Under the pieces are notes generated by a model, which worked only from the letters and a program-made list of their open reading frames with translations, had not been told where the DNA came from and made no database searches. A program made the position numbers and the translations under genes. Below, piece by piece: positions 1 to 64,000 of a stretch of DNA of 64,000 nt. Each line of letters opens with the position of its first letter. Position 1 is the first letter of the stretch. This stretch comes from Actinoplanes octamycinicus (GTDB lineage Bacteria > Actinomycetota > Actinomycetes > Mycobacteriales > Micromonosporaceae): NCBI RefSeq assembly GCF_014205225.1, contig NZ_JACHNB010000001.1, positions 2,771,501 to 2,835,500 of the forward strand, in the 5' to 3' direction.

Positions 1-479
1 CGTCTCGTAGATGGGACCTGGAGTGCTCGCGACATTCGCCAACTGGACCGTGCCGCACGCGAGCATGGCGCGGTAGGTGCCGCAACGGAGCGGGCTACCG
101 CGCATCGCCATGAGCGGGAGGCCTATCACTGGTACCTCGCCGACCACGCCGCGCGCCGGGGATGGACGCCAGAGAAGGGCTTATGGCAACCCGGGCACCA
201 TGCCCTGGTCCATGGCGACCGCCGGCCCGTACCCTCTCTCCCCTTTCCTCGGCGTGATGGTCGTGCTGTCTTTCGGGATGCACTTGACCTTGTCGTCGCT
301 GGGCAGGGTCCAACACTGGAAAGTGTCGAAGCTGTGCTCAAGGCCTCATCCGCCGGACAGACGGCCGCGCTGCCGTCACCAGCAGCGCGGCGCGCATCGA
401 TTACTACGTCGAGCCGGTCGAAGAGTGCCCGTCGTCTCGCTGCACCAGCCAGCGACTCCTCGTCGGCGGGCTCACTTGA
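1..479 (+). pseudogene. Partial, probably frameshifted unknown protein at left edge
   Basis: A reading frame is already open at base 1 and reads like a soluble protein (Arg/His-rich segment with YHWYLADHAARRGW) as far as VEAVLK near 345. That frame then runs on only as antisense shadow of the next gene. A different plus frame picks up at once (GLIRRTDGR ... RIDYYVEPVEEC) and stops at 477-479, just beside the 3' end of the convergent nuclease gene. One missing base near 345-352 would join the two into one natural C-terminus. I do not recognise the family. It could be a decayed element gene, a sequencing error, or my misreading of open antisense frames. Confidence 0.35.
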
Positions 480-2808
480 ACCACCGGTTGTGCTGATAGG
501 CGAAAGCGTCGGGCCCATCGAGCTCCTGCGTGGTGTTGTTGAGCCGGGCGAGGAAGACCGAGCCCTTGGTTCCAGTCTTGGTGCGGAGTGTGTACACCGG
601 CTCCGAGGCGGGCGCGACGTCTATGCGAGCGACCGTGCGGCTGTCGATGCTGCTGAACCTGACGGTGACGTTAGCCATGGCGCCCTTGCCGAAGTCCAGG
701 ATCAGCAGCTGGGTGAGCCACTGCTCCCAGGCGTCGGTGTTCTTCTTGGTGAAGACCGTCAGGTCCTCCTCCAGGCCGAGCACGTTCCCGTCGTCCTCGA
801 CGCCGACGAGCAGCGTCCCTCCGTGGCCGTTCATGAAGCCGGCGACCGTCTTGGTCACCGCCCACTCGATCGCACGGTCCTTCTGACCGGTAGAAAGGTT
901 CTTCCGGCCGGTCGACTTGAACTCGACGATCTTGCTCTCGCCCGCCATGATCAGCGCCTGGATGCTACGAGCCAGCGCGGCCCCGCCTTGGTACTCGGCG
1001 AACGGGCTACCGTGGTTGTCTCCGCGGTTCACGGGCCGGCCAGTCGCATCCTCAATCTGCCGGATCAGTCGTTCGTAGCGAGCATCGAAGACGGCCCGGA
1101 AGTCGTCCTGCCGCAGAGCGACCGGGTCGATGTCGTGACTGGCGATGATCGCGTCCAAGTCCTGGGAGTCCACTGGCAGGTCGGCTTCGACTGCGGCCAG
1201 GTACTTGCTCGGAGCGTTCGTGCCGATGTATCCCCAGGTCTGTCCGTCGATGGCGGTCTTGTTGACGATGCAGTTGGCGTAGCCGCTGTCGATGCCGTTC
1301 GCCGCGCACCACTTCTGCGGGAAGATGTGGCGGATGTCGATCGAGTCGGCGGCATAGGCCTTGGCGTCGATCGTGTCGCCGGTCCGGAAGTCACGACCGC
1401 CGCGTTTCATGGCGAGCGCGTAGAGACCTTTGTAGGCGGCACTGTTCCGGGTCCGAAGGCCCAGGAGCCGTTCGGCCTGGAACTGGGACTCGCGGACCGT
1501 CCGCGGTTCTTCACCGTCGTCCTGGATCCAGCTGAGAACGTCTTGCAGGTCGTTGGCGAATCGGGTGTCGGTGGTACCCCCGTACAGCTCTCCGAATACT
1601 CCGCACCAGTACCACTGGCGCAACTTCGCTCGGGGTGCAGGCTTGAAGGCGTCTTCGCCCAAGAGCGTGAGGATTGCGGTCAACGGCACCAACTGCGTGC
1701 TGTACGGAAGGTCGCGGGCACGGAAGATGCGCTCACCATGCAGAAAGCGCACGACGCGCTGAAGCGTGTCGGTGACGGCGTCGGCCCAGCCCTTGTACCC
1801 GCTCAGCGGCAACGACAACATCTCGCGACGCTTGGCGGATACTCCTGGAACGCGGTCACCACGAACCCGCTCCTGCATACGTTCTTCCCAGCGACTTCGG
1901 GTCCAGAGCAGGGTCACGATCTGGAGAAAGGTCGTGGCGTCCAGATCGGCGAGTAGCGGCTCATCGGCCCAGGTCGCCTGCCGCCGCTCCCAGTCGTCCC
2001 GCAACCTGAAGTCCTCCGCGGCGAACGTCGCCGTGAGCAGCTCGAACACCGTCAGTTCAACACCCCCGGTGTTGACCTTCTCGAAGACCTGGCAGACAGC
2101 TTCCTTGGAGGTCTTCTGGTCGAGCGCAATCCGGGGGACGCTGTAGTGCAAGAAGGGCGAGATCAGCGCCTCCTGAAATCGCTTCCAGATCTGGAGTTGC
2201 TGGTCCATCGACGGTCCTGCCTGCAGGTAGGCGTACTGCCAGTCGAGGGTGGCGTTCTGATCCAGGACGATGTCAAGGGGGAAGAGGCCGGCCTTGCCGG
2301 CTCGTACTTGGGCGTCGGTCGTAGAAGCATCGAGGAGGAGTTCGCCGCGAGAGCTCAGCCGCCGTTTGTCGGCCGGGAGCGACAGAATGGCCTCGTTCCG
2401 ATCAGCGTCCGGGTCGATGCAAGCGTCGATGTCGGCGAAGTACCAGCGCTCGACCTCCTTCTTCCGGGTGTCCCGAGTCCGGACTGGTGCCCCAGAGCGA
2501 AGGGCCAGGTAAAGAGACGTAGTCCGTTGCTGGCCATCGAGCAGTAGGTACTTAGGGTTGGTGGTCGCCGTGGCGCTCGGAGCTCCCTCCAACGGCCGGG
2601 GCCGGAACCGAACCTCGGCGTTGCCAGTTTCGAGCGTCATCACGGCGCCGATTGGGAACGAGCGAGAGACCGACGCGAGCAGGCTTACGATGTGGTCGTC
2701 GTCCCAGACCCATCCCCGCTGGAAGTCGGGAAGCTGCAGCACACCTTGGCGCGCTTGGTTCAACAGGTCTGCCAGCGGAACATCGCCGCTCTCGAACGTC
2801 TTAGCCAC
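472..2808 (-). CDS. GmrSD-like DUF262/DUF1524 protein fused to AlbA_2 (Schlafen-type) domain
   Basis: 778 residues, GTG start with a good GGAGGG ribosome site. The N-terminus (about 1-260) is a DUF262/ParB-like NTPase domain, with LPDFQRGWVW near residue 25 and DGQQRTT near 90. The middle (about 330-600) is a GmrSD C-terminal/DUF1524 HNH-type nuclease domain, with RHIFP (His about 494) followed by the conserved NKTAI and SKYL elements. The last about 155 residues (from GESKIVEFKST, about 620) are an AlbA_2 domain as in Schlafen-like proteins. GmrSD-type proteins are type IV restriction enzymes that cut modified phage DNA; the AlbA_2 tail is not part of classical GmrSD and probably adds nucleic-acid recognition. 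It is divergent from the next two genes. An anti-phage role is inferred from domains and from its place on a mobile element. Confidence 0.85.
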   Translation of the reverse strand: MAKTFESGDVPLADLLNQARQGVLQLPDFQRGWVWDDDHIVSLLASVSRSFPIGAVMTLETGNAEVRFRPRPLEGAPSATATTNPKYLLLDGQQRTTSLYLALRSGAPVRTRDTRKKEVERWYFADIDACIDPDADRNEAILSLPADKRRLSSRGELLLDASTTDAQVRAGKAGLFPLDIVLDQNATLDWQYAYLQAGPSMDQQLQIWKRFQEALISPFLHYSVPRIALDQKTSKEAVCQVFEKVNTGGVELTVFELLTATFAAEDFRLRDDWERRQATWADEPLLADLDATTFLQIVTLLWTRSRWEERMQERVRGDRVPGVSAKRREMLSLPLSGYKGWADAVTDTLQRVVRFLHGERIFRARDLPYSTQLVPLTAILTLLGEDAFKPAPRAKLRQWYWCGVFGELYGGTTDTRFANDLQDVLSWIQDDGEEPRTVRESQFQAERLLGLRTRNSAAYKGLYALAMKRGGRDFRTGDTIDAKAYAADSIDIRHIFPQKWCAANGIDSGYANCIVNKTAIDGQTWGYIGTNAPSKYLAAVEADLPVDSQDLDAIIASHDIDPVALRQDDFRAVFDARYERLIRQIEDATGRPVNRGDNHGSPFAEYQGGAALARSIQALIMAGESKIVEFKSTGRKNLSTGQKDRAIEWAVTKTVAGFMNGHGGTLLVGVEDDGNVLGLEEDLTVFTKKNTDAWEQWLTQLLILDFGKGAMANVTVRFSSIDSRTVARIDVAPASEPVYTLRTKTGTKGSVFLARLNNTTQELDGPDAFAYQHNRWFK

Positions 2809-3133
2809 TCCAGCCCTCCCGAGGCTCGCTCCCGAGCCACAGTAGACGTCAACTCGTCCGCATGTCCCGCCTCCGGAACTGGATCTTGCGCAAGGGGCCG
2901 GTACTCCGACAGCATCTCGAAGCGCGACGACGTTTCGATGATTGGATCGGGGAGCCGTTCATGGCGGACGGCGCTGTGGCGGCCTGATCGGTGGAGTCCG
3001 ATGATTCATGTCCGGTTCGCCAGCCGGTTCGAGCGTCCGGTCTGGATCATCCAGACGATGGTGGAAGGTGCCGCGACGCTGGATAGTGGTGGGCAACCGA
3101 ACAGAGGTGGGTGACCTGGTGGCTGGGGAAGTC
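2809..3133. other. Divergent intergenic region
   Basis: 325 bp between the start of the minus-strand nuclease and the plus-strand unknown protein. It must hold both promoters. I see no convincing hairpin, tRNA or conserved small ORF; the open frames here give Arg/Ser-rich translations without a usable ribosome site. Confidence 0.5.
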
Positions 3134-4054
3134 ATGGACGTGCTGGCGCTTGAGTACGCCGAACGACAGTTGATCGTCGTTCAGCGTGACGAGCAGATTC
3201 TCGCGCACCGTCGCCGGTCCGACGCCGACTCTGAATCAGGGCAGTCCATCGCCGCGGCCTTTAGCAGAGGCTTGACGAGCAGCGCCATCCTTTCCCCTCT
3301 TTTTCTGCTTCCCCGGGTAGCGCTGCGCGGTCTCCCGCGGCCTGGGCTTGGCGGCCGTGGGCCAGTAGTGGCCCTGGCTGTCGCTGGTGTGGCAGTCGCG
3401 GCTGGCGCTGCCGCTGGCGTAGCAGCCGATATGAAGCAGTCGTCGTCGGCCGAGCCTTCTGTGCGCGGAATCCTTCCTCTCCGTACAGCCGAGATTGCCA
3501 GCCTGCAACTGCCGCTCGGGCATCCGCTGTTCGACACGGTTTACGTCGGGCACCCTGCTCGGCCAGCTTCCTACTATCCACTTGCCGACTTTCATCGGCG
3601 GGCCTTCGAGCACAAGTTCAGTGAGGCCCTGCGGCTGGTGACCAGCCTTGGCGCGACGACCATCAAGGTATCCGCGGTTCAGGGGTGGGGCCGCGAGTTC
3701 TCAGCCGGCCTGCAAGTGGGGCTGCCGACCGCGAAGAGCGCGGGCGCCAAGGTGAAGTCGCGTGAGTCCCGCAGGCGGGAGTTTCTGTACTCTGCCGAAC
3801 TCGCTGGGTCGACTGATCCGGTCATCCCGTCAAACCTCGTTTGGTACCCGCACGAGGATGCATGGCAGGAGATTGCCCGGCAGCGGGTGGAGCACGGACT
3901 GCGGTCGTTCGAACTGCGGGTCACCTACCAGGACGACTTTTCAGTGACCAGCGAACTGGCTGCGGAGGTAGCGCAGGCGAACTTCAAGCTCGGCGGCGAG
4001 TTCGAGCGGCAGCAGTCAACCATCTGGGCAATCACCGGGACATTCGCGTGCTGA
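3134..4054 (+). CDS. Unknown protein with one membrane segment and C-terminal beta-rich domain
   Basis: 306 residues from the ATG at 3134, chosen because GGGGAAG precedes it; the frame is open further upstream but reads as noise. Residues 1-30 form a short hydrophilic start (MDVLALEYAE...), about 77-98 is an Ala/Val/Gly-rich hydrophobic segment, and about 105-306 is an alternating hydrophilic/hydrophobic domain (SEALRLVTSLGATTIKVSAV; FELRVTYQDDFSVTSELAAE; ending in AITGTFAC). I do not recognise the domain. The gene stands 95 bp upstream of, and in the same direction as, the giant kinase fusion, so the two may be co-transcribed. A membrane effector or partner of that system is possible, but this rests only on position and the single hydrophobic segment. 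Confidence 0.65.
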   Translation: MDVLALEYAERQLIVVQRDEQILAHRRRSDADSESGQSIAAAFSRGLTSSAILSPLFLLPRVALRGLPRPGLGGRGPVVALAVAGVAVAAGAAAGVAADMKQSSSAEPSVRGILPLRTAEIASLQLPLGHPLFDTVYVGHPARPASYYPLADFHRRAFEHKFSEALRLVTSLGATTIKVSAVQGWGREFSAGLQVGLPTAKSAGAKVKSRESRRREFLYSAELAGSTDPVIPSNLVWYPHEDAWQEIARQRVEHGLRSFELRVTYQDDFSVTSELAAEVAQANFKLGGEFERQQSTIWAITGTFAC

Positions 4055-4149
4055 GTCGACCGCTCGCCTTGCGGCAGCCCGGCTGCCCCATGCACTCCAC
4101 CGCCAAGTAACGTTGCGCGCTCCTGTGCGTTCGGGAGGAAGCCGTCGGC

Positions 4150-7100
4150 ATGTCGTACCCCATCGTTGCCTCTCTTCCAGACCCGACCTCGGCCGCAGAC
4201 GATTTGCGGCTCGGCGACTCGCTTGTCGCCGCGCTCGGCGAGCGAGGTTGGCGAGTAGGTGACGACCCCTTGCGAGCACGCTGGTTGCGGCTTGCGGCCT
4301 GCCATTCCACGTTCTTGTACGAGTTCGGCTCTCTGCCGATTTCCACCGCAGTGTTGGCGGTGCTCGGGAAGGTGGGTGCCACTCACGTAACGCTTGCGGT
4401 GGCCGACCTCGTCGTGGAACGCACCCGTCCGGCCGAGGTTGGAAAGCAGAATCACATCGTTGCCCACGTGCCTGGAAGGATTGCCCCACTTCTAGCCAAA
4501 GCTTTGACTGTCGCCGAGGCGATGAACCTGGGCAAGGGCGAGGAGCCCAACCGGCACGGCGCGTCTCGTCTGGCTGAGGATGTCATGCACCAGATCTTGG
4601 GTGTGGTGGTGCTCCTCGGAGGCTACGAAGCTGTCAAGCGGTTGGTCGCAGACTTCTACGAAGAAGCACTCGCGCAGGTGCTTACGGACGGTGTCGACTG
4701 GTGGGGTGAGCTGACGCGCCTCGTACCGGCTCACGAGCTGACGGTCAACAACCACAAAGAAGGTCCAGAGCATCAGCCGAGGTTCGTTACGGAGATCATC
4801 GACGTCCAGGGGCGGGGAGGACGTGCTGAGTCTCCAAAGCGAATCGGCTCGAAGAAGCTGGCAATACAGGACTACCTGCGTAAGACCGGTCGTTATGGCG
4901 TAGTCATGGCGCGCTCAGGCGCGCAGTCCCTCCAACGGCTCGACGGTGAGCCTCGCCCCTACGCGCCGAGGCGAGGCCCGCGGGAGGAAATAGTCGCGGA
5001 CCTGGCGGCGACGCTCCAGATCAAACGGGAGCATCAGGCCTACCTGCAGCAGGCGCTTACTCATAAATCGTGGGCTTATGAGAATCAGCCCGTAGTGCGG
5101 CAGGCCCGGCAGAATCACTACGAGCTCTTGGCCAACCACGGCTCTTACGTCGTCGGAGCGGTGTCCGCTGCAGAGTTCACGGTGGACCTGCTGCGCCGGA
5201 CCCTCAAGCCCAGCGCCGAAGACAGCGCGATTCACTCTTGGCCTGAGCGCTGTTACGTCGCCATGTTCGAACGATTTGTACAGGAATCAGCCGTGCTCCG
5301 CGGCCGAGGCGAAGCACAGTGCAAGCCGCGCATGAAGGCGGACGTCTTTCAGGCGCTCGCTTCGGTCGCCTGGCGCTTCGGCGAGAACGGCGTGCCGAAA
5401 GCGGTGCGCGGCTGGATCCTGCGAGAGACTCTTGCTCAGAGTTTAGACGAGTTCAGCCGATTGCAGCGGCTGTGCGCGGTCTTCGGCGGTGAGGTCACTT
5501 CCGACCACACCGCAGAAGGGCCCCATCACGATTCGCGTTTCACCGCGACAGTTAATCTCCGTATCGACGATCTTGAGGTCGTTCGTACCGGCCCGCCCAC
5601 TCCGGGAAAGAAGGAGGCCACGCGGCTGGCCGCCGAGCGGTTCTCTCAAGTCTTCGCGCTAGGGCCGGATTTACGGGTGGCTGACCTGAAAGCCGAAGAC
5701 CGGGCGGACGGCATGCGGCTCTTGCCCCATCTCGCTAAGCGATTGCCGCTGACGCGCGGCCGCAATCTCCGGCGCTGTATTGAGGAAGGAGTTCTGGGGC
5801 TAGGCCTGCTCGCTACGTCCGACCACGACATAGAGAGCTTTCTGGCCTGGGCGGAGGAGGCCGACTCGCTAACCGGCCCGCTCGACGGTGAGGCGTTCGG
5901 CAGTCTGGTGATCGCCTACGGCAACACCGTGAGAGCACGGCCACGGCCACGGCTGGAGCACGCGTTGCGAGAGCTGGCGGCCTGGGTACGCAGTCTCGAT
6001 CCCGAAGGTGAGGTCGTAGTCCGCGAAGCACCACAGTGGGATCTCCTACTCGCTGTGGCGGGCGCGTTACGGGCCGGCGCCGCTCACCAGGGAAAAACGG
6101 TCGACGAGGTTGCCGGAGCCCGGCTGGTGTCTGGGCCACAATCGGCGGCTCTTCTCACCGCAGCCGACGCAGCTGCCATGGATGAACTACTCCGAGAGCT
6201 ACCGGAAGCCTTCGCCGAAACAGTTCGGTTCCGGCGGTTGCCCGACGGGGTCCGCGTAGAGTTCGCCACCGCGGCTCAGGTTGAGAGTAGCCGGGTCCGT
6301 ACTCTGATCGGATTGCTTGCCGAGACGGCACCCGGCCTCGGCCTCTTCGCAGGGCCCGACAAGCAGACGCTGAGCGCCACTTATGCACCCGACCCTGCCG
6401 AGCAGTCATTCGCGGCGGCAGGCCGGCTCGCGGCTCACGGCCCGCAAGACCGGGACGGCACCGCCATCCTGGCGAACGTTTTACACAGGCTCAAGAACGA
6501 GTTGATCGGCATGGAGGATGTAGCGCGAAAGGCTGCGCTGGCTGGCGACCGGGTGACCCGCTACCGCCGGCTCGCCGACGTCGCTCGGCATCACGAAGCT
6601 GCGGTTCTTCTGGCCGATCACCTGGATCGAACTAACCAGGCGCTTGCGGATGCCGACGAGGAGTTGACCGAGTTTGGTCCTTGGATCGACGAATACTGCG
6701 CCGCCAAGACCCTTCAGATCGCAGACCGGACGAACATTCGCCTGGTCCCGCCGCCAGAGTCACGGTCTTGCGAAATCTCCCTATCGCCGTCGCTGCTACG
6801 CGAAGTGCTGGATAACCTCATCAAGAACGCCGTCGAGGCGATGCCGGGCGGCGGCCAGATCACCGTCGACTGGCATACCGAGCCGGGCCATGTATTCGTT
6901 GTCGTACACGACGACGGCCCGGGGCTGCCCGACGAGGTCCGTACGGCCTTTCTGCAGGGCGAGACAGTGACCACCACCAAGGAGCACGGCTCTGGAATGG
7001 GGTTGTGGCTCGTCCGCAACGACCTTCGTCGGTTGGGTGGCACGATCTCTGATGATCCCGCGGCGGAAGGCCAGCGTTGGGTCATTGACCTGCCGCGCGA

Positions 7101-8355
7101 GGAAGTGACCGCAGACACGTCGGGTCGAGCAGCGGCACGGGCTGCAGAGACACAGACGCATTCGCGTCGGACAGTCCGGATATTGGTAGTGGATGATCAG
7201 GAAAACGTCGCGCGAACGATGGCTGGGCACCTCGAGCCGATCGCTGCTCAGGTAGTGATTGCGCATGACGGAAATAGCGCCCTGACCAGGCTGGCAACCG
7301 AACACTACGACGTGGTGGTCACCGATTTGCAGATGCCGCCTGAGCCGTGGGGCGGCCTGTGGTTGCTGAGGCGTATGAAGGACGACGGGCATCGAGTGCC
7401 GGTGGTGGTGCTTTCCGGCGAGGGGAACATCGACCAGGTGATCGAGGCGCTCAACGCCGGGGCAGCCGGTTATGTGACCAAGATCGATGCAGCCGCCAAG
7501 CTCGCCCCTGCCGTAGAGGAAATCCTGGCTGCTCTCCGGAGGCGCAGCCGGGACGAACTGCAGCATCTGCCGTTGCCGCTGGCGCTCGGCCTGCAGCGTT
7601 ACGAGTCGGAAACGGTCCCGAATCTGCGGGTGCGGGCTGGGCATATGGCGCTAGAAGATGCTCTTCGATTTATTGGCGCGGTAGGGCTGGGTGAACTCCT
7701 TAACGCTGACCCTGACGCCCGCGTTCCTGCTTCGGCGCTCGCAAGCCAGATGATGCTGGGCAAGTGGGTTGAGCTGCTGAAGGAACTCGGCCCGCGGCTG
7801 GCTCAGGACTCGTACGCCGGCCAGGTCATCCGAAGTCTCGACCTGGACAATCTCAAAGTGGCGAAGTCTGGTCGCAACGTTGTCGGTCACAGCTCGGAGC
7901 GCCCGAACGACGAGGTGAGCCGCATGCTGGGCGAGGTCGACCCGCTTCTGGAGCAGTTCGCTGCGGCCCTGCGGCATATTCCGAACCGCACCGTGATGAT
8001 CGCTGAAACTATGCGGTTGAGAGCGAAGCGGTACGCGGTCTCCGCTTTTCGAGTGACTGGCACTGGGCCTGTGCTGCCAAGTGCCGAGTTGACCAGCGAT
8101 GTCGGACTCGAGGAAAACTCTGTGGGTCTGTACCGGGAACGAACCGGCTCATGGATTCCGGTAGGCCCCTGGATGACAGCCAAGCCCGGCGGAACGCGAG
8201 GCGAGTGGCAGATTTTCGTCATCGACGGTGTTCGACGCGGGACTCGCAGTCGGCCGTCAGAGCTCGTCTATCACCCGTTCGGCCGCGGGGAGAAGTACAG
8301 GACAGCGGCCGACGAGGACGTTGAGAACCTAATCCGGCGATCGACGGCGCGATAA
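4150..8355 (+). CDS. Tandem RNase III-like/dsRBD + histidine kinase + receiver + HEPN-like fusion
   Basis: 1401 residues; ATG preceded by GGGAGGAAG. Domains read by eye: RNase III-like about 15-185 (LGKGEE at 127-132, LLGGYEAVKRLV), dsRBD about 195-250 (EGPEHQPRF, Lys235-Lys236), second RNase III-like about 285-435 (LQQALTHKSWAYEN from 299), second dsRBD about 440-505 (EGPHHDSRF, Lys487-Lys488), a 260-residue linker, histidine kinase about 770-1000 (His779 in LHRLKNEL, N box NLIKNAVEA from 889, DDGPG at 921, GSGMGL at 947), receiver about 1010-1130 (Asp1015/1016, phospho-acceptor Asp1059, Lys1111), HEPN-like about 1150-1275 (Arg1242-Asn-x-x-x-His1247) and a beta-rich tail. Both RNase III units lack key metal ligands (Glu/Asp replaced by Ala/Lys in unit 1; Asp replaced by Asn and Glu by Gln in unit 2). 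The dsRBD basic residues and all kinase/receiver residues are present. A dsRNA sensor driving a phosphorelay and RNase output is my inference; I know of no described family with this architecture. Confidence 0.8.
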   Translation: MSYPIVASLPDPTSAADDLRLGDSLVAALGERGWRVGDDPLRARWLRLAACHSTFLYEFGSLPISTAVLAVLGKVGATHVTLAVADLVVERTRPAEVGKQNHIVAHVPGRIAPLLAKALTVAEAMNLGKGEEPNRHGASRLAEDVMHQILGVVVLLGGYEAVKRLVADFYEEALAQVLTDGVDWWGELTRLVPAHELTVNNHKEGPEHQPRFVTEIIDVQGRGGRAESPKRIGSKKLAIQDYLRKTGRYGVVMARSGAQSLQRLDGEPRPYAPRRGPREEIVADLAATLQIKREHQAYLQQALTHKSWAYENQPVVRQARQNHYELLANHGSYVVGAVSAAEFTVDLLRRTLKPSAEDSAIHSWPERCYVAMFERFVQESAVLRGRGEAQCKPRMKADVFQALASVAWRFGENGVPKAVRGWILRETLAQSLDEFSRLQRLCAVFGGEVTSDHTAEGPHHDSRFTATVNLRIDDLEVVRTGPPTPGKKEATRLAAERFSQVFALGPDLRVADLKAEDRADGMRLLPHLAKRLPLTRGRNLRRCIEEGVLGLGLLATSDHDIESFLAWAEEADSLTGPLDGEAFGSLVIAYGNTVRARPRPRLEHALRELAAWVRSLDPEGEVVVREAPQWDLLLAVAGALRAGAAHQGKTVDEVAGARLVSGPQSAALLTAADAAAMDELLRELPEAFAETVRFRRLPDGVRVEFATAAQVESSRVRTLIGLLAETAPGLGLFAGPDKQTLSATYAPDPAEQSFAAAGRLAAHGPQDRDGTAILANVLHRLKNELIGMEDVARKAALAGDRVTRYRRLADVARHHEAAVLLADHLDRTNQALADADEELTEFGPWIDEYCAAKTLQIADRTNIRLVPPPESRSCEISLSPSLLREVLDNLIKNAVEAMPGGGQITVDWHTEPGHVFVVVHDDGPGLPDEVRTAFLQGETVTTTKEHGSGMGLWLVRNDLRRLGGTISDDPAAEGQRWVIDLPREEVTADTSGRAAARAAETQTHSRRTVRILVVDDQENVARTMAGHLEPIAAQVVIAHDGNSALTRLATEHYDVVVTDLQMPPEPWGGLWLLRRMKDDGHRVPVVVLSGEGNIDQVIEALNAGAAGYVTKIDAAAKLAPAVEEILAALRRRSRDELQHLPLPLALGLQRYESETVPNLRVRAGHMALEDALRFIGAVGLGELLNADPDARVPASALASQMMLGKWVELLKELGPRLAQDSYAGQVIRSLDLDNLKVAKSGRNVVGHSSERPNDEVSRMLGEVDPLLEQFAAALRHIPNRTVMIAETMRLRAKRYAVSAFRVTGTGPVLPSAELTSDVGLEENSVGLYRERTGSWIPVGPWMTAKPGGTRGEWQIFVIDGVRRGTRSRPSELVYHPFGRGEKYRTAADEDVENLIRRSTAR

Positions 8356-8436
8356 TGCAGTAGCCGTTCCGGCGTGAGACGATACCCAAGCCGTAGGTAG
8401 CGTGCGCGTACTGCGGTACCGGGGACGGTCGGTGCA

Positions 8437-8733
8437 ATGACAGACCCGACGCCCGAGTGTCTCCCGCCCGCCGCTCCCAGTGATCTTTCCGCGCCCACGT
8501 CTGGGCGAGTCCTCTTCCTCCGCCTTTACAACGAGGCCGTTGATGCTGTCCGAGGCGCTCTGGAGGCGCCGGCACCCTTAGCGACGGATACAGGCTTCCC
8601 TCCTGAGGGGTCTGGCGATCACAGCCGAGTGCGGCAAGAAGACTCCGCCGCCGCAGCCTTCAAGTCAGCCGTCGACGGCCTCTTCGCGAGTGACCAACCG
8701 GTGGAGTGGGCCGAGGTTGACGTGGTGGGTTGA
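8437..8733 (+). CDS. Possible small hypothetical protein (98 aa)
   Basis: ATG-initiated frame between the kinase fusion and the serine recombinase, same strand. It begins with a Pro/Ser/Thr-rich stretch, followed by a plausible amphipathic helix (VLFLRLYNEAVDAVRGAL) and an acidic C-terminus (EWAEVDVVG). The ribosome site is weak (GGGGACGG well upstream). No family recognised. It might be a small accessory to the upstream fusion or chance open frame in high-GC DNA. Confidence 0.35.
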   Translation: MTDPTPECLPPAAPSDLSAPTSGRVLFLRLYNEAVDAVRGALEAPAPLATDTGFPPEGSGDHSRVRQEDSAAAAFKSAVDGLFASDQPVEWAEVDVVG

Positions 8734-8900
8734 TCAAGACATGGAAACGGCTGAGGTCAGTCGCAGGTCATTTGGTCAGCAGTGAGCTTCAAGGTTCTCC
8801 CAGTTCAACCGGGATGCGCAGTTGATTGCGCCGCCGAAATCGGCGCGCACAGTGCCTTGTATCCGGGCCACCTCGGGAAACCTCTTGGAGAAACGCAGTC

Positions 8901-11900
8901 ATGACTACCGCCACCCCTCGCGTCGGCATCACAGAGCTCCTGGCGAACAAGCTGACCGGTTCGGTCGCGCTTCTTTGTCTCCGGGTCAGCGCCCAGAGCC
9001 CGGCGGAGCTCGCCGACAACATTCGCGCCGCGATTACGACGTTGAGCCACCTGCCTGCCGTCAACGTCCTGCGGGATGTCGACCCCCAAACCTTGCTCGA
9101 CAAGTCCGCCGCAGGCGATCGGATCCGTTCGCAGAGGGACTTGATCCCTCTGCGACGGCATCATGCGCACCGATACGCGGTCGAACCCAACCGACTTATG
9201 GGATATGCCCTACCCGTCCCCGATCAGGGTGCGGTCATCCTGATGCTCTTCGACAGCGCGGCTGATCCGACCGTTCGGACTCCCGATGAGCAGCTTCCCG
9301 GAAATGCCGTTTGCGCGTTGCTGTCCGAAGCGTGCCTGATCCCCCAGGTCCACGAGCTGCACGTCGCGGAATGGAGCCGATGGGTTCGCGATCCCCGATA
9401 CGGCGCTACAGTCCGTGCCGCGGCCCAGCGAGGCGGTGTCGACGTCTACGAGGGGTCCACCCACATCGACATCACCACCTCGAGTGGCGCGCTTCTGGCC
9501 GGCGTCAAGGACACCCAGGCCGCCGGTGAACGTAACAACATTCGAACCAGAACCACCCGCGGTACTCTGGCCAAGCTCACCGCGGCCCGCGTCATCTGGC
9601 CATACGCGCGAACCCTGCTGCCGCCGGCATACGAGCTGGAGTTGGACCGCGTCAGCGATGGCACCGGCCGCTCTCACCGGACCGCGTACGTGCGTGGTGC
9701 GTCCGGTGACCAGATCCCAGGCTGGCAGAAGTGGGCCGAGACCATCGCCAACGGCGGCACTTTCGCCGCCGCGGGACAGCATCTGGCCGCGCACAAGATC
9801 CCAGTCCGGGGCCAGCGGCACATCAATCTCGACGGCACCAGCAAGACTTACGACGAGCTCGACGGCCGACAGGTCGAACGGGCCTCACGTAGCCTGGCCG
9901 AGCACGTTCGCGTGTTGCGCAGGCTTGCGTACGTGGTCCAGAAGGATGTGCCCGTCCCGGTCCGCCGGGGTGACTCATTCGAAGGCTATCCGGTCGATCA
10001 CGATATCCCGGGTCGCTACGGGTACGGCGTCATCAACATCGAGGTGAAGTTGCCGGCCCACTGCATCACGCTGTCCGAGAAACAGTGGGACACCTGGGAA
10101 CACCGCATCTTCGGGCGCACGCCGCGAGACACTCTTACCGATGGTCTCCGGGCGCCGCTGGGCGACATCCGCCAGCAATGGTTCGTCGACGTTGCCGGTC
10201 GTCCGTGCCGTGAAGGCGATGCGAACTGGGTCCAGAACCTGCGGCTCGTGGTCAACGTCGACTCCTACGAGCTGTGGCGGCGTGGCCGCGACCAGGCGTT
10301 CAACGAACAGGGCGAACTCCGGGGCTGGGAGAATCGGGAGGGCGAACACCTCTACACGGTTCGTCGCGTTGACCTCGATCGGGCCTATGCGCGGGCCGGT
10401 ATCGCCACGGCTCTGCGCCACCTTGACGATCTCGAACCCGTCTTGGTGGAGTCCCGTCCGCTTGCTGACCCGATTGACCGCGAACGTCGCCGGCAGGAGC
10501 GGCTTGCAGAGCTTGATGACCTGCTCATCACTGCCAGCGACGGCGTCGAAGACGCCGACATGATCTACCAGCAGGCGGTACGCCGTTCCCGCGGCGTCGG
10601 AGAGGCCAAGGCCAGTCTGGAGGTCGCCCGGAACGAGCTGCAGGCGCTCAGCGATGAACAGAAGTCTCTTCGTGACGCCGCAGTACCGGAGACGGCGTCG
10701 GCTTCGAGCCGGGTCGTCGAGGTCGACATTGCTACGCCGGCACGCCTTTTCGGGGTGATGGAGGGCGGCGCAGGGATGTCACTGCCCCGAGTCGTCGGGG
10801 ACCTGATCTGTCGTTTGTCGGGGGGACGCATGACCGTTGAGCCCGACGCCGACCTGCCGCGAATGTTGCGGATAACCGACACGCTCGACTGGCCGACAGC
10901 GGACGGCAGCGTCATCCCGCTAAGAATCTCTGCAGCAGTCGAGAACCGGAAACGCGACATCGATCAAGCCAGTCGCCTGAAGGCGCGAAGGCTGACCATC
11001 GCCACCCTTGTTCTTCGCGACGGCCTTACCGCCGACGAGGCCGCGGACAAGCTCGGACGCAGCCGTGATGACGTGGTGACCGACGTCCGATCGTGGCTCA
11101 AAGATCACCAGCCAGTGAACGTGCCCACAAGGGGAGGGCGCAGCGCGTTGGTCGACTGTCCGATCCCCGAACCCAAGCGCGTCATCTGGGCAGCGTTGAC
11201 CGGTACTGCCGACGCCGGCGTAGCCGACGAGTATCGGCAGCTCATCACGGCTCGCTATCTCGCCGACGACATCATCCACGCCAACAGTTGGGTGCGCCGA
11301 AATCTGTCTTTCGATCGTCAGGCCCTGGCGGTCATCGCCACCCTCACCGGCCAGGGTATCGATGCCGAGCAGGGTATTCGGGCCGATGACATCGCCAACC
11401 GCCTTGGCTGCACGTCGCAGGACATCCTGTACCTGTGCACCGGTCCTAACGAGAGATATCGAGGCGTCCTCGAGCGAACCTCGACCTCCAGCCGTCGCGT
11501 AAGGCCGCGTCGCTGCGAGCGAGGACACTGGCTGCTGCACATCCTGCCCACGATCGAGACCGAGCAGTCCAATGGCCTGCTGTGCGGCGCCTGCCGTGCA
11601 ACGCCGGATGGCATCGCTCTGCCGGCTCCCTACTTCGACCTGTGGGATGGCCCGGAGGCTCGCCAGCACGACCTTCGGGTCGCTCCTGGCACGGTCCTTG
11701 CCCAGGCGCCTGTCGCCGTTGCTCCCGGTGCTCGACCTCGCATCATGCTGAACATCGGGGAAGCCGCCGCGTACCTCGGGGTCAGCACCTCAGCTCTTCG
11801 TACGTGGAGCAACAACGGTCAGGTGGCCTGCGAGCAGCGGCCCCGGCGGTATGACCAGAGGGTCCTCGACAATCCCGAAACTCAGGCGCTGGCAGCCCGG

Positions 11901-12281
11901 TTCCACTCGACTTACGGTCAGCGCAGCACTGCCGATGGCCGGATGACCCTACGGCAGGTGAGCGAACGTCTCGAGGTGCCGGAGCACTACATCCGAGACT
12001 TCTTGATCACGCCCGGGAAACTGGCGTACGTGCGAGGTGGTTCGAAGGGCAACCAGTTGCTCTTCGAACCGGTCGACGTCGATGCTGTCCCGCAGGAATG
12101 GCGTGAGCGGCACGCTGCAGGCCTTCTCGGCATCGGCGAGGTGGCCGAGCGGTTGCGGCTCTCTACCGGACAGGTGCGCTCAGCAGCAGCCGATGGACGC
12201 ATTCCGTCCGTAGTGACAGACGGCAACACGCGGAGGTTCCGACCCGGAGACATCGAAGCGTGCAACCCGAGCGCCGCATGA
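8901..12281 (+). CDS. Large serine-recombinase-like protein with three C-terminal HTH domains
   Basis: 1126 residues from the ATG at 8901 (GGAG about 10 bases upstream). The N-terminal about 210 residues resemble the serine recombinase catalytic domain: LRVSAQS near residue 27 for the nucleophile, SRWVRDP near 159 in place of DRLSRDP, then the IDITTSSGALL and GERNNIRTRTTRG blocks. About 230-370 resembles the recombinase domain; about 510-600 is charged and probably coiled. A Cys/His cluster (RRCERGHW near 872, CGAC near 895) looks zinc-binding. Three MerR/excisionase-type HTHs follow at about 948, 1014 and 1074. Usual large serine integrases are 450-700 residues, so this is unusually long. 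It may move DNA, or act as a recombinase-derived regulator or resolvase of the element, since a tyrosine integrase is also present. Confidence 0.65.
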   Translation: MTTATPRVGITELLANKLTGSVALLCLRVSAQSPAELADNIRAAITTLSHLPAVNVLRDVDPQTLLDKSAAGDRIRSQRDLIPLRRHHAHRYAVEPNRLMGYALPVPDQGAVILMLFDSAADPTVRTPDEQLPGNAVCALLSEACLIPQVHELHVAEWSRWVRDPRYGATVRAAAQRGGVDVYEGSTHIDITTSSGALLAGVKDTQAAGERNNIRTRTTRGTLAKLTAARVIWPYARTLLPPAYELELDRVSDGTGRSHRTAYVRGASGDQIPGWQKWAETIANGGTFAAAGQHLAAHKIPVRGQRHINLDGTSKTYDELDGRQVERASRSLAEHVRVLRRLAYVVQKDVPVPVRRGDSFEGYPVDHDIPGRYGYGVINIEVKLPAHCITLSEKQWDTWEHRIFGRTPRDTLTDGLRAPLGDIRQQWFVDVAGRPCREGDANWVQNLRLVVNVDSYELWRRGRDQAFNEQGELRGWENREGEHLYTVRRVDLDRAYARAGIATALRHLDDLEPVLVESRPLADPIDRERRRQERLAELDDLLITASDGVEDADMIYQQAVRRSRGVGEAKASLEVARNELQALSDEQKSLRDAAVPETASASSRVVEVDIATPARLFGVMEGGAGMSLPRVVGDLICRLSGGRMTVEPDADLPRMLRITDTLDWPTADGSVIPLRISAAVENRKRDIDQASRLKARRLTIATLVLRDGLTADEAADKLGRSRDDVVTDVRSWLKDHQPVNVPTRGGRSALVDCPIPEPKRVIWAALTGTADAGVADEYRQLITARYLADDIIHANSWVRRNLSFDRQALAVIATLTGQGIDAEQGIRADDIANRLGCTSQDILYLCTGPNERYRGVLERTSTSSRRVRPRRCERGHWLLHILPTIETEQSNGLLCGACRATPDGIALPAPYFDLWDGPEARQHDLRVAPGTVLAQAPVAVAPGARPRIMLNIGEAAAYLGVSTSALRTWSNNGQVACEQRPRRYDQRVLDNPETQALAARFHSTYGQRSTADGRMTLRQVSERLEVPEHYIRDFLITPGKLAYVRGGSKGNQLLFEPVDVDAVPQEWRERHAAGLLGIGEVAERLRLSTGQVRSAAADGRIPSVVTDGNTRRFRPGDIEACNPSAA

Positions 12282-12287
12282 ACTGCG

Positions 12288-12321
12288 CCGCCCCGGAAGG
12301 GTCAGTGACCTTCCGGGGCGG
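12288..12321. terminator. Bidirectional terminator hairpin
   Basis: Perfect 13-bp stem (CCGCCCCGGAAGG / CCTTCCGGGGCGG) with an 8-base loop between the 3' ends of the convergent serine recombinase and XRE genes. The XRE stop codon lies inside the loop. Confidence 0.8.
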
Positions 12322-12628
12322 TGGTGGACGGGGCCGGCTTGAGCTCGTGCCCGCAGGCGGAGTCGGCCAAGGTGCCCAACGGCACCGACACCGCGTGGGC
12401 GATGGCGTGCAGAGTCTTGACCGTGCACGACTTCCGGCCCTGCTCGATATCGACGATCATCCGCCGCGATACTCCGGAACGCTGCGCCAGCCCATCGAGA
12501 GTCAAACCAGCTGCCTGCCTCGCGGCGGCGACCGCTTGCCCGAGGGCGGTCGCGTTGTAGGGGAACGACTCACTCACCGGCGTTTCGTCCAGCTCATGCA
12601 AGGCACAGCTCCATACGACCGGGTGCAC
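12302..12628 (-). CDS. XRE-family HTH transcriptional regulator (copy 1)
   Basis: 108 residues, GTG start. The Cro/C1-type HTH spans about residues 30-90 (LTLDGLAQRSGVSRRMIVDI, then LHAIAHAVSVPLGTLA). It is clearly paralogous to the plus-strand regulator at 12,946: both share a LGxAVAxAR opening, DIEQ and LHAIAHA. With the small RHH-like gene between them it forms a compact control block beside integrase and excisionase, as in prophage or ICE lysogeny switches. The target is unknown. The start could be slightly downstream, since the ribosome site is weak. Confidence 0.8.
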   Translation of the reverse strand: MHPVVWSCALHELDETPVSESFPYNATALGQAVAAARQAAGLTLDGLAQRSGVSRRMIVDIEQGRKSCTVKTLHAIAHAVSVPLGTLADSACGHELKPAPSTTAPEGH

Positions 12629-12673
12629 GGTGAAGTCTGCCCGCCATCGTACGGGGTTCTTGAACGATGTCGC

Positions 12674-12877
12674 CTAACCTGCGGTTGGCCCGCTCTCGCC
12701 GTTGTCTTTCTGCGCGCTATCGCGCTGCGCAGCGGCCCGGCGACGTTCGAGGTTGACCGATCTTTCGAAGGTGTAGCCGATCCAAGTCTCGGTGGACACG
12801 AACTCGGATTCCGCCCTCCGGCGTGCGAGGTCGTAGGTCTCGTCGCTCAGATCCAGGGTGACGATCACTCTGCTCAC
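12674..12877 (-). CDS. Small RHH-like (ribbon-helix-helix) protein
   Basis: 67 residues from the GTG at 12,877, chosen because GAGGAG lies 7 bases upstream; a longer TTG form lacks a ribosome site. The start (RVIVTLDLSDETYDLARRRA) fits the beta-strand plus helix pattern of RHH antitoxins and repressors, followed by an Arg/Gln-rich helical tail. No toxin gene sits next to it, so a repressor or copy/transfer control role is as likely as antitoxin. It lies upstream of XRE copy 1 on the same strand and may share its promoter. Confidence 0.6.
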   Translation of the reverse strand: MSRVIVTLDLSDETYDLARRRAESEFVSTETWIGYTFERSVNLERRRAAAQRDSAQKDNGESGPTAG

Positions 12878-12943
12878 TTCTTCGCTCCTCGGCCTCAGGC
12901 TCTCCAATGTGCCAGCGATGCATCTGGCGCCAATGATGCACTT

Positions 12944-12953
12944 TAGTGCACTA
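12944..12953. promoter_or_regulatory. Perfect palindrome TAGTGCACTA at divergent promoter
   Basis: Ten-base perfect palindrome, with a second TGATGCACT half-site at 12,934, lying between the RHH-like gene and XRE copy 2 and overlapping the latter's GTG. It is a good candidate operator for one of the two XRE proteins. Confidence 0.5.
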
Positions 12954-13248
12954 TGAGTTCGTGCCGCTGTCAGACGAAAAAGTCGAGCCTGCGGGCGAAC
13001 CGGCGCCGTTCGACCTCACCCTGCTCGGGCGGGCCGTCGCCTCGGCGCGTGAAGCCGCTCGCCTGACAATCCGAGACCTGGCCGCACGAAGCGGTGTGGA
13101 GCCCTCCGTTCTCCGCGATATCGAGCAGGCCCGCGTGGATTGCGACCTCGAGGACCTCCACGCCATCGCTCATGCTCTAGGAATCCGGTTCAGCCGGCTC
13201 ATCGCCTCGGGGGAAGCCGGTTCGGCAGGTGGCTCGGGCAGGATGTGA
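12946..13248 (+). CDS. XRE-family HTH transcriptional regulator (copy 2)
   Basis: 100 residues. HTH in about 25-90 (LTIRDLAARSGVEPSVLRDI, LHAIAHALGIRFSRLI), paralogous to the regulator at 12,302. The GTG at 12,946 lies inside the palindrome TAGTGCACTA and has no ribosome site, so the message is either leaderless or starts at the in-frame GTG at 12,961. Divergent from the RHH-like gene, convergent with the integrase. Probably part of the switch that controls integration/excision genes. Confidence 0.75.
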   Translation: MHYEFVPLSDEKVEPAGEPAPFDLTLLGRAVASAREAARLTIRDLAARSGVEPSVLRDIEQARVDCDLEDLHAIAHALGIRFSRLIASGEAGSAGGSGRM

Positions 13249-13266
13249 ACCTGACCCGAGCCACCT
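13227..13266. terminator. Bidirectional terminator hairpin
   Basis: Perfect 12-bp stem (AGGTGGCTCGGG / CCCGAGCCACCT) with a 16-base loop, between XRE copy 2 and the convergent integrase gene. Confidence 0.75.
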
Positions 13267-13270
13267 TGGC

Positions 13271-14479
13271 TCACTTGCCCGTGCGGCGACCGGGAAGCCT
13301 GCGCATCGTCGCTCTCAGGTGCTCGTCATCGTCGCTGGACTTGTGTACGTAGGTGTCGAGCGTGGTGCTCAGCTGTCCGTGTCCGAGCCACTTCTGTACT
13401 CGTGCCGGTGCGATCTCGTAACCGCCCTCCGCCACCGGCGCGAGACTCCAGGACGCGTACCCATGTCGCAACCAGTGGAAGGTCCAGATCCAATCGCACT
13501 CCTTCCGTGCGGCGCCGGCGAGCTTGCCGGCTTGATCCGCCCACTTCGTGCGAGAGCGATGCCGCGGAAAGAGCCATCCGCGCTCCGGCCCCTTGCGGCT
13601 TCTGGCATCCTCAATGAGGCTTTCGGCGATCTCGGTATAGCAGGACCACAATCGGGTGGTGCGGGTCTTGCCGCCCTTCGGTAAGGCGAGGTCTGGCCAT
13701 GACCCGTAGCGGTCGAGCTGCCAGTCCACCTGGACGTCCAGCGTCTTGAGATCGATCGAGTCGTCTCGCAGGGCAAGCGCCTCGCAGATCCTCAGACCCG
13801 ATCCGAAGGTGAGCCAGGCCAGACGATCCCCGTAGTGCGGGTACTGGAGTTCCAGCGATGCCGCGTACTCGTCGACATCCGTCACCTCCGGGCACAGGTC
13901 CACCGTTATCTTGTCGGCGTGGCCCTCGACGGCCGCACGGCTGCGGTACATCTTGACTACGCCGCGGCGCTGCTCATAAGTTCCGAAGGGGTTCCCTTTG
14001 AAGTAGCTGTTGTTGACCCCGAACTGGATGAAGTGCCCGACCGTGCGTGCGACGTTCTTGACGACCTGCTCGGATGCCTTCGCCGCCACCAATCCGCTGA
14101 AGATCGATGTGAAGTGGTACATCTCGGTGTCACGGCATCGCACAGCACCTACCTCTGCCGGAACGTGGACATTCCAGTCAGACTTGTACTGCCGGATCGT
14201 TCCCTCAGGAGCCCTTTCCTTCCGCAGTGTGTCGAGGGCGGCCTGCGCCAGTTCGTCCAGCGTCACCTCAGTCCGCGGGGCGACTCCCTTGAGCCCTTCC
14301 CGGAGGCGTGCGCGTAGCTCCTCGGCGCGTTCTTCAGCGTTCTCCCGGGTGCCGCAGCGCTCCTGCTTGCGATCTCCGTCGCCGGGCTTGCCGCCGGTCC
14401 AGTAGCTAACGCGCCCGTCGGCGTAGACCCGGACCGGATCGTTGTCCCGACGGCGGGTCACCTTTCGCTTAGCGGACAC
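13271..14479 (-). CDS. int: Tyrosine recombinase (phage/ICE-type integrase)
   Basis: 402 residues from the GTG at 14,479, which overlaps the end of the excisionase frame. N-terminal AP2-like/arm-binding part (VRVYADGRVSYW), SAM-like core-binding domain about 95-190 (TLDELAQAALDTLRKERAP...), then the catalytic domain with Arg in SGLRICEAL, HWLRHGYASW (His-x-x-Arg), His in WLGHGQLSTT and the Tyr nucleophile in LDTYVHK. All catalytic residues are present. The gene order attachment site - xis - int, with xis and int reading away from the site, is standard for ICEs and prophages; this enzyme most likely placed the element in the acyl-CoA dehydrogenase gene. A longer start at 14,635 would only read xis in another frame. 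Confidence 0.92.
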   Translation of the reverse strand: MSAKRKVTRRRDNDPVRVYADGRVSYWTGGKPGDGDRKQERCGTRENAEERAEELRARLREGLKGVAPRTEVTLDELAQAALDTLRKERAPEGTIRQYKSDWNVHVPAEVGAVRCRDTEMYHFTSIFSGLVAAKASEQVVKNVARTVGHFIQFGVNNSYFKGNPFGTYEQRRGVVKMYRSRAAVEGHADKITVDLCPEVTDVDEYAASLELQYPHYGDRLAWLTFGSGLRICEALALRDDSIDLKTLDVQVDWQLDRYGSWPDLALPKGGKTRTTRLWSCYTEIAESLIEDARSRKGPERGWLFPRHRSRTKWADQAGKLAGAARKECDWIWTFHWLRHGYASWSLAPVAEGGYEIAPARVQKWLGHGQLSTTLDTYVHKSSDDDEHLRATMRRLPGRRTGK

Positions 14480-14732
14480 GTTCCACCGCCCGCTTCCGCG
14501 GCTTCGGCTCCGGCTTCGCCGGCGTTGCGGGCTCAGCGGCCGCCAGCCAATCTTCGACCGTCCTGGGATGCCAGCGGGGAAGACTCCCCAGCATGCGGGG
14601 TGCCGGGAAAGTTGGATCTTCGGTGCGGATGTCACCCAGGTGACGCGTGCTGATCTTGAGGTACGCGGCGACGTCTTCGATGTCCCACGCCGTGCCGATG
14701 GAAGAGCGCTGCTCCTCGGTTGCTGATGTCAT
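14469..14732 (-). CDS. xis: Excisionase, MerR/AlpA-type HTH
   Basis: 87 residues from the ATG at 14,732 (an in-frame start at 14,810 is also possible). Contains a winged-HTH typical of excisionases: IEDVAAYLKISTRHLGDI, then RWHPRTVEDWLAA, and a basic Lys/Pro/Arg tail. It overlaps the integrase start by 11 bases, so the two are translationally coupled. It would bind near the attachment site and bias the integrase toward excision. Confidence 0.85.
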   Translation of the reverse strand: MTSATEEQRSSIGTAWDIEDVAAYLKISTRHLGDIRTEDPTFPAPRMLGSLPRWHPRTVEDWLAAAEPATPAKPEPKPRKRAVERVR

Positions 14733-14814
14733 GACTCGGTCCGTCCGGCCCGAGCCAAGTCGCGCACTGACCTCCCGCGCAAAGTTGCGCAGCGACGCGT
14801 ACTCCAGCACCCCT

Positions 14815-14833
14815 TGTGTGACACCTGTGTGAC
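14815..14833. repeat. Two direct repeats TGTGTGAC, 11 bp apart
   Basis: Copies at 14,815-14,822 and 14,826-14,833, on one helical face, between xis and the attachment site. This is the position and spacing expected of integrase-arm or Xis binding sites. Confidence 0.5.
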
Positions 14834-14869
14834 GCCATCTGGCAAAGTCCCTGGTCAGAGGCTTGATGA

Positions 14870-14956
14870 TCTCTCTTCTCGAAGACCACCCAGATCTACG
14901 AGGGCACCAACCAGGTGCAGCGCATCGTCATGGCGCGGCAGCTGCTGAAGGACTGA
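14870..14956 (+). pseudogene. 3' remnant of acyl-CoA dehydrogenase gene; attachment-site junction
   Basis: From 14,882 the frame encodes KTTQIYEGTNQVQRIVMARQ and then LLKD-stop, the highly conserved C-terminus of acyl-CoA dehydrogenases. Immediately upstream the frame changes to unrelated sequence with a stop at 14,867, so only about 25 codons remain. Together with int and xis directly to the left this marks the right attachment site of the element. The crossover probably lies at or just inside 14,882. The matching attachment site and the rest of the gene should lie beyond the left window edge. Confidence 0.8.
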
Positions 14957-14974
14957 GCGGGGCTGGTTCTCGCT

Positions 14975-15003
14975 GGTGGCCGGGCGGCATCCGCCCGGCC
15001 ACC
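14975..15003. terminator. Terminator hairpin of the interrupted acyl-CoA dehydrogenase
   Basis: Perfect 13-bp stem (GGTGGCCGGGCGG / CCGCCCGGCCACC) with a 3-base loop, 18 bases after the dehydrogenase stop codon. Confidence 0.75.
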
Positions 15004-15036
15004 GCTGTTTGCGCCGGGATCGGCGATGATGCCGGC

Positions 15037-15588
15037 ATGGATGTTCGCCCGGCACGTCGTCTCCGGCTGACCCGTCCCGACGCGCGGCTGCGCGACGCCT
15101 GGCTCGCCGCCTACGCGGAGTGGCCGGCCGGGGCGCACCTGGACGCCTCCGGGCTGCGCGACGGCGACGACGTGACCAGCCCCGAGGGCTTCGCGGCGTG
15201 GGTCGCCAAGCTGCTGGTCTGCGCCGACCCGCTGGCCCCGCTCCCGCCCGGCCAGGTCACCCACTCCACCTACTGGTGGATCACCGAGGACGGATCCGTG
15301 CTGGGTTCGGCCGAGCTGCGGCACGACCTCGGCCATCCGCTGCTGCTCGACGCCGGCGGGCACATCGGCTACAGCGTGCGTCCCGGCTGCCGCGGGCGCG
15401 GCATCGCGACGTGGGCGCTGGCGGCGGCCCTGGACCGGGCGCGGGACCGGGGCCTGGACCGGGTGCTGCTGACCTGCTCGCCGGAGAACGCGGCGTCCGC
15501 CCGCGTCATCGAGAAGGCCGGCGGCGTGCTCGAGGATGTCCGGGAGACGGTGGTCGGGCCCAAGCGGCGGTACTGGATCACCCTCTAA
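15037..15588 (+). CDS. GNAT-family N-acetyltransferase
   Basis: 183 residues from the ATG at 15,037; the longer frame upstream only reads through the dehydrogenase remnant. Central strand-turn with the acetyl-CoA pyrophosphate loop (RPGCRGRGIATWAL near 115), followed by ENAASARVIEKAGG, the usual C-terminal GNAT signature of RimJ/RimL-like enzymes. The substrate cannot be told. It is the first intact host gene after the element and is separated from the biosynthetic operon by about 220 bp. Confidence 0.85.
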   Translation: MDVRPARRLRLTRPDARLRDAWLAAYAEWPAGAHLDASGLRDGDDVTSPEGFAAWVAKLLVCADPLAPLPPGQVTHSTYWWITEDGSVLGSAELRHDLGHPLLLDAGGHIGYSVRPGCRGRGIATWALAAALDRARDRGLDRVLLTCSPENAASARVIEKAGGVLEDVRETVVGPKRRYWITL

Positions 15589-15599
15589 TCGCATCGAGG

Positions 15600-15807
15600 C
15601 CGGTCAAAGCGAATTAGCACATCGGGCGGAATCTGCGCAACAGCGACCGGGTATTCGTGAACCCCTAGGTGTATTGCCGTTGACCCCGATGTTGACGCGC
15701 GTCTCTGGACCTCGCTTCATCGAGCGTGCTTTCATTGTTTCATCAAGAACGGCGCAGGAAAAAATGTCCGGCGCCGGACCGGTGAGATCCACTGAAAGGG
15801 GACTCGC
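15600..15807 (+). promoter_or_regulatory. Upstream region of the peptide/biosynthetic operon
   Basis: About 200 bp, less GC-rich than its surroundings, containing AACCCCTAG at 15,660-15,668 and TTGACC/TTGACG boxes near 15,680-15,697. It must hold the promoter of the 22-residue peptide gene; I cannot fix the -10 box by eye. A strong ribosome site (GAAAGGGGA) precedes the peptide start. Confidence 0.4.
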
Positions 15808-15876
15808 ATGAAGAAGTACGCCAAGCCGAGCGTCAAGAAGGTCGCGCAGACCACCGTTCTCAAGTCCCGCACCTGA
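15808..15876 (+). CDS. 22-residue lasso-leader-like scaffold/precursor peptide
   Basis: Short ATG frame with a strong ribosome site (GAAAGGGGA). The peptide is very basic, with Lys2, Lys3, Tyr4, Pro7, Val9 and Ala13, and ends in TTVLKSRT. The spacing Tyr-x-x-Pro-x-Val-x-x-x-Ala matches the YxxPxLxxxG motif by which lasso-peptide leaders bind their RRE (PqqD-like) protein, but translation stops where a core would begin. Downstream genes encode an asparagine synthetase with a PqqD-like tail and a separate PqqD protein, while no B2-type leader protease is present. Reading: a carrier peptide on whose C-terminus a small molecule is built, or a leader-only RiPP precursor. The peptide is real by context; its chemistry is inference. 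Confidence 0.75.
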   Translation: MKKYAKPSVKKVAQTTVLKSRT

Positions 15877-15929
15877 TCGACCGGTTGTCCACGGATATCT
15901 AGGACAATTTTGCGGCGTTCCGCAATGTG

Positions 15930-15961
15930 GGTGCGCGCCCTCCTCCGGGAGGGCGCGCACC
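15930..15961 (+). terminator. Strong hairpin (attenuator) between peptide gene and asnB-like gene
   Basis: Perfect 14-bp stem (GGTGCGCGCCCTCC / GGAGGGCGCGCACC) with a TCCG tetraloop and no U-tract. A hairpin after the precursor gene is typical of RiPP operons: it stabilises the abundant peptide message and lets only part of transcription continue. Confidence 0.7.
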
Positions 15962-15995
15962 ACCGTCCGTAGCGGTCGAGTCGAAGGAACCCCTC

Positions 15996-18140
15996 ATGTG
16001 TGGCATTGGCGGCACCGTCCGGATCGACGGGCAGGACCTCGGTCCGGATGCAGACGTACTCCTCACCATGCTGGCCGAGACACTTCACCACCGTGGACCG
16101 GACGAGCGGGAATGCTTGCGCCAGGGACCCGTCGGTCTCGCTTTCACCCGGCTCTCCCTGGTCGATCCGGAAGACGGCAGCCAGCCCCTGATCAGTGACG
16201 ACCAGAATCTCGTTCTGATCGCCAACGGCGAGATCTACAATCACCGCGAACTGGCGCAGCGGCTTCCTTCGGGAGTGCGCCTGAAAACCGGCTCGGACTG
16301 CGAGGTGCTGCTTTATCTTTATCGGCAGCACGGGCTGGATTTCCTCAAGGACGTGCGCGGCATGTTCGCGCTCATCCTGTGGGACCGGGCGCGCGGGCAG
16401 CTGATTCTCGCGCGCGACAGATTCGGTATCAAGCCGCTCTATTATCACCGCGACGACCGGCGTATCACGCTGTCCTCGGAAATCAAGGGACTGTTCGTCG
16501 ACCCGGCCACGCCGCGGGCCTTCGACTGGGCGCGGTCGCTCGACCTGCCCCTGCTGGCCGCGTCGCCGACGATCGAGAGCTCGGCGACGATCAGCTGGTT
16601 CGAGGGGATCGAGAGCGTCCCGGCGGCCACCATCCTGCGCATCGACCTGCGGGACGGCCGCACCCACCGCCACCGCTACTGGGAGATGCCGGCCGAGGCG
16701 GAGGAGGGCACCAGCGCGGAGCAGTTCATCCGGCGCTACGCCGACGTCCTCGAGGAGTCGGTGCTGGAGTGCGCCACCGCCGACACCGAGCTCGGCCTCT
16801 TCCTGTCCGGCGGGATCGACTCGTCGGCCGTGCTGGCCCTGGCCGCGTCCCGGCTGGACGGGCTGCACACGTTCACCGCCATGTCCGGCGGCACCCAGGT
16901 CAACGGCGACGCGGAGCACGCGCGCTGGCTGGCCGGGACGATGGGCGTACACAATCATCAGGTCGTCTTCGGTCCCGATCACGTGCCCACGCCGGAGGCG
17001 TGGCGGCGCCTGGTCTGGCTCACCGAGACCCCGATGGCCGGGCCGGAGATCTACTACAAGCACGAGCTGCACCGGTTCGCCCGGGCCGAACGCCCGGAGC
17101 TGCGCGGCATGCTGCTCGGCGCGGCCAGCGACGAGTTCAACGGCGGCTACTCCCGCGACCTGCTCGGCGGGGACGACTGGGACTCGTTCCTGGAGAGCCT
17201 GCGCTACATGGACCGGGCCACGCAGATGGACCGGCACCCGGGGCTGCGCCGCTGGTGGGCGGAGGGGAACGACTTCTTCGCCGGCCGCACCACGGACGAC
17301 CTGTACCGCGCGTACGTGGACTCCGAGTACGCCAAGATCCAGCAGTACAACGTCTGGCACGAGGACCGCACCGCGGCCGGCAGCGGCACCGAGGCCCGGG
17401 TGCCGTTCCTCGACCACCGGCTCGTGGAGATCACCGCGGTGATCCCGGAGCGGCTACGCCCCCGCCTGCTGTGGGACAAGCAGATCCTGCGCGAGGCGGT
17501 GTCCGGCCGGCTGCCCGACCGCATCGTCAACCGGGCCAAGGGTCCGTTCTTCTACGGATCGGGCACCTGGCACGCCTACCGCATGCTGGTCCGGCTGATG
17601 CGGGCGAACGACTTCGAGCTGGTCGAGCGGGCGCTGGCGGCGCCCGGCGCCGACCGCTACCTGGACGGGACCGCGATCCGGACCCGGCTCGCCGAGTTCG
17701 GCACCGGCGAGACCGACGCGCCCGGTGTCGAGATGCTCATGCGGGTCGTGAACATGGGCCTGCTCGCCGAGATGGCGACGGCCCCGCCCCGGCTGGGCGA
17801 GCTGTCCGCCGGCGCGGTCCGGATCTCCGCGGCGTCGGCCGGCCTCCCGGCCGAGGCGGAGCCGGCCTCGCGGCACGCCGCGCACCAGGTGCCCGCGCTG
17901 GCCGACGGCGTCCAGCTGCTCACCGACACCCGGGGCGCCTGGTTCCTGCTCCACGAGGGCCAGATCGAGTACGTGTTCGAGGAGGGCAACCCGACGCTCG
18001 GCGTCCTGACCCACGTCGACGGCGAGACGTCGTTCGGCGAGGTGCTGGAGAAGTCCGGAGTGGACGAGGCGGAGGTCCGTACCGACCTCGACCTGCTCCG
18101 CGTCCAGCAGCGCCTGGTGTTCAGCGAGGGAGCCGACTGA
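15996..18140 (+). CDS. Asparagine synthetase-like amidotransferase with C-terminal PqqD/RRE domain
   Basis: 714 residues; the ATG at 15,996 is chosen because it places Cys2 (MCGIGG) as Ntn nucleophile and has GAAGGA upstream. The class II glutaminase domain spans about 1-210, and the synthetase/ATP-pyrophosphatase domain about 230-590, with the P-loop LSGGIDSSAV. The final about 85 residues (VPALADGVQLLTD ... THVDGETSFGEVL) match the PqqD fold, an RRE that binds leader peptides. AsnB-type enzymes adenylate a carboxylate and transfer ammonia; the lasso cyclase is a relative. Fusion to an RRE just behind a leader-like peptide suggests that the peptide carboxylate, or something carried on it, is the substrate. 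It heads an operon with overlapping genes (next start 3 bases after its stop). Confidence 0.88.
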   Translation: MCGIGGTVRIDGQDLGPDADVLLTMLAETLHHRGPDERECLRQGPVGLAFTRLSLVDPEDGSQPLISDDQNLVLIANGEIYNHRELAQRLPSGVRLKTGSDCEVLLYLYRQHGLDFLKDVRGMFALILWDRARGQLILARDRFGIKPLYYHRDDRRITLSSEIKGLFVDPATPRAFDWARSLDLPLLAASPTIESSATISWFEGIESVPAATILRIDLRDGRTHRHRYWEMPAEAEEGTSAEQFIRRYADVLEESVLECATADTELGLFLSGGIDSSAVLALAASRLDGLHTFTAMSGGTQVNGDAEHARWLAGTMGVHNHQVVFGPDHVPTPEAWRRLVWLTETPMAGPEIYYKHELHRFARAERPELRGMLLGAASDEFNGGYSRDLLGGDDWDSFLESLRYMDRATQMDRHPGLRRWWAEGNDFFAGRTTDDLYRAYVDSEYAKIQQYNVWHEDRTAAGSGTEARVPFLDHRLVEITAVIPERLRPRLLWDKQILREAVSGRLPDRIVNRAKGPFFYGSGTWHAYRMLVRLMRANDFELVERALAAPGADRYLDGTAIRTRLAEFGTGETDAPGVEMLMRVVNMGLLAEMATAPPRLGELSAGAVRISAASAGLPAEAEPASRHAAHQVPALADGVQLLTDTRGAWFLLHEGQIEYVFEEGNPTLGVLTHVDGETSFGEVLEKSGVDEAEVRTDLDLLRVQQRLVFSEGAD

Positions 18141-18142
18141 TC

Positions 18143-19162
18143 ATGTATCAGCTGATGGCCCGGCAGACGCTGCTGCGCGGTGACGCCTCGATCCGGCAGC
18201 GGACGACCGCCTACTCCAGCCGCTACGAGCGCTGGGAGGATCTCTCCAGCGTGCGCCGCCGGCCGCGGCGCGACTTCCGGCCGGCCTCCGACCTCTTCTT
18301 CCCGCCCGAGCTCCACCCGGTGGTGCTGCACCCGCTGGTGGCGGCCAAGGGGGAGGCGGTGGTGAAGGCGCTGCTGCTGTGCCGGCTCTACGACTACCTC
18401 GACTTCACCGTGGACCTCGAGACCTACGCGGTGATCCCGGTCGCCGCGCAGATCAGCCGCGGGCGGTCCGGCCTCATCCTGCCGGAGCAGATGATGGCCG
18501 ACGCCTACAAGATCGTCACTGACGAGGCGTGGCACGCGCAGTTCTCCTACGACTTCGCCCGGCAGATCGCGGACAGCACCCGCATCCCGCGGGCCGCCGC
18601 CGGGGACGCCGGGATGCCCGCCTTCATCAAGCGGCTGGACGAGATGCGGGAGGACCTGCCGCCGGAGGTCCGGGGACTGGAAGCGCTGCTGTTCGCCATC
18701 GTCAGCGAGACGCTGATCTCCGGGATCCTGTCCGACATCCCGCGCGACGACCGGCTGCCGGGCAGCGTGCGCGAGCTGGTCCGGGACCACGCCGCCGACG
18801 AGGGCCGGCACCACGTCTACTTCCGGTCGCTGCTGGAGCACCTGTGGCCCGCGCTCACCCCGCACGAGCGGCGGGCGATCGGACCCCAGGTCCCGGCCGC
18901 CGTCTACGCGTTCCTCGAGCCGGACTACGCGCAGACCTTCCGGCACCTGCGCGGCATCGGCCTGACCGAGGCGGAGGCCGACCAGGTGATCGCCGAGTCC
19001 TGGCCGGAACAGACGGTACGCCGCACCATCGCCGAGGCCGCCGCGCCCGTCGTGCGGTACTTCGCGGGCGCGGGCGCGCTCGACGACGCCCGGACGCTGG
19101 ATTCGTTCGAGCGGGCCGGCCTGGTGGCACGACAGCCGGTCGGCGGAGAGGTGGCATGGTGA
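18143..19162 (+). CDS. AurF-like diiron N-oxygenase
   Basis: 339 residues; ATG 3 bases after the asparagine-synthetase stop. An all-helical ferritin-like protein with carboxylate/His pairs EAWHAQFS (about 127) and ADEGRHHVYF (about 216) and an earlier Glu-containing helix (AAKGEAVVKALLLCRLYDYL). This fits the AurF/p-aminobenzoate N-oxygenase family, which oxidises amines to hydroxylamine or nitro groups. In this operon it may oxidise a nitrogen placed by the AsnB-like enzyme. Its end overlaps the exporter start by 7 bases. The family is fairly certain, the substrate is not. Confidence 0.8.
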   Translation: MYQLMARQTLLRGDASIRQRTTAYSSRYERWEDLSSVRRRPRRDFRPASDLFFPPELHPVVLHPLVAAKGEAVVKALLLCRLYDYLDFTVDLETYAVIPVAAQISRGRSGLILPEQMMADAYKIVTDEAWHAQFSYDFARQIADSTRIPRAAAGDAGMPAFIKRLDEMREDLPPEVRGLEALLFAIVSETLISGILSDIPRDDRLPGSVRELVRDHAADEGRHHVYFRSLLEHLWPALTPHERRAIGPQVPAAVYAFLEPDYAQTFRHLRGIGLTEAEADQVIAESWPEQTVRRTIAEAAAPVVRYFAGAGALDDARTLDSFERAGLVARQPVGGEVAW

Positions 19163-20418
19163 GCCAGATCCTGCAGACCGGGGAACCGACCCGTACCCCG
19201 GCCGCCCCGGCCGGGTTGAGCCCGGCCGCGAAGTTCCGCCGCTTCTGGTTCGCCACCACGGTCAGCGGCGCCGGCTCCGCGGTGACGCTGATCGCCCTGC
19301 CGCTGGCCGCGCTGACCATCCTCGGCAGCTCGGCCTGGCAGGTCACCCTGCTCAGCGCGGCGGAACAGGCCGGATGGCTGGTGCTCGGCCTGCCGGCCGG
19401 CGTCATCGTGCGGCGCTGCTCGCTGCGCGGCCTGCAGATCGCCATGGACCTGATCCGTCTGGTCGCCATCGGCTCGGTGCCGGTGGCCTGGGCGCTGGGC
19501 GTGCTCAGCTACGCCCAGCTGCTGGTGGCGGCGCTGGCCGTCGGGCTGGCCAGCGTGCTGTTCGACATCGGCAGCTCGGTCTTCCTCCCGGCGATCGTCG
19601 ACGAGGAGCAGCTGAACTCGCGCAACAGCCTGATGTCCGGCACCCACGCGGTCACCCAGACCGCCGGCCCGTCGGCGGGCGCGCTGATCATCCAGGCGAT
19701 CGGGCCGGTCGGCGCGCTGCTCGTCGACGCCGGCAGCTACCTGGTGTCCGCCCTGACCCTGCGCACCCTGCCGGAGCACCGCAGCGATCCGGGCCCGGCC
19801 GCCGGCGCGCTGCGGCAGATCAAGCAGGGCTGGCACTTCGTCGTCCGGCACCCGGTGATGGGGCCCTGCCTGCTCTGGGCGACCGTGACGAACTTCTTCT
19901 GCGCGGCGATCATCGCGCTCACGCCGGTGTACCTGGTGCGGGCCATCGGCGCGCCGCCGGCGACGGTCGGCCTGGTCCTCGCCATGGACGGGGCCGGCGG
20001 CGTGCTCGGCGCGCTGCTGGCGACCCGCCTCGCGAAACGCCTGGGCACGGCCCGCGCGCTGATCGTCGCGACGCTGGCGGCCGCCGCGGCCGCGCTGGTC
20101 ATCCCGTTCACGCACAGCTCGGGCACGGTGCACTACTTCATGATCGGCAACCTGGGGCTGGAGGCCGGCGTCGTGATCGGCAGCATCCTGACCCGCACCT
20201 ACCGGATGACGGCGAGCCCGCCGGACCTGCTCGCCCAGGTGATGGCGACCACCCGGTTCGTGTCCTGGGGCGCCCTGCCGCTGGGCGCCGCGGCGGCCGG
20301 CTTCCTGGTCACCGTGGCCGGGCTGCAGGCGGCCCTGTGGGTGGTCTGCGCGGGCATGCTGCTCGGCCCGCTGGTCCTGCTGACGAGTCCGCTGCGCGGG
20401 CGGCGCGACTTCGCCTGA
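19156..20418 (+). CDS. MFS exporter
   Basis: 420 residues; ATG overlaps the previous gene by 7 bases. About 10-12 hydrophobic segments, with typical MFS (MdtG/enterobactin-exporter-like) features: FWFATTVSGAGSAVTLIALP near the start, then the DIGSSVFLPAIVDEEQLNSRN segment and a central cytoplasmic loop (RHPVMGPC). Likely exports the operon's product and gives self-protection. No substrate prediction is possible from sequence. Confidence 0.88.
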   Translation: MVSQILQTGEPTRTPAAPAGLSPAAKFRRFWFATTVSGAGSAVTLIALPLAALTILGSSAWQVTLLSAAEQAGWLVLGLPAGVIVRRCSLRGLQIAMDLIRLVAIGSVPVAWALGVLSYAQLLVAALAVGLASVLFDIGSSVFLPAIVDEEQLNSRNSLMSGTHAVTQTAGPSAGALIIQAIGPVGALLVDAGSYLVSALTLRTLPEHRSDPGPAAGALRQIKQGWHFVVRHPVMGPCLLWATVTNFFCAAIIALTPVYLVRAIGAPPATVGLVLAMDGAGGVLGALLATRLAKRLGTARALIVATLAAAAAALVIPFTHSSGTVHYFMIGNLGLEAGVVIGSILTRTYRMTASPPDLLAQVMATTRFVSWGALPLGAAAAGFLVTVAGLQAALWVVCAGMLLGPLVLLTSPLRGRRDFA

Positions 20419-20448
20419 CCGGGCCGGTGGACGAGGGAGGGGAAGATC

Positions 20449-21477
20449 ATGACGGCGATTCTCGCGACGATCGGCCGCGCCACCCGGGCGCCCGAGACGA
20501 TGGCCGCGCTGCTCCGGCTCGGCGTCAGCGGATTCCGCTTCTCCGCCTCCAAGTTCGGGGTGGCCGAGCTGGCCGCTCAGGCGGCGGACGCACGGGCCGC
20601 GAGCCGGGCCGTCGGCCGGCCGGTCGACCTCCTGCTCGACCTGCCCGGTTCGAAGATCCGGTTCACCAACCCGGACATCATCGACCTGGATGCCACCCCG
20701 GTGCTGCGGATCCACTTCGGCCGGTCACCGGGAGCCGGTGATCCGGCGGTGCCCGACGTCGGCCTGCCCTGCCCGGAGTTGGGCCGGGAGATCGCGGCCG
20801 GCGACGTCCTGCTGGTCGGGGACGGCGAGATCGCCCTGACCGTGGTGGCGGTGTCGGACGGCTGGTGCACGGCCGAGGCGCTCACCGGTGAGCTGCTGGC
20901 GCCGCGGAAGGGTGTCCAGCTGGCCGGCCGGGAACCGGGTCGCCGCCCACCGGCCTCCCGGGCCGACCTCGCCCTGCTCGACCAGCTGGCCGAGTCGGCC
21001 TTCACCGGGGCGATCGTCTCGTTCGCCGAGGACGCGGCCGCGCTGGCGCCGGTCCGCGCCCGGTGGGGGCGGCGCAGTGCCAACGCCGTGGTGGCGAAGG
21101 TGGAGACCAGGGCGGGCGTGGCCGGGATCGCGGAGATCGCCGGGAGCGCGGACAGCGTCCTGATCGGCCGCGGCGACCTGCTGCTGGACGGCGGCGCGCT
21201 GGACTTCCACCGGCTGTGCACGACCGCCGTCCGGGAGTGCCGCCGCCGGTCGGTGCCGGTGGTGGTGGCCACCGAGCTGCTCACCGGCCTGGACCGCTCG
21301 TGGCTGCCGCTGCGTTCCGAGCTCGCCTACCTGGGCGGCCTGCTGGAGTCGGGGGTGGACGGCCTGCTGCTGGCCGCCGAGACCACCGGTGGCAGCGATC
21401 CGTTGCGTACCACCCGGCTGCTCGCCGACCTGATCCACCGTTACGCGGCCGTACCCGCGGCCTCGCCACTCGCCTAG
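20449..21477 (+). CDS. Truncated pyruvate-kinase-like enzyme, copy 1
   Basis: 342 residues; ATG with GGGAGGGGA. Reads as the A/B barrel part of pyruvate kinase: ILATIGRATRAPETM (start of barrel), FRFSASK instead of the usual RLNFSH, LDLPGSKIRF, a B-domain segment, AKVETRAGVAGI (metal-binding Lys/Glu), RGDLLLDGG (Asp) and VVATELLTGL (Thr). The C-terminal regulatory domain of normal about 470-residue kinases is missing. The residues that handle the enolate are kept, while Asn and His of the RxNxSH block are changed. A biosynthetic role on PEP, pyruvate or a similar enol is likely, rather than glycolysis. Confidence 0.8.
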   Translation: MTAILATIGRATRAPETMAALLRLGVSGFRFSASKFGVAELAAQAADARAASRAVGRPVDLLLDLPGSKIRFTNPDIIDLDATPVLRIHFGRSPGAGDPAVPDVGLPCPELGREIAAGDVLLVGDGEIALTVVAVSDGWCTAEALTGELLAPRKGVQLAGREPGRRPPASRADLALLDQLAESAFTGAIVSFAEDAAALAPVRARWGRRSANAVVAKVETRAGVAGIAEIAGSADSVLIGRGDLLLDGGALDFHRLCTTAVRECRRRSVPVVVATELLTGLDRSWLPLRSELAYLGGLLESGVDGLLLAAETTGGSDPLRTTRLLADLIHRYAAVPAASPLA

Positions 21478-21491
21478 AAGGAGGCCACCGG

Positions 21492-22514
21492 ATGTCCGCG
21501 GACGACCGGCTCACCGGCACACTCGAATCCCTCGGCCTCGGCCCGGAGACCGGCGTCACGCCCTTCCCGGACACCCCGACGCCGTGGGCGACCACCTACG
21601 CGATCACCGCCGGCGCGGTCGAGCTGGTGGCTCGCCTGGTCACCCTGCGGCTCAGCGACGCGGCGGACATCCGGGCCGAGTTCGAGGTGGCCCGCCTGCT
21701 CGGCGAGCACGGCCTGGCCCCCGAGGTGCGCCACGCCGACCCGGCCGCCGGCGTGCTGGTCATGGACCGGGTCGCCGACGCGGCCAACGTCCGGGCGCCC
21801 GCGCTCTGGCAGGTGGTCACGCTGGCCCGGACGCTGCGCCGGCTGCACGCCGTGCCGCTGGACTCGCTCACCGAGACCTCCCGGCTGCACACCCGCAAAC
21901 GGATCACCGCGAGCACCACGGTGACCGCGCTGACCGACGGGCTCCCGCGGCTGGCGATCTACCCCGAGGCGATCGAGCGGTTCGAGTTCCTCCGCGAGGC
22001 GCTCCAGCGGCTGGGCGTACCGGAGCGGCTCTGCCACCACGACCTGAACCCGGGCAACGTGCTGTTCGACGGCTCGCGTGCCTGGCTGATCGACTTCGAC
22101 CACGCCGAGGCCGGTGACCCGCTGTTCGACGTGGCCACCGCGCTGCTCTCGTTCGGCCTGGACGAGACCCTGCGGGCGGCGTTCCTGGAGACCTACTTCG
22201 GCCGGCCGGCGACCGGGCCGGAGTCCGCCCGCCTCGAGCTGCTGACCTGCCTGATGCTGCTGCGCTACGGCATCTTCGCGCTGTCGCTGCTGCCGGCCGG
22301 GATGCGGGACCAGCTGAGCGGCTGGACCCCGGAGATGGTCGGCGACCAGCCGTTCGACTTCGCCCCGCTGGACGGCGAGAGCCGGGACTGGCTGGTCTTC
22401 CGGCTCAGCCTCTCGTTCGTGCACGCGGGTCTGGCCCGGTTCGCCGCGGAGCCCGCGGTCCGGGCCCTGGAGACGCTCGGGCTGCGCGAGCCGAGCCTGG
22501 CCGGCGCGCGATGA
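21492..22514 (+). CDS. APH/choline-kinase-fold small-molecule kinase
   Basis: 340 residues. Protein-kinase-like fold: catalytic CHHDLNPGNVLF (Asp and Asn) near residue 190 and metal-binding WLIDFDHAEAGDPLFD. Most similar by pattern to aminoglycoside/choline phosphotransferases. Its stop overlaps the next start (ATGA). It may phosphorylate a pathway intermediate or confer resistance; its position inside the assembly operon between the two pyruvate-kinase-like genes favours biosynthesis. Confidence 0.82.
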   Translation: MSADDRLTGTLESLGLGPETGVTPFPDTPTPWATTYAITAGAVELVARLVTLRLSDAADIRAEFEVARLLGEHGLAPEVRHADPAAGVLVMDRVADAANVRAPALWQVVTLARTLRRLHAVPLDSLTETSRLHTRKRITASTTVTALTDGLPRLAIYPEAIERFEFLREALQRLGVPERLCHHDLNPGNVLFDGSRAWLIDFDHAEAGDPLFDVATALLSFGLDETLRAAFLETYFGRPATGPESARLELLTCLMLLRYGIFALSLLPAGMRDQLSGWTPEMVGDQPFDFAPLDGESRDWLVFRLSLSFVHAGLARFAAEPAVRALETLGLREPSLAGAR

Positions 22515-23569
22515 CCCGCATCGTCGCCACCGTCGGCCCGGCCTGCTCGGCCAAGGAGACCCTCACCGAGCTGCTGACGGCCGGGGTGGACCTGTTCCGG
22601 TTCACCGCGTCGAAGACCCCGGTCGCGGAGCTGGTCTCGCTGGCCGACACCGTCCGGGTGCTCGCCGCCGATCTCGGGCGGGACGTCGAGCTGCTGCTCG
22701 ACCTGCCCGGCGCCAAGACCCGGCTGACCAACGACACGTACCTCGACCTGGCCGGGGTCACCGAACTCGAGCTGCGCTTCGACGGCGGGCCGACCCGGCC
22801 GGCCGGGCCGCTGCCGGTCCTCGGCGTCGACGGACGTGACCCCCGGGACCCGCTCCCGGAGGTCGGCGACGTCGTCGTGCTCGGGGACGGCGAGGACGCG
22901 CTGCGGGTCGTCGCGGTGGCCGCCGGCTCGTGCACGGCGGTGCCGCTGACCAGCGGCGTCCTCGGCATCCGGCGCGGAGTCCGATTCCCCGGCGCGCGCG
23001 GCGCGGCCCGGGCGGAGACCCTCACCGGGTACGACGAGGCCGGCCTGCGCGCCGTCGCCGGCGGGCCCTTCGACGCGGTGGTGATCTCCTTCGCCGAGTC
23101 GGCCGGCCTGGTCGAGCGGGCCCGCGCGGTGCTGCGGGACAGCGCCGCCGACGGGCCGCCGCCCGCGGTCGTCGCCAAGATCGAGACCGCGGCCGGGGCG
23201 TCGGCCGCCGCGGAGATCGCCGGCGCCGCCGACGGCATCCTGCTCGGCCGCGGCGATCTGCTGCTCGACACCGGGCCGATCGAGTTCTTCGCGGCCTGCC
23301 GCCGGGTGCTGGACGCGGCGCACGCGGCCGGCCGTCCGGTGCTGGTCGGCACCCAGCTGCTGACCAGCCTGGCGACCGGCTGGCTGCCGCACCGGTCCGA
23401 GCTCGCGTACGCCAGCGCGCTGATCGAGGAGGGCGTGGCCGGCCTGATGCTCGCCGAGGAGACGGCCGGCGCCGCCGATCCGCTCCGCGCGGTCGTCCTG
23501 CTCGACCAGCTCCGCGGCGTCTACGCGCCGGCCTCGGCCCGCGCCGCGCTGTTCCCCCGTCGCCGCTGA
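22511..23569 (+). CDS. Truncated pyruvate-kinase-like enzyme, copy 2
   Basis: 352 residues; ATG overlaps the kinase stop by 4 bases. Paralogue of the gene at 20,449 with the same signature: IVATVGPACSAKETL, FRFTASK at the substrate loop, LDLPGAKTRL, AKIETAAGASAAAEIAG, GRGDLLLDTG, LVGTQLLTSL. The regulatory C-domain is again absent. Two diverged copies in one operon suggest a heterodimer or two successive steps on related enol phosphates. Confidence 0.8.
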   Translation: MTRIVATVGPACSAKETLTELLTAGVDLFRFTASKTPVAELVSLADTVRVLAADLGRDVELLLDLPGAKTRLTNDTYLDLAGVTELELRFDGGPTRPAGPLPVLGVDGRDPRDPLPEVGDVVVLGDGEDALRVVAVAAGSCTAVPLTSGVLGIRRGVRFPGARGAARAETLTGYDEAGLRAVAGGPFDAVVISFAESAGLVERARAVLRDSAADGPPPAVVAKIETAAGASAAAEIAGAADGILLGRGDLLLDTGPIEFFAACRRVLDAAHAAGRPVLVGTQLLTSLATGWLPHRSELAYASALIEEGVAGLMLAEETAGAADPLRAVVLLDQLRGVYAPASARAALFPRRR

Positions 23570-23588
23570 CCTGCGAGGAGTCACCGTG

Positions 23589-24308
23589 ATGGAACCGCCC
23601 GTCCTGCCCGGCATCCTTTTCGAGGGGCACGAGTGCAGCGGCAAGACCACCGTGGCCCGGCTGGTCGCCGCCGACCTGGAAGCCGCCGGCTGGAAGGTCG
23701 CCCGATCACACGCCACGGTGTCTTCGAGCGGGCTGCTGGACGCGATGCTCCGGGAAGCGGTGGCGACCTTCGACGACTCGGCGGGCCGGCCGTTCCGCGA
23801 CCCGCGGCTGTGGCGCCGCTTCAACAGCGTGCGGTCGGCGCAGCTGATGGTCGACGCGGAGCTGGTCGCGCAGCGCGAGCCGGCCGGCCCGGTCGACGTC
23901 TTCGTGCAGGACCGGTACTGGCTCACCCAGCACGCGTTCAACACCTTCCTCACCCCGGACGCGCGGTACCTGACGCCGGAGTGGCTGCGCGCCCACGCTC
24001 CCCGGTTCGCCGTGCAGGTCTACCTGACCTGTGACCCGGCGACCCGGCGGGAGCGGGCTGCGGCCCGCCGGCAGCGTCCCGCCAAACACGCGGTCAACAC
24101 CTTCCTGCAGCGACACATGGACGAGATCGCGCTGCTCGACGAGCTGACCGTCGGCCGGCTGGTGGACGCCGAGTGGACCGTGCTGTCGTCGACCGCCCAC
24201 CCCGCCCGCGTCCTGGCCGACCAGGTCCTGGACCTCTTCTCCGCCCACTGTGGAAAGGCATCCCGCGATGAAGGAAAGCACCCTGCTCATGCCGTCCGAG
24301 CTGCGTGA
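23589..24308 (+). CDS. Thymidylate-kinase-fold P-loop kinase
   Basis: 239 residues; ATG at 23,589 sits 8 bases after GAGGAG (a GTG one codon earlier is possible). P-loop LFEGHECSGKTTVARL at about residue 10, a DRYWLTQ motif near 113 resembling the thymidylate-kinase DRY motif, and an Arg-rich LID (TRRERAAARRQR). Longer than usual Tmk. It probably phosphorylates a non-nucleotide or modified substrate in this pathway. Its 3' end overlaps the methyltransferase gene by 41 bases. Confidence 0.75.
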   Translation: MEPPVLPGILFEGHECSGKTTVARLVAADLEAAGWKVARSHATVSSSGLLDAMLREAVATFDDSAGRPFRDPRLWRRFNSVRSAQLMVDAELVAQREPAGPVDVFVQDRYWLTQHAFNTFLTPDARYLTPEWLRAHAPRFAVQVYLTCDPATRRERAAARRQRPAKHAVNTFLQRHMDEIALLDELTVGRLVDAEWTVLSSTAHPARVLADQVLDLFSAHCGKASRDEGKHPAHAVRAA

Positions 24309-24918
24309 GTACATGCTCGCGCACAGCTCGCCGCTCGACGCCGTCCAGCGCCGGGTGGTGGAGCGGACCAGCACCTTCCCGACCATGGCGCACTGGCAGA
24401 CCGCGCCGGAGCAAAGCGCCTTCCTGACCCTGCTGGTCCGGACCCTCGGGGCCGGCCAGGCGGCCGAGGTCGGCACCTTCACCGGTCTCTCCGCGCTCGC
24501 CATCGCCCGCGGCCTCCAGCCCGGTGGCCGGCTGGTCACCTGCGAGATCTCCGACGACTTCACCGGGATCGCGCGCGAGGCGTGGCGGGCGGCCGGCGTC
24601 GAGGACCGGATCGACCTGCGCATCGCGCCGGCGCTGGACACCCTGCGCGCGCTGCCGGCCGAGCCGTACCTGGACTTCTCCTTCGTCGACGCCGACAAGA
24701 TCGGCTACCCGGACTACTTCGAGGAGCTTCTGGTACGCACCCGTCCCGGCGGCATCCTCGCCTTCGACAACGTCTTCCGCAGTGGCCGGGTGCTGCGCCC
24801 GGAGAGCGAGGTCGACGAGGCGGTCATCGACTTCAACGCCCGGCTGGTCAAGGACGACCGGGTCGACGTGGTGATGGTGCCGATCGCCGACGGCATGACC
24901 CTGGCGTGGCGGAAATGA
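24268..24918 (+). CDS. SAM-dependent O-methyltransferase (CCoAOMT-like)
   Basis: 216 residues from the ATG at 24,268 (GGAAAGG upstream). Class I SAM fold with motif I AAEVGTFTGLSALAIA, acidic CEISDDF, and metal/substrate motif FVDADKIGYPDYFEELL then ILAFDNVF, all typical of cation-dependent catechol/caffeoyl-CoA O-methyltransferases. Those act on vicinal hydroxyls, so the product may contain a catechol-like or hydroxamate-like unit. Overlaps the next start by 4 bases. Confidence 0.88.
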   Translation: MKESTLLMPSELREYMLAHSSPLDAVQRRVVERTSTFPTMAHWQTAPEQSAFLTLLVRTLGAGQAAEVGTFTGLSALAIARGLQPGGRLVTCEISDDFTGIAREAWRAAGVEDRIDLRIAPALDTLRALPAEPYLDFSFVDADKIGYPDYFEELLVRTRPGGILAFDNVFRSGRVLRPESEVDEAVIDFNARLVKDDRVDVVMVPIADGMTLAWRK

Positions 24919-25694
24919 CCGCCCGGGACTGGCTGGCGCCGCTGTACGAACGGAACCTGATCCCGGACCGGACCGTCGCCGCGTTCGTGGTCGGCTCGGC
25001 CGCCCGCGGCTGGGACAACGCCCGCAGCGACTTCGACATCTACGTCGTCACCACCGAGCCGTGGCAGACCGAGTCGAGCGGCTCGATCCTGATGCCGCTC
25101 GACCCGCCGCGGGTGTGCAGCGAGCTGTTCTATCTGGACGATCGCCGCTGGGAGGTCACCTACTGGCTGGAGAGCCAGATCGACCAGATGCTCGCCAAGG
25201 TGAGCTGGGTGGTGTACGACAGCGGCGTCATCGCCGGCGAGGTCCTCTCGCCGCGCGAGGAGACGTCGCTCGCCCGGATCGGTCACTGCCACCCGCTGCT
25301 CGGCGAGGCGTGGATCGCCGCCAAGGACGAGGAGCTCAAGCGGTCCGCCTTCCGATCCTTCGTGACGGCCCGCTCGTTCGGTCTCGCCGACGACGCCACC
25401 GAGGACGCGCTGGGGCAGCTGGAGTCCGGGCATCTGGAGAGCGCGGTGCTGTCCGGGCACCGGGCGCTCGGCCACGCCGTCGACGGCCTGCTGGAGAGCG
25501 CCGGCGAGTTCGGCAGCCACATGCCCAAGTGGCGGCCGGTGCGGTTCCGGGCGGCCGCCCCGGAGATCCTCTCGTTCGAGGACTACTGGGCGCTGGAGAC
25601 GATGCGCGACTACGACCCGGCCGACCCGCGGGCCTGGGTCCATCAGGTGCTCACCGTCTGTCAGGACATCGCGGTACAGGTGGAGATCTCATGA
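24915..25694 (+). CDS. Nucleotidyltransferase-fold protein (MNT/KNTase-like)
   Basis: 259 residues. N-terminal minimal nucleotidyltransferase motif VVGSAARGWDNARSDFDIYVV (residues about 23-43; GSxxRG ... DxD), then a helical C-terminal domain as in aminoglycoside or lincosamide nucleotidyltransferases. Could adenylylate an intermediate for activation or act in resistance. Its stop overlaps the PqqD gene start by 4 bases, so it is firmly part of the operon. Confidence 0.8.
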   Translation: MTARDWLAPLYERNLIPDRTVAAFVVGSAARGWDNARSDFDIYVVTTEPWQTESSGSILMPLDPPRVCSELFYLDDRRWEVTYWLESQIDQMLAKVSWVVYDSGVIAGEVLSPREETSLARIGHCHPLLGEAWIAAKDEELKRSAFRSFVTARSFGLADDATEDALGQLESGHLESAVLSGHRALGHAVDGLLESAGEFGSHMPKWRPVRFRAAAPEILSFEDYWALETMRDYDPADPRAWVHQVLTVCQDIAVQVEIS

Positions 25695-25981
25695 CCTCGG
25701 TTCTCGACGTGCCGCGCCGTACCCTCGGCGTGCCGATCCGCCGGGTGGCGGGCCGGCTGGTGGTGGGTGTCGAGGCGGACGCCCTGGAGTTCAGCGAGGT
25801 GGGGTCGCTGATCTTCACCTCGGCCAACGGGCGCAACCGGGTGGTCGACATCGTGCACATCGTCGCGGCCGCCTACGAGTGCGAGACCGCCGAGGTGTAC
25901 CCGGACGTCGTCGAGTTCCTCGGCGAGCTGACCGCCGGCGGCATCGTCGAATGGTCGTCGGCCCCGGCCGCGGCGCGCTGA
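25691..25981 (+). CDS. Stand-alone PqqD-like RRE protein
   Basis: 96 residues. PqqD-type winged fold: VAGRLVVGVEADALEFSEVG (strand pair), NRVVDIVHIVAAAYECE (helices), YPDVVEFLGELTAGGIVEW (last helix). PqqD-like RRE proteins bind precursor peptides for tailoring enzymes. With the 22-residue peptide and the PqqD tail of the asparagine synthetase, this is the second RRE in the operon. It overlaps the acyltransferase start by one base (TGATG). Confidence 0.85.
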   Translation: MTSVLDVPRRTLGVPIRRVAGRLVVGVEADALEFSEVGSLIFTSANGRNRVVDIVHIVAAAYECETAEVYPDVVEFLGELTAGGIVEWSSAPAAAR

Positions 25982-26829
25982 TGCCCGCCTTCGTCTTCCC
26001 GGGCCAGGGGACCCAGCTGCCCGGCATGGGCCGGGAGCTGTTCGAGCTGTTCCCGGACCATGTGCGTACGGCCGACGAGGTGCTCGGGTACTCGCTGCGG
26101 GAACTCTGCCACGGGTCGCGGACCGACCGGCTCGGGCAGACCCGGTACGCCCAGCCGGCCCTCTACGTCGTCACCGTGCTCAGCTACCTGCACTTCCAGC
26201 AGCGCTGCCCGAGCCGGCCGTCGTACCTGCTGGGGCACAGCCTCGGCGAGTACTGCGCGCTGCACCTGGCCGGCGTCTTCGACTTCGGCACCGGGCTGGC
26301 CCTGGTGGCCCGGCGCGGCGAGGTGATGGCCCGGGCGGCCGGCGGCGCGATGGCGGCGGTGATCGGCCTCGATCCGGACCGGGCCGCCGCGATCACGGCG
26401 GCCTGGCCGGGCGGCGGCGTCTGGGTGGCCAACTACAACGCCCCCGACCAGATCGTCGTCTCCGGCCGGGCCGACCAGGTGCACGCGGCGGAGGAACACT
26501 TCCTCGCCGCCGGGGCCACCGCGTTCGTGCCGCTCCGGGTCAGCGGCGCGTTCCACTCGCCGCTCATGCGGGCCGCCGAGGAGGAGTTCGAGGAGGTGCT
26601 CGCCGGGACCCGGGTCGGCGAACCACGGATCCCGGTGATCAGCAACGTGACCGCGCGGCCGTACCGGGCGGCCTCGCTCCGGGCGACGCTGAGCGGTCAG
26701 ATGTCCGGATCGGTGCGCTGGACCGACAGCATCCGGTTCCTGCTCGACCGGGGCGAGACCCGGATCGTCGAGCTGGGCCCCCGGCGCATGCTCACGCCGC
26801 TGATCGAGCGGATCGCCGCGATGAACTGA
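25981..26829 (+). CDS. Discrete malonyl-CoA acyltransferase (trans-AT)
   Basis: 282 residues, FabD family: FVFPGQGTQLPGMG at the start, nucleophile Ser87 in GHSLGEY, FHSPLM with His192, NVTARPY near the end. As the neighbouring PKS modules have only eroded AT regions, this enzyme most likely loads their ACPs in trans. It ends the plus operon and its 3' end overlaps the convergent FAD monooxygenase gene by 38 bases. Confidence 0.9.
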   Translation: MPAFVFPGQGTQLPGMGRELFELFPDHVRTADEVLGYSLRELCHGSRTDRLGQTRYAQPALYVVTVLSYLHFQQRCPSRPSYLLGHSLGEYCALHLAGVFDFGTGLALVARRGEVMARAAGGAMAAVIGLDPDRAAAITAAWPGGGVWVANYNAPDQIVVSGRADQVHAAEEHFLAAGATAFVPLRVSGAFHSPLMRAAEEEFEEVLAGTRVGEPRIPVISNVTARPYRAASLRATLSGQMSGSVRWTDSIRFLLDRGETRIVELGPRRMLTPLIERIAAMN

Positions 26830-28414
26830 CCGTTCCGAGCGGCGTCGACCGGAACACCCGCAGGTAGCTGTCGAGCGCCTCCCGGCTCTCCGGCGTGGCC
26901 ACCGCCGCGACGTGGCCGTCCGGGCGGACCAGCACGGTGCTCCCCGGCTGCAGGCCGACCCGTCGGCGCCACCGTCCGGCGACGTCGACCAGCGCCCGCT
27001 GGTCCGCGGGACGGCGGTGCCGCTGATGCGGTGTGGTGCGCTCGTGCACGACGAAGGCGGCGATCCCGCCGGGCAGCGTGACCGCCGGCTCGGCCCGGTC
27101 CGCGAACAGCAGCGCGACGTGCCGCCGGGCGCCGGCCTCGCGCAGCAGGTCGAAGCGCTCGCCGTCCAGGGTGACGAGGTCGCAGTCCGGCATCCGCAGG
27201 CCGGCCCGGAGCGGGGAGCCGGGCGTCTGCGCGGCCGGGTAGCCGACCCGGAACTGGCTGACCTTGTCCAGCTCGCGCGCGTGCCACCGGGGCAGCCGCA
27301 GCAGGTAGTTCTGGTAGCGCAGCAGCCGGCGCTTGAGCCGGTTGCGGCCGAACACCCGCTCGGCGATCAGGTTGTTGTACGCGAACAGCTGCCGGGCCAC
27401 CGGGTACCGCTCGGCGTGATAGCTGTCCAGCGACGCGGCGTCGCTCTCGCCGCGGACCACCTGACCCAGCTTCCAGGCCAGGTTGATCGCGTCCTGGATG
27501 CCGGTGTTCAGCCCCTGCGCCCCGATCGGGCTCTGCACGTGCGCCGCGTCCCCGGCCAGGAACACCCCGTCGCGGCGGAAGTCGTCGGCGAGGAACTGCC
27601 GCGGGTTGAACCGGGTGACCCAGAACGGGTCGCCGAGCGTGATCCGGTCCAGTCCGACCGTGCGCAGCAGCGTGCGGAACCGGCGCAGCACGAAGTCCTC
27701 GTCCGCCTCGGTGGCCGGGGTCCGGCAGGTGGAGACCAGCCGGAAGGAGCGGCCGTCGATCGGCAGGATGAAGAGGGTGGTGCCCTCGTCCAGGTAGTAC
27801 GCGTGCCGGTCCTCCGGATCGGGGAGGTGACCGGTCATCTCGATGTCGGCCATGATGAACGTCTCGTCCTGCTCGGCCCCGTCGAACCGGAGACCGAGGG
27901 TCTCCCGCACCCGGCTGTGGCTGCCGTCGGTGCCGACCACGAACCTCGCCGCGACGGTGCCGGCGCCGCCCCCGGCCTCCGCGACCGTCCCCACGTAGTG
28001 GTCGTCGACGGCGTGCAGGTCCCGCAGTTCCACGCCGCGCTCCACGGTGACGCCCCGCTCGGCCAGGGCGTCCACCAGGATCGTGATGGTCTGGTGCTGG
28101 CTCAGGTGCAGCAGGCCGGGATAGGCGCCGTCCAGCTCGGCCAGGTCGGTGACGGCGATCGTCCGGCCCCGCTCGGTGTGGTGGTGCATGCGCTGCGACA
28201 GGATGCCGTCCGCCAGGCAGCGCCGGGCCACGCCGAGCATGTGGAAGCACTCCAGGGTGCGCGGGGTGAGCGTCATCGCCTTGCTCAGCCGGGACCACTC
28301 GTCGCGCTTGTCGACGATCCGTACCGAAACGCCGTTGTCGGCCAGCGCGCAGGCGAGCGTCAGCCCCACCGGGCCGGCGCCCACGACCAGCACATCGACC
28401 ATCTGACCGTCCAT
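26792..28414 (-). CDS. FAD-dependent aromatic hydroxylase-type monooxygenase
   Basis: 540 residues; ATG with GGGAGG upstream. PheA/TfdB-type flavin monooxygenase: GxGxxG in VLVVGAGPVGLTLACAL, DG motif in FVVGTDGSHSRVRE, GD motif in VFLAGDAAHVQSPIGAQGLN, and a C-terminal thioredoxin-like domain. Such enzymes hydroxylate phenols or polyketide rings. Last gene of the PKS operon, 67 bases after the thioesterase-containing PKS, so it is probably a tailoring enzyme. Confidence 0.88.
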   Translation of the reverse strand: MDGQMVDVLVVGAGPVGLTLACALADNGVSVRIVDKRDEWSRLSKAMTLTPRTLECFHMLGVARRCLADGILSQRMHHHTERGRTIAVTDLAELDGAYPGLLHLSQHQTITILVDALAERGVTVERGVELRDLHAVDDHYVGTVAEAGGGAGTVAARFVVGTDGSHSRVRETLGLRFDGAEQDETFIMADIEMTGHLPDPEDRHAYYLDEGTTLFILPIDGRSFRLVSTCRTPATEADEDFVLRRFRTLLRTVGLDRITLGDPFWVTRFNPRQFLADDFRRDGVFLAGDAAHVQSPIGAQGLNTGIQDAINLAWKLGQVVRGESDAASLDSYHAERYPVARQLFAYNNLIAERVFGRNRLKRRLLRYQNYLLRLPRWHARELDKVSQFRVGYPAAQTPGSPLRAGLRMPDCDLVTLDGERFDLLREAGARRHVALLFADRAEPAVTLPGGIAAFVVHERTTPHQRHRRPADQRALVDVAGRWRRRVGLQPGSTVLVRPDGHVAAVATPESREALDSYLRVFRSTPLGTVSSSRRSARSAA

Positions 28415-28481
28415 TTCGGAGCCTCCCGGGCGCGTCGCTGCCGTTGACTCTCCGTATCCTGCGTCCGGCGCCGGGTGCCGG

Positions 28482-31400
28482 TTAACCCCTAGCGCCGGCG
28501 TCGTCCCCCTGGAGGCGGCCGCGGAGGATCTCGATGGTCCGGTCCCGGCGCTGATCCGGGTGCAGGAAGAAGTGGTCCCCGTCGAGCAGCTGGAAGTCGA
28601 AGCCGGCTGAGGTCCAGCGCGCCCAGTCGCGCATCTCCGGCTCGGTGACCCGGTCGTCGCCGCGGCCGTGCAGCGCGGTGACCGGCACGTCCAGGACGGC
28701 CGCGTCGTCCGGCTCGAAGCTGCCCACCAGCCGGATGTCGGCGGCCAGGATCGGCAGGGTCAACCGGGTGAACTCCAGCCCCGGGTCGTCGACCGGCGGG
28801 AACCGGAAGATCCCGGCCAGGGCGGCGAGCTCGGTGGCGCCGAGCGCCCGGATCTCCTCGGTGCGCGGGACCTCGGGGTACCCCGCGGCGTTCAGTGCCC
28901 GCAGACAGGCCCGGTGGAACGGGTTGTCGCCACCGCCCGGGCTGCTGAAGGCGCCGACGGTGAGGTGCCGCAGCGCGGTGTTGCCCCGGTCCCGGAGCCG
29001 CTGCGCCAGCACGTACGCGATCAGCCCACCCGCGCTGTGCCCGTAGAGGTGGAACGGCACGTCGGAGACCGCCTCGACCTCCTTGACCAGCTCGTCGACC
29101 ACCTGGTGGACGTCCGGGACCAGCGGGTCAGCGAGGCGGTGGCCGCGGCCGGGCAGGGCGACCGGGCACACCTCGACGTCGTCCGGGAAATGTCGCTGCC
29201 AGCCCTGGAACAGCAGCGTGCTGCCGCCGCCGTAGGGCAGGCAGAGCAGGCGCAGCCGGGGCTTGCCGGGCCGCGGGGAGAGGTAGCCGTGACCGCTCCC
29301 GGACGGGCGCGCACGCTCGCCGGCGCCGGTCAGCGCGGCCGCCAGCCGGTCGATCGAGATGCCCTGCACGATGTCCTTGAGCTCGACCCGCTGGTGCCGG
29401 TTGACCGGTCCGATGGCGTGGTGCAGGCGGGCCGCCAGCAGCGAGTCCACCCCGAGGTCCGTGGTGGTGTCGCCGGGCCGGATCTCCTCGGCGGGGGTGC
29501 CGGTCAGCGCCGACACCACGTCCCGCAACGCGTCGGTCAGCCGGTCGGCGCCGGTGATCGCGGCCGGGTCGAGCAGGGGATCCTCGGCCGGCGGCGCGGC
29601 GGCGGCCAGCACCGAGGCGATGCCGCCGCTGATCCGGCGCACCACGCAGGAGAACTCGACGAGGACCCGGGCCCGGTCGTCCAGCACCGCCAGCCGGCCG
29701 GCGGCGCCCGTACCGTCCGGGTGCGGCCGGACCTGGTCCAGGCGGATCCGGGCCGGCGTCGCCGGCTCGCCCGGGTGGACCACCAGCGAACTCAGCGTCT
29801 CCACCATGAACGCCCCGTCCGGCATGACGGTGTGGAAGAGCTGCGCCGCGCCGTCGAAGAGGCCGGGCGTCACCCGATCCGCGGCCGGGAAGGCCGGGTC
29901 GATCTCGGCCAGCACGCCGTCCTCGTCCCGGTGGACCGCCCCGACGGCGCGCACGCTCGGGCCGAGCCGCATGCCCCGGTCGTCCATCCCGGCGTAGAAG
30001 TCCGCATGGGACAGCAGCGGGGTGGTGGCCGCCGACACGGTTCGCGGCCCAGGCGGGGTCCGCCGCTCGGCCAGCCGCCCGGAAACGTGCAGCTGCCAGC
30101 GGTTGTGCGCGGCGTCCAGCAGTGAGTGGAAGGCGAACTCCGGTTCGGCGCCGGGCAGGTCGGTGAAGGTCAGCCGGACCGCGACCGGCGCGCCGGCCAC
30201 CACCAGCGCGCTGCTGAACCGCATCGCGCCGATGTCGAACTCGGCGTCCGGCCGGGCCAGCGCGGCCGCCCGGGACAGCATCTCGACGAAGTAGCCGACG
30301 TGCACGATCTGGTGGGTGTCGGCCAGCGGCAGGGAGGTCGCGTCCAGCACGAAGTCGAACTCGCCGCCGGCGCCCGGCGACAGGTGGACGGCCGGGTCCA
30401 GCGCGTCCGCGCGGGCCGGCGGGAGGGGCTGGTCGTCGGGGTGCTCGAAGGCGTACGGCGCCTCGTCCATCGGTGTCGTCGGCACCAGCACCCGCCGGGC
30501 GGACGAACCGGCGTAGAGCGCCCGCCAGTCGAGGTCCGCGCCGAGCTCGTAGAGGCGCAACAGCACCGGCAGCAGGGCCTCGTGGCCGTCCTCGCCGGGA
30601 CCGAAGCCGATCACCTCGATCGGCAGGCCGGCCGCCGCGTCCGTCGCCGGGCCGGTCGCGAGCGCGATCCGGACGCCGTGCCCGGCGCAGAGCGCGGTGG
30701 CGGCGTCCAGGTCGAGCCGGGCGCTCACCGCCTGCCGCCAGTAGTCCGGGTCGGCCAGCTGGCGTGCGCCGACGAACCCGCCGTCGCGCGGACAGACGAT
30801 CGCCGCGCCCACCCGCCCGGATCCGCCGCGGCGCGGCTCGCCGGCCGGCGCCGGGCGGTCGTGCAGCAGGGACAGCTCGGTGAGCGCCGCGTCGGGGGTG
30901 AGCACGCCGGTCTCGACCGCCACGGCGAGCACGCCGACCCCCTCGGCGCACCAGATCTCCGGCCGGATGCCGAGGTCGCGCAGCATCCCGGTGAGGCCGC
31001 CGAGCGTGGCGACCCGGAGCACCGCCGACACGACCGGGTCGGCCGGCCGCGCACCGGCCGTGAGCAGCTGCTCCAGCGGCTCGCCGCCGCGGGCCGACCA
31101 GGCCCGCGCCAGCCGGGCGAAGCCCTCGCGGAAGCCGGGGAAGTCCCGGTGCCACGACGCCGCCCGGGCGTCCGGCCCGAGGGGCGCCGAGCCGTCCAGC
31201 ACGACGGCGAGCTTCGGCGGCCCGGCGGCGGCCGGCCCGGGCGACGTGACGAACTGAGCGGTCTGCCGGTACGCCTGCAGCGCCGTGACGAGGTCGTCCC
31301 GGTCGGCGCCGGTGACGTAGCCGCGGAAGGCGCCGTGCTCGCGGCCGGTGGCCCGGGTGAAGCTGACGTCCTCAGCCCGGGCGGTGTCGGTGGCGACCAG

Positions 31401-32888
31401 ATGCTCGGTGAGGTCGGTGACGCACGCGTCGAGGGCCGCCGCTGACCGCCCGGACAGCAGCAGGGCGTGCGTCCGGGGCGCCGGGGAGGCCGGCGCGGCC
31501 GGTTCCGCGGCGGGCCGGCTCAGGATCGCGTGCGCGTTGGTGCCGCTGAAGCCGAACGAGCTGACCGCCCCGGTCAGCCGCTGCCCGGGCAGCGGGACGT
31601 CGCTGGTCGGCACGTGCAGGCGCAGCGCCGCGAAGTCGATGGCCGGGTTGATCGGCCCGGGCAGCACCTGGGCCGGCGCCCGGCGGTGCTGCAGCACCAG
31701 CATCAACTTGATCAGCGAGACGATGCCGGCCGCCGCCTCCAGGTGCCCGATCTGCGATTTCGCCGAGCCGACCAGCAGCGGCCGCCGGGCCGGGCGGTCC
31801 GCGCAGAACGCCTCGCTCGCCGCGGCCAGCTCGATCGGGTCGCCGAGCGGGGTCCCGGTGCCGTGCGCCTCCAGGTAGTCGACGTCCGCCCCGGACAGGC
31901 CGGCCCGGCGCAGGGTGCTCTCGATCAACGCGCGCTGGGCGCGCCCGTTCGGCACGGTCAGCCCGCTGCAGGCGCCGTCGTGGTTGACCCCGGTGGCCTC
32001 GACGACCGCGAGCACCTGGTCCCGGTCGCGCCGGGCCGCGGAGAGCCGCTTGAGCACCACCACGCCACCGCCCTCGCCCCGCCCGTAGCCGTCGCCGCCA
32101 CCGCAGAACGAGTGACAGCGACCGTCGGCGGCGAGCGCGCCGACCCCGGCCAGGACGGTGAACACCGACGGGTCGAGCAGCAGGTTGACGCCGCCGACCA
32201 CCGCGACGTCGCAGTCGCCGCCCCGGATCGCCTCGGCGGCGAGATGCAACGCCACCAGCGACGACGAGCAGGCGGTGTCGATCGACATGGTCGGCCCGCC
32301 GAACCCGAAGGTGTGGCTGATCCGCCCGGAGACCACGCTGGTCAGCATGCCGGTGGCCAGGTGCCGGCCGGGCGTGCCGGAGACCCGGCCGAGCGCGCCG
32401 TACTCGCCGCCGATCACGCCGAACCAGACACCGACCCGGCCGTCGACCCGGTGCGGGTCGTAGCCGGCCCGCTCCAGCGCCTGCGCGGTCAGCTTGAGGG
32501 CCAGCCGCTGGGCCGGATCCATGTCCCGCGCCTCGGTGGGCGAGATGCCGAACCGCCGCGGATCGAAGAGCGTCACGTCGCCGTCGAGGTAGCCGGCCCG
32601 GGTGTGCGTCCGGGCGGCCGGATGCCGCCGGAAGTACCGGCGGTAGACCTCCCGCAGCCAGGGGCTGCCCGGTTCGTCGCGCCGGCACTCCTCGCCGGAC
32701 TGCAGCAGCGCCCAGTACTCTTCCGGCGTGCCGACGCCGCCGGGCAGCTCGCAGGCCGCGCCGATGATGGCGACCGGGTCGGCGGCGCCGGTCTCCGCGG
32801 CGTCCCGGGCCGCCGCCTCCCGGTTCAGCTCCCGGATGGTGGCCAGCGACTTCCGGAGCAGGGCTCTGAGCTTGTCGGTCTCGGTCAT
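28482..32888 (-). CDS. PKS: KS - AT relic - DH-like - ACP - thioesterase
   Basis: 1468 residues. KS about 38-460 (Cys207 in DTACSSSL, EAHGTGT, SQIGHLEAA); an AT-like relic about 540-830 with CAEGVGVLA where GHSxG should be; hot-dog DH-like domain about 850-1080 (LADTHQIVHVGYF near its start, LFDGAAQLFHTV near its end, but no regular HxxxGxxxxP); ACP with Ser1149 (LGVDSLL); type II-like thioesterase about 1195-1460 (Ser1285 in GHSAGG, His in GDHFFL). Final module, releasing the chain. The KS sequence and the lack of an active AT fit loading by the discrete AT at 25,981. The start directly abuts the previous stop, so the two are translationally coupled. Confidence 0.85.
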   Translation of the reverse strand: MTETDKLRALLRKSLATIRELNREAAARDAAETGAADPVAIIGAACELPGGVGTPEEYWALLQSGEECRRDEPGSPWLREVYRRYFRRHPAARTHTRAGYLDGDVTLFDPRRFGISPTEARDMDPAQRLALKLTAQALERAGYDPHRVDGRVGVWFGVIGGEYGALGRVSGTPGRHLATGMLTSVVSGRISHTFGFGGPTMSIDTACSSSLVALHLAAEAIRGGDCDVAVVGGVNLLLDPSVFTVLAGVGALAADGRCHSFCGGGDGYGRGEGGGVVVLKRLSAARRDRDQVLAVVEATGVNHDGACSGLTVPNGRAQRALIESTLRRAGLSGADVDYLEAHGTGTPLGDPIELAAASEAFCADRPARRPLLVGSAKSQIGHLEAAAGIVSLIKLMLVLQHRRAPAQVLPGPINPAIDFAALRLHVPTSDVPLPGQRLTGAVSSFGFSGTNAHAILSRPAAEPAAPASPAPRTHALLLSGRSAAALDACVTDLTEHLVATDTARAEDVSFTRATGREHGAFRGYVTGADRDDLVTALQAYRQTAQFVTSPGPAAAGPPKLAVVLDGSAPLGPDARAASWHRDFPGFREGFARLARAWSARGGEPLEQLLTAGARPADPVVSAVLRVATLGGLTGMLRDLGIRPEIWCAEGVGVLAVAVETGVLTPDAALTELSLLHDRPAPAGEPRRGGSGRVGAAIVCPRDGGFVGARQLADPDYWRQAVSARLDLDAATALCAGHGVRIALATGPATDAAAGLPIEVIGFGPGEDGHEALLPVLLRLYELGADLDWRALYAGSSARRVLVPTTPMDEAPYAFEHPDDQPLPPARADALDPAVHLSPGAGGEFDFVLDATSLPLADTHQIVHVGYFVEMLSRAAALARPDAEFDIGAMRFSSALVVAGAPVAVRLTFTDLPGAEPEFAFHSLLDAAHNRWQLHVSGRLAERRTPPGPRTVSAATTPLLSHADFYAGMDDRGMRLGPSVRAVGAVHRDEDGVLAEIDPAFPAADRVTPGLFDGAAQLFHTVMPDGAFMVETLSSLVVHPGEPATPARIRLDQVRPHPDGTGAAGRLAVLDDRARVLVEFSCVVRRISGGIASVLAAAAPPAEDPLLDPAAITGADRLTDALRDVVSALTGTPAEEIRPGDTTTDLGVDSLLAARLHHAIGPVNRHQRVELKDIVQGISIDRLAAALTGAGERARPSGSGHGYLSPRPGKPRLRLLCLPYGGGSTLLFQGWQRHFPDDVEVCPVALPGRGHRLADPLVPDVHQVVDELVKEVEAVSDVPFHLYGHSAGGLIAYVLAQRLRDRGNTALRHLTVGAFSSPGGGDNPFHRACLRALNAAGYPEVPRTEEIRALGATELAALAGIFRFPPVDDPGLEFTRLTLPILAADIRLVGSFEPDDAAVLDVPVTALHGRGDDRVTEPEMRDWARWTSAGFDFQLLDGDHFFLHPDQRRDRTIEILRGRLQGDDAGARG

Positions 32889-33866
32889 TCAGACCACCTC
32901 GCCGAGCAGACGTTCCAGGTCGGTCGCCGACAGGCTGTCGATCTCGTGCTCGTCCAGGCCGGCCAGCACCGATCCGGTCGGGTCGCCGGTCGTCGCCGGC
33001 TCGATCCGGTCCGCCAGGTAGCGGACGAACTCGGTGATCGTCGGGTGGTCGAAGGCCGCCGACGGCTCCGGGTCGACGGCGAGGTCCCGCACGATGGCGG
33101 AGCGGACCGTCTCCAGGTGGATGGAGGTCATGCCGAGGTCGAAGAATCCCTGGTCGGTACGCGGCAGCTCGCCGTCCGGATAGCCGAGCACCAGCCCGAT
33201 CTGGCGCTGCAGGTAGTCACCGAGCCGTTGCCGGCGCAGCACGTCCGGCAGGTCGCCGAGGTCGCCGAGCAGGTCGGAGCCGGTGGCCGCCGGCGGCGCG
33301 GGCTCCACCGCCGGCGGCGCGGGCTCCCCCGCCGGGGGTGTCGCCGGGTCCGGCCAGAAGCGCCGCCGGGACAACCGGGTCGGCGGCAGGTAGACCGGGC
33401 GTTCCCCGGCCAGGTCCGGGTAGATCCGCGCCCAGTCGACCGGGTAGCCGACCGCCCACAGCCGGGCCAGTTGCCGGTGCCGCCCCTCGGCCGCCAGCCG
33501 CGCCGCGTAGGCCCGGTCCCCGGCGTCGTCCGGCTCGTCGAAGACGCTGCGGTCCACGGTGGTCCGGTAGATCCCGTGCTGGGCCAGGGCCCGCGGGTCG
33601 CCGGCCAGCGAGACGTACGTCCGCAGCCGGTCGGCGGCCTCCTCGACCGAGCCCGCGGTGCAGGCCAGCCGGTGCGGATGGGTCTCCCGCAGGCAGAGCA
33701 GGGTCTTCACCACCGCGGGCAGGGTGACCGCGTGCGAGAACGCGACCCTGGCCGGCTCCCGGCGGGCGTCGCCCAGGTATCGGGCCAGGTCCCGGGCCTG
33801 CGTGGTCAGGGAGTCATCGTCGCGGCCGGAGACGGCGACGACGAACTGACGGGTGTCGGCGGTCAT
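32889..33866 (-). CDS. PKS linker-ACP protein completing the split second module
   Basis: 325 residues. The N-terminal about 180 residues look like the flank of an AT region (VYLPPTRLSRRRFWPD is a post-AT linker), then a Pro/Ala spacer and one ACP about 200-285 with Ser248 in DLGMTSIHLE. The C-terminal acidic helix (SVLAGLDEHEIDSLSATDLERLL) looks like a docking domain to the next PKS. It has no KS; the KS ending the previous protein supplies it, so the second module is divided between two polypeptides. Starts 2 bases after the previous stop. Confidence 0.78.
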   Translation of the reverse strand: MTADTRQFVVAVSGRDDDSLTTQARDLARYLGDARREPARVAFSHAVTLPAVVKTLLCLRETHPHRLACTAGSVEEAADRLRTYVSLAGDPRALAQHGIYRTTVDRSVFDEPDDAGDRAYAARLAAEGRHRQLARLWAVGYPVDWARIYPDLAGERPVYLPPTRLSRRRFWPDPATPPAGEPAPPAVEPAPPAATGSDLLGDLGDLPDVLRRQRLGDYLQRQIGLVLGYPDGELPRTDQGFFDLGMTSIHLETVRSAIVRDLAVDPEPSAAFDHPTITEFVRYLADRIEPATTGDPTGSVLAGLDEHEIDSLSATDLERLLGEVV

Positions 33867-33868
33867 GG

Positions 33869-36800
33869 TCAGGCCTCCTCCAGCACGAGGTGGACGTTGG
33901 TGCCGCCGGCGCCGATGGACGTCACGCCGGCGCGGCGCGGGACGTCGCCGAAGCCCATCGCCACCGGGTCCCAGGGGGCGAAGGCGCGCTGCACGGACAC
34001 CGGGGCGGCGGCGAAGTCGATCTCGGGGTTGGTCCGTTCGGCGTGCAGCGACGGCACCAGGGCGCGGTGCTGCAGCTGGAGCAGCACCTTGGCCACCTGG
34101 GCCACGCCGGCCGCTGCCTCGCCGTGGCCGATGTTGGACTTCACCGAGCCGATCGCGCGGCGCGGCCCACCCGGCCCGGGCGGCGCGAAGGCGGCGCGCA
34201 GCCCGGCGATCTCGATCGGGTCGCCCAGCCGGGTGCCGGTGCCGTGCGCCTCGATGTAGCTGACCGTCGCCGGGTCGACCTCGGCCTGCCGCAGCGCCCG
34301 GTCGATCGCCGCGGTCTGCGCGGCCGGGCTGGGGACGGTGAACCCGGTGGTCCGCCCGCCGTGGGTGAGCGCGCTGCCGCGGATCACCCCGTACACCCGG
34401 TCGCCGTCCCGCCGCGCCTGGGCCAGCGGCTTGAGCAGGAACGCGCCCACCGTCTCGGCCGGCACATAGCCGTCACCGCCGGCACCGAACGCCCGGCAGC
34501 GGCCGTCCGAGGAGAGGAACTGGTACCGCGCGAGCATCTGGTACTTCGACGGGTGCAGCGACAGGTTGACCCCACCGGCGACGGCCAGCGAGCACTCGCC
34601 GCGGCGCAGGCTCTCGGCGGCCAGGTGCAGCGCGTGCAGGGCGGACGAGCAGGCGCTGTCCAGCGTCACGCTCGGCCCGCGCAGATCCCAGGTGTAGGAC
34701 ACCCGGTTGGCGATCGCGTAGGTCTGCGAGTTGATCGGGGCGCCGGATCCGGACTCGTGCTGGACCAGCTGGTAGTTGTTGACCGTGGCGCCGGCGAAGA
34801 CGCCGACCTCGTTGCGGTGCGCCGTGCGCAGCCGGTCCCGGGTGTACCCGCCGACCTCCAGGCACCCGCGGACCGCCTCCAGGAACAGCCGTTCCTGCGG
34901 GTCCATGAACAGCGCGTCGGCCGGCGCCACCCCGAAGTAGCCGGCGTCGAACCGGTCCACGTCGGACAGGAAGCCACCCCACTTCGCGTAGACCTTCTCC
35001 GGTACGCCGCGGCGCGGGTCGAAGTACCGGTCGTGATCCCAGCGGGACGGCGGGATCTCGGTGATCGCGTCGTGGCCGTCGCACAGGTTCGCCCAGAACT
35101 CCTCGACGCTGTCCGCACCGGGGAAGCGCCCGTCGAAGCCGATGATCGCGATGCTCGACGACGGCGGCGGGTCGACCGGCCGGCTCCGCCCGGGTCGCGC
35201 GGTGGCCGCCGGCGGAGCGTCCGGCGCGGGCATCCCGACGTCGTAGTCCCGCGCGAGCCGGGCTGCCACCGCCGCCACGTCCGGGCACTCGTAGAACAGG
35301 GTGGCCGAGAGGTCCCCGAACCGGGAGCGCAGCTCGGCGTTGAGGGTCTGGATGATCAGCGAGTCGATGCCCAGGTCGGCGAACGGGGTGTCCGGCCGGA
35401 TCAGGGCCGGCGCCGACTTGGTCGCCGTGGCCACCAGCCGGCACAGCAGCGACTCCAGCTCGGCCGGCGCGCTGTCCGGCCGGTCCGGGCGCGGCGGCGC
35501 GGCGGCGGGACCCCGCGGCGTGGCCGGGTCGTCGTGCCGGTGCGGATGGCGGTCGAAGGCGTATCCCGGCAGGCCGGGCAGGCCGGGCGACCTCGGCGCC
35601 GACCAGTCCGGGTCGCCGCCGCGCCGCCAGATCTCCAGCAGCAGGGCGCCCGGCTCGCCGGCCCGGACCGGGTCCAGGCCCGCGGGCAGGCCGGCCGGCG
35701 GGTCACCGAGCAGCACCACGAGCGCGCCACGGCGACCGGCTGACCCGAGCGCGGCGGCCGGGCCGGCCGCCGCGCCGTCGCCGAGGCGTACCGGCCGCCC
35801 GGCGGCCCGGGCCGCGGTGGCCGACCGCAGCGCGGGGAGCCCGGCGAGCGGCGCCGAGCGGATCGCCGGACGCTCGGCGAGGGCGGCGGCCAGCGCGGCC
35901 GGATCGGCCTCGCCGAAGAATGCGGCGACCGCGTCGGACGGATCGATGAGCCCCCGGCTGACCAGAACGGCGAATTCGTGGGTGGCCGGCGTCAGCCACG
36001 GCGCGGGAGTCAGTTCCCAGGCCTCGTAGACGCGGACCAGGGCGACATTCACCACGAGCGCGATCGTCGCCCATTCGTCAGCCGAGAATGTCATTTCCGG
36101 ATCGTCGAACCGGCGGATCGCGGTATCGATGGCGATGGCCCGGGTGGCGAGCAGTTTCTCCCATTCCCGGACAGCCCGCCGGAACGTGTGCTGATGGTCC
36201 AGCAGGATCGCGGCGTGCCGGAGGTAGGGGGCGACGCTGTCCACCGTGGCGGCACGCTCGTCCAGCAGCCGCCGCAGGTACTCCGCCGTCGGCTCGTTCG
36301 GCGCCAGGCGCTCGGCGCCGGCCCGCACCCCGCACCCGGGCGGCTGCCGGGTGGTCAGCCGGCCGTCGCCGAGCAGGGCCTCGATCGCCTCCGGCAGCGG
36401 GACCGCGCCGCTGTGCACCAGCGCGGCAGCGCCGCCGGCCGGGCCGGGCGCGATGATCTCGGTGGGCCGGACCCCGCGCCGGGCCAGGGTGTCCAGCCAG
36501 CCCAGGGCGTCGGTGAACCGGTCGAGCAGCCGGCGCCGGGCGGGGTCCGGGTCACGCCCGGCCACCGCGGCGGCGACCTCGGGGGTGACGTCGCGGCCGG
36601 CGTGACCGGGCGGCACCGTGTCGGTGAGCAGCACGACCAGGTCCGGAGCCGAGGTCACGACGCTGATCGGACCGGGAGACTCGCCGGCGCGTACCCGGGC
36701 CAGGACGCCGGGCAGCTCCGCGGCCGGCACCCCGAAGCGGTGGGGGAGCCGCAACGACCGCTGATTGCTGGCCGCGCACAGCTCCTCGGCGGGGTGCGGC

Positions 36801-38179
36801 TGCCCGGCCCACCCGGCGAGGATGGCCAGCAGCGCCTCCCGGGTCCTCGCGGCGACCGTGAACACCGGGGCGGCGGGTGGCGTGGCGGCCGGGCCGGGAT
36901 CGGTCCGCCGGTACTCCTCGACCACCGCGTGGCAGTTGGCGCCGCCGAACCCGAAGGCGCTGACCGCCGCGACCCGCGGGCCGTCGGCCGGCCAGTCGAG
37001 CGCGCTGTCCGGGAACTCGACGTGCTCGGCCGCGCCCTGCATCACCGGGTTGGTGACCTCGCGGTTCAGGGTCGGCGGGATGGTCCGGTGGCGCAGCATG
37101 AGCAGCACCTTGATCAGCCCGGCCAGGCCGGAGCCGGCTTCCACGTGCCCGATGTTGGTCTTCACCGAGCCGACCCGCAGCGGCGTCCCCGGCCCCGGCC
37201 GGTACGCCTGGTGCAGCGCCTCCACCTCGATCGGGTCGCCGAGGCTGGTGCCGGTGCCGTGCGCCTCCACGTAGCCGACCCGGGCCGGGTCGACGCCGGC
37301 GGTCCGCAGCGCCCGGCGGATCAGGGCGGTCTGTGCGGCCACACTCGGCGCGGTGACGCTGCGGTTGTGTCCGTTGTGGTTGGTGGCGACCGCCTTGAGC
37401 ACGCCGTAGACGTGGCAGCCGAGCCGTTCCGCGGTGGCCACGCTGGTCAGCAGCACCACGCCGACGCCCTCACCGGGCACGTAGCCGTTGGCGCGGTGGT
37501 CGAAGGTGAAGCAGCGGCCGTCCGGGCTGAGCATCCGGGACTGGGTGAAGGCCAGGTAGCGCCACGGCGAGTTGATCAGGTTCACGCCGCCGACCAGGGC
37601 GAACTCGCAATCGTCGTGCAGGATGTCGGCGCGTGCCTGGCCGAGCGCGGTCAGCGAGGAGGAGCAGGCGGTGTCCACGGTCCGGCTCGGCCCGTCCAGA
37701 TCCAGCAGGTGGGAGATCCGGTTCGCCGCCATGTTCGCGTAGTTGCCGACCCCGTCGAAGACGTCCACCGGCTTGTCGTTCGCCACCGAGCGGAGCAGGT
37801 GGTCGTGAGTGGACAGCCCGATGCTGACCGAGGTGCGGGCGGACTGGAGCAGCCGCAGCGGCAGACCGGAATCCTCGACGCAGTGCCAGGCCTCCTCCAG
37901 CAGCAGGCGGTGCTGCGGGTCGATGGCGACGGCCTCGCGCGGCGAGACGCTGAAGAACGCGTGGTCGAAGCAGTCGGCGTCGGCCAGCGAACCGGCCCAC
38001 CTGCTGTTGACCGTGCCGGGCGCGGAGTCCGGCGCGAAATACCGGCCGGCCTCCCACTGGTGGTCGCCGATCGGGCCGATGGCGGTCCGGCCGGCCCGTA
38101 AGTTCTCCCAGAATTCCGTCGCATTCCGTGCCTGCGGATAACGGCATGCGACGCCCACCACAGCGATGTCCTCGCGCAT
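33869..38179 (-). CDS. PKS: KS - AT relic - ACP - KS
   Basis: 1436 residues. KS1 about 1-425 (Cys172 in DTACSSSL, EAHGTGT, KTNIGH), then a 450-residue AT-like stretch without GHSxG (APGPAGG at that place) ending in the usual LPGYAFDRHPHR linker, ACP about 905-985 with Ser940 (LGIDSLI), and KS2 about 1000-1436 (Cys1177 in DSACSSAL, EAHGTGT, KSNIGHGEA). KS2 (KWGGFLSDVDRFD, MDPQERLFLEA) resembles trans-AT PKS ketosynthases. First gene of the minus operon, with no loading domain, so the starter comes from outside, perhaps from the plus operon. Confidence 0.87.
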   Translation of the reverse strand: MREDIAVVGVACRYPQARNATEFWENLRAGRTAIGPIGDHQWEAGRYFAPDSAPGTVNSRWAGSLADADCFDHAFFSVSPREAVAIDPQHRLLLEEAWHCVEDSGLPLRLLQSARTSVSIGLSTHDHLLRSVANDKPVDVFDGVGNYANMAANRISHLLDLDGPSRTVDTACSSSLTALGQARADILHDDCEFALVGGVNLINSPWRYLAFTQSRMLSPDGRCFTFDHRANGYVPGEGVGVVLLTSVATAERLGCHVYGVLKAVATNHNGHNRSVTAPSVAAQTALIRRALRTAGVDPARVGYVEAHGTGTSLGDPIEVEALHQAYRPGPGTPLRVGSVKTNIGHVEAGSGLAGLIKVLLMLRHRTIPPTLNREVTNPVMQGAAEHVEFPDSALDWPADGPRVAAVSAFGFGGANCHAVVEEYRRTDPGPAATPPAAPVFTVAARTREALLAILAGWAGQPHPAEELCAASNQRSLRLPHRFGVPAAELPGVLARVRAGESPGPISVVTSAPDLVVLLTDTVPPGHAGRDVTPEVAAAVAGRDPDPARRRLLDRFTDALGWLDTLARRGVRPTEIIAPGPAGGAAALVHSGAVPLPEAIEALLGDGRLTTRQPPGCGVRAGAERLAPNEPTAEYLRRLLDERAATVDSVAPYLRHAAILLDHQHTFRRAVREWEKLLATRAIAIDTAIRRFDDPEMTFSADEWATIALVVNVALVRVYEAWELTPAPWLTPATHEFAVLVSRGLIDPSDAVAAFFGEADPAALAAALAERPAIRSAPLAGLPALRSATAARAAGRPVRLGDGAAAGPAAALGSAGRRGALVVLLGDPPAGLPAGLDPVRAGEPGALLLEIWRRGGDPDWSAPRSPGLPGLPGYAFDRHPHRHDDPATPRGPAAAPPRPDRPDSAPAELESLLCRLVATATKSAPALIRPDTPFADLGIDSLIIQTLNAELRSRFGDLSATLFYECPDVAAVAARLARDYDVGMPAPDAPPAATARPGRSRPVDPPPSSSIAIIGFDGRFPGADSVEEFWANLCDGHDAITEIPPSRWDHDRYFDPRRGVPEKVYAKWGGFLSDVDRFDAGYFGVAPADALFMDPQERLFLEAVRGCLEVGGYTRDRLRTAHRNEVGVFAGATVNNYQLVQHESGSGAPINSQTYAIANRVSYTWDLRGPSVTLDSACSSALHALHLAAESLRRGECSLAVAGGVNLSLHPSKYQMLARYQFLSSDGRCRAFGAGGDGYVPAETVGAFLLKPLAQARRDGDRVYGVIRGSALTHGGRTTGFTVPSPAAQTAAIDRALRQAEVDPATVSYIEAHGTGTRLGDPIEIAGLRAAFAPPGPGGPRRAIGSVKSNIGHGEAAAGVAQVAKVLLQLQHRALVPSLHAERTNPEIDFAAAPVSVQRAFAPWDPVAMGFGDVPRRAGVTSIGAGGTNVHLVLEEA

Positions 38180-38387
38180 CCCAACCGTCCCGTCGTCGTC
38201 GGAGGGAAATAATTCCGAGCCGCACGGAAAACGCTAGGCATGGCAGGGTTGCCGGTCAATGATCGCCGACCGCTAATGGTGTTCAGGAATCCCTGGGCCC
38301 CGACGATGCGGACCCCTATTCTGTTTATTTCTCATGGCACGGAATGGCCGGCCGGGGTACCGTGCTGCCCGGCGCGCACCGGAAACC
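38180..38387 (-). promoter_or_regulatory. Upstream region of PKS operon
   Basis: 208 bp holding the promoter of the minus-strand PKS operon (ribosome site GGGACGG before the first PKS) and the 3' flank of the hydrolase gene. Less GC-rich around 38,290-38,335. I see no clear hairpin. Confidence 0.35.
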
Positions 38388-39191
38388 TCAGAGCACGGTG
38401 AGGATGCGGGCGGCGACGTGCTCGGCGCCCGGGCCGAGCAGGATCGTGTAGTGGTTGACGTCCGGGACGAGTTCGGCGTCGACGCCGGTGAGCTGGTCGG
38501 CGCGGTAGAGGCCGGTGTCCTCGTCCATCAGCCCGCGGGGGGCCCAGAGCAGCGGGAACGGGGCCGGGGGCGGGTTGCGGAGCATGTCGGCGGCGTCGCC
38601 GCGAATCGCCTCCAGGTGGCAGGAGGAGCCGCTGCCGGTGAAGTCGCGCAGGATGTAGGCCTCCAGGTCCGGGCCCCAGTAGCGGCCGAGCGCCGGGTTC
38701 TGCCGGAAGTAGTCGAGGTACTCGCCGGCCGACGCGAAGGTCATCGACAGCCGGCGCATGGCCGGGCCGATCACCGCCTCCAGGGCCACGTCCACGTCGA
38801 TGCCGGCCGGCACGCCCAGCGAGATGCCGCCGTCCACCATCAGCACCGGCCCGACCCGGTCCGGGTGCTTCGCCGCGGTCGCGGCCACCACGAACCCGCC
38901 CATCGAGTGCCCGACCAGCGGGGCCCGCCGGACGCCGAAGTGCTCGGCGACAGCGATCAGGTCGTCGGCGTGTGTGCTCATCCCATAGGGTCCCGGCAAA
39001 TCCGCTGAAAACGCCCGGCCGCGCAGGTCCGGCGCGACCAGGTGCACCTTGCCGTCCAGGGCGCGCGCCACCGCGGCCCAGGAGAGAGCGTTCGCGGTGA
39101 TGCCGTGCGCGGCGATCACCACCGGCCCGTCGGCCGGCCAGCTCAGCACCCGCAGCGTGCCGCCGGCCACCGGTACGTCGATCTCCTCCAC
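38388..39191 (-). CDS. Alpha/beta hydrolase
   Basis: 267 residues from the GTG at 39,191, which has GGGAGG 9 bases upstream. Alpha/beta hydrolase fold: AAHGITANALSW (oxyanion region), nucleophile elbow GHSMGGF near residue 97, and catalytic His in PDVNHYTILL near the C-terminus. It follows the 3-hydroxybutyrate dehydrogenase in the same direction 17 bases downstream, which suggests it cleaves an ester or lactone that yields a 3-hydroxyacid. It is not obviously a PKS tailoring enzyme. Confidence 0.82.
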   Translation of the reverse strand: MEEIDVPVAGGTLRVLSWPADGPVVIAAHGITANALSWAAVARALDGKVHLVAPDLRGRAFSADLPGPYGMSTHADDLIAVAEHFGVRRAPLVGHSMGGFVVAATAAKHPDRVGPVLMVDGGISLGVPAGIDVDVALEAVIGPAMRRLSMTFASAGEYLDYFRQNPALGRYWGPDLEAYILRDFTGSGSSCHLEAIRGDAADMLRNPPPAPFPLLWAPRGLMDEDTGLYRADQLTGVDAELVPDVNHYTILLGPGAEHVAARILTVL

Positions 39192-39208
39192 TGCGACCAC
39201 CTCCCAGC

Positions 39209-39976
39209 TCAGTGCGCGGTCCACCCGCCGTCGATCATGATCGACGAGCCGGTGATGAACGAGGCCGGGGGGCTGCACAGGTAGGCGACGAACTCGGCCA
39301 CCTGCTCCGGCTCGATCAGCTTCTTGATCGCCGCCCGCTTCAACATGATCTTCTCGACCACCTCGGTCTCGGCGATGCCGTTCACCGCGGCCTGGTCGGC
39401 GATCTGCTTGTCGACCAGCGGGGTCCGGACGAATGCCGGGTTCACGCAGTTCGCGGTCACCCCGTGCTCGGCGCCCTCCAGCGCGGTCACCTTGGACAGG
39501 CCCTCCAGGCCGTGCTTGGCGGTGACGTAGGCGGCCTTGTACGGCGAGGCGACCACCCCGTGCACCGAGGAGATGTTGACGATCCGGCCCCAGCCACGGT
39601 CGTACATGTGCGGCAGCACCAGCCGGGTCAGCCGGAACGGCGCCTCCACCATCACCCGCTGGATCAGCGCGAACTTGTCCGGCGGGAACTCCGTCAGCGG
39701 CGCCACCACCTGCAGGCCGGCGTTGTTGACCAGCACGTCGACCGCGGCCGGGAGCGCGTCGACCGCGTCCAGGTCGGCGAGGTCGGCGCCGATCGCCCGG
39801 CCGCCGATCGCCGCGGCCACCTCCTTCGCCGCCCGTTCGTCGATGTCCACTGCCAGCACTTCGGCGCCCGCCGCGGCCAGTCGTTCGGCGCAGGCGCGCC
39901 CGATGCCACTGCCGGCGCCGGTCACCAGCGCGGTGCGTCCCGTGAGGTCGAGGTCGACCACGTGTGCCGTCGTCAT
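39209..39976 (-). CDS. bdhA: 3-hydroxybutyrate dehydrogenase (SDR)
   Basis: 255 residues from the ATG at 39,976. Classical SDR: TGAGSGIG cofactor loop, NNAG, Ser in NISSVHG, YxxxK as YVTAKHG, and the family-specific tail NCVNPAFVRTPLVDKQIADQ plus SFITGSSIMIDGGW. These match D-3-hydroxybutyrate dehydrogenases closely. Converts 3-hydroxybutyrate to acetoacetate with NAD. Divergent from the Liv-type importer, with operator-like sites between. Confidence 0.9.
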   Translation of the reverse strand: MTTAHVVDLDLTGRTALVTGAGSGIGRACAERLAAAGAEVLAVDIDERAAKEVAAAIGGRAIGADLADLDAVDALPAAVDVLVNNAGLQVVAPLTEFPPDKFALIQRVMVEAPFRLTRLVLPHMYDRGWGRIVNISSVHGVVASPYKAAYVTAKHGLEGLSKVTALEGAEHGVTANCVNPAFVRTPLVDKQIADQAAVNGIAETEVVEKIMLKRAAIKKLIEPEQVAEFVAYLCSPPASFITGSSIMIDGGWTAH

Positions 39977-40012
39977 GGCGGTGACCGTACGGACCAGCGA
40001 CGGTGGCGAATA

Positions 40013-40029
40013 TGTGTGCCGGCCACACA
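40013..40029. promoter_or_regulatory. Operator-like site 1 (TGTGTG-N5-CACACA)
   Basis: Inverted repeat TGTGTGCCGGCCACACA between bdhA and the ABC importer. Its half-sites match those of the perfect palindrome 70 bp further right. Confidence 0.5.
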
Positions 40030-40088
40030 AGGCGGGGCGGATCGATGTGATCGACGAAGGTGGCCTGGGTCACCACCCGCCTCCTACC

Positions 40089-40100
40089 GTGTGGCCACAC
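40089..40100. promoter_or_regulatory. Operator-like site 2, perfect palindrome GTGTGGCCACAC
   Basis: Perfect 12-bp palindrome 28 bases before the solute-binding-protein start. Its centre lies about 73 bp (seven helical turns) from site 1, suggesting one dimeric regulator controlling both directions. Confidence 0.55.
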
Positions 40101-40128
40101 CGAAAGACTTATCAACGGAAGGCGTCCG

Positions 40129-41316
40129 ATGAGGGGCTTGACGACAACCCGGCGCACACTCTTGGGCGCCGCGCTGACAGCCGTGGTGGTAACCGCGAGC
40201 GGCTGTGGCAGTCCGCAGGGGTCGGCCGGCGACGACGCGGCGATCGAGGTCGGCGTGGTCTACTCCCAGTCCGGGCCGCTGGCCAGCTACGGCGCGCAGT
40301 ACGCCGAGGGCTTCAAGGCCGGCCTGGCCTACGCGACCGACGGCACCGGCAAGATCGGTGACCGGACGATCAACGTGACCTGGACCGACGACGCCGGCGA
40401 CCCGGTCAAGGCGGTGTCCGCCGCCAAGGACCTGATCGGCAAGGGCGTCAAGGTGCTCGCCGGCTCGACCAGCTCCGGCGTCGCGCTGCAGGTGGCGCCG
40501 CTGGCCGCGGAGAACAAGGTGCTGTTCGTCTCCGGCCCGGCGGCGACCGACGGGATCACCGGGGTGAACAAGTACACGTTCCGGTCCGGCCGGCAGTCGT
40601 ACCAGGACGTGCTGACCGCCAAGGCGTTCCTCGGCGACGGCAAGAAGGTCACCGTGTTCGCCCCCGACTCGGCGTTCGGCAAGTCGAACGTGGACGCGGT
40701 CACCAAGGTGCTCGGCGGCGCCGGCGCGACGGTGACCAGCATCGCGGTGCCGGCCAGCGCCACCGACTTCACCCCGTTCGCCACCCAGATCAAGGCCGCC
40801 AAGCCGGACCTGGTCTTCGTCGCCTGGGCCGGCACCACGGCCGGCGCCATGTGGCAGGCGCTCGACCAGCAGGGCGTGCTGGCCGGCACCAAGGTCGTCA
40901 CCGGCCTGGACATCCGGGCCTCGTGGGCCGGGTTCGGGGCCGGCGCGGCCAAGCTGAACCTGCTCGCCCACTACTTCGACGGCGCCGTGGACAACCCGGC
41001 CTACCAGGCGCTCAAGGGCGCCGTGCCGGGCGGCAAGACCGACCTGTTCCACCCGGACGGCTTCGCCGCCGCGCAGATGATCGTGCACGCGCTGACCGCG
41101 AGCCCGGACGACGCGGACAAGATGGTCGGCGCGCTGGAGGGCTACAGCTTCGACTCGGTCAAGGGCAAGCTGACCGTCAGGCCCGCGGACCACGCGCTGC
41201 TGCAGCCGATGTTCCAGGCCAAGCTGACCGGTGCCGGGGACGCGGCGACCGCCACCCCGACCGGCACGATCGACGCCGAGGCCGCCGCTCCGCCGGCCGC
41301 CGCGATGAAGGGCTGA
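40129..41316 (+). CDS. ABC transporter substrate-binding lipoprotein (Liv/HAAT family)
   Basis: 395 residues. Twin-Arg-like signal (TTTRRTLLGAAL) with lipobox VVTASGC, Cys26 as the lipidated residue. The mature part is a two-lobed periplasmic-type Leu/Ile/Val-binding protein (IEVGVVYSQSGPLASYGAQY; VLAGSTSSGVALQVAPLAAE). First gene of a complete five-gene importer. Given the divergent 3-hydroxybutyrate dehydrogenase and hydrolase, the ligand may be a short hydroxyacid or related compound rather than a branched-chain amino acid. Confidence 0.88.
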   Translation: MRGLTTTRRTLLGAALTAVVVTASGCGSPQGSAGDDAAIEVGVVYSQSGPLASYGAQYAEGFKAGLAYATDGTGKIGDRTINVTWTDDAGDPVKAVSAAKDLIGKGVKVLAGSTSSGVALQVAPLAAENKVLFVSGPAATDGITGVNKYTFRSGRQSYQDVLTAKAFLGDGKKVTVFAPDSAFGKSNVDAVTKVLGGAGATVTSIAVPASATDFTPFATQIKAAKPDLVFVAWAGTTAGAMWQALDQQGVLAGTKVVTGLDIRASWAGFGAGAAKLNLLAHYFDGAVDNPAYQALKGAVPGGKTDLFHPDGFAAAQMIVHALTASPDDADKMVGALEGYSFDSVKGKLTVRPADHALLQPMFQAKLTGAGDAATATPTGTIDAEAAAPPAAAMKG

Positions 41317-41321
41317 GCCAC

Positions 41322-42068
41322 ATGACGGCCCTCGCCGTCGAGGGGGTGTCGTGGCGGATCGGCGCGGTGCCGATCGTCGACGACGTGACGCTGGAGCTGG
41401 CACCGGACGAGTTCGTCGCGCTGATCGGACCGAACGGCGCCGGCAAGACGTCGCTGTTCAACCTGATCAGCGGGCTGCGCCGGCCCAGCGCCGGCCGGAT
41501 CCGGCTCACCGGGGACGACGTGACCGCGCTGGCGCCGTACCGCCGAGCCCGGCGCGGCCTGGGTCGTACCTTTCAGACCTCCGCGGTCTTCGGGTCGCTG
41601 ACCGTCGCCGAGAACGTCGCGCTCGCCGTGCAGGCGCGCCGGGGCGGCGCGATGCGCGCCTGGCGCCGCCGCGCGGACCGGGAGATCGCCACCCGGGCCG
41701 CGGAGATCCTCGCCGAGGTGCACCTCGAGCACCGGGCCGGCCGGGACGCCGGCTCGCTCGCCCACGGCGAGAAACGCAAGCTGGAGATCGCGCTGCTGCT
41801 GGCCGGCGAGCCGCGGGTGCTGCTGCTGGACGAGCCGATGGCCGGGGTGAGCACCGAGGACGTGCCCACCCTGGTCGAGGTGATCCGCGGGCTGACCGCC
41901 GGCACCGGCCGCAGCGTGCTGATGGTCGAGCACCACATGGACGTGGTGCTCGACCTGGCCGACCGGGTCGCCGTGCTGCACCACGGCGCGCTGCTCGCGT
42001 GCGACAGCCCGGACGCCGTGATGGCGGATCCGTTCGTGCAGGAGGCATATCTGGGGGAGGGCCTGTGA
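41322..42068 (+). CDS. livG: ABC transporter ATP-binding protein, LivG-like
   Basis: 248 residues. Walker A GPNGAGKTS, Q-loop near GRTFQTSAVFG, signature region SLAHGEKRKLEIA (the LSxGQ position, here SLAHGEK), Walker B VLLLDEPMAG, H-loop His in MVEHHMDVV. LivG-type pattern. Its stop overlaps the next start (GTGA). Confidence 0.9.
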   Translation: MTALAVEGVSWRIGAVPIVDDVTLELAPDEFVALIGPNGAGKTSLFNLISGLRRPSAGRIRLTGDDVTALAPYRRARRGLGRTFQTSAVFGSLTVAENVALAVQARRGGAMRAWRRRADREIATRAAEILAEVHLEHRAGRDAGSLAHGEKRKLEIALLLAGEPRVLLLDEPMAGVSTEDVPTLVEVIRGLTAGTGRSVLMVEHHMDVVLDLADRVAVLHHGALLACDSPDAVMADPFVQEAYLGEGL

Positions 42069-42766
42069 GCACGCCGATCCTGCGGGTCGCCGACCTCTCG
42101 GTACGCCTCGGCGGCTCGCACATCCTGCAGGGCGTCACCTTCGAGGTGGCCCCGACCGGCGTCACCGCCCTGCTCGGGCGCAACGGCGTCGGCAAGACCA
42201 CCACGCTGCGCGCGATCGTCGGCGAGGTCCCGGCCGACGGCGTCATCGAGTTCGGCGGCGTGGCGACGAAGGGCCGGCCCACCCACAAGCTGGTCCGGGA
42301 AGGCCTGGCCTACGTGCCCGAGGACCGCTGCGTCTTCGCCGGCCTGACCGTGGCGGAGAACCTGCGGCTGGCCGAACGGGTCCCGGATCCGGACTACGCC
42401 CTGGTGCACGACCTCTTCCCGGAGCTGGAGCAGCGCGCCCAGCAACGGGCCGGCACGCTCTCCGGCGGGCAGCAGCAGATGGTGGCGATCGCCCGGGTGC
42501 TGCTCAACCCGAACCGGCTGCTGCTGGTCGACGAGCCCACCAAGGGCCTGGCGCCGGCCGTGGTCACCTCGGTGGCCACCGTGCTCGGCCGGGTCGCCGA
42601 GCGGGTGCCGGTGCTGCTGGTCGAACAGAACCTCGCGGTGGTGCGCAAGCTGGCCACCGACGCCGTGGTGATCGAGACCGGCCGGGTCGCCTGGCGCGGC
42701 CCGGCCACCGACCTGCTCGCGGACGGCGACGCGACGCGATCCCTGCTCGGCGTCGGGAGGCACTGA
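42065..42766 (+). CDS. livF: ABC transporter ATP-binding protein, LivF-like
   Basis: 233 residues; GTG overlaps livG by 4 bases. Walker A GRNGVGKTT, LivF-specific YVPEDRCVFAGLTVAENL, signature LSGGQQQMVAIAR, Walker B LLLVDEPTKGLAP, switch His replaced by Gln (LLVEQNLAVV) as usual in LivF. Pairs with livG on the membrane subunits. Confidence 0.9.
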   Translation: MSTPILRVADLSVRLGGSHILQGVTFEVAPTGVTALLGRNGVGKTTTLRAIVGEVPADGVIEFGGVATKGRPTHKLVREGLAYVPEDRCVFAGLTVAENLRLAERVPDPDYALVHDLFPELEQRAQQRAGTLSGGQQQMVAIARVLLNPNRLLLVDEPTKGLAPAVVTSVATVLGRVAERVPVLLVEQNLAVVRKLATDAVVIETGRVAWRGPATDLLADGDATRSLLGVGRH

Positions 42767-42767
42767 G

Positions 42768-43634
42768 TTGTCCACTGTGGTTCTGCTGACCCTGACCGGG
42801 CTCGGCCTGGCGGCGCTCTACTTCCTGATCGCCTCCGGCCTGTCCCTGGTCTTCGGCCTGGCCGGGGTGCTCAACTTCGCGCACGGCCTGTTCCTCTCGG
42901 TCGGCGCCTACGTCACCTGGTGGGCCGAGCCGCACCTGGGCCTGCCCCTGGCGGTGCTGGCCGGCGTCGTCGCGGCCGCCGCCACCGGCGCGCTGGTCGA
43001 GCTGGCGATGATCCGCCCGCTGTACACCCGGCACACCGAACAGGTGCTGGTCACCGTCGGGCTGTCGCTGGCCGGGGTGGCGCTGCTCCAGTCGATCTGG
43101 GGCGCCGACGCCCGAGTGTTCCCCAGCTTCGCGTTCACCAGGAACGTCACGACGGTCCTCGGCGCCCAGGTGCCGGACGACCGGTTCCTGCTGATCGGCG
43201 CCGCCGTCCTGGTGCTGGCCGGCCTGCTCGCCTTCCTCCGGTTCACCCGGTACGGCCTGGTGATCCGGGCCGGCGTGGAGAACCGGAACATGGTCAAGGC
43301 GCTCGGCATCGACGTCCGCAACGCGTTCACCCTGGTCTTCGCGATCGGCGGGGCCCTCGCGGGCCTGGCCGGGATCCTCGGCGGGATGTACTTCACCTCG
43401 ATCTCCCCGGGCCAGGGCGGCTCGCTGCTGATCTTCGCGTTCATCGTGGTGGTGATCGGCGGCCTCGGCTCGGTCACCGGTTCCGCCGTCGCCGCCGTGG
43501 TGGTCGGCGTCCTCCAGCAGTTCGTGAACTACTACGGCGTGTCCGGCGCCGGCGACGTCAGCGTGGTGGCCCTGCTCGCCATCGTGCTGCTGCTGCGCCC
43601 GGCCGGGATCGCCGGGAAGGCGGCGACCGCGTGA
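42768..43634 (+). CDS. livH: ABC transporter permease, LivH-like
   Basis: 288 residues, TTG start one base after the livF stop. About eight membrane segments; LivH pattern ALYFLIASGLSLVFGLAGVL, and the family motif VIRAGVENRNMVKALGIDV near 170. Overlaps livM by 4 bases. Confidence 0.88.
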   Translation: MSTVVLLTLTGLGLAALYFLIASGLSLVFGLAGVLNFAHGLFLSVGAYVTWWAEPHLGLPLAVLAGVVAAAATGALVELAMIRPLYTRHTEQVLVTVGLSLAGVALLQSIWGADARVFPSFAFTRNVTTVLGAQVPDDRFLLIGAAVLVLAGLLAFLRFTRYGLVIRAGVENRNMVKALGIDVRNAFTLVFAIGGALAGLAGILGGMYFTSISPGQGGSLLIFAFIVVVIGGLGSVTGSAVAAVVVGVLQQFVNYYGVSGAGDVSVVALLAIVLLLRPAGIAGKAATA

Positions 43635-44650
43635 AAAGGTTCGTGCCCCTCGCGTTGCTGATGGTGGCGGTGGTGCTGCCGTGGTCGACGCTGAACCTGC
43701 CGGGCCTGTTCGACGGCCCGCTCAACTCGCCCGGCACGCTCCAGCTGCTCGCCGTCTGCCTGGTCTTCGGCGGCCTGGCGCTCGGCTACGACCTGCTGTT
43801 CGGCCGGGCCGGGCTGCTCTCCTTCGGTCACGCGCTCTCCATCGCCTCCGGCGCCTACGGGGTGGACATCCTGGTCAGCCACTACGGCTGGGCGCTGTGG
43901 AGCGCCGTCGCGGTGACCGTGCTGGCCGCCGCGACGCTGGCCGCGCTGCTCGGCTCGGTGGCGCTGAAGACCTCCGGGATCGCGTTCTCCATGGTCACCC
44001 TGGCCTTCGCGCAGGTCGGCTACATCCTGGTGAACCGGGACCCGGGCGGGCTGACCGGCGGTGAGGAGGGGCTGCCGCTGAAGACCGCGGGACTGCCCGG
44101 CGGCCTGGTCGGCGTGGTGAACACGGTCAACCTGTACTGGCTGGCACTGGCGTTCCTGGTGGTCACCGTGCTGGTGGTGCACGCCATCGACCGGGCGCCG
44201 CTGGGCCGGACCCTGATCGGGCTGCGCGACGACGAGCGGCGGATCGCGGTGGTCGGGCTGTCGCCGTACCGGTTGAAGCTGCTCGCCTTCGTCGTGGCCG
44301 GCGCGCTGGCCGCGCTCGGCGGCGCGGTCTACGTCCTGGTGGTCGGTGGCGCCTCGCCGCACGTGGCGTCCTCCGAGTTCACCCTGGCGCTGATCGTGAT
44401 GGCGGTGCTCGGCGGCGCCGGCACTCGGTGGGGCGCGGTGGCCGGCGGCATCCTCTACGCGTTCCTGGACCAGCGGCTGGCCCGGCTCGGCGGGCAGCTG
44501 CCCGGCCCGTTCGGGCAGCCGCTCTTCGTCCTCGGCACGCTGTTCATCCTGGCCGTCTACTTCGTCCCGGGCGGGCTGGCCGGGCTGCGCGGCCGGTTCG
44601 CCCCGGTCCGCCGGGCGCTGCGCCGACCGGCCGAGGTGAGCGCCTCGTAG
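43631..44650 (+). CDS. livM: ABC transporter permease, LivM-like
   Basis: 339 residues, GTG start overlapping livH. Multiple membrane segments with the LivM/LivH conserved RDDERRIAVVGLSPYRLKLL loop and GGAGTRWGAVAGG. Completes the importer operon. Confidence 0.88.
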   Translation: MKRFVPLALLMVAVVLPWSTLNLPGLFDGPLNSPGTLQLLAVCLVFGGLALGYDLLFGRAGLLSFGHALSIASGAYGVDILVSHYGWALWSAVAVTVLAAATLAALLGSVALKTSGIAFSMVTLAFAQVGYILVNRDPGGLTGGEEGLPLKTAGLPGGLVGVVNTVNLYWLALAFLVVTVLVVHAIDRAPLGRTLIGLRDDERRIAVVGLSPYRLKLLAFVVAGALAALGGAVYVLVVGGASPHVASSEFTLALIVMAVLGGAGTRWGAVAGGILYAFLDQRLARLGGQLPGPFGQPLFVLGTLFILAVYFVPGGLAGLRGRFAPVRRALRRPAEVSAS

Positions 44651-44718
44651 TCCCCGGTTCGTGCCAGCTGGGATTCGACACCGGTCACTGTCCGGGGGCC
44701 CGGAGAAAGCTTCGCCGG

Positions 44719-45579
44719 GTGAGGACGAGACTGATCTCCGCACTGCTCGCGGCGGCGACGCTGACCGTCGTCGCCGCGTGCGCCACCGAGAAGCCGCCGG
44801 CGGTGGAGCCTCCGATCGACCCCGGGTTCCGGGCCGGGGACATCCGGGCGTTCCGGCTGCCGCTGGACGCGTACCGGCTCACTCCCGAGCAGAGCCGGGA
44901 TTTCCAGCGGGCCCGGCTGACCCTGGTGCGGCGGTGCATGAACCGGTTCGGCTTCGACTACCCGCTGCCGCCGATCCTCCCGGAGTTCCTCGCCCCCAAC
45001 GAGAAGCGCTACACGCTGGCCGATCCGCGGCGCGCGGCCACCGTCGGCTACCACGATCCGGAGGCCGACGAGCGGTCCCGCACGATCGGCGCGGACCAGG
45101 CGATGAGCAGTGCCGAAGAGGCCGTCCTGAACGGGTTGACCGGCACCGCCGCCGGCCGGCCGGTGCCCAAGGGCGGCTGCAACGCGACCGCGTTCGCCCA
45201 GCTCGGGGCGGAGGCCGAGGAGAACCTGGTGGAGACGCTCAGCCACGCGGCCTATGCGAAGGGGATGGCGGACAGCCGGACCGTCCGGGCACACGCCAGG
45301 TGGAGCGCCTGCATGCGGGCCCGCGGCTACGACTACGCCGACCCGTTCGCGAGCAACGACGACCCGCGGTTCGCCACCCCGGCGCCGACCCGGGTGGAGA
45401 TCGCCGTGGCCACCGCGGACGTGGCCTGCAAGACCGGGATCGGGTACTACGACCTGCGGGCCGCCCTGGAGACCGCCTACCAGCGGCGGGAGATCGAGGC
45501 GAACCGGGCCGCCCTGGAGACGATCAAGACCCGCAACGCCGCGCTGCTCCGCCGGGTCGCGGAGGTCAACGCCGCGTGA
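44719..45579 (+). CDS. Predicted lipoprotein of unknown function
   Basis: 286 residues, GTG start. Signal peptide MRTRLISALLAAATLTVVAA followed by lipidated Cys21. The mature part is helical and charged and has four further Cys (CMNRFGFDY, GGCNATAF, SACMRARGYDY, VACKTGIGYY) placed as likely disulphides. This pattern is widespread in secreted actinobacterial proteins of unknown function. It stands 68 bases after livM but is probably a separate unit. Confidence 0.75.
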   Translation: MRTRLISALLAAATLTVVAACATEKPPAVEPPIDPGFRAGDIRAFRLPLDAYRLTPEQSRDFQRARLTLVRRCMNRFGFDYPLPPILPEFLAPNEKRYTLADPRRAATVGYHDPEADERSRTIGADQAMSSAEEAVLNGLTGTAAGRPVPKGGCNATAFAQLGAEAEENLVETLSHAAYAKGMADSRTVRAHARWSACMRARGYDYADPFASNDDPRFATPAPTRVEIAVATADVACKTGIGYYDLRAALETAYQRREIEANRAALETIKTRNAALLRRVAEVNAA

Positions 45580-45581
45580 GA

Positions 45582-45634
45582 ACCCGATTTACGGTACGCG
45601 GTGAGCGCGCGCCCACCGCGTACCGAAAGCGGGT
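45582..45634. terminator. Bidirectional terminator hairpin
   Basis: Nested stem between two convergent genes: ACCCG...CGGGT outside and a perfect 12-bp inner stem CGGTACGCGGTG / CACCGCGTACCG. Confidence 0.75.
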
Positions 45635-45639
45635 CTGAC

Positions 45640-46614
45640 CTACTTCTTGGTGACGACGACCTTCTTGCCGGATGCCTTGATCGTGTAGGCCACCTTGACG
45701 CCGGTCCACGGGTTGCGGGCGCTGATCCGGACGCCACCGGTGATGTTCGCGACCGTCACGACCTTGACCTGGGCGGCCTTGTTGAACTTGGCGACGTCCC
45801 GCTTGACCACCTTGCGCAGCACCGACACCCGGACGGTGTGCTTGTTCGCCGCGACGCGCACGTCCGCCGCGCTCTTGCGGGCGAGCTTCCGCACGTCGGC
45901 GCCGAGGTTCAGGTACGCCAGGCCCTTGGCCATGGTGGCGCTGCTGACCGTTTGCGCGGCGGTCGGCAGGGTCACGCTCTGCGATCCGTACCGCCAGGTG
46001 TAGGTGGCGGTCAGCGCGTTCGCGTAGTCGATCTTCGCGCTGGTCAGCACGGCCGCCGGGGAGACCTCGAAGGTGAAGTCGCCCTCGTCGCCGTCGCCGT
46101 ACCGGTAGGTGACCGAGCTGTCGGCGTGCTCGACCTTGGTGCCGGCGTGCTCCGGGTCGTCGATCAGCACGGTCGCCGGGTCGGCGCTGTTGTACTTCGC
46201 CCACGAGGTGATGTTCAGCGTCGCCTGCGGGGTGAAGACGAACTTCACCGAAGGCTTGCGCATCATCGTGACGGCGGCCTTCTCCTCGGCCGTGGCCAGC
46301 GAGGCGTAGACGCCCTTCGTGGCCACCGCGTAGCTGGTCTCGTGCTGGAACGGCACGTCGACCCGGGTGTAGGCGCGGCCCCCCACCGGGTCGGTGACGA
46401 ACGTGCCGGTGCCCGAGCCCTGCTCGCCGGTCAGCGTGAACGAGCCGGCCCAGCCCTTGGCCGCCGTCGTGCCGGTGACGCCGGCCACGGCCTTGAGCGC
46501 CGCGGTCATCTGGGCGGCGGTCAGCTGCGTGGTGGTGTCGGCGGCGAACGCGGCACCGGGGACGGCGAGCAGGCCGGCCGTCACCGTGGCGGTGGCCAGC
46601 AGTGTGCGAAGCAC
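45640..46614 (-). CDS. Secreted protein of unknown function
   Basis: 324 residues. Clear signal peptide (MLRTLLATATVTAGLLAVPGAAFA). The N-terminal two thirds look like a lipoprotein-type beta fold (FTLTGEQGSGTGTFVTDPVGG...), with predicted strands ending near 230. The Lys/Val-rich C-terminal part (VRVSVLRKVVKRDVAKFNKA ... IKASGKKVVVTKK) may be a cell-wall-binding domain. No family recognised. Confidence 0.75.
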   Translation of the reverse strand: MLRTLLATATVTAGLLAVPGAAFAADTTTQLTAAQMTAALKAVAGVTGTTAAKGWAGSFTLTGEQGSGTGTFVTDPVGGRAYTRVDVPFQHETSYAVATKGVYASLATAEEKAAVTMMRKPSVKFVFTPQATLNITSWAKYNSADPATVLIDDPEHAGTKVEHADSSVTYRYGDGDEGDFTFEVSPAAVLTSAKIDYANALTATYTWRYGSQSVTLPTAAQTVSSATMAKGLAYLNLGADVRKLARKSAADVRVAANKHTVRVSVLRKVVKRDVAKFNKAAQVKVVTVANITGGVRISARNPWTGVKVAYTIKASGKKVVVTKK

Positions 46615-46769
46615 CAGGGAATGTCCTTTCGGGCGGTGCGTGGATCTTGCGGAACGCTGGACGATACGTCATCGTTCCGGCGTTCCGGCAGGGCCGTTCC
46701 GGCCGTTTCTGATCACCGGGCGGCGGATCGCGGCACCCGGGGCGGGGCGATCGTGGCCGGACTGCTTTC

Positions 46770-47609
46770 ATGGTGGGAATGTCCAGGACACTGCGCATCA
46801 GCACCCGGAACGCGACCTTCCAGCAGTGGCAGGCGCTGCTCACCAACCGCACCAAGCGGCACCGGGCGGGCGAGTTCCTGGTCCAGGGGGTCCGCCCGAT
46901 CACGCTCGCCGTGCAGCACGGCTGGCCGGTGCACGCCGTGCTGCTCGACGACACCCGGCGGCTCTCCCAGTGGAGCCGGGACGTGCTGGAGCAGACCTCC
47001 GGGGTGGCCCGGTACGCGCTCGCCGCCGAGCTGATGCACGAGCTGGGCGGCAAGGACGAGGAGTCGCCCGAGCTGCTCGCCGTGGTCGGCATGCCGGCCG
47101 ACGACCTGTCCCGGATCCGGTCCGGGCCGCGGATGCTCACCCTGGTCTTCGACCGGCCGGCCACCCCGGCCAACGTCGGCGCGCTGATCCGGTCCGCGGA
47201 CGCGTTCGGCGCCACCGGCCTGGTGGTCACCGGGCACGCCGCCGACCCGTACGACCCGAAGGCGGTCCGGGCCAGCACCGGCTCGCTGTTCGCCCTGCCG
47301 GTGGTGCAGGTCGCCAGCCACCGGGAGGTGGTCGACGAGGTCGTCGCGCTGCGCCGCGGGGGTCTCCCGGTGGAGATCCTCGGCAGCGACGAGGGCGGGG
47401 ACGTGGAGCTGGCCGAGCACGATCTGACCGGGCCGAAGGTGATCGCGATCGGCAACGAGACCCGGGGCCTGAGCGGCGCCTGGCGGGCCGCCTGCGACCA
47501 CATCCTGCGGATCCCGATGACCGGCGCGGCCAGCTCGCTGAACGCCGCGGCGGCCGGCTCGGTGGTCCTCTACGAAGCCGCCCGCCAGCGCCGCGCGGCT
47601 AAGCCCTGA
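46770..47609 (+). CDS. TrmH/SpoU-family RNA 2'-O-methyltransferase
   Basis: 279 residues. N-terminal substrate-binding part (RAGEFLVQGVRPITLAV), then the SPOUT knot: VFDRPATPANVGALIRSADAFGATGLVV, VIAIGNETRGLSGAW, and IPMTGAASSLNAAAAGSVVLYEAA, all diagnostic. Methylates a ribose in tRNA or rRNA. An in-frame ATG at 46,779 is an alternative start. Its 3' end overlaps the convergent oxidoreductase by 11 bases. Confidence 0.9.
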   Translation: MVGMSRTLRISTRNATFQQWQALLTNRTKRHRAGEFLVQGVRPITLAVQHGWPVHAVLLDDTRRLSQWSRDVLEQTSGVARYALAAELMHELGGKDEESPELLAVVGMPADDLSRIRSGPRMLTLVFDRPATPANVGALIRSADAFGATGLVVTGHAADPYDPKAVRASTGSLFALPVVQVASHREVVDEVVALRRGGLPVEILGSDEGGDVELAEHDLTGPKVIAIGNETRGLSGAWRAACDHILRIPMTGAASSLNAAAAGSVVLYEAARQRRAAKP

Positions 47610-48672
47610 GCAGCTCGCGGAAGCGTTCCAGAAGGAACGTCGCCTTCAGCTCGCTGGTCTGCTCGGCGCCGAGCAGACCCCACTCCGGGGCGTAGGTGAC
47701 CCCGCCGGCCGGGCCCAGGGTCAGCGCGATGCCGTCCGGGAACGGCTGGTACCCGGTCAGCTCGCCCCCCTCGATGAGCGCCCGGATGTTGGCCGCCACC
47801 ACCTCGCCGTGCCGGCCGGCCGCCCGGGCCATCTTCATCTCCGGCACCGCGGTCAGGTCGCCCACCGCGAACACCCGCTCCTGCCCGGCCACCCGCAGGT
47901 GCTCGTCGACCGCGACCCGCCCGTCCGGCTGCCGGGCCGCGGCCAGCGGCCCGCCCAGGTAGTCGCTCTCCGCCCCGCCGCCGTAGCACGGAAACCACAG
48001 GTCGGCGGCGAGCACGTCGCCCGCCACCGTGGTGACCGTGAACGGCCGCACCGTGCCGGGCGGGACATCGGGCGGCGCGGTCAGCTTCGTGTCGAGCAGC
48101 ACCCGCACCCCGAGCGCGTCCAGCTGGCGCCTGGCCTCCGCCTCGAACTCCGCCGGGAACCGGCCGCCGGCCAGGGCGGACGCCGGGTCGACCACGGTGA
48201 CCGCGGTCGACGGCAGGGCGGTCGCGATCTCGCCGGCGAACTCCAGGCCGATCGCACCGGCGCCGAGCAGCAGCACCTGGGAGGACCGGCCGAGCGCGTC
48301 GCGCACCTCGTGCAGCCGCTGCACCGCCGCGGCCCGGTCGCCGGTGTCCATCCGGGACGGGAACGGGCTGGTCGCGCCGGTGGCCAGCACGATGTAGTCG
48401 GCGTCCAGCCGGTCGCCGGACTCCAGGACCACCTGACCGGGGGTGATCAGCGAGGCGCGGGACCGGACGACCCGGCCGCGGGAGAGCAGGCCGTCGTACC
48501 GGAGGAAGATCTTCTCGGCCCAGTCCGGGTCGACCGCCGCGCGCAGCGCGGCGACGTTGTGCACGAACGTCTCCCGGGGCTCCACCAGCGTCACGTCGGC
48601 GACATCGTCCAGGTCGCGGGCCGCCGCGATGCCGCCGTAACCGCCGCCCACCACTACCACTCTCGTCTTCAT
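47599..48672 (-). CDS. NDH-2/AIF-like FAD-dependent NAD(P)H oxidoreductase
   Basis: 357 residues. FAD-binding VVVVGGGYGGIAAARDL at the N-terminus, NAD-binding VLLLGAGAIGLEFAGEIA near 145, and a VFAVGDLTAVPEMKMA FAD motif near 270. Shorter than typical NDH-2 and closest in pattern to AIF/FSP1-like quinone oxidoreductases. Probably a membrane-associated quinone reductase. Confidence 0.88.
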   Translation of the reverse strand: MKTRVVVVGGGYGGIAAARDLDDVADVTLVEPRETFVHNVAALRAAVDPDWAEKIFLRYDGLLSRGRVVRSRASLITPGQVVLESGDRLDADYIVLATGATSPFPSRMDTGDRAAAVQRLHEVRDALGRSSQVLLLGAGAIGLEFAGEIATALPSTAVTVVDPASALAGGRFPAEFEAEARRQLDALGVRVLLDTKLTAPPDVPPGTVRPFTVTTVAGDVLAADLWFPCYGGGAESDYLGGPLAAARQPDGRVAVDEHLRVAGQERVFAVGDLTAVPEMKMARAAGRHGEVVAANIRALIEGGELTGYQPFPDGIALTLGPAGGVTYAPEWGLLGAEQTSELKATFLLERFRELLRA

Positions 48673-48772
48673 GCCTCGACCCTCGGCCGATTCCCGGACG
48701 GCAGGGAGGCCGCGCTCAGGGTGGTAGTGGCGGGGACACCCTCGGCGGACCGGGCCGGGTTACCGTCGATCG

Positions 48773-49597
48773 GTGAGCGACAACGAGCTGGGCAACTTCC
48801 TGCGCGCCCGCCGGGACCAGGTGACGCCGGCCGAGGTCGGTCTGCCGCCGGGCAACCGGCGCCGGGCGCCCGGCCTGCGCCGGGCCGAGGTGGCGATGCT
48901 CGCCGGGGTCAGCGTGGAGTACCTGATCCGGCTGGAGCAGGGCCGCGACCGGCATCCGTCACCGCAGGTGATCGCCGCGCTCTCCGGCCCGTTGCGGCTG
49001 ACCGCCGCCGAGCGTGCCCATCTCTACCGGCTGACCAAGGTGGCCAGCGGGTTCACCTGCGGGGCGATCGCCGGCGACCCGATGCGGACCGTGCGGCCCG
49101 GCCTGCGTGCTGTGCTCGACCAGCTGGAGCCGGCCGCGGCGGCCCTGGTCAACCAGGTCGGCGACATCCTGGCGCACACCGCCGGATTCCGCCGGCTGAC
49201 CGGCCCGATCGGGCTGCTCGACGACGACGAACCGAACCTCAACCGGTACGTCTTCACCGATCCGCGGGCCCGGCGGGCATACCCGGACTGGGCGCACGTC
49301 GCCGACGAACAGGTCGCCGCGCTGAAGGACGGGCCGCCCCGGCCGGACTTCACCGATGAGCTGACCGCGCTGGCCGGGACGGAGTTCACCGAGCGGGCCG
49401 GGCGGGTGCCCGGGCTGCCCCGGGCGCACGGCTTGCTGCGCCTGGAGCATCCGGAGGCCGGGTCACTGCGGCTGGCCTACGAGATCATGCAGCTGCCCGG
49501 AGACACCGGGCTGCGGCTGGTGGTCCAGTTGCCGGCCGACGAGGCGACCGCCGAGGCGTTGCGGGCGATCTCGCCGCTCCGGCTGGTGGCCAGCTGA
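48773..49597 (+). CDS. XRE regulator with MmyB-like ligand domain
   Basis: 274 residues, GTG start. N-terminal HTH (ELGNFLRARRDQVTPAEVGL, then RAEVAMLAGVSVEYLIRLEQGRD) and a C-terminal MmyB-like PAS-type ligand-binding domain (YVFTDPRARRAYPDWAHVAD; LRLVVQLPADEATAEALR). Such regulators are common in actinobacteria and often sit next to, and control, a divergent oxidoreductase, here the NDH-2-like gene. Its 3' end overlaps the convergent hydrolase by about 120 bases. Confidence 0.88.
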   Translation: MSDNELGNFLRARRDQVTPAEVGLPPGNRRRAPGLRRAEVAMLAGVSVEYLIRLEQGRDRHPSPQVIAALSGPLRLTAAERAHLYRLTKVASGFTCGAIAGDPMRTVRPGLRAVLDQLEPAAAALVNQVGDILAHTAGFRRLTGPIGLLDDDEPNLNRYVFTDPRARRAYPDWAHVADEQVAALKDGPPRPDFTDELTALAGTEFTERAGRVPGLPRAHGLLRLEHPEAGSLRLAYEIMQLPGDTGLRLVVQLPADEATAEALRAISPLRLVAS

Positions 49598-50547
49598 GCC
49601 AGCGCCCGCAGGGCCGAGGTGCCGGTCGCGAAGTAGCCGTCGTGGCCGGTCAGGTCGCCGGCCGGGAACGGCAGCGCGCCGAAGGCCGGGTCGATCGGCA
49701 GCCGCCCGTGGCCGAGGCCGAAGATCCGCAGACCGGGTAGCTTGCGGGTCCAGTCGTCCGGCGCGGCGCCGGCCCAGAAGCGGGCGGTCCCGCCCAGCTC
49801 GGCCCGGTTCGCCACGCCCATCCCCGGGCTGCCCAGCGCCACGATGTCGGTGACCTGGGCCGGCAGGTGCGCGGCGGCACGACCGGCCACGATGGACCCG
49901 TAACTGTGGCCGACCAGCATGATCGTCTGGTCCGGCCGCCGGGCGACCAGGCCGGCGACGAAACGTTCCAGGGCGAGTGCTCCGGACGCGGCCCGGTCCT
50001 CGCGGAGCGCGGCGCGGCGGATGCCCTCCGGCGGGTCGTAGCCCAGCCAGGCGATCACCGCGGTGTCCCCGGCGACCTGCCGGTGGAGCTGCCTCGCCTG
50101 CCAGGCCGGGGCGCGCCGCTCGACGCCGCCGAGGCCGGTGTCGAAGTTCGCCAGGGTGGTGTCGACGCCGGGGATCAGGATCACCACCCGGCCGGCGCTG
50201 GTCAGGTCGCCGAGCACCTCGGCGATCCGGCCGTCGCCGCGCCGGTCCAGCGCGAGGATCTGCCGGCCGGGGGAGGAGCGGTTCGCCGCGTAGCGCAGAG
50301 CGAGGGGCGCACCGTCCAAGTTGCCCACCAGGTCCGGATGTCTCCGAGCGAGCTCGGTCGCTTCATGGGGCGTGAGCGCGGCGAAGAACGCTGCGATGGC
50401 GGCCGGCGGAGTGGCGGGATCGGGCAGTCCGCCGGCCCGCCACTCGGCCACGCCCGGCAACCGCGTGGTGACCGCCTCGGTCGGCCCGAACAGCCACAGC
50501 GCCGGTGCGATCAGCATCGCCAGGGCCACCAGCCACATCCGATTCAC
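49477..50547 (-). CDS. DUF1023-type alpha/beta hydrolase
   Basis: 356 residues. N-terminal membrane anchor or signal (MWLVALAMLIAPALWLFGPT), mid alpha/beta hydrolase with nucleophile elbow MLVGHSYGSIVAGRAA and VALGSPGMGVANRAEL, typical of the DUF1023 family of secreted actinobacterial hydrolases. The last about 40 residues overlap the convergent XRE gene in antisense. Substrate unknown. Confidence 0.8.
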   Translation of the reverse strand: MNRMWLVALAMLIAPALWLFGPTEAVTTRLPGVAEWRAGGLPDPATPPAAIAAFFAALTPHEATELARRHPDLVGNLDGAPLALRYAANRSSPGRQILALDRRGDGRIAEVLGDLTSAGRVVILIPGVDTTLANFDTGLGGVERRAPAWQARQLHRQVAGDTAVIAWLGYDPPEGIRRAALREDRAASGALALERFVAGLVARRPDQTIMLVGHSYGSIVAGRAAAHLPAQVTDIVALGSPGMGVANRAELGGTARFWAGAAPDDWTRKLPGLRIFGLGHGRLPIDPAFGALPFPAGDLTGHDGYFATGTSALRALAQLATSRSGEIARNASAVASSAGNWTTSRSPVSPGSCMIS

Positions 50548-50704
50548 GACTTCCCCCTGCGTCGATGTCCGTTGTGTGACGAAAGGTAGGAAGACGGCGG
50601 GGTGCCGGGCGTCAGTCCGTGGCGGGAAACAACCCCTAGTACTCGGGGGCTACGCCGGTCGTACCGTGGTATCGCGGGTAACGAGCCTGGTCTATGCTTC
50701 GCTC

Positions 50705-51730
50705 GTGAAACAAGGCGATGAAACACGAGTCACCGTGCGCGACCTCGCGGCCGTCACCGGCCTCTCCATCGCCACCGTCTCCCGGGTGCTGAACGACCGG
50801 GCCAACGTCGCCCCCGGCACCCGCGACCGGGTGCTGCGCGCGATGGGCAACCTGGGCGAGCGAGCCCCGCGCCGGCGCGGCGCCCGGACCCAGGCGGCCG
50901 GCGTCTTCGTCCGCTGCCCGTACGTGCTGACCGACTACTTCGGGCTGATCGTCTCGGCGGTCGCCGAGGCCTTGGAGCCGCACGGCCTGCACGTGATCCT
51001 GAACGCCGGCACCGTGGCCCAGCAGGCCCGGGTGCTGCCCACCCTGCCGGAGCGGCGGGACGTGGCCGGCGCGGTGCTGATCCTGCCCCCGGAGCCGGGC
51101 GCCGAGCTGGTCCGGCTGCGCGACCGCGGCTTCCCGTTCGTCCTGGTCGACCCGCGGATCTCGCCGCCGCGTGACGTGGCCGCGGTGTCCGCCGCGCACT
51201 TCGCCGGGGCCCGCGCGCTGACCGCCCACCTGATCGAGCTGGGACACCGCCGGATCGGCATCATCGGCGGGCCGCGCGACTGGCTGGCCAGCGACAACCG
51301 GTTCCACGGCTACCTCGCGCCGCTGGCCGACGCGGGCGTGCTGCCGGATCCGGAGCTGCACCGGTTCGTCGCGGAGCCGACCACCGAGCTGGGCCACCGG
51401 GCCGCCGCCGAGTTGCTCGACCTGCCGGAGCGGCCGACCGCGCTGCTGGCCTTCAACGACAAGATGGCGGTGGGGGCGCTGCGGGCGGCCGCCGAGCGGG
51501 GCCTGAGCGTGCCGGGTGACCTGTCGGTGGCCGGGTTCGACGACATCGACCTGGGCTCGGCGTGCGAGCCGATGCTGACCACGGTCCGCCAGCCGCTCGG
51601 CGAGATGGGCCGGATGGCGGTGCACCTGCTGCTCCGGATGCTCGGCGGGCACCGGCTGGACGCGCTGCACCTGGAGCTGGCCACCGAGCTGGTGGTGCGG
51701 GACTCGACCGGGCCGCTGCCGATCGGCTGA
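50705..51730 (+). CDS. LacI-family transcriptional repressor
   Basis: 341 residues from the GTG at 50,705. N-terminal HTH VTVRDLAAVTGLSIATVSRVLNDR with hinge (ERAPRRRGARTQAA), then a periplasmic-binding-protein-like sugar domain (AGVFVRCPYVLTDYFGLIVS; DLSVAGFDDIDLGS; LTTVRQPLGEMG). It lies directly upstream of two GH30 glycosidases and has its own-type operators in between, so it very likely represses them until an oligosaccharide binds. Confidence 0.9.
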   Translation: MKQGDETRVTVRDLAAVTGLSIATVSRVLNDRANVAPGTRDRVLRAMGNLGERAPRRRGARTQAAGVFVRCPYVLTDYFGLIVSAVAEALEPHGLHVILNAGTVAQQARVLPTLPERRDVAGAVLILPPEPGAELVRLRDRGFPFVLVDPRISPPRDVAAVSAAHFAGARALTAHLIELGHRRIGIIGGPRDWLASDNRFHGYLAPLADAGVLPDPELHRFVAEPTTELGHRAAAELLDLPERPTALLAFNDKMAVGALRAAAERGLSVPGDLSVAGFDDIDLGSACEPMLTTVRQPLGEMGRMAVHLLLRMLGGHRLDALHLELATELVVRDSTGPLPIG

Positions 51731-51739
51731 CGTGTTTCA

Positions 51740-51774
51740 CGGTTCCGGAACCGAAACGACGCATCCGGAACCCC
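51740..51774. promoter_or_regulatory. Two LacI-type operators (CGGTTCCGGAACCG and ATCCGGAACC)
   Basis: A perfect 14-bp palindrome with central CG at 51,740-51,753, and a close second copy at about 51,763-51,774, between the LacI gene and the GH30 pair. Central-CG palindromes are the standard LacI-family operator. Confidence 0.7.
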
Positions 51775-51786
51775 CCGCGCATTGAC

Positions 51787-51823
51787 TGACGTATTTGCCG
51801 AAGGTTTCCTTCGTGTTACGTCA
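51787..51823 (+). promoter_or_regulatory. Hyphenated inverted repeat in GH30 leader/promoter
   Basis: TGACGTA (51,787-51,793) pairs with TACGTCA (51,817-51,823), with an inner GAAGG-TTT-CCTTC. It overlaps a TTGACT -35-like box at 51,782. It may be a second operator or a 5' hairpin of the glycosidase message. Confidence 0.45.
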
Positions 51824-51848
51824 TCCCCGTCCCCCGAGGGAGCCCGTC

Positions 51849-53699
51849 ATGCGCAAGTCCTTGCTTGTCGCCGCGGTGCTGGCCGGCAGCGTGCTCTACG
51901 CCCCGGCCGCCGCGATCGCCGCCGGCGAGACCGTCAACGTCTACCTGACCACCACATCGGACAGCGGCGGCCGTACCGTCACCCGCGGCCTGCAGCAGCA
52001 GGCGGCGATCGCGTTCGGCCCGGCCGGCGGCAGCGCCGGAACCACGATCACCGTCAACGAGGGCAGCACCTACCAGACCTTCGAGGGCGGCGGCGCGTCG
52101 ATCACCGACACCACGGCCTACCTGCTGCGCGGTGGCCCGGTCACGGCGGCGACCCGGGACGCCGTGATGACCAAGCTGTTCAGTCCGGCGAACGGGATCG
52201 GGCTGTCCTTCGTACGCAATCCGATCGGTGCCTCTGATCTGTCCCGCCCCGGGAACGTCTCGCTCGACGACACCTGCTGCGACCTGAACGACTTCGGCGC
52301 CAACGGCTACGACACCACCGTGCGGCTGCTCACCCAGCAGGCCAAACAGCTGAACCCGGCGCTGCGGGTGATGGGCGTGCCGTGGAGTTCGCCCGGCTGG
52401 ATGAAGGACAACGGCCGGATGGACCAGATGGGCTGGCTGAAGTGGGAGTACTACCCCATGTACGCGCAGTACCTGGTCAAGTACCTGCAGAGCTACCAGG
52501 CGGCCGGGGTCCCGGTCGACTACCTGTCGGTGCAGAACGAGCCGAACTGCTGTCAGGCCTCGAACCCCACCGCGATGGACTACCCCGGGATGAGCTGGAA
52601 CCCGTCCGGCCTGGTGGAGTTCACCAAGAACCACGTCTATCCGGCGCTGCACGCGGCGAACCTGAACACCAAGGTCCTGGTGCACGACTGGAACTACGGC
52701 GACTACGCCAGCTTCGGCTCCGGGATCCTGAACGACGCCGGGATCCGGAGTGACTCGGCGTTCGGCGGGATCGCCTGGCATGGCTACGCCGGCAGCCCGA
52801 GCATCGGCACCGACGTGCACAACCAGTACCCCTCGGTGAAGCAGTTCGAGACCGAGCACTCCGGCGGCACCTGGATCGGCAATCAGCACAACGAGGACAT
52901 GGCCAACATCATCGACTACACCCGGAACTGGGGCAGCTCGGTGGTCAAGTGGAGCCTCGGCGTGGACCAGAACATGGGCCCGCACAACGGCGGCTGCGGC
53001 ACCTGCACCGGCCTGATCACCGTGCAGAACGGCGGCTCGCGGGCCGGCCAGGTGGACTACACCGTCGAGTACTACACGATGGGCCACCTGACCAAGTTCG
53101 TGAAGCCGGGCGCGGTCCGGATCGACACCAACGCGACCAGCGCGGTGCCGAACGTGGCGTGGCGCAACCCGGACGGGTCGAAGGCGCTGATCGCGCACAA
53201 CGGCGGCTCGTCCAGCCAGTCGGTCCGGGTGAACTGGGGCGGCCAGTCGTTCACCTACACCCTGCCGGCCCGCACCACGGCCACCTTCACCTGGTCCGGT
53301 GCGGTGGTCTCGAATCCGGGCGGCACCATCACCGGGCTGGCCGGCAAGTGCGTGGACGTGGCCGGGGCGGCCAGCGCGAACGGGACCGCGGTGCAGCTCT
53401 ACGGCTGCAACGGCTCGACCGCGCAGCAGTGGACCCGGGCCTCGGACGGGACGCTGCGGTCGCTCGGCAAGTGCCTGGACATCGTCGGGCCGAGCACGGC
53501 CGACGGGACGCTGGCGCATCTCTGGGACTGCCACACCGGGACGTCGCAGAAGTGGACGTACGACAGCGCCAGCCAGCACCTGGTGAACGGATATTCCGGG
53601 AAATGTCTTGATGTGAAGGACAACAGTTCGGCGGACGGGGCGCGCCTGCAGGTGTGGTCCTGCACCACCGGCGCCAACCAGAAGTGGGTGCTCAACTGA
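51849..53699 (+). CDS. Secreted GH30 glycosidase with ricin B (CBM13) domain
   Basis: 616 residues from the ATG at 51,849. Signal peptide (MRKSLLVAAVLAGSVLYAPAAAIA). The GH30 barrel has acid/base Glu in LSVQNEPNC and nucleophile Glu in FETEHSGGTW, then the linking beta domain, and a C-terminal ricin-type trefoil from about 490 (three GKCLDV/QW repeats). Family members cut beta-1,6-glucans, glucosylceramides or xylans. First of two GH30 genes transcribed together, followed by an overlapping second gene. Confidence 0.9.
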   Translation: MRKSLLVAAVLAGSVLYAPAAAIAAGETVNVYLTTTSDSGGRTVTRGLQQQAAIAFGPAGGSAGTTITVNEGSTYQTFEGGGASITDTTAYLLRGGPVTAATRDAVMTKLFSPANGIGLSFVRNPIGASDLSRPGNVSLDDTCCDLNDFGANGYDTTVRLLTQQAKQLNPALRVMGVPWSSPGWMKDNGRMDQMGWLKWEYYPMYAQYLVKYLQSYQAAGVPVDYLSVQNEPNCCQASNPTAMDYPGMSWNPSGLVEFTKNHVYPALHAANLNTKVLVHDWNYGDYASFGSGILNDAGIRSDSAFGGIAWHGYAGSPSIGTDVHNQYPSVKQFETEHSGGTWIGNQHNEDMANIIDYTRNWGSSVVKWSLGVDQNMGPHNGGCGTCTGLITVQNGGSRAGQVDYTVEYYTMGHLTKFVKPGAVRIDTNATSAVPNVAWRNPDGSKALIAHNGGSSSQSVRVNWGGQSFTYTLPARTTATFTWSGAVVSNPGGTITGLAGKCVDVAGAASANGTAVQLYGCNGSTAQQWTRASDGTLRSLGKCLDIVGPSTADGTLAHLWDCHTGTSQKWTYDSASQHLVNGYSGKCLDVKDNSSADGARLQVWSCTTGANQKWVLN

Positions 53700-55867
53700 T
53701 GTTGCTCAAACCGTTGGTCGTGGCGGCGCTGGCTGCCACGGCCCTCGGCGCGCCGTCTCATCACGATGCGCCGATCGTCACCGGGACCTACTCGGCCGGG
53801 ACCGCGCAGTGGCAAGCACTGCCGCCGACTCATCTCGATGAATCGGACAAGTCTGCGGCGGCCACTGTCGTGGTCGATCCGAGCCGGACCGAACAGAACT
53901 ACGCGGGCATCGGCTTCTCGATCGACGAGACCAGCGTCTCCAACCTGTGGAAGCTGACCCCGGCCGAGCGGGAGCGCGCCATCCGGCTCCTGGTCGATCC
54001 GCGGACCGGAGCCGGGCTGGACCGCTTCCGGCTCACCATCGGCAGCCCCGACCTGATCGAGCACCTGCCGTTCTGGTCCTACGACGAGCTGCCGCCCGGC
54101 GTCACCGCCGACTGGGACCTCGAGCACTTCTCCATCCAGCGCGACATCGACCTGCACATCGTCGACACGATCAAGCTGATCCAGAAGTACAACCCGCGGG
54201 CCACCTTCTTCGCCTCCGCGTGGAGCGCCCCGGCCTGGATGAAGACCAACAACCGGTTCCTCGGCGAGGTCGCCCTCAAGCCGGGCAGCACCACCGACTA
54301 CTACCAGGCCGGCAAGCTGCGCGACGACTGCATCGACGTCTTCGCCCGGTACTACGTGAAGTACCTGCGGGCCTATGCCCGGCACGGGATCCGGGTGGAC
54401 GCGATCACGCTGCTCAACGAGCCGGGCATGGACGTGGTCTACCCGGCCATGGACATCAGCGTCGAGCAGCAGCAGAAGCTCTCCGTCGCGATCAAGCGGG
54501 AGTTCCGCAAGGCCGGGCTGCGCACCGACCTCTACGTGCACGACTTCAACTTCTGGGACTGGCGCGACCCGAACAGCACCGCCACCAAGAACTACCACCG
54601 GATCCTGAACGACCCGCGAGCCGCGGCGGCCGCCGACGCGATCGCCTTCCACCCGTACTGGGGTGACCCGGCCGTCATGCGCGACGCGTACCAGCAGACC
54701 GGCAAGCCGGTGCACATGACCGAGACCAGCGACCTGTCGCCGGCCACCGTGCTCTCCTACTTCCGGCTGGACGCCAGCAGTTACGTGCTCTGGGCGCAGA
54801 CCACCGACCAGGACGGCGGCACCCTGCACTGGACCGGCGCGCGGGACAACAACGTGGACTGGGACGAGGTCGCGCGGACCAGCAAGTGGCCCGACCGACT
54901 CGTCAAGGTCAACACCGGGACACACACGTTTTCGGTACGAAGTGAGCTCTACCAGCTCGGCCAGTTCGCCAGGTACCTCACGCCGGGGCATGTCCGGGTC
55001 GAGTCGAGCGCGGCCGACCACGGGGTGAGCAGCGTGGTGTTCCGCGACGGCGACGACTACGTGGCGGTGCTGGGCAACGCGAACGCCACGGCGACCAGCA
55101 CCCGGGTGCTGATCGGGGACCGGTCGTTCGTCACCACGGTGCCGGCCGGGGCGTACGCAAGCTACCGCTGGACCAGCCGCTCGCCGGGCGGGCGGCACAA
55201 CCACGCCCCGCGGCTGGCCGCCGTCCCGGAGGTCACCGCCGACCAGTACGGCACCGTACGGATCCCGCTGCGCGCGACCGACTCCGATCACGACCGGCTG
55301 GCCTTCTACGCCACCGATCTGCCGGCCGGCGCGAGCGTCGACGCGGACACCGGCGTGGTCACCCTGAGCCCGGCGGTGGCCGGCGCCCAGCAGTTCACCG
55401 TCGCGGTCACCGACGGCCGGGCGCACGCCGAGACGACCGTGCGCGTCACCACCCGGCCGCACGGCGCGCCGGTCGGGGCGATCGTCGAGGCCGAGGCGTA
55501 CACCGCGCAGCACGGCTGGACCGAGGGCGGGGCGAACTTCGTCGAGAGCAACGGCGCGGCCAGCGGCGGCAAGAACATCGGCTGGACCGCGCCGGGCAAC
55601 TGGCTGTCCTACCGGTTCGACGTCCCGGCCGGGACGTACCGGCTGCAGCTGCGGGTGGCCAACGGCACCGGGTCGGCGGCGGACGCGATCACCGTGCGGG
55701 ACGCGGCCGGGACCGTGCTGTCACCCGTCCGGGTTCCGGACACCGGGGGATGGTCCTCCTACCAAACGGTCGAGGCCCAGGTCTCGCTGGCCGATGGTGA
55801 TCAGGCGATCACGGTTTACTGTGAGACCGGTGGGTTCAACCTGGACTACCTACGGCTGACCGAGTAG
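53699..55867 (+). CDS. GH30-like glycosidase with Ig-like and CBM6 domains
   Basis: 722 residues; ATG overlaps the previous stop (TGATG), so the two are translationally coupled. Weak signal peptide (MLLKPLVVAALAATALGAPS). GH30 barrel with LLNEPGMD (acid/base Glu) and MTETSDLS (nucleophile), an Ig/cadherin-like domain about 505-590 (VTADQYGTVRIPLRATDSDHDRL), and a C-terminal CBM6-like domain about 595-722 (VEAEAYTAQHGW; NIGWTAPGNWLSYRFDVPAG). The two tandem GH30 enzymes carry different binding modules and probably attack different parts of one polymer. Confidence 0.87.
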   Translation: MLLKPLVVAALAATALGAPSHHDAPIVTGTYSAGTAQWQALPPTHLDESDKSAAATVVVDPSRTEQNYAGIGFSIDETSVSNLWKLTPAERERAIRLLVDPRTGAGLDRFRLTIGSPDLIEHLPFWSYDELPPGVTADWDLEHFSIQRDIDLHIVDTIKLIQKYNPRATFFASAWSAPAWMKTNNRFLGEVALKPGSTTDYYQAGKLRDDCIDVFARYYVKYLRAYARHGIRVDAITLLNEPGMDVVYPAMDISVEQQQKLSVAIKREFRKAGLRTDLYVHDFNFWDWRDPNSTATKNYHRILNDPRAAAAADAIAFHPYWGDPAVMRDAYQQTGKPVHMTETSDLSPATVLSYFRLDASSYVLWAQTTDQDGGTLHWTGARDNNVDWDEVARTSKWPDRLVKVNTGTHTFSVRSELYQLGQFARYLTPGHVRVESSAADHGVSSVVFRDGDDYVAVLGNANATATSTRVLIGDRSFVTTVPAGAYASYRWTSRSPGGRHNHAPRLAAVPEVTADQYGTVRIPLRATDSDHDRLAFYATDLPAGASVDADTGVVTLSPAVAGAQQFTVAVTDGRAHAETTVRVTTRPHGAPVGAIVEAEAYTAQHGWTEGGANFVESNGAASGGKNIGWTAPGNWLSYRFDVPAGTYRLQLRVANGTGSAADAITVRDAAGTVLSPVRVPDTGGWSSYQTVEAQVSLADGDQAITVYCETGGFNLDYLRLTE

Positions 55868-56962
55868 GGGCGGTCCGCCGCCGGCCTGCCGAAGGCGTGC
55901 CACAAGCTCGCCTTCGGCAGCGTCGGACACCGGGTCGGCCCAGAAATCCAGCGGCACGGCCCGCAGGTTGCGGCCCAGCGGATCCAGCAGGTGGCCGCCG
56001 AGCTTCATCACCCAGAGCGCGACCGAGCGGTCGATGATCCGCAGCTCCGGGACCTGCGCGCCGAGCCGGGCCTCGAACCCGGCGATCTCCTGCACCGAGC
56101 GCAGCCAGACCACCAGCAGCAGGTTCGCGGCGCCGGACAGGGTCGCGCAGAAGCGGGTCTCGCGCATCCCGCTCAGCCTGCCGACCACCCGGCCGGTGTC
56201 GCCGGGCGGCAGCGTCCCCCAGAGCGACACCGAGATCGGATAGCCGGAGACGTACCGGGCCACCTCGGCCCGGTAGGCGACCGACCGGTCCGCGTCCAGC
56301 CGGTCCAGCCGGCGGCGCACCGTGGTCGGGCTGAGCCGCAGCCGCTCGGCGATCCGCGCCGCCGGCTGCCGCGGGTCGTCGCTGAGCATCCGGATGATGT
56401 CCAGGTCCTCGGCCCCGAACACCCGCCCGCCCGGGCTCTTCGCGGCCCGGCCCTCGGTCAGGATCTCCCGGGCCTGCTCGCTGAGCCGGTCCAGCCGCCA
56501 GCGGCTGCCCTCGAGGTGCACGGTCACCGCGATCTGGGTGCGCGACGCGGCCACCCCGGGCAGCATCCCGAGCCGGAAACTCAGATAGCGGGCGAGCTGC
56601 GCGTGATCCGCGAACGCGGCCTGGATCAGCAGGTCCCGGGCCCCGGTCACGTGCTCCAGGGTGACGATGTTGACGTCCTCGGCCAGCCCGGCGGCCACCT
56701 CCGGCAGCCGCCCGGCGACGCAGTCCACCTCGATCACCGCGAGCACCACGCCGGGGATCGCCAGCTGCGCCGGCAGGCAGCTGATCCAGGCGTGCCCGGT
56801 GCGGTACAGCCGGTTCCACCGCCGGGCCGCGGTCGAGCCGTCCACCCCGAGCGCCGCGCCGACCCGCTGCCAGTCGGCCCGCGGCGCCAGCTGCAACGCG
56901 GTGACCAACTGGTAGTCCAGCTCGTCGAGGGTGACCGTTTCCGGCGTGTCACCCCCGGCCAT
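55850..56962 (-). CDS. Lrp/AsnC-family regulator, double-HTH form
   Basis: 370 residues, about twice the usual Lrp length. Two AsnC units in tandem: HTH 1 near 12-55 (LDELDYQLVTALQLAPRADW) with effector domain, then HTH 2 near 195-245 (IIRMLSDDPRQPAARIAERL ... TTVRRRLDRLDAD) with a second effector domain. Divergent from the M20 amidohydrolase and MFS pump, which it probably controls in response to an amino acid or its acyl derivative. Confidence 0.87.
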   Translation of the reverse strand: MAGGDTPETVTLDELDYQLVTALQLAPRADWQRVGAALGVDGSTAARRWNRLYRTGHAWISCLPAQLAIPGVVLAVIEVDCVAGRLPEVAAGLAEDVNIVTLEHVTGARDLLIQAAFADHAQLARYLSFRLGMLPGVAASRTQIAVTVHLEGSRWRLDRLSEQAREILTEGRAAKSPGGRVFGAEDLDIIRMLSDDPRQPAARIAERLRLSPTTVRRRLDRLDADRSVAYRAEVARYVSGYPISVSLWGTLPPGDTGRVVGRLSGMRETRFCATLSGAANLLLVVWLRSVQEIAGFEARLGAQVPELRIIDRSVALWVMKLGGHLLDPLGRNLRAVPLDFWADPVSDAAEGELVARLRQAGGGPPLLGQP

Positions 56963-57018
56963 CGGCGGATCTCTGCAATCCGGGCGCGGTAGCGGTCATT
57001 TTGCCGACCATACCGGCC

Positions 57019-58308
57019 ATGTTCACCGCATCCGACGTCCTTCCGTACGCCGACCGCCTGATCAGCCTGCGGCACGCGTTGCACCGCGAGCCGGAACTCG
57101 GACTGGACCTGCCACGGAGCCAGGCCAAGGTGCTCGAGGCGCTGGCCGGCCTGCCCCTGGAGATCACCACCGGCCGGGACCTGACCTCGGTCACCGCGGT
57201 GCTGCGCGGCGGCCGGCCCGGACCGGCGGTGCTGCTGCGCGGCGACATGGACGCGCTGCCGGTGCCGGAGGAGAGCGGCGTCGCGTACGCCTCGACGATC
57301 CCCGGCGTGATGCACGCCTGCGGGCACGACATCCACACCAGCGCCGTGGTCGGTGCCGCGCACCTGCTCGCGTCCCGGCGCGCGGAGCTGGCCGGGGACG
57401 TGGTCTTCATGTTCCAGCCCGGCGAGGAGGGGCAGCGCGGGGCCAAGGTGATGATCGACGAGGGGGTGCTGGACGCGGCCGGCTCGCGGGTGATCGCCGC
57501 CTACGCCATCCACGTGGCCAGCACCGTGCTGCCGCTCGGCGTGGTCGCCACCCGGCCCGGCACCATCCTGGCCGCCTCCGACTCGGTCACCGTGACCGTG
57601 CACGGCAAGGGTGGGCACGGCTCGTCGCCGCACCTGGCGGTGGACCCGGTGCCGGCGCTCTGCGAGATGGTCACCGCGCTGCAGACCATGGTCACCCGGA
57701 CCGTGGACGCGTTCGACCCGGCGGTGCTGACCGTCGGCTCGATCCACGCCGGGTCGGCGTTCAACGTGATCCCGGCGAGCGGGACGTTCCAGGCGACGGT
57801 ACGGACCTTCTCGCCCGGCACGCACCGGACGATCCAGGCGGCGGTGCGGCGGGTGGTGCGCGGCATCGCGGACGCGCACGGGGTCCGGGTGGAGATCGAC
57901 TACCAGGCGAACTACCCGGTGACCGTGAACGATCCGGCCGAGGCGGCGTTCGCCCTGGCCACCGTGCAGCGGCTGGTCGGGCCGCAGCGGGCGGTCCAGG
58001 CGCCGCAGCCGGTGGCCGGGGCCGAGGACTTCTCGTTCGTGCTGGAGCAGGTGCCGGGGGCGTACCTGATGATCGGCGCGGTGCCGCCGGGCACCGACCC
58101 GGCCACCGCGCCGATGAACCACGCGCCGCAGGCGATCTTCGACGACCGCAGCGTCCCGGAGGCGGCCCTCGTGCTCGCCACCCTGGCGGCGGCCCGCCTC
58201 GCCGCCGCCTCTCCCGACCCTTCCTCCCCGGACTCTTCTTCCCCAGCCTCTTCCTCTTGGGACTCGTCCGCCGCGCCGGGTTCCGCCGCTCCCGGGACGC
58301 CCGAGTGA
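57019..58308 (+). CDS. M20-family amidohydrolase (hippurate hydrolase-like)
   Basis: 429 residues from the ATG at 57,019 (a TTG six codons earlier is possible). Metallopeptidase family M20D: GDMDALPVPEE, metal-binding HACGHDIHT, GEEGQRGAKVM, and C-terminal AGAEDFSF-type block (VAGAEDFSFVLEQVPG). Removes acyl groups from N-acyl amino acids such as hippurate. The last about 35 residues are an odd Ser/Pro/Ala-rich tail. Overlaps the MFS start by 4 bases. Confidence 0.9.
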   Translation: MFTASDVLPYADRLISLRHALHREPELGLDLPRSQAKVLEALAGLPLEITTGRDLTSVTAVLRGGRPGPAVLLRGDMDALPVPEESGVAYASTIPGVMHACGHDIHTSAVVGAAHLLASRRAELAGDVVFMFQPGEEGQRGAKVMIDEGVLDAAGSRVIAAYAIHVASTVLPLGVVATRPGTILAASDSVTVTVHGKGGHGSSPHLAVDPVPALCEMVTALQTMVTRTVDAFDPAVLTVGSIHAGSAFNVIPASGTFQATVRTFSPGTHRTIQAAVRRVVRGIADAHGVRVEIDYQANYPVTVNDPAEAAFALATVQRLVGPQRAVQAPQPVAGAEDFSFVLEQVPGAYLMIGAVPPGTDPATAPMNHAPQAIFDDRSVPEAALVLATLAAARLAAASPDPSSPDSSSPASSSWDSSAAPGSAAPGTPE

Positions 58309-59687
58309 CCGCCGTCGCCGAGAGGACGCCGAAGGTCACCGCGGTCGTCGGGCTGCTCGTCCTCTTCGAGCTGACCAGCGGGTTCATCCAGGGCAGCATC
58401 AGCCCGCTGCTTCCCGACCTGGGCGCCGAGCTGGGGATCTCGGACGCCCAGCTGAACTGGGTGACCGCCGTGCAGCTGCTCGCCTCGGCGGTCTCCGTGC
58501 CCGCCTTCGGGCGCCTCGGCGACCTGCACGGCCACCGCCGGATGCTGCGGATCGCGCTGGCCAGCGTCGCGGCCGGCAGCCTGCTGGTCGCGCTGGCCCC
58601 GAACCTGCCGCTGCTGCTCGCCGGCCGGCTGCTGCAGGGCCCGCTCGCCGCGCTGCTGCCGCTGGAGATCGCGCTGGTCCGCGACCGGCTGCCGACCGGC
58701 CCGGCCCGCCAGGCGATCGCCCGGCTGGTCGGCGCGCTCACCCTGGGCGCGCTGCTCGGCGGGGTGCTGGTGGCCGGCCTGCACGAGGTGATCGGCAGCG
58801 CTCAGGCGACCCTGCTGGTACCGGCCGTGCTCGCCACCGTCTGCGTGCCGGTCAGTTTCGTCGCCGTCCCGGAGAGCCGGAACCTGGCCGCCGGGAAGCT
58901 CGACCTGCCCGGGGTGGCGTTGCTCAGCGTCGCGATGGTCGCGCTGCTCGGCGGCATCTCGCTGCTCAGCACCTCGGCCGGGACCGGCGCGGCGCTGGCG
59001 GTGGCCGGGCTGGCGCTCTTCGCCGGCTGGGCGGTGCTGGAGCTGCGCACCGCGGAACCGCTCGTCGACCTGCGGGCGCTGACCGGCCGGCACGTGGCGC
59101 CGTTCTTCGGCTGCTCGTTCGTCTTCGGCATCGTCTACTTCGGCAGCCAGGCGCCGGACGCGACGTTCCTGGCCGCGTCCCCGGCCGAGGCGGGCTACGG
59201 CTTCGGCCTCACCGCGCTGCAGATCTCCCTGGTCGGGCTGCCGGCTGTGGTCCTCGCGGTGGTCGGCTCGTCGTGCACCGCGCTGATCGCCGGCCGCTTC
59301 GGCTACCGCCGCACCCTGGTCGCGGCGTTCCTGGTGATCGCCGCCGGTTTCGTCGGCACCGCGGCCTTCCACGCCGAGGTGGGGCAGCTGCTCGCCGTCA
59401 AGGTCCCGATCGGCTTGGCCGTCGGGGTAGCCCTCGGCGCCATGCCCACCGTGATCGCCGAGACCGCCGACCCGTCCCGCACCGGCATCACGACGGCCCT
59501 CTACAACAACGTCAAAACCCTGGGCGGCGCGGTAGCCGGCGGCGTGGTGGCCGCCATCCTGGCCGGGGTCGTCCTCGACGGCGCCGGCACTCCGGCCGAA
59601 TCCGCCTATGTCATCGTCTGGCTGCTGTGCGCCGCGCTCTGCGCCCTCGCCGCCCTGGCCGCCGGATTCGCCCGCCGCACGGAGTGA
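58305..59687 (+). CDS. MFS transporter (DHA2-type)
   Basis: 460 residues, GTG start overlapping the amidohydrolase. About 14 hydrophobic segments; GRLGDLHGHRRMLRIAL (loop 2-3 motif) and an EmrB/QacA-like organisation. It probably moves the substrate or product of the amidohydrolase. Confidence 0.87.
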   Translation: MTAVAERTPKVTAVVGLLVLFELTSGFIQGSISPLLPDLGAELGISDAQLNWVTAVQLLASAVSVPAFGRLGDLHGHRRMLRIALASVAAGSLLVALAPNLPLLLAGRLLQGPLAALLPLEIALVRDRLPTGPARQAIARLVGALTLGALLGGVLVAGLHEVIGSAQATLLVPAVLATVCVPVSFVAVPESRNLAAGKLDLPGVALLSVAMVALLGGISLLSTSAGTGAALAVAGLALFAGWAVLELRTAEPLVDLRALTGRHVAPFFGCSFVFGIVYFGSQAPDATFLAASPAEAGYGFGLTALQISLVGLPAVVLAVVGSSCTALIAGRFGYRRTLVAAFLVIAAGFVGTAAFHAEVGQLLAVKVPIGLAVGVALGAMPTVIAETADPSRTGITTALYNNVKTLGGAVAGGVVAAILAGVVLDGAGTPAESAYVIVWLLCAALCALAALAAGFARRTE

Positions 59688-59707
59688 CGACCGCACCCGC
59701 CCGCGCG

Positions 59708-59793
59708 CTCAAATCCCGCCCGTGGGCTCAAATCCCGTCGGCGGACTCAAATCCCGCCTTTGCGCTCGAATCCCGCCGCGCTCAAATCCCGCC
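59708..59793 (+). repeat. Five tandem copies of CTCAAATCCCGCC
   Basis: 13-bp units start at 59,708, 59,727, 59,746, 59,765 and 59,781 (spacing 19, 19, 19, 16), with one or two substitutions each, 20 bases after the MFS stop. Confidence 0.85.
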
Positions 59794-60163
59794 CTCCCAG
59801 GGGGACCACCCTCGGACAGTGTGGCGAATTTCGCGCGTCTCGGCGGGCGCCCCTGTGGACAGAGCGCTGATGTGGACGGCGAGGGGTTCCGGAACCACCC
59901 GCGGACCGTGAAGGGCACGGCGATCGTTCTGGACGCTGAGCTGACCTGCTCCGCTTCGCTCCGCGGCAAAACGCCTGGTAACCGTGGCGAGGCAGCTGAT
60001 CCCCCGCCACCGGCAAACCCCACCGGCGTCGGGGTGTCAGTTGCTTCGTCACCGGCGGCGTTTTGCGGCGGCCAGATCGCCGTGCCCGGCCGGGAGCATG
60101 GCCATCTGCACCCCGGCGGACCTGCGTACCGTAAAGGATGAAGTTGATCTTTGTGGGGGTGAA

Positions 60164-60195
60164 AAAGGCGCCGCTCGGCATCGAGCGGCGCCTTT
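60164..60195 (-). terminator. Rho-independent terminator of the SnoaL-like gene
   Basis: Perfect 14-bp stem AAAGGCGCCGCTCG / CGAGCGGCGCCTTT with a 4-base loop, followed on the minus strand by a run of five T. Classic intrinsic terminator. Confidence 0.9.
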
Positions 60196-60202
60196 CGACG
60201 AA

Positions 60203-60841
60203 CTAGTTGTGCGCGACCGGGCAGCCGCCGGTCAGCTTGCCGAGGAAGGCGTTCGGGTCGTAGTAGTGCTCGACCTCGAGGAGCTTCAGGTCGTCGTTGA
60301 CCTTGGCGACGCTCATGCCGAACATCTCGATGGTCTTCCCGTTCGGCTGGAAGCCGTGGTACTCGCCGTCGAACGAGCCCCAGTGGCGCCACTTGAAGGT
60401 GACCACCGGCGGCGGGCTGAGGACCTCGAGCACCTCCCAGTAGAAACCGTTCGGGAAGGCGCCGTGGAAGACGTCGTGCTGCCCGTCGAACGACTCCGGC
60501 TTGTAGAAGACGCTGTCCCCGACGAGGACGTTGTAGCTGCCCTGGTCGGCGATGTCCTGCGCGGAGGCCCAGCCGCCGCCGTTGACGTTGGTGCGGAAGT
60601 GCTCGGACACCATCGAGACCCAGGTGGCCGGGTCCTTCTTGTGCGACACCTCCATCTCGAAGACCTGCACGATCGACTCGACGATCGCCTCCAGTGAGCC
60701 CGGCGCGTGCTGCGTGGTGCGCTGCCCGGGCATCACGACGGCCGACAGGTGGTAGTCCGGAGTGCCGTGCCGGAACTCGGACGGGTCGGCGGCCTCAATC
60801 ACTGCATCGCGGCCCTGCAGCCACAACGGCGTCTCAGTCAA
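60203..60841 (-). CDS. SnoaL-like/NTF2-fold protein
   Basis: 212 residues. Polyketide-cyclase-like NTF2 fold (LEAIVESIVQVFEMEVSHKKDPATWVSMVSEHF; VVTFKWRHWGSFDGEYHGFQPNGKTIEMFGMSVAKV; DLKLLEVEHYYDP), like SnoaL-related ester cyclase/isomerase proteins. It is isolated, with its own terminator and a promoter region with two inverted repeats, so it is not part of the PKS cluster. Function unknown. Confidence 0.75.
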   Translation of the reverse strand: MTETPLWLQGRDAVIEAADPSEFRHGTPDYHLSAVVMPGQRTTQHAPGSLEAIVESIVQVFEMEVSHKKDPATWVSMVSEHFRTNVNGGGWASAQDIADQGSYNVLVGDSVFYKPESFDGQHDVFHGAFPNGFYWEVLEVLSPPPVVTFKWRHWGSFDGEYHGFQPNGKTIEMFGMSVAKVNDDLKLLEVEHYYDPNAFLGKLTGGCPVAHN

Positions 60842-60904
60842 GGGGTGTTCCTTCCAACGAGGGGGAGGGGGCCCTTTAGGTGTCGCGCTTCGGTTACCCC
60901 CCGT

Positions 60905-60981
60905 AGTCCAAAGGCGATGATCACCCTATCCACGTTGGACTCGCGAAAAAAGATCTCATCGGTTAATAGCTATTTACCGAT
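60905..60981. promoter_or_regulatory. Promoter region with two inverted repeats
   Basis: AT-rich stretch upstream of the SnoaL-like gene and beyond the end of the PLP lyase gene. AGTCCAA (60,905-60,911) pairs with TTGGACT (60,935-60,941), and ATCGGTTAA (60,958) is an 8/9 match to the complement of TTTACCGAT (60,973-60,981). Likely operator sites of the SnoaL-like gene. Confidence 0.5.
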
Positions 60982-60992
60982 CGACTCATGTA

Positions 60993-62147
60993 TTAACGAG
61001 CCGCGAAGTCCAGCGCCTGCTCCAGATCGGCGATCAGGTCGTCCGGGTGCTCGATGCCGACGGCGATCCGGACCGTTCCCGGGCTGATCCGCGCCTCCGC
61101 GAGCTCGGCCGGCGACAGCTGCCGGTGCGAGGTGCTCGCCGGGTGCAGCATCAGGCTCTGCGTGCCGCCGAGCGACGGGGCGGCCCGGATCAGCCGGACC
61201 CGGCTCAGCAGCCGCACCCCGGCGTCGTAGCCGCCGGCCAGGTCGAAGCAGAACGCCCCCGGATACCCGGAGACGTGCGCGGCCGGCGCCGGGCCGGTCC
61301 AGCTGACCGAGCGGACCGCCGGATGCCCGGACAGCCAGCCGGCGACCCGGGTCACGTTGGCCGCGTGCCGCTCCATCCGCAGCCCCAGGGTCTGCAGGCC
61401 GCGCAGGGTCAGCCAGGCCGCGAACGGGTCGGCGGTGGCCCCGAACTCGACGGCGTACTCCCAGGTCCGCCGGTGCAGCTCGGCGTCGGCGAAGACGGCC
61501 AGCCCGCCGGTGACGTCGGAGTGGCCGTTCAGGAACTTGGTGGCCGAGTGCACCACGACGTCGGCGCCGTGCTCGATCGGGCGGCAGAAGACCGGGGTGG
61601 CGAAGGTGTTGTCGACCACGGTGAGCACCCCGGCCTCCCGGGCCACCGGGGCCAGCGCCGGCAGGTCGCTGACGTGGCCGGTCGGGTTGGCGATGGTCTC
61701 CAGGTAGAGCACCCGGGTCTGCGGGGTCAGCGCGGACCGCAGCTCGCCCGGGTCGCGGCCGTCGATCCGGGTGACCGTCACGCCGCGGCGGGTGGCCAGG
61801 TCGTGCAGCAGCGCGTGGGTGCCGCCGTAGAGGCTGTGCTGAGCGATCACGTGGTCGCCGGCGCCGAGCAGACTGTGCAGCAGCATGGTGATCGCGCCCA
61901 TGCCGGACGAGGCGGCGATCGCGGCGGCCCCGCCCTCCAGGTCGGCGACCGCGGTCTCCAGGGCGCGGACCGTCGGGTTGGCGAACCGGGAGTAGACGTA
62001 GGCGCCGTCCGGCCGGTGCAGGCCGCCGGCCATCAGCTCCGGATCGGCGAAGGCGAACGACGAGGTCTGGTAGATCGGCACCGCGAGGGGCGTGCTGTGC
62101 TCCGGGACCGGTGCGGTGACGTGGACCATGCGGGTGTCGGGATGCAT
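60993..62147 (-). CDS. Cys/Met-metabolism PLP enzyme (methionine gamma-lyase/cystathionine-lyase type)
   Basis: 384 residues from the ATG at 62,147. Cys/Met PLP family: YSRFANPTVRALE, ASSGMGAITMLLHSLLGAGD, PLP Lys in VHSATKFLNGHSDVTGG, and SLGGTQSLMLHPASTSH at the C-terminus. The exact member (gamma-synthase, gamma- or beta-lyase) cannot be fixed by eye. Divergent from a MocR-type regulator 63 bp away, which probably controls it. Confidence 0.85.
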   Translation of the reverse strand: MHPDTRMVHVTAPVPEHSTPLAVPIYQTSSFAFADPELMAGGLHRPDGAYVYSRFANPTVRALETAVADLEGGAAAIAASSGMGAITMLLHSLLGAGDHVIAQHSLYGGTHALLHDLATRRGVTVTRIDGRDPGELRSALTPQTRVLYLETIANPTGHVSDLPALAPVAREAGVLTVVDNTFATPVFCRPIEHGADVVVHSATKFLNGHSDVTGGLAVFADAELHRRTWEYAVEFGATADPFAAWLTLRGLQTLGLRMERHAANVTRVAGWLSGHPAVRSVSWTGPAPAAHVSGYPGAFCFDLAGGYDAGVRLLSRVRLIRAAPSLGGTQSLMLHPASTSHRQLSPAELAEARISPGTVRIAVGIEHPDDLIADLEQALDFAAR

Positions 62148-62185
62148 ACCCCGATGTTGCGCACGGTCATCGGATCGGTACAGGG

Positions 62186-62203
62186 CCAATGCCGGTATAT
62201 TGG
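62186..62203 (+). promoter_or_regulatory. Promoter/operator between PLP lyase and MocR regulator
   Basis: Inverted repeat CCAAT (62,186-62,190) / ATTGG (62,199-62,203) enclosing a TATATT -10-like box at 62,196-62,201. The box lies only 9 bases from the regulator ATG, so its message is probably leaderless. Confidence 0.5.
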
Positions 62204-62210
62204 TTCGCCG

Positions 62211-63800
62211 ATGAGTCCAATCTCGCCCGCCGACCTCGCCGCCCGGCTCGGCCGCTGGTCCGCCGGCCGCGGCCCGCTCTACCTGCTGCTGGCCGGCCGG
62301 CTCCGGGCCCTGATCGACGACGGCGAGCTGCCGCCGGGCACCGGGCTGCCCACCGACCGGGCGCTGGCCGCCGGGCTCTCCGCCGGGCGGACCACCGTGG
62401 TCGCCGCCTACGACCTGCTGCGCCAGGAGGGCCGGCTGGTCCGGCGGCAGGGGAGCGGCACCTGGGTGGCCGGGTCCGCGCCCGGCCCGCTGAACGCCAC
62501 CGAGCCGACCGTCAACCCGGTCTTCCTGCACCTGCTCGACCCGCCCGACCACGTGGCGCAGTTCGCCTGCGCCGGGCCGACCGGGGCGCCGCCCGCGGTG
62601 CCGGCCGCCTACCGGGCCGCGCTCGCCGGGCTGGGCGGGCCGGACCTCGGCTACCACCCGGCCGGGCATCCGCGGTTGCGGGCCGCGCTGGCCGAGCGCT
62701 ACACGACCCGCGGGGTGCCGACCACGCCCGAGCAGATCCTGGTCACCACCGGCGGCCAGCAGGGGCTGGCGCTGCTGGCCCGGGCGCTGATCGCGCCCGG
62801 CGCCGAGGTGGTGCTGCAGGCGCCGACCTATCCGGGCGCGCTGGAGATCTTCCGCGAGTCGGCGGCGGCATTGCTGCCGGTCACGACCGACGATTTCCGG
62901 TACGCCGCCGCGCTGTCCCGGCGGCCGGCGATGGCGTACCTGATCGCCCGGTGTCACAACCCCTCCGGGCGCCACCTCCCGGCCGCCGACCGGGAGCGGA
63001 TCGTGGCGGCGGCGCTGGACACCGGGGTGCCGCTGGTGGTCGACGACGTGCTCGCCGAGCTGGCGTTCCCGCCGGGTCCCGGCCCCGCCTTCCCGGACGC
63101 GCCTCCACCCCGGAGCGCGTCCCTTCCTGCCACGCCCAGTTCTTCCGGCGCGCCCGCTGCCCGGGACGCGTCTCCGCTCCGAGGGGCGTCTCTTCCTGTC
63201 ACGCCCGCTGTCCAGGGCGCGTCTGCTCTCACCCCGCCGCTGGCGGCGCTCGCTCCGGACGCTGACCAGCTGATCACCGTGGGGTCGCTGAGCAAGCTGG
63301 TCTGGGGCGGCCTGCGGATCGGCTGGGTGCGGGCGCAGCCGGCGCTGATCGGCCGGCTCGCCCGGCTCAAGGCGGTGATCGACCTGGGCAGCGGAGTTCT
63401 CGACCAGCTCGCCGCGGTGGAGCTGATCGAAGGGCTGGACACGCTGGTCGCCGAGCGCTCCGAGCTGCTCCGGGCCCGGCACGACCACCTCTGCGCCGAG
63501 GTGCGGCGGCAGCTGCCGGAGTGGGAGTTCGAGCCGGCCGAGGGCGGGCAGACGCTGTGGGTGCGGTTGCCCGGCGCGGACGCGGCGTCCTACGCGCAGG
63601 CGGCGCTGCGGGAGGGGGTCGCGGTGCTGCCCGGCGGCTCACTCGACCCGTCCGGCGGCAGCCTGGACCGCCTGCGCATCCCGTTCGTGGCGGAACCGGC
63701 GGCGCTCAGCGCGGGCGTCCGGGCGATGGCCACGGCCTGGCGAGCGTTCGCCGGCCGGGCGGCGGCCACCCCGCCACCCCTGCCGGCGATCGCGGTCTGA
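62211..63800 (+). CDS. MocR/GntR-family regulator (wHTH + aminotransferase-like)
   Basis: 529 residues. GntR-type wHTH about 25-90 (LYLLLAGRLRALIDDGELPP; RTTVVAAYDLLRQEGRLVRR), then a fold-type I aminotransferase domain with PLP Lys in VGSLSKLVWGGLRIGW (about 361). MocR proteins sense PLP-bound amino acids and control nearby PLP-linked genes. A roughly 50-residue Pro/Ser/Ala-rich insertion at about 285-340 interrupts the aminotransferase domain after VVDDVLAELAF and contains a repeated 21-base segment (63,117-63,137 and 63,186-63,206). Confidence 0.87.
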   Translation: MSPISPADLAARLGRWSAGRGPLYLLLAGRLRALIDDGELPPGTGLPTDRALAAGLSAGRTTVVAAYDLLRQEGRLVRRQGSGTWVAGSAPGPLNATEPTVNPVFLHLLDPPDHVAQFACAGPTGAPPAVPAAYRAALAGLGGPDLGYHPAGHPRLRAALAERYTTRGVPTTPEQILVTTGGQQGLALLARALIAPGAEVVLQAPTYPGALEIFRESAAALLPVTTDDFRYAAALSRRPAMAYLIARCHNPSGRHLPAADRERIVAAALDTGVPLVVDDVLAELAFPPGPGPAFPDAPPPRSASLPATPSSSGAPAARDASPLRGASLPVTPAVQGASALTPPLAALAPDADQLITVGSLSKLVWGGLRIGWVRAQPALIGRLARLKAVIDLGSGVLDQLAAVELIEGLDTLVAERSELLRARHDHLCAEVRRQLPEWEFEPAEGGQTLWVRLPGADAASYAQAALREGVAVLPGGSLDPSGGSLDRLRIPFVAEPAALSAGVRAMATAWRAFAGRAAATPPPLPAIAV

Positions 63801-63801
63801 A

Positions 63802-64000
63802 CTAGCTCTCGGCGGCCGCGGCCGGGAGCTTGGCGACCTCGGGCTCCTCGGCGGGCGGGGTGACCAGTGCGGCCGCGGACAGCACCTCGGTCTCCTCGTC
63901 GTCCGCGGGCTTCCGCGCCTCTTCACCCGCGCCGTTCGGCTGGGCCGGGAGAACGGTCGTCTTGTCGCCGTCGGCCGGCGTCGCCTGCGCCGGGAGAGCC
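63802..64000 (-). CDS. C-terminal part of acidic Pro/Ala-rich protein (cut by window edge)
   Basis: Minus-strand open frame ending at the TAG at 63,802-63,804 and continuing past the right edge. The visible 65 residues are acidic and Pro/Ala-rich (KTTVLPAQPNGAGEEARKPA; TEVLSAAALVTPPAEEPE), with no start in view. It could be a disordered tail of a larger protein. Convergent with the MocR gene. Confidence 0.6.
   Translation of the reverse strand, partial: ALPAQATPADGDKTTVLPAQPNGAGEEARKPADDEETEVLSAAALVTPPAEEPEVAKLPAAAAES

Follow-up and report, generated by a model that had tools for sequence, protein, structure and literature searches.

The 64,000-nucleotide stretch of Actinoplanes octamycinicus DNA analysed here (the window) encodes a 1401-aa protein (4150..8355, + strand) in which a tandem pseudo-RNase III/dsRBD region is followed by a histidine kinase, a receiver, a HEPN-type domain and an OB-like barrel. 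This domain architecture is confirmed, and the gene is patchy in its distribution and located among defence genes. We think it probable that it represents, in the form of one protein, a defence system of actinobacteria, a dsRNA-sensing histidine kinase joined to a HEPN-RNase response regulator, in which phage dsRNA would lead through a phosphorelay to HEPN RNase action and cell arrest. With slightly less assurance we favour a wider reading, an actinobacterial family of innate immune receptors in which a dead Dicer-like tandem RNase III/dsRBD would sense phage dsRNA and pass the signal to swappable outputs (phosphorelay to a HEPN RNase, CoiA-like or GNRWVG), convergent with PKR and OAS-RNase L. 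The interpretation put forward in an earlier note on this DNA is supported by our analysis, and we infer, as it did, the path from dsRNA through the kinase to HEPN and protection against phage.

Domain map and conserved residues

The sensor half comprises RNase III-like unit 1 (residues 14-178; 4189..4683, +), dsRBD 1 (residues 184-246; 4699..4887, +), RNase III-like unit 2 (residues 279-429; 4984..5436, +) and dsRBD 2 (residues 434-503; 5449..5658, +). The earlier note had made an RNase III/dsRBD fold in residues 15-505 the test of its own reading; the test was run and the fold was found. Structure prediction pairs the two RNase III domains of the one chain in the manner of Dicer. Evidence for the RNase III fold in the N-terminal half rules out that the protein is an ordinary hybrid kinase whose N-terminus was mis-scored, and chance or a frame artefact was ruled out using relatives of 20-73% identity, which retain the domain order and key residues. 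The alpha-beta3-alpha fold and Pfam dsrm assignment are direct for dsRBD 2, which has its own dsrm match as well as a structure model. For dsRBD 1, which Pfam does not match directly in the window protein, they come from dsrm matches in relatives and from a model showing a helix, three strands and a helix; a GPxH motif is also present.

In all 34 sequences tallied (near-copies included; 30 remain under 90% identity), each unit has one or none of the four acidic catalytic residues of RNase III (E41, D45, D114 and E117 of the E. coli enzyme), and this rules out an active RNase III. The catalytic columns of unit 2 hold A328, S332 and Q401 in the window protein. Across the 34, the third acid is Asp in unit 2 of 20 sequences and in unit 1 of 10, and the first is Glu in unit 1 of 10. 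A separate profile alignment never placed all four acids in the columns; the maximum was two, reached in unit 1 of L037 and of L132. It put Glu at the fourth column in these two units and in unit 2 of L039, and Asp at the second column in unit 1 of L133. The two RNase III-like/dsRBD units described earlier therefore stand as folds and fall as enzymes: judged by residues and models, both are catalytically dead pseudo-enzymes in a Dicer/Drosha-like arrangement. The Dicer-like pair and its two dsRBDs would make a dsRNA binder without cutting residues.

A linker of helical and alpha/beta structure (residues 510-765; 5677..6444, +), modelled here and found in relatives too, leads to the output half. 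The dimerisation/phospho-acceptor hairpin (residues 766-834; 6445..6651, +; modelled helices 768-797 and 801-834) carries His779 (6484-6486, +) in LHRLKN, whose His, Lys and Asn are each present in 23/23 kinase-bearing sequences. In the ATPase domain (residues 881-983; 6790..7098, +; Pfam HATPase_c, 2.2e-16) the N and G box residues are likewise identical in all 23; HisKA had no Pfam match in the window protein. Next comes the receiver (residues 1008-1130; 7171..7539, +; Pfam, 4.5e-20), with Asp1059 and Lys1111 each in 55/55 sequences and the acidic pair in 54 of the 55, with one gap, in a receiver-HEPN tally that left out 6 of 60 matches, each below 370 aa. Kinase and receiver are both complete, as had been claimed.

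The HEPN-type domain (residues 1135-1275; 7552..7974, +) was assigned from a structure model and its motif, R1242-N1243-x3-H1247 (7873-7890, +), in which R and H are conserved in 55/55 sequences and N in 54/55. The HEPN definition given in the consulted part of PMC3710099 comprises Rx4-6H, a polar residue after the R and an upstream acidic residue; E1169, which lies within the domain and is conserved in 55/55, is by our own assignment the equivalent acidic residue. Plain Foldseek with the C-terminal model as query gave no match at E<=0.001. We take the toxin of 7bxo to be HepT. The RNxxxH motif of the earlier note is thus well conserved, and the HEPN fold is only moderately supported. An OB-like small beta-barrel tail (residues 1280-1386; 7987..8307, +) completes the chain. 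The best 25 of 140 NCBIfam matches to the 1401-aa protein were generic kinase and receiver models, and NCBIfam RNaseIII scored far below its cut-off in relatives. A scan of 2800-9000 revealed no promoter-like sites and three terminator-like sites, compared with 3.4 expected.

Relatives and genomic setting

The all-in-one form described in the earlier note holds for the window protein and its fused relatives, which form one group in the tree (the placement of L133 is unsure), but the kinase-bearing copies examined outside that group are two-gene systems. Streptomyces, Geodermatophilus and others carry two adjacent genes instead of one fused protein, and the tandem-RNase III kinase lay immediately upstream in all seven loci retrieved via the receiver-HEPN half alone. 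The fused full-length protein occurs in 5 of 354 genomes of the host family; among 295 Streptomyces genomes, 5 carry the receiver-HEPN half (E<=1e-60). A weak receiver-HEPN match was also seen in G498. Two plasmids bear copies, and broken copies occur. The RNase III profile of the sensor matches 392/394 genomes of the host's class, four of them with a tandem. Some relatives retain the sensor without the kinase/HEPN output, and a CoiA-like domain and a GNRWVG domain would be alternative outputs. The L157 sensor had no match in phage records.

Copies sit amid R-M, CBASS, Avs, Druantia and Dpd/Hma genes (DruE of L027 being assigned via 97% identity to DruE of L028). PADLOC matches at <=1e-8 were obtained for 19 of 34 scanned neighbour ORFs, three of them partial only, and for none of 10 control ORFs. 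The neighbours were hand-chosen, mainly by size, with one to several per locus. The 10 controls came from a set of 12 ORFs spread at roughly even distances over the same genome, less L135 and L144, and were not size-matched. The scan omitted neighbours of L038 and L041; L031, whose copy is broken and whose neighbours are those of L028, was excluded from the count. Within the window, a fusion of a GmrSD N-terminal domain with Schlafen AlbA_2 (472..2808, -; Pfam, PADLOC) belongs to the defence context and is not a proven partner, and a phage-type integrase (13271..14635, -; Pfam, GC shift) lies near the right island edge. The defence context and GmrSD-type neighbour noted earlier were thus recovered, and comparative evidence supports the location on a mobile element. 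No tRNA was found as an insertion site in the window or in nine scanned loci.

Several candidate partners were rejected. The upstream 348-aa ORF (3008-4054) has no counterpart at other copies and no Pfam, PADLOC or NCBIfam match, and the downstream 98-aa ORF has no counterpart there and no Pfam or PADLOC match. The tested members of a gene pair common to L029, L037, L040, L041 and L043 proved to be transposase genes (HTH_Tnp_1, rve). Comparison of 14 neighbourhoods revealed no common third gene beside the system except transposase genes and near-identical islands.

Proposed mechanism and alternatives

In the mechanism we propose, the Dicer/Drosha-like intramolecular pair of RNase III/dsRBD units would bind phage-derived dsRNA and alter the kinase, leading to autophosphorylation of His779. 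The phosphate would pass to Asp1059, and the receiver would then free or dimerise the C-terminal HEPN domain, which may cut RNA via R1242, N1243 and H1247. This would presumably keep the infected cell from making phage or from growing, a step suggested by the defence-island context. If true, this is a single-gene, directly testable system, and residue-level predictions (H779, D1059, R1242/H1247 and the dsRBDs) render every step checkable.

The sequence fixes the parts and not the direction of control, and fused and split forms are compatible with either sign. The kinase might therefore keep the receiver phosphorylated and HEPN off in healthy cells, until bound dsRNA, or the disappearance of a host RNA ligand, stops the kinase and frees the RNase. 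We regard this as rather unlikely, since constant phosphorylation would cost steady ATP and no data point is in its favour. It is quite unlikely, in our estimate, that the sensor does not detect phage dsRNA as such but guards the RNA metabolism of its host, where the cue could be, for instance, a structured host RNA or a block of the cell's own RNase III; defence would then follow the host disturbance. The relationship of the sensor to an RNase III matched almost throughout the class, rarely as a tandem, would fit such a guard, as would its patchy, defence-associated distribution, but the simplest reading of a Dicer/Drosha-like pair that has two dsRBDs is a binder of duplex RNA.

A non-immune two-component regulator that tunes RNA stability upon antisense transcription or stress would agree with the ordinary type of both kinase and receiver; however, the rarity of the fused and receiver-HEPN forms, the plasmid-borne and broken copies and the surrounding defence genes make it highly improbable. 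Hardly credible is a direct antiviral nuclease, with the tandem units cutting dsRNA via another active site: the RNase III fold is present, and some third-position Asp and first-position Glu residues persist, but each unit retains at most one of the four acids.

Comparison with known systems

Among the matches listed in a search of open-access titles and abstract openings, with subscription papers and most preprints outside its scope, there was no dsRNA-binding or RNase III histidine kinase. The signalling logic has a precedent in Detocs, and the receptor has none among those matches. Detocs, according to the parts consulted of PMC11728103 and PMC11249213, is an anti-phage system that also uses a histidine kinase and a response regulator. 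It comprises three genes (DtcA kinase, DtcB buffer and DtcC response regulator), and its best-described effector is an ATP-degrading PNP. The present system differs in its putative Dicer-like dsRNA input and HEPN-type effector, in having no conserved third gene seen and in sometimes being one polypeptide. By prediction, its receiver-HEPN half is a response regulator with an enzymatic effector output, as in Detocs.

Other bacterial proteins share portions of this design. A fusion of a Schlafen RNase with a minimal histidine kinase, reported in a 2026 BREX survey (PMC12839542), again links an RNase to a domain of histidine-kinase type in a defence setting, but the passage on it includes neither a dsRNA-binding part nor a receiver. 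Cyanobacterial HEPN - RNase III - dsRBD fusions (Anantharaman et al. 2013, PMC3710099) likewise combine HEPN and RNase III/dsRBD within one bacterial protein; they are presented as 'two-headed' active RNases and, unlike the present protein, without kinase or receiver in the section consulted. CBASS CdnE03 is, in the excerpt used (Nature 2023, PMC10686824), a bacterial immune sensor triggered by structured phage RNA, the RNase III-sensitive cabRNA, but it is a cGAS-like cyclase with a cyclic dinucleotide messenger. If our reading is true, the present system would link RNA to bacterial immunity by a second path, in addition to RNA-sensing CBASS.

Dicer and Drosha also pair RNase III domains within one chain, whereas the present protein is bacterial, has lost the catalytic residues and has a kinase fused on; it would be a Dicer-like pseudo-enzyme serving as a bacterial receptor. 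PKR and OAS-RNase L are eukaryotic dsRNA alarms that use a Ser/Thr kinase or a 2-5A messenger. By analogy, the signalling logic proposed here resembles theirs as well as that of Detocs, but it would run through a His-Asp phosphorelay, and we claim common descent for single domains at most. If true, dsRNA, the classic eukaryotic antiviral alarm signal, would be read through that relay by a dedicated bacterial receptor, and if the parts work as suggested, this soil actinobacterium would hold a bacterial counterpart of the human dsRNA alarm.

Domain content and phosphorelay residues

The gene under study is a 1401-codon open reading frame with an ATG start at positions 4150-8355 of the window (G000:C1:2771501-2835500), in a genome that forms a single contig of 10.28 Mb. 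Pfam matches in the protein comprised a receiver, an ATPase, two RNase III-like domains and one dsRBD, the RNase III-like and dsRBD matches scoring slightly below the curated cut-offs. Residues 510-765 form a helical and alpha/beta region that joins the sensor to the kinase and is also found in kinase-less relatives; in the PDB comparison, the matches were taken up by the RNase III part.

The earlier note had described the histidine kinase and the receiver as complete, and both descriptions held. Eight key kinase residues (His779, Lys782, Asn783, Asn889, Asp921, Gly923, Gly947 and Gly949) were identical in all 23 kinase-bearing sequences, with His779 placed on helix 1 of a two-helix hairpin in the predicted structure. 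Asp1059 and Lys1111 were identical across the window protein and 54 receiver-HEPN proteins. Sequence and prediction together establish the domains, dead active sites, pairing, phosphorelay residues, HEPN motif and island context.

Distribution, gene organization and alternative outputs

Using residues 1-860 as the query, eight proteins were found at E<=1e-5 among the 7,999 best candidates scored. Those named came from Micromonospora or Catellatospora, and seven aligned over their full length, the exception (P0006) ending short inside the receiver. Matches at E<=1e-5 were present in 17 of the 354 genomes searched in the window genome's family, Micromonosporaceae, none a further genome of the window's own genus. 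Full-length fused genes occur in five (G000, G221, G222, G086 and G090); of the rest, G232 has a broken copy, G075 a divergent one, and ten carry single-unit RNase III frames. The G232 copy (contig C7, locus L031) is broken by internal loss and P0006 by truncation in the receiver, a pattern that fits defence-gene turnover. Further genera, recovered by scanning named genomes and by a profile search, were Geodermatophilus, Sphaerisporangium, Nonomuraea, Planomonospora, Streptomyces, Rhodococcus, Nocardia and Actinopolyspora. Across the class, the N-terminal profile matched 392 of 394 genomes at <=1e-12; only four of these matches (the window's own genome, G453, G394 and G735) cover the tandem, and the remaining listed ones cover one unit, like ordinary RNase III.

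At four loci (L032, L037, L132 and L133) the sensor kinase stops after the ATPase and the next gene encodes the receiver-HEPN part. The HEPN part alone, used as a query, matched 60 proteins among 7,995 candidates scored; most carry a receiver and are about 400 aa long, and their sources include Streptomyces, Kitasatospora, Nocardia, Amycolatopsis, Micromonospora and Phytohabitans. Neighbourhoods were taken for seven receiver-HEPN loci (two plasmids and all five matches in 295 Streptomyces genomes), and in all seven the gene immediately upstream matched a sensor profile built without those upstream genes (1.1e-70 to 3.6e-84). The two genes overlap by 4 nt at four of the seven; one of the seven pairs is annotated as 'ATP-binding protein' and 'response regulator', nothing more. 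No other evidence places sensor and HEPN effector in one pathway as strongly as this two-way association does. In the sensor tree, the fused forms all fall on one side of a branch with 100/100 support. Separately, the HEPN-tail profile has a weak match (1.3e-13) at G498:C1:151350-152015 (L149), within an 811-aa frame, which is perhaps the HEPN effector in a different architecture.

Outputs are exchanged on the shared tandem RNase III sensor, and a shared sensor with varied outputs is typical of immune receptors. Eight relatives join the tandem module to an N-terminal 'GNRWVG'-type motif (L036:9332-12535, L039:9446-12394, L040:8453-11338, L041:7148-10051, L043:9497-12301, P0012, P0013 and P0014); P0010 is also of this kinase-less type. 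Their N-terminal domain (GNRWVGVVALxxPPxPLHKMA-type) has no Pfam match. No Pfam kinase domain was found in those scanned (L036, L039, L040, L043, P0012 and P0013), and none is listed for P0014 in the profile-search results. We regard them as a candidate separate dsRNA-responsive family. In P0015 (Actinopolyspora lacussalsi, 1076 aa), CoiA_N (26.6 bits, cut-off 26.3) is joined to the tandem module and the first dsRBD is apparently absent; CoiA_N may serve this sensor as a nuclease output. L038 and P0011 have neither the GNRWVG-type motif nor a kinase.

Mobile setting and neighbouring defence genes

The mobile, GmrSD-adjacent setting proposed earlier was supported. The window gene lies in a lower-GC stretch (about 0.53-0.67, versus 0.72 and above on the right) that begins near -11 kb and ends near +15 kb (window coordinates), with an integrase (13271-14635) inside it. 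The gene at 472-2808 (minus strand) encodes a GmrSD N-terminal domain joined to Schlafen AlbA_2, and further left are a type I restriction-modification set and a HEC-07-like gene. The 1151-aa ORF at 8826-12281 (plus strand) combines several HTH domains with a weak resolvase-type stretch and ends in an excisionase-like C-terminus; it may belong to the machinery that recombines the island. The 348-aa ORF immediately upstream (3008-4054, plus strand) had no Pfam, PADLOC or NCBIfam match and was not observed next to the other copies. Transposase genes (HTH_Tnp_1, rve) near several copies (L037 16874-19277, L041 3392-4704, L029 5510-6154 and L043 4062-4998) are a further sign of mobility.

PADLOC models matched 19 of 34 scanned neighbour ORFs at <=1e-8, three by a small part only (window ORF 8826 and single ORFs of L037 and L039, two loci where all matches are partial), against none of 10 ORFs from elsewhere in the genome, a small set that is not size-matched. 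Strong matches occurred at eight of 13 loci, counted by locus with L027 and L028 having a neighbour in common: the window, L027 and L030 (HEC-07), L028 (Druantia DruE, GmrSD), L032 (Avs3), L040 (CBASS cyclase), L043 (DpdE, HmaC) and L132, where CBASS genes for NucC, a TRIP13-like ATPase and a cyclase (9469-12720) lie a few kb from the two-gene copy. L029, L036 and L133, with one ORF scanned per locus, had no PADLOC match.

Proposed pathway and comparison with known systems

We propose that the tandem RNase III/dsRBD module would bind dsRNA and thereby activate the kinase, that phosphate would pass to the receiver, and that the HEPN RNase would be released and arrest the infected cell. The same parts could work with the opposite sign, the kinase holding the HEPN RNase off, which we consider unlikely; slightly less probable again is a sensor that guards host RNA rather than detecting phage dsRNA.

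Detocs is a precedent for a defence system formed by a histidine kinase with a response regulator (PMC11728103, PMC11249213), structured phage RNA (cabRNA) can switch on a bacterial cyclase (PMC10686824), and cyanobacterial HEPN-RNase III-dsRBD fusions have been noted as doubly active RNases (PMC3710099). As described in the passages cited, none of these couples dsRNA recognition to a phosphorelay or has the Dicer-like dead module of the window protein, and text searches of an open-access library listed no system of this kind. The likeness to PKR and OAS-RNase L is one of functional analogy, with no descent claimed. On the basis of these comparisons and the text searches, we regard the receptor as new, and the system along with it; its signalling logic is of a known kind.
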